Positions 1-13,261 of a stretch of DNA of 13,261 bases are shown one piece after another. A program made the position numbers and the translations under genes. The notes beneath the pieces are model-generated. The model saw only the letters and a list, made by a program, of their open reading frames with translations. It made no database searches and was not told the DNA's origin. Each line of letters starts with the position of its first letter. Within the stretch, counting starts at the first letter, position 1. Source of the DNA: Thermodesulfobacteriota bacterium (lineage in GTDB: Bacteria; Desulfobacterota; BSN033; UBA1163); the NCBI GenBank assembly GCA_030024065.1, contig JASEIE010000075.1, positions 1-13,261 on the forward strand, in the 5' to 3' direction.

Positions 1-551
1 CGGTTGTAAAGGGTGGTGAGGGTATCGTAGATGGCCATCGTCTTGACGGAACTAAACCTCTGAAAATGCTTCAAGGTGGCTGCCATCTGGTATCCGATGA
101 CGGAAAAAAACTGGAGGTCTTGTGCATCGAAGGCATTGGGCTGATCACTATTGAGGGAAACACAACCGATGATCTCCTCCTCCACGGCAAGGGGGAGCGT
201 GAGATACGATTTCAGGGTGGCCTTGGGATCCATGACCATATGAGTCGGTCTCAACTTCCTCTTCTCGACCTCGAGGGTCACACGGCTGAGATCGCCGGGC
301 TCTTCTCCCAGGATCGAGAAGACCCTCACCATATTCTCCGCCACCTGCTGGGTGAAGGGAGGAGGGCAGGATTCCTCCTCGTAGAGGTAGAGAGTGGAAC
401 CCTCTTTCCAGAGAACTCCGAAGGCGGAGAATTCAAATAGGTTGGGCAGATTGTTTCCTGCCGATTCGACAATCTCTTTCACCTCGAAGCTCGTGTTGAT
501 GGCATTGATGATCGATCGGAGGATATTCAGATTTTTAAAAATGAGTCTCAA
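1..551 (-). CDS. GAF domain plus GGDEF diguanylate cyclase (3' end outside window)
   Basis: Reading the minus strand from a TTG at 551 gives 183 codons open to the window edge. Residues about 30-160 look like a GAF sensor domain, ending in the typical stretch EEEIIGCVSLNSDQPNAF and DLQFFSVIGYQMAA. Residues 171-183 read MAIYDTLTTLYNR, the classic entry to a GGDEF domain (DxLTxLYNR), so the missing part should synthesise cyclic di-GMP. The TTG is chosen because AGGAG lies 6 nt upstream. The protein would be cytosolic and signal-responsive; the ligand cannot be told. The upstream gene ends in TAG only 9 nt before this start and in the same reading frame, and the sequence across the stop reads as a continuous helical linker. 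It may therefore be the C-terminal part of one longer interrupted protein. The GGDEF active-site motif itself lies outside the window and could not be checked. Confidence 0.75.
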   Translation of the reverse strand, partial: MRLIFKNLNILRSIINAINTSFEVKEIVESAGNNLPNLFEFSAFGVLWKEGSTLYLYEEESCPPPFTQQVAENMVRVFSILGEEPGDLSRVTLEVEKRKLRPTHMVMDPKATLKSYLTLPLAVEEEIIGCVSLNSDQPNAFDAQDLQFFSVIGYQMAATLKHFQRFSSVKTMAIYDTLTTLYN

Positions 552-560
552 CCGCTTCTC

Positions 561-950
561 CTATTTTTGAGAGATAAGGCGCTCCGCCTCCCTCACTTTA
601 GGAAAGACTTTCGGAAAGACCTCCCGGCTGATTACTCCTTCTCCCAGAGCCGAAAAAAGATTGAAGAGGTGATTGATCAGGCTTTGAAAACCCCGGTGAA
701 TCTCGATGGGGGGAATGTTCCGGCATTCTTCCTTGACCCCAATCCATGAAATGCCCTCCTCAGACACCTTCAGGGAATTCAAAAAGGAGTACTTTTCTCC
801 GATCTTCTTAATGGATAAATGAAAGAGGAGTTCTAAAATGGCCTCGCCGATCAGAGCCGATACGACCTCCCAGACCTCCACCAGCAGGTTTGAATAGAGG
901 TCCAGGACAAGATCCGAAGTCCATCTTCCTCCTTTATTCTCTTTTGTCAT
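561..950 (-). CDS. Helical protein of unknown function, possibly the N-terminal module of the GAF-GGDEF gene
   Basis: This 129-residue ORF starts with ATG at 950, with a GAGGGG-like ribosome site about 10 nt upstream. It lies 35 nt after the TVP38-like gene in the same direction. I do not recognise a domain. The chain looks largely alpha-helical with no signal peptide. It contains a long amphipathic stretch (VWEVVSALIGEAILELLFHL), a central part with two cysteines apart from each other, and a C-terminal segment (VFPKVFPKVREAERLISQK) resembling a linker helix. It ends in TAG at 561-563. The same frame continues without another stop into the GAF-GGDEF protein. Either this is a small coupled partner of the cyclase, or the two are one sensor protein broken by a nonsense codon or a sequencing error. 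Codon use looks like genuine coding sequence. Confidence 0.55.
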   Translation of the reverse strand: MTKENKGGRWTSDLVLDLYSNLLVEVWEVVSALIGEAILELLFHLSIKKIGEKYSFLNSLKVSEEGISWIGVKEECRNIPPIEIHRGFQSLINHLFNLFSALGEGVISREVFPKVFPKVREAERLISQK

Positions 951-985
951 CGACCCGCTTCCCCTCTGAAAGCCGTTCGGGCAGT

Positions 986-1696
986 CTATGATTTGACCCT
1001 CTTTAGCTTCTTGATCAAATGATGAATTTCATCGTGGTAGATATAAAAAACCATAATGATCAGAGCGGATATCCCGAACAGGATCAACATAGTTTTATAT
1101 TGATGATCGAATGCCCTTCCGCCCTGAAGACAGGCCATCAATACCCCTGGGATTCTCCCGATGGTGGAGATGACAAGAAAAATACCTAAATGCATGGGAG
1201 TCAGACCCAGGATATAGCACAGGGCATCCTTTGGAAAACCCGGGATTAGAAAGAGGACAAAACTGAGGATTACGCCTTCGTGCCCGATGAGGTAATCAAA
1301 TTTTTTCCTCGTCCGTATGTGAACAAATTTCTCAACAGCCACTTTTTCAAAAGCCCTTGCCAGGATGAAGGCAAGCCAGGAACCCAATACGACTCCGATC
1401 ATGGAATAGAGAAACCCTGCCTTGACCCCAAACAGATAGCCTCCTAAAAACTCAATGGCCCCTCCCGGGATGGGGGCAATGATGACCTGCAATATTTGAA
1501 TGAGGATATACACCAGGGGCGAGTAAGGCCCAAAGGAGGAGATGATGGCCTTCAATTGGTGTTTGTCGTGGAGTTTATCGTAGAGGTCAACAGCCTTAAT
1601 CCATAACTGGGAGTTGAATTCATAGATGAGAAAGAGAAGGACTCCTGCCGCAATGACCCAAATCCATCTCCATTTGAATGGAAGTGAAAATCTCAT
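986..1696 (-). CDS. TVP38/TMEM64 (DedA-like, VTT domain) membrane protein
   Basis: The protein is 236 residues from the ATG at 1696 (MRFSLPFKWRW). A longer reading from a TTG at 1783 adds 29 residues that run into repeat DNA and is less likely. There is an N-terminal transmembrane segment, then the VTT core. The core shows FGPYSPLVYILIQILQVI, IPGGAIEFLGGYLFG and GSWLAFILARAF, followed by FLIPGFPKDALCYILGL, the second half-site typical of this family. These match the PF09335 pattern of re-entrant loops and a glycine-rich motif. The C-terminus ends in a basic tail (KKLKRVKS). The length fits the family (about 220-240 residues). Family members are inner-membrane proteins, some implicated in lipid scrambling or membrane homeostasis; the substrate here is unknown. 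No strong ribosome site precedes the chosen start. Confidence 0.88.
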   Translation of the reverse strand: MRFSLPFKWRWIWVIAAGVLLFLIYEFNSQLWIKAVDLYDKLHDKHQLKAIISSFGPYSPLVYILIQILQVIIAPIPGGAIEFLGGYLFGVKAGFLYSMIGVVLGSWLAFILARAFEKVAVEKFVHIRTRKKFDYLIGHEGVILSFVLFLIPGFPKDALCYILGLTPMHLGIFLVISTIGRIPGVLMACLQGGRAFDHQYKTMLILFGISALIIMVFYIYHDEIHHLIKKLKRVKS

Positions 1697-1768
1697 ACGG
1701 TGAACTTCGTTTACCCCGCTGCCAACGTTGATGTTTCCATAACATAAAAAAAACCCATAGTAAAGTAT

Positions 1769-2104
1769 GGTTGCAGGTTTCAAGATGCAAGATGGTAGCC
1801 GCAGGCTTTAGCTTGCGTTAGTTCGGAGACTTGTAGCGTCGGCATTCCTGCCTGCCGGCAGGCAGGTATTGCCGACGATAGTTTCAAGTTGCAAGTTTCA
1901 AGATAGACGATGAACAATAAACAATGAACCAATCCGAAACTCGTAACCCGAAACTGTTTCATCCTTTCCGCATTTCGAATTCCGTATTCCGCATTTGATT
2001 ATCTCCCGATCCCCGTGTCTTTGTATCGCTCCGCATTCCGCAATCCGCTATTTTTTGTCTCCGAACTCCTAACTCCGAACTTTTTCCCACTTGCCACTTG
2101 CAAC
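1769..2104. repeat. Heptanucleotide-period degenerate repeat tract (about 48 units)
   Basis: Cut into successive 7-mers from 1769, the sequence falls into runs of near-identical words that keep one phase for about 336 bp while the word changes. Examples: GTTTCAA at 1881 and 1895 with GTTGCAA at 1888; AATGAAC at 1923 with GATGAAC at 1909 and AATAAAC at 1916; ATTCCGC at 1986 and again at 2035 (49 bp apart) with ATTCCGT at 1979 and AATCCGC at 2042; GAACTCC at 2063 with TAACTCC at 2070; TTGCCAC at 2091 with TTGCAAC at 2098. The stretch contains the palindrome at 1837-1877 in the same phase. ORFs crossing it carry no conserved protein pattern, and a 7-bp period is not what coding sequence produces. 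The function is unknown. It is reminiscent of the 7-bp STRR repeats of cyanobacteria but far more degenerate. Confidence 0.65.
1837..1877. repeat. 41-bp palindromic element with perfect 20-bp core
   Basis: The core at 1847-1866 is the perfect palindrome CCTGCCTGCCGGCAGGCAGG. It is enclosed by a second exact inverted pair, CGTCGGCA (1837-1844) and TGCCGACG (1870-1877), separated from the core by 2 and 3 nt. The whole could form a hairpin or cruciform of about 18 bp. A one-base variant of the core recurs at 12430-12449. No T-run follows, so a simple intrinsic terminator is unlikely. A smaller hairpin (CGCAGGCT/AGCTTGCG, 1800-1817) lies just upstream. From memory, such CCTGCCTGCC palindromes are dispersed between genes in many uncultured bacterial genomes. 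Confidence 0.8.
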
Positions 2105-2167
2105 CCAAATCCCGATATAGAAAACGAAACATGCTTACGAACCTTTTGCACGAATGCCAAAAACACC

Positions 2168-2259
2168 CTTCGACAGGCTCAGGGTGAACGGAGTTTGTAT
2201 TGAAATCATTGACTTTTTCCGTTCTGCTGAGCTTGTCGAAGCATGAGCTTGTCGAAGCA
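2168..2259. repeat. TTCGACA-type interspersed inverted repeat with 16-bp tandem duplication
   Basis: The left arm at 2168-2191 (CTTCGACAGGCTCAGGGTGA and on) is a near-perfect reverse complement of the right arm at 2219-2242, with a 27-bp loop. The right arm is followed by an exact second copy of TGAGCTTGTCGAAGCA, at 2228-2243 and 2244-2259. Words of the CTTCGACAGGCTCAGG type are, from memory, widespread dispersed intergenic repeats. They give rise to spurious peptides such as VHPEPVEG in gene predictions, exactly as seen here on the minus strand. No mobility gene is nearby. Confidence 0.75.
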
Positions 2260-2277
2260 CAGAAAGTGGGTTTGTGC

Positions 2278-2299
2278 AACAGGCTCTTACCAGCCTGTT
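2278..2299. repeat. Small hairpin
   Basis: AACAGGCT (2278-2285) and AGCCTGTT (2292-2299) are exact reverse complements with a 6-nt loop. There is no T-run on either side, so terminator activity is not supported. It lies between two larger repeat elements and may be part of one of them. Confidence 0.35.
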
Positions 2300-2381
2300 A
2301 TTGCGAGGTCGCATCGATCGTGGCATTCTCATCAAGCCTCTTGCTCCAAACCACTTTTCAGAATATACTAATCATCATCCT

Positions 2382-2453
2382 AATTACCCCCCTCACCCCC
2401 ACCTCGGCTGCGAGTCGAAGCGACCTCTCCCGCTAGGGGAGAGGGAAGTAATT
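2382..2453. repeat. Hairpin-rich CCCCTCACCC element upstream of the cytochrome gene
   Basis: The element is bounded by AATTAC (2382-2387) and GTAATT (2448-2453), with C-rich and G-rich flanks that extend the pairing. Inside are three further hairpins: CTCG/CGAG at 2403-2414, GTCG/CGAC at 2414-2424, and the strongest, CCTCTCCC/GGGAGAGG at 2424-2444. The cytochrome ribosome site begins about 25 nt downstream, so a transcript starting further upstream would carry this fold in its leader. A shorter relative beginning CCCCTCACCC lies at 10941-10971. Confidence 0.55.
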
Positions 2454-2493
2454 TGGGATATTTTCTACTTAACATAGAGAGAGGTGAACCCTT

Positions 2494-4329
2494 CTGAAAA
2501 GATCAGTCATACACCTTTTGATTTTTTTCGTTTCCGTAAGTTTATTCTTTTTTCTTCTTTTCCCTCGCCTGATTTCCTCTCAGACTCCTTCACATGAAAA
2601 GATCATTCTGAGAGGTTTCGATGGAAGTCCTCTCACCCTGGAGAGCAATGTCCCATATAGCCCCAAAAAGACCTGTGGGGCCTGCCACGATTATAACCAC
2701 ATTATAAAGGGCTATCACTTCCAGCAGGGCCGGATCGATGGGTCGGGAAAAATTATTGTGAGCGATACCTACGATGGGAAATACCCCTGGAACCTTTCCC
2801 CGGGATTTTATGGAAAGCACTCACTCGCCTCGATGGATTCAAGCCAGTTGGCGAAGAAGGTCAACCAAAACCCCTCCGAAATAGATAAATCCTCTTACTT
2901 CTTCGTCCAGAATTGCGGCGCCTGCCATCCAGGAGGGGGATGGGGTGAATATGACCGGAGAGGAAATCTTTACTACAATGAGGAGAATAAAAAATTTGGC
3001 TTCGAACTCTCGGGGGATGACCCCAGACTCGATGGCGACTACACCTCTTTTAGCATGGGCAATGAGAAATATGGATCCCCCTGGAACCTCAGTGGTGTGA
3101 GTGAAGCTGACTGCCTCATCTGTCACCTGAGGGGATATCAATGGAAAGAGAGGGGAGCAGTTCTCAGGGGGCGATTCTTCAGATACGGGCCCGCTGCGGG
3201 AGCGGGCTGGGCAACATTAAAACTCTCACAGGACGAGTCTGGAAACCCGAAAGCTGACGCGGTCGAGGTGGATTATACCAGGAAAGAGGTGGCCGATTTT
3301 GACAACCTTCATCTTCAGATCGTGAAGCCACCTCCTGATGAAAATTGCTGGTCCTGTCATGCCATCTCCGGTGGAAGGAAGAGGGGCCGTGAGTGGAGTC
3401 CTGAAACAGACGCTCATAAAGCAAAGGGCCTGGACTGTGTATCCTGTCATCCAGGGAATAAGGAGCATAACTTTGCAAAGGGAAATACGCTTCAACAGAC
3501 GGTAAGAGATGATCTTGATCATACCATGTACTCCTGCGAAGACTGTCATTACAGAAGGAAGGATAAGAGGGCGCCGAGATACAGTCACCCCTTCTCTCCC
3601 CGCCATATGAAAAGGATTGCGTGCCAGACCTGTCATATTCCGTTTCAGACCGCATCCGCTGATCTCGTCTATGACCATGCCTCAACCGGAGAGACGAAAG
3701 TCTATGAGACCTCGAAATTTCTATCCAGCGATCCTTTCGACCCCAAAAGATCGATCGCTGGAATATCCGGCATCTGGTACCCGATGGTCAGGGAGTTAAA
3801 GGGGAGGATCATCCCGGTCAAATCCCTGGTGGTCATTTACTGGGGAGACCTCGATGAGAAGACGAATGTGGTGAAACCCATTTCTCTCTGGAAGATAAGG
3901 GATTTGAAGAAACCCCCTCTCAAAGATGACGATGGAGACGGAATCCCTGAAATCAACTCCCTCGATGAGATCAAAGCCTTTTTAAGGTTACTCAAGGGAA
4001 AGGATAAGTTTGGAAATCCCATTGCCAATCACCCCGTATTGATGAAAGGAGGCTTCCTCTATCGTCTCGACAAAAAGGGAGAAGTGGAAAGACTCAGACA
4101 TGAACTGGCAGAGGTCATTGACTTCTCAATCAGTCACAATGTGGTGTCCGGTTCCAGTGTGATCGGGGCGAGGGGCTGCAAGGATTGCCACACTAAAAAT
4201 TCCCCATTCTTCCTGAGAAAAATCCTCATCGATCCCTATGACGAAAAGGGAAACCCGGTCTATATCGAAGCCTGGGAAAAGATGGGAATCCCAAAAGAAA
4301 AACTGAGTCGCCTATTATTGGAACAGTAA
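2494..4329 (+). CDS. Exported octahaem c-type cytochrome
   Basis: The protein has eight CXXCH haem-attachment motifs. Numbered from the TTG at 2518 (603 residues), their first cysteines are at 53, 133, 199, 277, 307, 340, 369 and 554. A hydrophobic N-terminal segment (FFVSVSLFFFLLFP) is a secretion signal, placing the haems outside the cytoplasmic membrane. I prefer a start at CTG 2494, because AGAGAGGTGA ends 7 nt before it and the reading becomes MKRSVIHLLIFF, giving the basic n-region the TTG version lacks (611 residues). Histidines in GYHFQQG, KEHNFAKG and SHPFSPRHM are candidate distal ligands. Residues near 469-478 (DDDGDGIPE) form an EF-hand or type-3-repeat-like calcium loop between haems 7 and 8. 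All motifs end in H, so it is neither NrfA nor a canonical octahaem tetrathionate reductase, which have a CXXCK haem. It likely carries electrons in periplasmic or extracellular respiration; the partner is unknown. Confidence 0.9.
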   Translation: MKRSVIHLLIFFVSVSLFFFLLFPRLISSQTPSHEKIILRGFDGSPLTLESNVPYSPKKTCGACHDYNHIIKGYHFQQGRIDGSGKIIVSDTYDGKYPWNLSPGFYGKHSLASMDSSQLAKKVNQNPSEIDKSSYFFVQNCGACHPGGGWGEYDRRGNLYYNEENKKFGFELSGDDPRLDGDYTSFSMGNEKYGSPWNLSGVSEADCLICHLRGYQWKERGAVLRGRFFRYGPAAGAGWATLKLSQDESGNPKADAVEVDYTRKEVADFDNLHLQIVKPPPDENCWSCHAISGGRKRGREWSPETDAHKAKGLDCVSCHPGNKEHNFAKGNTLQQTVRDDLDHTMYSCEDCHYRRKDKRAPRYSHPFSPRHMKRIACQTCHIPFQTASADLVYDHASTGETKVYETSKFLSSDPFDPKRSIAGISGIWYPMVRELKGRIIPVKSLVVIYWGDLDEKTNVVKPISLWKIRDLKKPPLKDDDGDGIPEINSLDEIKAFLRLLKGKDKFGNPIANHPVLMKGGFLYRLDKKGEVERLRHELAEVIDFSISHNVVSGSSVIGARGCKDCHTKNSPFFLRKILIDPYDEKGNPVYIEAWEKMGIPKEKLSRLLLEQ

Positions 4330-5692
4330 TTCCTTTTAACCTTTCACTATTCACTTTTTGAAATACATTGGAATGATGCTGAAGGATATTGCCTGATCGG
4401 CTTCGCCAGAAATGATAGTTATGGCCAGCCTTCCCATTGAAAGGTTGTACTGAAATCTGATGGCTCTTCTCATCTAAGGCCTTTTCAAAATTTTGATTTC
4501 CTTCCGTAATCCAGGAATACCCTTCTTTTTCCCCATAATCGAAGTAGATCCACGGGGGCAACTGTTTGATCCCTCTTTGCTTCAGAAGATTTAATGGATT
4601 GTTCTTACGAATATGTTTCAGATCGAGAAAAGAACCGGGAGGAAGTTTTCGGGTTTCCAGACGGCCAAAGACCTCCAAAAATTCTGGCAGGACCATTTTA
4701 AGCGCCCATTTATCTGTGAGAAGTTCGATATTGAGAAGCCCGCTCTGGCTGCTGATAGACTGAAAAAGATGGGGATATTTAAAACCCAGCTTTATTGCTC
4801 CGAATCCACCCATTGAAATCCCCCCGAGGCCCTTTAGGGAAAGCCCTCTCTTCTGGTATGGGGATTGAGAATCAATATATTTCAGCAATTCAAAAAAATA
4901 GGATTCATGTTTTCCTAAAGCCCCGGGCTTCATATGAAGAAAAGGAAAGAGAGAATAGTTGAGACCCTCTTCCTGATTGAAATCGTCACAGGCACTGCGG
5001 TCTTTTGTTTCTGGATAGAGGGCTCTTCCCTCATTCTCATCCGTATAAAATCCGTTGTCCCCGTCCGGAAGGACGATGGTCATTTTCTGGATGGGATGGA
5101 AGAGATCATTGAAACTTCCTCCTGGATTGAGATTATGAGAAACGATCGATTGGGCAATCTGTTTCGGGGCATAATCCTCTTTGCTGAGGCCTCCATGCCT
5201 TGAGAGTTCTTCAAAACGCTCCTCCAGGGATCGTTCCAGGACCCGATAGGTGCGATTCTTCGAATCCATCATCGCCTGGGCAATAATGGCGATGTCTTCG
5301 TGGAGAAGCCAGTGGTACTCTTCCTCTTTCACTTCGCACAGAATCTCTTTCGCCTTTTCCTTGGTTCGATTTTTCCATCCGAACCCCCTCCGGTGAAAGT
5401 TATATCCGTGGAGAAGAAAGAGGAGAGGATATTTAGCCCTTGGATTCTGATAATACTCTTCTGGCAGGATGACAAAGAACCCTTTCTCTTTGCCCAGGAC
5501 GCTTGAAAAAAATGTCTCATATCGAACCAGGTATTGGAACCTCTGTGAGGGTTTTGGAGAAAGGAGGTAAGAAAGCTCCGGATCATCAGGACAACAGGGA
5601 TGAGGGGCACCAGAAGTTTCGAAGAACCCTGCAAAAAGGATGAGAACGCAAAGGAGAACCACCCAAAGCAGATTTTGATTAATCTTTTTCAT
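4226..5692 (-). CDS. Exported alpha/beta-hydrolase esterase (PF00756 type)
   Basis: The protein is 488 residues from ATG 5692 (MKKINQNLLWVVLLCVLILF), which gives a clean signal peptide. A TTG at 5731 would add 13 residues in front of it and is less likely. Core features are YPLLFLLHGYNFHRRGFGW (the usual strand and oxyanion HGY), the nucleophile elbow GGISMGGFGA with serine 293, an acidic candidate in FDYGEKEGY (Asp 385), and the catalytic-His candidate in GKAGHNYHFW (His 424). This is the esterase D / feruloyl-esterase-like fold acting outside the cytoplasm; the substrate is unknown. The cysteine-rich patch PHPCCPDD follows the signal. The conserved region ends near residue 430, yet the frame runs about 55 residues further and overlaps the end of the convergent cytochrome gene by 104 bp. 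This suggests the ancestral stop was lost, possibly through the 7-bp-period motif at 4343-4356. Confidence 0.85.
   Translation of the reverse strand: MKKINQNLLWVVLLCVLILFAGFFETSGAPHPCCPDDPELSYLLSPKPSQRFQYLVRYETFFSSVLGKEKGFFVILPEEYYQNPRAKYPLLFLLHGYNFHRRGFGWKNRTKEKAKEILCEVKEEEYHWLLHEDIAIIAQAMMDSKNRTYRVLERSLEERFEELSRHGGLSKEDYAPKQIAQSIVSHNLNPGGSFNDLFHPIQKMTIVLPDGDNGFYTDENEGRALYPETKDRSACDDFNQEEGLNYSLFPFLHMKPGALGKHESYFFELLKYIDSQSPYQKRGLSLKGLGGISMGGFGAIKLGFKYPHLFQSISSQSGLLNIELLTDKWALKMVLPEFLEVFGRLETRKLPPGSFLDLKHIRKNNPLNLLKQRGIKQLPPWIYFDYGEKEGYSWITEGNQNFEKALDEKSHQISVQPFNGKAGHNYHFWRSRSGNILQHHSNVFQKVNSERLKGITVPIIGDSVFLLGFPSFPRLRYRPGFPFRHRDR
4343..4356. repeat. Two-unit heptamer repeat between convergent gene ends
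   Basis: TTCACTA (4343-4349) is followed directly by TTCACTT (4350-4356), the same 7-bp-period style seen at 1769-2104 and 12608-12628. It lies just beyond the cytochrome stop and inside the 3' extension of the esterase frame. With only two units, chance cannot be excluded. Confidence 0.35.
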
Positions 5693-5739
5693 TGGAGTCA
5701 ATATATCTTCAAGGGAATGATATGACAACAATAAATTTC

Positions 5740-5767
5740 TTTACTATTATCCTGACCATTGTATAAT
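5740..5767 (+). promoter_or_regulatory. Putative sigma70-type promoter for the CoA ligase gene
   Basis: A perfect TATAAT lies at 5762-5767, with TTTACT (four of six -35 bases) at 5740-5745 and a 16-bp spacer. It lies in the 107-bp gap between the divergent esterase and CoA ligase genes. It would give a leader of about 25 nt with AGGAG at 5787-5791, 8 nt before the ATG at 5800. Confidence 0.42.
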
Positions 5768-5799
5768 AAACCACCGACACCATAATAGGAGATGAGGAG

Positions 5800-7200
5800 A
5801 TGGTAGAGAAAAAATGGGAGGCCATGGAGGCTATCTTCAATCCAAAGTCCGTTGCAATCATCGGTGCATCAGACAATCCGGGGAAGTTGGGGTCCCATGT
5901 CATGAGGAGTTTAACCGAAGGCAAATATCCCGGCAGAATCTATCCCGTCAATCCGGGAAAAGATGAAATCCTTGGAATCAAAACTTACCCTTCCCTGCTC
6001 CAGGTCCCCGAAGCAATCGATCTCTCCATTATCGTGCTTCCAGCCGAATGGGTGCCCAAAACGATACGGGAGTGTGGTGAAAAAGGCGTAAAAGGAATCA
6101 TCCTCATCACAGCGGGTTTCAAAGAGATCGAGGATAGAAGAGGAGAATCTTTGCAAAGGGAGATCACCGAACTGGCAAACCAGTTCGGAATCAAAATCAT
6201 CGGCCCGAACACCTTCGGGATCGTCAATCTCCACCTTCCCCTCAATGCCTCTTTCACCCCGGAATTTTCCCGGGTGGAAAGAGGAGGAATCGGCTTTGTC
6301 AGTCAGAGTGGCGGGATGTCCCATTTAATGGCCTTCCTTTCGATGAGAAATCAACTCGGGTTCAGCAAGATCGCAGGCTTGGGAAACCGCTGCAATGTCG
6401 ATTTCTGGGACATGGTGGAGTATCTGGTAGAGGACCCAGAGACCGAAGTGATCGCCCTCTATCTCGAAGGGATCGATGAACCAAGAAAATTGATGGAGAT
6501 AGCAAAAAGGGGAAACCGGAAAAAACCGATTCTGGCCTATAAGGTGGGGCGCTCCCTCACGGGCGATCAGGCCTCCCAGTTTCATACCGGATCCCTTGCC
6601 GGAAAACATGAGATCTATGAGGCCGCCTTCAAGCAGGCTGGCATCTTAACAGTGGGGAGCTCGGAAGAGCTTTTGGATACGGCTAAGGCCTTGTCCCTCT
6701 CCTTACTCCCTGACGGGAAGAGAGTGGCTGTCCTCTCCGGTCAGGCGGGCCCCGGTATGGCGGCCTGTGATGTATGCGAGATCGAAGGACTATCGATTCC
6801 GCCCTTCTCTTCTGAGACTCAAAAAAGGATTGACGCCCTTCTCCCTCCTCTTGCCATCAGGACAAACCCGGTTGATATGGGGCCTGCCTGGTATGACGCT
6901 GCAGCCATTAGGGGGATCGTGGAAGCAGTCTCATCAGACCACAACATCGATGCCATCGTCCTCTGTATCATGTTTGCCTCGGCCAACAGGGCTGCCGTGG
7001 GGACCCTTTCTCGTCTTTTGCTTCAGAGGAGACAGAATAAACCTGTGATATGCTGTATCTCTTCGCCTCCGGGAATCTGGGATGAGGAAATTAGGTTGCT
7101 CGAACAATCGGGAATTCCAAACTATCCCACCCCGGAGAGGGCTGCTAAAGCACTTGCGAACCTGTACCGGCTTAAAAAGATGAGAACAGGAGGCGATTAG
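5800..7200 (+). CDS. ADP-forming acetyl/acyl-CoA synthetase, alpha subunit
   Basis: The 466-residue protein matches the usual length of stand-alone alpha chains of NDP-forming acyl-CoA synthetases, which interconvert acyl-CoA, ADP and phosphate with acid, CoA and ATP. Order: a Rossmann CoA-binding domain at residues about 12-105 (NPKSVAIIGASDNPGKLG), IIGPNTFGIVN at 134-143, the ligase domain beginning GIGFVSQSGGMSHLM at 164-177, LGNRCNVDFWDMVEYL at 194-209, and QFHTGSLAG at 260-268, whose His 262 fits the phosphohistidine of the family. A second ligase-CoA domain (VAVLSGQAGPGMAACD) and a C-terminal part ending PTPERAAKAL follow. The start is ATG 5800 with AGGAG 8 nt upstream. No ATP-grasp beta subunit is next to it, so the partner must be encoded elsewhere or the protein acts differently. 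It is cytosolic and could conserve energy from acyl-CoA in fermentation or fatty/aromatic acid oxidation. Confidence 0.92.
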   Translation: MVEKKWEAMEAIFNPKSVAIIGASDNPGKLGSHVMRSLTEGKYPGRIYPVNPGKDEILGIKTYPSLLQVPEAIDLSIIVLPAEWVPKTIRECGEKGVKGIILITAGFKEIEDRRGESLQREITELANQFGIKIIGPNTFGIVNLHLPLNASFTPEFSRVERGGIGFVSQSGGMSHLMAFLSMRNQLGFSKIAGLGNRCNVDFWDMVEYLVEDPETEVIALYLEGIDEPRKLMEIAKRGNRKKPILAYKVGRSLTGDQASQFHTGSLAGKHEIYEAAFKQAGILTVGSSEELLDTAKALSLSLLPDGKRVAVLSGQAGPGMAACDVCEIEGLSIPPFSSETQKRIDALLPPLAIRTNPVDMGPAWYDAAAIRGIVEAVSSDHNIDAIVLCIMFASANRAAVGTLSRLLLQRRQNKPVICCISSPPGIWDEEIRLLEQSGIPNYPTPERAAKALANLYRLKKMRTGGD

Positions 7201-7207
7201 AAGAGGA

Positions 7208-7627
7208 ATGGACTTTTTCAATTCTCTCACCGTAAGGATTCCGTTAGCTGTCGTCGGAGGAATTCTCTATGGCCTGCTCGCCTACATTGTTGTTCTTCTC
7301 CTGGACTTCCCCCATCAGACCGCCATTGTCGCAGGTCTCCTCGTCTTTTTCCTCTACCTCGGCTCAAGGCTCCTCGTTCTCTTCTCCGGAATCGATACCC
7401 CTTATTATTCAAAGGGGCGAAAAGGTTCGTTTTTTGAGAACACTTCCTTCTACCGGACGGCCCAATGGGTCGGCAAGCTCTATCACTACCACGATACTGC
7501 TCTTTTTGTCTTCCTGGTCATCCTGGCCATCGTTTTCGTCATCTCCCTTATGTTGGATGGGATAAACCATCAGCCTTTTGGACAAACCATCCAAAATATA
7601 TGGAACATCATCTCTGCTTTATCATAA
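7208..7627 (+). CDS. Small three-helix membrane protein, unknown function
   Basis: The 139-residue protein starts at an ATG 7 nt after the CoA ligase stop, preceded by AAGAGG. It is probably co-transcribed with the ligase gene. Hydrophobic segments lie at residues about 11-32, 37-59 and 98-118. The loop between the second and third is polar and aromatic (TPYYSKGRKGSFFENTSFYRT), with a histidine cluster before the last helix (KLYHYHDTALF). I do not recognise a family. The close spacing is the only hint that it serves with the CoA ligase, for example in transport or anchoring, and that is speculation. Confidence 0.7.
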   Translation: MDFFNSLTVRIPLAVVGGILYGLLAYIVVLLLDFPHQTAIVAGLLVFFLYLGSRLLVLFSGIDTPYYSKGRKGSFFENTSFYRTAQWVGKLYHYHDTALFVFLVILAIVFVISLMLDGINHQPFGQTIQNIWNIISALS

Positions 7628-7677
7628 TCGATTTTTTATCCCCTTCTAACCGAATTGCTTTGTTGTGGGCTTTTTAA

Positions 7678-7898
7678 TATAATCTAAATTGAGCGATTTT
7701 TATTCTTAAATGCAACTGCAACCTTTAAGGATGTGGGTTTTTTTGAAACATCCATTTTCACCCAATAGGTGATTTTCTTTGCAGGCTAAAGAATTCGTAG
7801 GGGAGCCCCTCCGTGGGCTCCCGGACTGGGCGGCCACAGAGGGCCGCCCCTACGGGCTACCAAATGTTTATGGAAGAATCGCTCAATTTAGGTATAAT
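7678..7898. mobile_element. MITE-like element with 15-bp terminal inverted repeats
   Basis: CTAAATTGAGCGATT at 7684-7698 and AATCGCTCAATTTAG at 7877-7891 are exact reverse complements enclosing 178 bp. TATAAT occurs directly outside the left end (7678-7683) and one base outside the right end (7893-7898), resembling a target duplication. There is no transposase ORF, so any movement would be non-autonomous. The interior is AT-rich on the left, with a GGATGT/ACATCC stem at 7729-7753, and carries a GC-rich cruciform repeat at 7796-7854. The TATAAT at the right end points toward the downstream genes and could act as a -10 box, but no good -35 is visible. Confidence 0.55.
7796..7854. repeat. GTAGGGG...CCCCTAC double-hairpin repeat nested in the MITE-like element
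   Basis: The outer stem CGTAGGGG (7796-7803) / CCCCTACG (7847-7854) encloses two hairpins: GGGAGCCC/GGGCTCCC (7801-7808 / 7815-7822, 6-nt loop) and GGGCGGCC/GGCCGCCC (7828-7835 / 7842-7849, 6-nt loop). The stems share a few bases, so the outer and inner pairings compete. Its base composition differs sharply from its AT-rich host element, suggesting a later insertion. From memory, GTAGGGG-type repeats are dispersed in many bacterial groups. Confidence 0.65.
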
Positions 7899-7925
7899 AA
7901 AAGGGGCAATTAAAAAGAAAGTTAA

Positions 7926-8123
7926 ATGGAGAACGGACTTAAACATCATGCCAGTGAAAGATCGACGAAGGTTGGGAATCTCCTATTTGACCTCTCCAGC
8001 ATGGAGTATGGTTTCCTGGAGATAAAAAGATACCGCCAGGAGATCTGGGATTATATTCAATATCGTAAAAGCCTTGTGAAGTGGCTCCTCACGAACGAAC
8101 GGATCAAAGGAGGAGTCTTATGA
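7926..8123 (+). CDS. Small hypothetical protein
   Basis: This 65-residue ORF begins at an ATG 35 nt after the right inverted repeat of the MITE-like element, with only a weak AAGAAAG ribosome site. Its stop overlaps the start of the next reading frame as ATGA (8120-8123), and AGGAGG lies inside its 3' end, which is the usual arrangement of a translationally coupled gene pair. The protein is basic and charged (KRYRQEIWDYIQYRKSLVKWL), without a signal or membrane segment. I do not recognise it. It may be the intact or trimmed partner of the decayed gene that follows. Confidence 0.38.
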   Translation: MENGLKHHASERSTKVGNLLFDLSSMEYGFLEIKRYRQEIWDYIQYRKSLVKWLLTNERIKGGVL

Positions 8124-8279
8124 AGGAGAAGATTAAAGAATTCACTTTGGGGTTGGGGGTTGATGATAATGATCAAGGACCTCCATTTCTGGCGTCTCTA
8201 TCAGGCCGGATTCATTGGTTTTCAGTACTTCTGTTTCAATTGTATAAAGTTCTGTCCGGTAGGCCAGCAGGAGGGTTGA
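8120..8279 (+). pseudogene. Remnant of an Fe-S reductase-like gene (internal deletion and frameshift)
   Basis: An ATG at 8120 with AAAGGAGGA upstream begins MKEKIKEFTLGLGVDD, which closely resembles the first residues of 4Fe-4S reductases of the QueG / reductive-dehalogenase-like group. The frame then loses that character. A second frame, shifted by +1 and open from 8169 to 8279, reads IKDLHFWRLYQAGFIGF and ends with CFNCIKFCPVGQ, a CxxCxxxCP cluster-binding motif typical of the C-terminal half of such proteins. The two ends are thus present while the several hundred residues expected between them are missing. I infer a large deletion with a frame change. It directly precedes DUF6599 and DUF362 genes, so an Fe-S protein may once have belonged to that operon. 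Confidence 0.45.
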
Positions 8280-8291
8280 AGAAAATTTAAA

Positions 8292-9215
8292 ATGAGAGCG
8301 ATGGTATTTACCTATTTTTTACTCATCCCCTTGCTGGTAGCCAGCGGGTTGCCTGCCCTCTCCGCAGAGAAGGACGGAAGGAAGACGGAGATGAAGAAAA
8401 TACTTCCATTGAAAGTGGGCGGTTATGAATCAGACAAGAAAGATGAATTTTATGATCGAAACAGAGCCTTTCGCTATATGGATGGGGCAGCAGAACTCTA
8501 TCGGTCTTACTCATTTAAGCTCTTGATGGTCCGCCGCTATCTGAAAGCAGGCCATCCTCCCATCATTATCGAACTCTTCGATATGGGTTCATCGGAAGAT
8601 GCCTTTGGAATCTTCTCTTACGAAACAGGAGGAGAAGAGATGGAGGTGGGTCAGGGGGCGGATTATGGAGGAGGCCTCCTCAGGTTCTGGAAGGGGAAGT
8701 ACTTCGCTAATGTCTATGCCGAGAAAGAGACGCCCTCCACAAAGAAAGACACTTTACAGATCGGACAGACCATCGCCAGAAACATCAAACAGGAAGGTCA
8801 AAAGCCAAAACTGATCTATCTTTTGCCCAAGGAAAACCTCTTAGAAAGAAACATCTGTTACTTTCACCTCCATCAGGGCCTCAATTATCACCACTTTGTC
8901 TCCCACGACAACATCCTGCACCTGGGGGAACGAACGAATGCCGTACTGGCTTCCTATTTTTATGCCGGAGTGAAGGGAAGGACCTTCCTTCTCTTGATCC
9001 AGTATCCCGCAGAGAAACTTGCTGAAAAGGCTTTTCAAAGTTTTATGAAGGCCTACATGCCAGAGTCCTCCTCAGGGGTAATCCGGACGGAAAGCGGCAA
9101 ATGGACAGCTTCGCAATCTCATCAGAAATATGTCATTGCGGTTTTCGATGCACCCTCCAGAGAAAAAGCAGAAGAAATGATAGGGACAACCGTTAAGAGA
9201 TTGGAGGTAAAATGA
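8292..9215 (+). CDS. Exported DUF6599-type protein
   Basis: The 307-residue protein has an N-terminal signal peptide (MRAMVFTYFLLIPLLVASGL, with cleavage likely after ALSA near residue 25). The diagnostic stretch is YMDGAAELYRSYSF at residues 62-75, followed by IIIELFDMGSSEDAFGIFSY at 91-110. Both are characteristic of the uncharacterised DUF6599 family as I know it. The second half contains HLHQGLNYHHF and a strand-rich region ending in KRLEVK. The ribosome site is poor; a good AGGAGG is 17 nt upstream, inside the decayed Fe-S gene, consistent with former coupling. It overlaps the DUF362 gene by 4 bp, so the two are probably translated together and act at the same extracytoplasmic site. The biochemical role is unknown. 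Confidence 0.85.
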   Translation: MRAMVFTYFLLIPLLVASGLPALSAEKDGRKTEMKKILPLKVGGYESDKKDEFYDRNRAFRYMDGAAELYRSYSFKLLMVRRYLKAGHPPIIIELFDMGSSEDAFGIFSYETGGEEMEVGQGADYGGGLLRFWKGKYFANVYAEKETPSTKKDTLQIGQTIARNIKQEGQKPKLIYLLPKENLLERNICYFHLHQGLNYHHFVSHDNILHLGERTNAVLASYFYAGVKGRTFLLLIQYPAEKLAEKAFQSFMKAYMPESSSGVIRTESGKWTASQSHQKYVIAVFDAPSREKAEEMIGTTVKRLEVK

Positions 9216-10108
9216 CCGTGAAGAAGAACAGAGTCATTACACGGCGGGACTTCATTCGAGGCACCGCCTATACCGCCATTGCCGCGGCGCTTGGCTCATC
9301 CCCCAGTGGAGAAGCGAAGGCGGAAGAGAAAGTTAAAGTCGTCCTCATCCGTGACAAGAATGTGATCGATTCGCAGGGTCAAATCAATCAGAGGATTCTT
9401 CAGCGGATGCTCGATCAGGGAGTGTGTCAATTGTTGGGTGTGGAGAAACCAATTCAGGCCTGGAGGAAATTGATCAAACCAAATGACATCGTGGGAATCA
9501 AAAGCAATGTCTGGTTCTACCTGCCTACTCCTGAGGAACTGGAAATGGCCATTGTGAAGCGGGTGATGGAGGTTGGCGTTCCTAAAAAGAGTATCGGCAT
9601 TGACGACCGAGGGGTGCTGAATAATCCCATATTTAAGTCCTCCACAGCGCTCATAAATGTCCGGCCCCTGAGGACCCATCACTGGTCCGGAATCGGTGGT
9701 TGTATCAAGAATTATGTGATGTTCGTTGCCTCTCCCTGGGCTTATCACAGTGATGCCTGCTCACCGCTTGCCTCGATATGGAATCAACCCATTGTTAAGG
9801 GCAAGACCCGGCTGAATATCTTGAGTTTGATCCGAACCCAATTCTACAACCGGGGAGCCCATCACTTTGACCGGAGATTTGTCTCGGAGTATAAAGGCCT
9901 TCTCATCGGGAAGGATCCTGTGGCGCTAGATGCTGTGGGTGCCCGCCTCCTTCAACTTCAGCGGGTTGGCTATTTCGGTGAGGATCGCCCTCTGGACAAT
10001 CCCCCTACACATATTTTTGCCGCTGATGAGAAATACAAGCTCGGGGTGAGCGACCTCCGTCGCATTGACATTGTTAAATTGGGCTGGATGGAAAACTCGT
10101 TGATATAG
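9212..10108 (+). CDS. Tat-exported DUF362 protein
   Basis: The 298-residue protein begins in an ATGA overlap with the DUF6599 gene. A twin-arginine signal, ITRRDFIRG with Arg 11 and Arg 12, is followed by a short hydrophobic stretch (AYTAIAAALG) and a cleavage zone near SGEAKAEE, so export in folded form with a cofactor is likely. The body matches DUF362 (PF04015): KPNDIVGIKSNVWF at residues about 90-103, ALINVRPLRTHHWSGIGGCIKNYVM at about 146-170, and GLLIGKDPVALDAVGARLLQ near 230-249. The ferredoxin-like C-terminal domain found in some DUF362 proteins is absent, and no CxxC cluster is seen. The function of the family is not settled; redox or metal-cofactor roles are plausible. The gene ends 12 bp from the convergent vapC. 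Confidence 0.88.
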   Translation: MTVKKNRVITRRDFIRGTAYTAIAAALGSSPSGEAKAEEKVKVVLIRDKNVIDSQGQINQRILQRMLDQGVCQLLGVEKPIQAWRKLIKPNDIVGIKSNVWFYLPTPEELEMAIVKRVMEVGVPKKSIGIDDRGVLNNPIFKSSTALINVRPLRTHHWSGIGGCIKNYVMFVASPWAYHSDACSPLASIWNQPIVKGKTRLNILSLIRTQFYNRGAHHFDRRFVSEYKGLLIGKDPVALDAVGARLLQLQRVGYFGEDRPLDNPPTHIFAADEKYKLGVSDLRRIDIVKLGWMENSLI

Positions 10109-10120
10109 GGTCGGGGGAAT

Positions 10121-10573
10121 TTATCGGCTGACCGGCCTGTCAAACCTGACAACAGAAAAACCCATTGCTTTTGCCCCAGCCGCCATCACACGATCAGCAG
10201 TGGCAAGAACCTCTGCCTGAATCTCCCTTGCAATCATCAGGTGTAGTGCATCGAGTGTTCGAATCGGCAGGTCAGGATGAACGGACAGAAGATTCACCGC
10301 ACCTGCGGTCAGACCATCGGGTAAGGGGTGGCAAATCAGAAACCTTTGACGAATATCCTCTTCAAACGTTGCAAAAACCTTCATCTCTGTTTTGGGGTCA
10401 ATATTTCTCTCTCTTCGTCGTCGAGAAAGTAGACACCGTATTTCCACGATGGTTAGATCACTAATATCAACCGGACCGTTTTCCTGGATATGTTTCTCAA
10501 CATCCTCGGATCCTTCTTCGTTTAGATACCATTTGGCCAAAGCGCTGGTATCGAAGTAGATGATTTTTCTCAT
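10121..10573 (-). CDS. vapC: VapC-type PIN-domain ribonuclease toxin
   Basis: The 150-residue PIN domain has the expected acidic residues: Asp 8 in YFDTSALAKWYL, Glu 44 in SDLTIVEIRCLLSRR, Asp 108 in RTLDALHLMIA and Asp 127 in LATADRVMAAGAKAMG. These bind the metal ions that cut RNA, commonly tRNA or rRNA in this family. The ATG at 10573 overlaps the antitoxin stop by 4 bp, the standard translational coupling of vapBC. All catalytic residues are present, so the toxin looks functional. The RNA target cannot be predicted from sequence. Confidence 0.88.
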   Translation of the reverse strand: MRKIIYFDTSALAKWYLNEEGSEDVEKHIQENGPVDISDLTIVEIRCLLSRRRRERNIDPKTEMKVFATFEEDIRQRFLICHPLPDGLTAGAVNLLSVHPDLPIRTLDALHLMIAREIQAEVLATADRVMAAGAKAMGFSVVRFDRPVSR

Positions 10574-10797
10574 CTTCCATTCCTATCTTCACGGATCAGT
10601 TTCTCGCTTCTTTTTCGCATCCGTGGCATTCCCTCTCGCAAGTCTCGGTGAGATGGAATGGGCCTCTTCTTTCCTGCCTGAACCAAAAGCGCAATGGGTT
10701 CGCCACGTCGTGTAACCATGACTTCCCCCTCAACCTCCAACAAATGATCCAGATGCGTGAGTGATTTCCGAGCCTCCCGTATGGTGAGTTTCTTCAT
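10570..10797 (-). CDS. vapB: VapB-type (Phd/YefM-like) antitoxin
   Basis: The 75-residue protein starts at ATG 10797. GGAG at 10805-10808 is 7 nt upstream of this ATG, whereas the TTG at 10803 sits almost on the ribosome site and is rejected. The N-terminal half (MKKLTIREARKSLTHLDHLL, then VMVTRRGEPIALLV) is the Phd/YefM DNA-binding fold that recognises the operon's own promoter. The basic C-terminal tail (MRKRSEKLIREDRNGR) would bind and block the toxin. It is the first gene of the operon, in the usual antitoxin-toxin order. Confidence 0.87.
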   Translation of the reverse strand: MKKLTIREARKSLTHLDHLLEVEGEVMVTRRGEPIALLVQAGKKRPIPSHRDLREGMPRMRKRSEKLIREDRNGR

Positions 10798-10829
10798 TTT
10801 CAATCTCCTTTTATCTTACCGGCAGGAAT

Positions 10830-10880
10830 GGATGTGTCACACCCTTCCGAATTTGTAGCACATTCTTTATGCTTTTACAA
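10830..10880 (-). promoter_or_regulatory. Putative vapBC promoter and operator
   Basis: On the minus strand, TTGTAA (10875-10880) and TACAAA (10852-10857) are separated by exactly 17 bp and match the -35 and -10 boxes at four of six bases each. Just downstream, where transcription should begin, lies the imperfect palindrome GGATGTGTCACACCC (10830-10844; arms of 7 with one mismatch around a central base). This is a sensible operator for autorepression by VapB or VapBC. This is inferred from position and symmetry only. Confidence 0.42.
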
Positions 10881-10940
10881 TAATTTCCTTTTTTTTGGAA
10901 CCAAATGCTTCCGGCGTTGTCTTTAATATTAAAACAATCA

Positions 10941-10971
10941 CCCCTCACCCCCTCCCTGTCATAGGTAGGGA
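10941..10971. repeat. Short CCCCTCACCC hairpin element
   Basis: CCCCTCACCC at 10941-10950 is followed by TCCCT (10953-10957) pairing with AGGGA (10967-10971). The same opening word and C-rich/G-rich pairing occur in the larger element at 2382-2453, so this is probably a shorter family member. It lies in the leader of the DUF4139 gene, just before the ribosome site. Apart from this and the vapBC promoter, I see nothing else in the gap 10798-10993. Confidence 0.38.
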
Positions 10972-10993
10972 TAAATGAAAGGAGGATTTTCCA

Positions 10994-12409
10994 ATGAAAA
11001 AGTCAGTCATCTTAATTACCCTCATCTCATTTCTTTATTCTATTCAGATAGGATATGCTGCTCCACTTACGAGCACATTAAAAGATCAGCAAGAGGTGGC
11101 TGTCACCATCTACAATTCGAATATCGGGCTGGTGAAGGACACACGGCTCATCGACCTTAAGCCAGGAATCCATGAGCTGAAATTTATGGATGTGGCGGGA
11201 AAAATCGATCCTACCACGGTCCACATCAAGTCCCTGATCAATGGGTCGAGCCTCAGTATCCTGGAACAGAACTATGAATATGACCTTCTCAGCCCCCAGA
11301 AACTTCTTGAGAAGTATGTGGGTCAGAAGGTTCAGCTGGCAACATTCAACAACGAAACGAAAAAGGAGGAGATTATTGAAGCCACCCTCCTCTCTACGCA
11401 GGGTGGAAATATTTTTCAGATCGGAGATAAGATCCATATCGGCCATTACGGACGCATCCTGCTTTCAAAGATCCCCGAAAACCTCATTTCACAACCCACA
11501 CTCGTTTGGATGCTGGAAAGCAGGCTATCCCGACCCCAGAAAGTGGAGGCCTCTTACCTCACTTCCGGAATCAACTGGAAGGCTGACTATGTGGCTGTCT
11601 TGAATAAACTGGATACGATGACCGATTTAACGGGATGGGTCACCATTGACAACCGGAGCGGAGCAACTTACCAGAATGCTTTGCTTAAATTGGTAGCGGG
11701 TGATATCCATCGGGTGAAGGGGGAGATGAGAATGGATTATGCCAGGCCCATGGCGGCAACGAAAGAAGTGAGCCCTCAGTTTAAAGAGGAGTCCTTCTTC
11801 GAATATCATCTTTATACACTTGACCGCAGGACAACCATCAAAGATAATCAGACCAAACAGATGTCCCTGCTCGATGCCAGTCAGGTTCCGATTAAAAAAC
11901 TCTTTATCTTCTCAGGTCATCCCCAATACTATTACTCCCGATATGATCAAAAGACGAATAAGCAGAAGGTAGGGGTCTTCCTTGAGATGGGGAATTTCAA
12001 AAAGCATAATCTCGGAATGCCTCTTCCCAAGGGAACCATTCGGGTCTATAAAGAAGACAAAGATGGAAGCCTTCAGTTTGTGGGAGAGGACCGGATTGAC
12101 CATACGCCAAAGGACGAAAAGATCAAGATTAAGATCGGAGAGGCTTTTGATGTGGTAGGGGAGAAGACCCAGACCGATTACAAGCACCTCGGTTACAATC
12201 TCTATGAGGTGGCCTTTGAGGTGAGTTTAAGAAATCACAAAAACGAGGATATTAAGGTTTTAGTGGAAGAACCGATTCCCGGCGATTGGGAGATGCTCTC
12301 AAGTACCCATCCCTTTGAAAAATTGAGCGCCCATTTGATCCGCTTCGATGTGCCCGTGGCCAAAGATAAAGAAGTGAAGGTCAAGTATAGAATTCGATTC
12401 AGATACTAA
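10994..12409 (+). CDS. Exported DUF4139-family protein
   Basis: The 471-residue protein starts at ATG 10994, with AAAGGAGG 8 nt upstream (10978-10985 region). A signal peptide covers residues 1-22 (MKKSVILITLISFLYSIQIG, cleavage near YAA). The N-terminal part (VAVTIYNSNIGLVKDTRLI, then LKFMDVAGKIDPTTVHI) resembles the front half of DUF4139 proteins. The DUF4139 core begins near residue 185 with ASYLTSGINWKADYVAVLN, continues with WVTIDNRSGATYQNALLKL at 215-233, and ends in beta-rich sequence with VEEPIPGDWEML and KVKYRIRFRY. No catalytic motif or cysteine cluster is evident. Proteins of this family are exported and uncharacterised. The gene stands alone; repeat DNA begins at its stop codon. 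Confidence 0.86.
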   Translation: MKKSVILITLISFLYSIQIGYAAPLTSTLKDQQEVAVTIYNSNIGLVKDTRLIDLKPGIHELKFMDVAGKIDPTTVHIKSLINGSSLSILEQNYEYDLLSPQKLLEKYVGQKVQLATFNNETKKEEIIEATLLSTQGGNIFQIGDKIHIGHYGRILLSKIPENLISQPTLVWMLESRLSRPQKVEASYLTSGINWKADYVAVLNKLDTMTDLTGWVTIDNRSGATYQNALLKLVAGDIHRVKGEMRMDYARPMAATKEVSPQFKEESFFEYHLYTLDRRTTIKDNQTKQMSLLDASQVPIKKLFIFSGHPQYYYSRYDQKTNKQKVGVFLEMGNFKKHNLGMPLPKGTIRVYKEDKDGSLQFVGEDRIDHTPKDEKIKIKIGEAFDVVGEKTQTDYKHLGYNLYEVAFEVSLRNHKNEDIKVLVEEPIPGDWEMLSSTHPFEKLSAHLIRFDVPVAKDKEVKVKYRIRFRY

Positions 12410-12463
12410 AGTTCGGAGTATTTAGTTCGCCTGCCTGCCGGTAGGCAGGGAGTTCGGAGTATT
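12410..12463. repeat. AGTTCGGAGTATT direct repeat flanking a 20-bp palindrome
   Basis: AGTTCGGAGTATT is present twice, at 12410-12422 and 12451-12463. Between them at 12430-12449 lies CCTGCCTGCCGGTAGGCAGG, identical to the core palindrome at 1847-1866 except for one base. The direct repeats themselves show the 7-bp period (AGTTCGG then AGTATTT, then AGTTCGC). At 1769-2104 the palindrome is likewise embedded in heptamer words that include AGTTCGGAG (1820-1828). The association of palindrome and heptamers is therefore seen twice. The element begins directly after the DUF4139 stop codon but has no T-run, so a terminator role is doubtful. Confidence 0.65.
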
Positions 12464-12471
12464 CTGCTTTT

Positions 12472-12601
12472 ACCCCGTTAGAAATGTAACCCCGCTGCTC
12501 CCTCCGGGCCAGAGGCCCTCTGGTGCGGCGGCTGTAGCAGGGTTACATTTCAGATTAATTCCGGTGGGGTTTAATGACCCCGATGGAATTTCTAACGGGG
12601 T
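12472..12601. repeat. 130-bp nested-hairpin element with 14-bp inverted ends
   Basis: ACCCCGTTAGAAAT (12472-12485) and ATTTCTAACGGGGT (12588-12601) are exact reverse complements. Inside, AAATGTAACCC (12482-12492) pairs exactly with GGGTTACATTT (12540-12550), enclosing a GC-rich stretch. TTCC-GGGGT (12559-12570) pairs with ACCCC-GGAA (12577-12588) across a small internal loop. The bases 12482-12485 are shared by the outer and the first inner stem, so the two pairings exclude each other. No ORF is present. It could be a non-autonomous mobile repeat or a structured transcript. Confidence 0.65.
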
Positions 12602-12607
12602 TTACTC

Positions 12608-12628
12608 TCCGAACTCTGAACTCAAAAC
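12608..12628. repeat. Three-unit degenerate heptamer tract
   Basis: TCCGAAC (12608), TCTGAAC (12615) and TCAAAAC (12622) follow one another with a 7-bp period. The first word also appears at 2061 inside the long heptamer tract. It abuts the nested-hairpin element on its right side. Confidence 0.5.
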
Positions 12629-12858
12629 TTTAGATGTGAAGATTGGAATTTGACCTTACAAACAGTGTCAACCTCTCTCTTGACTAACCGTATAGCACCT
12701 ACAAGTCTTCACTTCAAGACAGCATTGAAAGTCAACGATTACGGTTAGAAATCTTGAACACAGGCACGAGTTTTCAAAATCAAGAGTACAGGAAGGAAAT
12801 GATGCTACATACTTTGTGGAAATTAGAGGACTGGCTAAAGAAAAGAAAATGTCGCCTT
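12629..12858. other. Intergenic stretch without a recognised gene
   Basis: These 230 bp separate two convergent genes. Only small inverted repeats are visible: GTCAA/TTGAC (12667-12684, 8-nt loop), GTCTT/AAGAC (12705-12720, 6-nt loop) and CTAACCGTA (12684-12692) with TACGGTTAG (12740-12748). None has a T-run. A plus-strand ORF from 12754 runs into the flavoprotein gene on the other strand and is not credible. Confidence 0.5.
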
Positions 12859-13261
12859 CTATGTAAATTTCTTCATACTCTTCAAGACAAGTTTAGCTGC
12901 ATTGATCCCAGAGATGATCACCATTGGTATACCTCCACCAGGGAAGGTCCAGTGGCCTGCCTGATAAAGATTGGCAATGGGTGTTTTCTGGCTACGAATC
13001 CTTGATAATTCTTTTGCCGATAGGAACCAACCCATAGTAGCGCCGTGCGTGTTTAATGTCTTTCTCTCGTATGTAAGAGGTGTTGAGGCATCCCGAACGA
13101 TGATATGACTGGATAGGCCAGGGATCACCTTTTCCGTGATGCCAATGATTTTTTGGGCTATCTCTTCCTTTATTTCTGTATAATGGGGACTTGTGTTGCC
13201 CCCATCTGTAAAGAGTTCATAAGGGGCAAAGGCAGCGATAGAGACGGTATGCTTGCCTATT
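12859..13261 (-). CDS. Phytoene-desaturase-like FAD oxidoreductase, C-terminal part (5' end outside window)
   Basis: The minus-strand frame is open from the window edge to TAG at 12859 and gives the last 133 residues. The sequence includes TPLTYERKTLNTHGATMGW and GHWTFPGGGIPMVIISGINAAKLV. The latter is the C-terminal FAD-contacting motif of the CrtI / carotene isomerase / NAD(P)-FAD oxidoreductase group (G.w.hPGGGIPGV..SG). The preceding part (KHTVSIAAFAPYELF, then a helical KEEIAQKIIGITEKVIPGLS) also fits these amine-oxidase-like flavoproteins. The N-terminal dinucleotide-binding motif lies outside the window. Carotenoid or other polyene metabolism is possible, but many relatives in anaerobes have no known substrate. 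The nearest downstream gene, DUF4139, is convergent. Confidence 0.82.
   Translation of the reverse strand, partial: IGKHTVSIAAFAPYELFTDGGNTSPHYTEIKEEIAQKIIGITEKVIPGLSSHIIVRDASTPLTYERKTLNTHGATMGWFLSAKELSRIRSQKTPIANLYQAGHWTFPGGGIPMVIISGINAAKLVLKSMKKFT

Follow-up and report, generated by a model that had tools for sequence, protein, structure and literature searches.

What keeps a 336-bp intergenic stretch in steps of seven bases while the repeated word keeps changing? The stretch lies at positions 1769–2104 of the window, by which we mean the whole 13,261-nt contig that was analysed (JASEIE010000075.1, from a Thermodesulfobacteriota bacterium). The initial annotation, made from the sequence alone, described it as a mosaic of heptamers in one unbroken frame. 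We propose, tentatively and with a probability of roughly 0.45, that the tract is an intergenic palindrome built up in layers, in which short inverted repeats seed slippage in 7-nt steps, independently in each arm, and that it belongs to a class with members in many relatives. Both the period of 7 and the inverted pairing of arms are seen in the window too; the other features of the class come from the relatives.

Period and layout of the tract in the window

A lag-7 self-match above that of shuffled sequence had been named beforehand as a check, and it was found: the match over 1769–2104 is 0.474, as compared to 0.253 ± 0.024 in 2000 dinucleotide shuffles (z = 9.1), none of which reaches 0.474. 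By the same shuffles, lag 14 is also raised (z = 6.9), with a weaker excess at lags 8 and 21 (z = 2.6 for both). A coding origin of the tract was considered and rejected, as the period is 7 and not 3; a minus-strand open reading frame (1959–2279) crosses the tract.

The single frame of constant phase does not hold up, however. About 85 bp (1795–1879) are taken up by REP-like palindromes, and the lag-7 match is close to background (0.24–0.31) for 42-bp segments that start at 1791–1841. A second weak patch is found for starts at 1981–1991 (0.31 and 0.24). In Tandem Repeats Finder, the period of 7 breaks up into five separate arrays (1880–1902, 1966–1995, 2030–2048, 2059–2081, and 2087–2101). Also, the words that carry a CCG/TCG landmark are in differing phases. 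The landmark's position modulo 7 is 2 at 1934, 1941, and 1948; 1 at four positions from 1968 to 1989; 4 at 2006 and 2013; 3 at 2026; 1 again at 2031, 2038, and 2045; and 3 again at 2061 and 2075. So, the heptamer frame shifts several times along the tract. The word ATTCCGC does occur at 1986 and 2035, as was claimed (and once more in the window, at 6796), but the spacing of exactly seven units is poor evidence for a common phase, as a weak stretch lies between the two copies and they would be in phase by chance with probability 1/7. The mosaic is truly periodic, but a large share of it consists of inverted pairing, a feature that the initial annotation overlooked.

For the most part, the tract forms a nested palindrome that has inverted arrays of words on its left and on its right. 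From left to right, its parts are:

1769–1797, plus strand: outer left arm with weak heptamers (GTTGCAGGTTTCAAGATGCAAG); lag-7 match 17/28 from 1764; 1776–1791 is inverted to 2090–2105 (score 10)
1795–1817, no strand: REP-like hairpin GTAGCCGCAGGCTTTAGCTTGCG, non-heptameric, recognized from its sequence; GTAGCCGCAGGCTTTAGC has three matches in 1.40 Mb of relatives, all in genome G008
1820–1830, plus strand: second left arm AGTTCGGAGAC; perfect 11-bp inverted match to 2057–2067
1833–1881, no strand: REP-like GTCGGCATT..TATTGCCGAC, whose loop holds a second palindrome, CCTGCCTGCCGGCAGGCAGG (1847–1866); from the inverted-repeat scan
1880–1902, plus strand: inner left arm of three heptamers, GTTTCAA/GTTGCAA (Tandem Repeats Finder); 1880–1899 is inverted to 1936–1955 and 1881–1896 to 2089–2104 (score 12 each)
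1903–1929, plus strand: heptamers GATGAAC/AATAAAC/AATGAAC; lag-7 match 16/28 from 1904
1934–1955, minus strand: inner right arm with words CCGAAAC/CGTAACC; inverted partner of 1880–1899
1966–1995, minus strand: right-side array of TTCCGCA (Tandem Repeats Finder); landmark phase 1
2030–2048, minus strand: right-side array of TCCGCAA (Tandem Repeats Finder); landmark phase 1
2057–2081, minus strand: second right arm with CTCCGAA words (Tandem Repeats Finder); inverted partner of 1820–1830; landmark phase 3
2087–2104, minus strand: outer right arm with CCACTTG words (Tandem Repeats Finder); inverted partner of 1776–1791 and of 1881–1896

The stretch at 1795–1879 consists of the GTAGCCGCAGGC..GCTTGCG hairpin, the 11-bp arm, and the GTCGGCATT..TATTGCCGAC palindrome around CCTGCCTGCCGGCAGGCAGG. 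Five copies of GTCGGCA..TGCCGAC in the relatives' loci have short, uninterrupted loops that lack a second palindrome (for example, at L068:16136).

Within 1760–2110, nine inverted-repeat segments score at least 8. Five of these score at least 10, while the mean for 200 dinucleotide shuffles, which destroy the periodicity, is 0.37; the best single score, 12, is reached by 10 of the 200 shuffles. Some pairs are roughly concentric: 1880–1899/1936–1955 (centre 1917), 1820–1830 with 2057–2067 and with 2073–2081 (centres 1943 and 1950), and 1776–1791/2090–2105 (centre 1940). Others are not, namely 1881–1896/2089–2104 (centre 1992) and 1924–1953/1973–2002 (centre 1963).

Such a layout could be that of an mRNA structure. 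The tracts might be stem-loops that are selected in operons for 3'-end protection, attenuation, or translational uncoupling, with arms that co-evolve to pair. The predicted fold of 1768–2104 is indeed more stable than expected (z = −5.0 on the plus strand and −2.6 on the minus strand). However, the heptameric part by itself (1880–2104) folds no better than shuffled sequence on the plus strand (z = 0.5), though it does on the minus strand (z = −3.2). On the plus strand, the stability is therefore probably owed to the left part, where the REP-like hairpins are. No Rfam family matched the window at gathering scores.

Similar tracts in relatives and their placement between genes

We picked relatives via the flanking multihaem cytochrome (Pfam Cytochrome_C7), which gave ten loci at 66–74% identity in MAGs whose titles give Thermodesulfobacteriota, Deltaproteobacteria, Syntrophaceae, or simply "uncultured". 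All ten genomes contain arrays of three RTTNCGR units (19–134 matches each with at most one mismatch, as compared to 0–4 for the reversed control pattern). In a sample of 297 genomes from the phylum, 74 have at least one exact match to RTTNCGR and 27 have a match to the reversed control. The initial annotation named an absence of similar tracts elsewhere in the genome as a refutation; in relatives, at least, similar tracts are abundant. Across the phylum, the counts of RTTNCGR are patchy, and the highest is 179, in G160. The reversed control is itself frequent in a few genomes (52 matches in G266, 13 in G280, and 21 in G068), and some genomes, such as G266, match the control only, which implies that other heptamer words exist.

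A period of 7 prevails in this material. In five of six samples, more tracts are found at lag 7 than at any other lag, and in G002 lag 7 ties with lag 6 (one of the six, a mixed sample, includes L141, which was chosen for its hits). Among arms at score 11, in 1.19 Mb, there are 141 at lag 7, 90 at lag 14, 41 at lag 8, 31 at lag 6, 26 at lag 12, and 1–11 at each of the other lags from 4 to 15. At the looser score of 9, in 1.40 Mb, the counts are 221 at lag 7, 182 at lag 14, 108 at lag 6, 93 at lag 8, 86 at lag 12, 79 at lag 16, 68 at lag 9, and 15–47 at lags 4, 5, 10, 11, 13, and 15. Because other lags also yield arms at score 9, a share of these arms may be due to chance. They underlie our counts of neighbouring pairs, polarity, wobble, nesting, co-occupancy, word similarity, and consensus words. 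(Arms at scores of 7–8 were used for the arm-swap and unit-order tests and for the comparison within and between arms.) Gene positions are from a home-made open reading frame caller that uses codon scores, the contigs are those of MAGs, and the thresholds were set in this analysis. Regions L064–L083 of G008 and L141 of G006 were chosen for their pattern hits; the rest of the material is sequential contigs or syntenic neighbourhoods, and the sequential G008 contigs omit C8 and C20 (with one and two listed hits).

Within an arm the word is kept over many units: in 39 long arms, the match at lags of 7, 14, 21, and 28 is 0.79, 0.73, 0.70, and 0.69. Across arms, the words are diverse: the 172 arms have 84 different consensus heptamers, and many of these are one base apart. 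We considered G-quadruplexes as a common denominator and rejected them, as four runs of G3 or C3 are found in only 4 of the 172 arms and any such run in 27. A 200-bp mosaic in another genome (L121:2945–3144, on contig C3 of G001) has words that shift stepwise, with ACAG, GCAG, GACG, and GCGG cores; the surrounding 2791–3270 is predicted to fold as one long nested structure (−108 kcal/mol, which is a raw energy without a shuffle baseline). Palindromes with the same layout are also made of 8-nt words (TGGAATAA, CAGGATAT) and of a 9-nt word (TTGGGTTAC), in gaps numbered 0 and 4 of L154, 10 of L125, and 0 of L130.

Counting gaps of 50 bp or longer in nine groups of genomes (including the pattern-chosen L064–L083 and L141), a tract is present in 97 of 449 between co-directional genes, in 11 of 70 between convergent genes, and in 7 of 97 between divergent genes; 32 further tracts are in or at called genes or edges. 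The window's own tract lies between divergent genes and so is an untypical case of the class. Placement between co-directional genes is what would be expected of mRNA stem-loops. Among 145 arms in co-directional gaps, a fraction of 0.49 start within 30 nt past the upstream stop, as compared to about 0.36 if they were placed uniformly, which is a moderate enrichment.

The arms also have a polarity. Those that are near a stop only are mostly purine-rich (55 of 59, with 3 pyrimidine-rich; 19 of 20 without G008), and those that are near the next start only are mostly pyrimidine-rich (32 of 44, with 8 purine-rich; 20 of 23 without G008). The two arms of 55 two-armed co-directional gaps are purine-rich then pyrimidine-rich in 33, the reverse in 3, both purine-rich in 13, and both pyrimidine-rich in 3; the other 3 have an even arm. 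Gaps without arms show no purine shift (purine share of 0.51 in the 5' half and 0.53 in the 3' half). The polarity is unclear in the few arms from convergent gaps (8 purine-rich and 2 pyrimidine-rich on the left, 3 and 4 on the right) and from divergent gaps (3 and 1 on the left, 3 and 2 on the right). A G-left/C-right polarity, an early reading, holds in part. After stops, G exceeds C in 45 of 59 arms and the reverse is true of 7 (33 vs. 3 of 39 in G008 and 12 vs. 4 of 20 elsewhere), but before starts the counts are 21 and 20 of 44, and outside G008 they run the other way (14 with G above C and 7 with C above G, of 23). Because the G/C rule fails near starts outside G008, we adopted the purine/pyrimidine polarity instead.

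The arms of a gap and the turnover of words

If the arms of a gap arose from one inverted seed, they should share a word in opposite orientation. Neighbouring arms form 49 pairs, which are inverted in 20 cases, direct in 8, and unrelated in 21; by base composition, the 20 inverted pairs are 9 GC, 5 CG, and 6 other. In 59 two-armed gaps (one arm was allowed at a looser score), the inverted match exceeds the direct match in 41, the direct match is higher in 14, and 4 are tied. A gap's own arms have an inverted score of 0.52, whereas exchanging arms among gaps of one genome lowers it to 0.29 (n = 47, P = 3.5 × 10−9; the other 12 of the 59 gaps were dropped because their genomes had too few), although a quarter of the swapped partners match as well as the own partner does. 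So, the arms of one gap tend to share a word.

Shared words would also be expected if the arms were kept complementary in an mRNA. Further, armed co-directional gaps are predicted to fold slightly better than gaps without arms (median z of −2.9 for 85 gaps vs. −1.9 for 294 gaps, P = 0.0045), as RNA stem-loops should, but this is expected from an inverted pair of words in any case. Selection for RNA pairing should favour G.U-type over A.C-type mismatches between arms, and we found no such bias in 67 gaps with arms (147 vs. 139, P = 0.68) or in 135 gaps without arms (231 vs. 246). In a control with tRNAs, which are selected for pairing, the counts are 10 and 0 of 175 stem pairs; the 8 tRNAs came from a program that itself demands pairing. 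Moreover, the units of one arm resemble each other more than they resemble those of the other arm (identity of 0.83 vs. 0.77), and 17 of 19 inverted pairs show this within-arm excess (P = 2 × 10−5). Among 56 simulated joint copies, the within-arm value was higher in 1, 1, and 11 at an extra divergence of 0.05, 0.10, and 0.15. However, the real arms were chosen by their within-arm periodicity, which the simulation copies incompletely, and this biases the comparison toward the within-arm side. A test of the order of units in the two arms gave a signal in none of 19 pairs and is no evidence either way, as only 2–3 of 19 true copies would be detectable. Given the mismatches and the uniformity within arms, we consider it quite unlikely that mRNA stem-loops are the explanation.

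A shared word, opposite orientation, uniformity within arms, and the lack of an RNA bias together point to independent 7-nt expansion around an inverted seed. In the model that we favour, a short stem-loop in the gap would seed the process, and DNA synthesis would then slip by 7 nt at a time, separately in the two arms, which would turn both into arrays of one word in opposite orientation. Point changes would make the word drift. Later stem-loops that arise in the loop, or that insert there, could start a new word and so build up a mosaic. The arrays would survive in places where their harm is slight, for the most part in gaps between co-directional genes, and no function in the cell would be required. 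Nesting fits this layering of seeds. In co-directional gaps with arms, 25 pairs of inverted repeats are nested, 8 are sequential, and 2 are interleaved, yet nesting is unspecific, as gaps that lack arms often have it as well (68, 66, and 14); the nested counts include some single palindromes that are broken by an indel. Of the ideas in the initial annotation, slippage in 7-nt steps and a likeness to the STRR repeats fit best.

Several observations count against slippage. First, it is not obvious why the step should be 7, and words of 8 and 9 nt exist in a similar layout. Second, slippage leaves the purine-rich left arms and pyrimidine-rich right arms unexplained. Third, only 20 of the 49 neighbouring pairs are inverted, and one family of about 140 bp behaves like a dispersed element. 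Finally, the window's copy is in a divergent gap, and the enrichment of arms near stops is moderate.

The dispersed family raises the possibility that the tracts are non-autonomous mobile palindromes (MITE- or REPIN-like) that inserted into gaps, with the heptameric arms as recognition ends. The REP, BIME, REPIN, and MITE palindromes have a fixed core sequence. Like them, our tracts are dispersed intergenic palindromes, and the window's tract contains REP-like pieces. The family has heptameric arms and is palindromic; copies of about 140–150 bp with TTTCGGATTTCGATATTCG arms lie at 2584–2724, 4063–4202, and 4931–5083 of L105 (G003), and among the matches listed there are many copies in G001, G002, G009, and G011, at about 74–87% identity, so that it is dispersed in all four genomes queried. 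The flanks of arms match another locus in 17 of 98 cases in G008 and in 17 of 45 in G002–G004. The nesting, and the Y1 transposases (Pfam Y1_Tnp) in 13 of 14 genomes, would also fit mobility, with RAYTs and other Y1 enzymes counted together. Part of the material, namely the family and the 17 of 98 flanks in G008, clearly has a contribution from mobile elements. But unlike REP or REPIN elements, most heptamer arms lack a conserved core outside of their words: for 81 of the 98 G008 arms, the masked flanks (60 nt on each side) match no other sampled arm locus at E = 10−3. Also, there are many different words, and G154 has 112 exact matches to RTTNCGR and no match to Y1_Tnp. As an account of the whole class, we think that mobile palindromes are unlikely.

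Another way to place the same word on both sides is two-ended templated addition. After a break at the centre of a palindrome, both 3' ends would be extended with one purine-rich 7-nt word, much as at telomeres, and then rejoined. Such a mechanism would put one word on either side, make the purine-rich strands converge, leave each arm homogeneous by itself, and lead to repeated nesting, in line with what is seen in co-directional gaps. It also predicts that the polarity should be equal in convergent and divergent gaps, which the few arms there do not clearly show, and the words of 8 and 9 nt are contrary to it. We know of no precedent for 7-nt addition in bacteria and regard this mechanism as very unlikely.

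Turnover of words at a fixed place, as seen in orthologous gaps, is a further point in favour of the slippage model. The set comprises 41 groups of co-directional gaps, with 128 gaps of which 31 are occupied; the comparison is between species, whose genes are about 75–90% identical. There are 24 co-occupied pairs, as compared to 9.2 ± 2.7 expected, and 0 of 5000 permutations reach 24 (1 of 5000 in a re-run and if stratified by length). One gap that is occupied in five of five species accounts for 10 of the 24 pairs. Without it, there are 14 pairs vs. 6.5 expected (P = 0.004), or 6.8 if stratified by length (P = 0.01).

The words at these gaps mostly differ. Only 3 of the 24 co-occupied pairs share words (similarity of at least 0.89), and the median similarity is 0.30, as compared to 0.29 for arms from unrelated gaps. 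In the five-species gap, the words are of the CAGTGAT or CAGTAAT type in G001 and G003, GACGATG in G002, CAATGAT in G004, and GCGGATT in G008. As some of the differing words are one base apart (CAATGAT and CAGTGAT), drift is possible. Another orthologous gap has GTTCGGA arms in G002 and GCGGATT arms on both sides in G011. In a third gap, G002, G003, and G008 have an outer palindrome of 8-nt words in common but not what lies inside it; a CCCGTTAGAA..TTCTAACGGG hairpin is present in G003 only. These sequences suggest that a habit of copying in 7-nt steps, rather than the words themselves, may persist between species.

The turnover of words also bears on the proposal, made in the initial annotation, of an array for a protein that reads 7-nt modules. 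The tracts could be arrays of sites at which a global protein binds DNA or RNA. This role has been proposed, in the parts of these papers that we drew on, for paired repeats in Geobacter (IHF/HU; PMC2700814) and for TAACTGA repeats (Csp or S1; PMC4679880), and the fixed spacing of the units would be in keeping with it. However, 84 consensus words in 172 arms and differing words at the same gap disfavour a sequence-specific reader. A word-blind reader of heptamer arrays is possible. Overall, we consider binding arrays to be highly improbable as the origin of the tracts.

Comparison with known heptamer repeats

The view that such a tract is undescribed was too strong, as close analogues are in print (PMC4692102, PMC2700814, PMC4679880). 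For this bacterial group, we found no description of such tracts in the literature that we searched, whose coverage mostly excludes subscription journals. The statements below rest on parts of the three papers.

The closest parallel in placement comes from Rehm et al. (2015; PMC4692102), who describe intergenic, quadruplex-forming heptamers (GGGNATC/GGGGAYT) in Xanthomonas and Nostoc. According to the parts that we used, these are mostly between aligned open reading frames and are under-represented between divergent ones, and the G strand is either sense within 50 bp after a stop or antisense within 50 bp before an open reading frame. In Xcc, 186 patterns were found and convergent pairs occur in 70 cases, and 90% of the repeats lie between the same open reading frames in two Xanthomonas species, with varying length and sequence. 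The tracts described here share the 7-nt tandem unit, the co-directional placement, the rarity in divergent gaps, the convergent pairing, and the occupation of the same gene pairs (24 vs. 9.2 expected). The orientation rule for the G strand holds here for purines, in that 55 of 59 arms after a stop are purine-rich and 32 of 44 before a start are pyrimidine-rich. In contrast to the one family of quadruplex-forming words described in those parts, there are many words per genome here, they mostly differ between species at the same gap, and the commonest consensus words differ from GGGNATC/GGGGAYT.

In Geobacter metallireducens, classes 1–3 of "global regulator binding sites" are tandem units of 7 or 8 nt that are paired on opposite strands (PMC2700814). 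In the portion of that paper at hand, a variable distance within pairs is stated for classes 1 and 2, and the proBA gap is occupied by other sequence in the sister species. The tandem units that are paired on opposite strands resemble ours, both in the relatives and in the window, but the Geobacter consensus words are few and fixed (MTYCTGA for class 3, GTTGCTYN, and TCTCCGTS) and are read there as IHF/HU sites.

The TAACTGA repeats of Beggiatoaceae, Cyanobacteria, and Bacteroidetes are intergenic heptamers in direct sets, most of them upstream of starts (PMC4679880). From the same partial source, 36 sets are split by a related 7-mer, one inverted repeat occurs in 170 sets, and in Microcystis the word is mixed with other heptamers. 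Unlike in those sets, inverted pairs are common here. Arrays of TNATCAG, which on the other strand is TAACTGA if N is T, are found in 8 of 14 relatives' genomes; by eye, TAACTGA is not among the words of the window's tract. The STRR repeats of cyanobacteria are short tandem heptamers, and the likeness to them, by description, rests on the heptamer unit. Three different heptanucleotides are mentioned for Calothrix in the part of PMC4692102 that we used.

Slippage related to a 7-nt contact of the polymerase is credited to earlier work in the heptamer-repeat papers, so far as those parts go, and in one of them by name to Mrazek et al. (2007). What the present group adds is that many words occur at once, that the words at a fixed place differ both inside a species and from one species to another, and that a function in RNA was tested against. 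A broader possibility is a word-blind DNA process that steps by 7 nt. It would write convergent, purine-strand-first arrays at the two sides of an operon gap and overwrite them in the course of evolution. Position, period, and polarity would then be inherited and words would not, and the heptamers of Xanthomonas, Nostoc, Geobacter, and Beggiatoa would be the same process frozen on one word. We think that this generalization is improbable. Still, heptamer repeats in bacterial gaps have so far been discussed separately, as G-quadruplexes, IHF/HU sites, or sites for RNA-binding proteins. Here one layout comes with many words, of which few are capable of forming quadruplexes, and species mostly differ in the word at a given gap. 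This points to a shared origin by mutation. It also makes the question of why seven testable, by comparing strains.

We also noticed two other features of the window. At 2228–2259, TGAGCTTGTCGAAGCA occurs twice in perfect tandem, close to a GACAGGCTCAGGGTGA repeat; the matches in 1.40 Mb of relatives number three for GAGCTTGTCGAAG and four for GACAGGCTCAGGGTGA. At 8292–10108, about 4 kb from the multihaem cytochrome gene, a DUF6599 gene is directly followed by a DUF362 gene (both by Pfam), and we take the start of the DUF362 gene to be twin-arginine-like.
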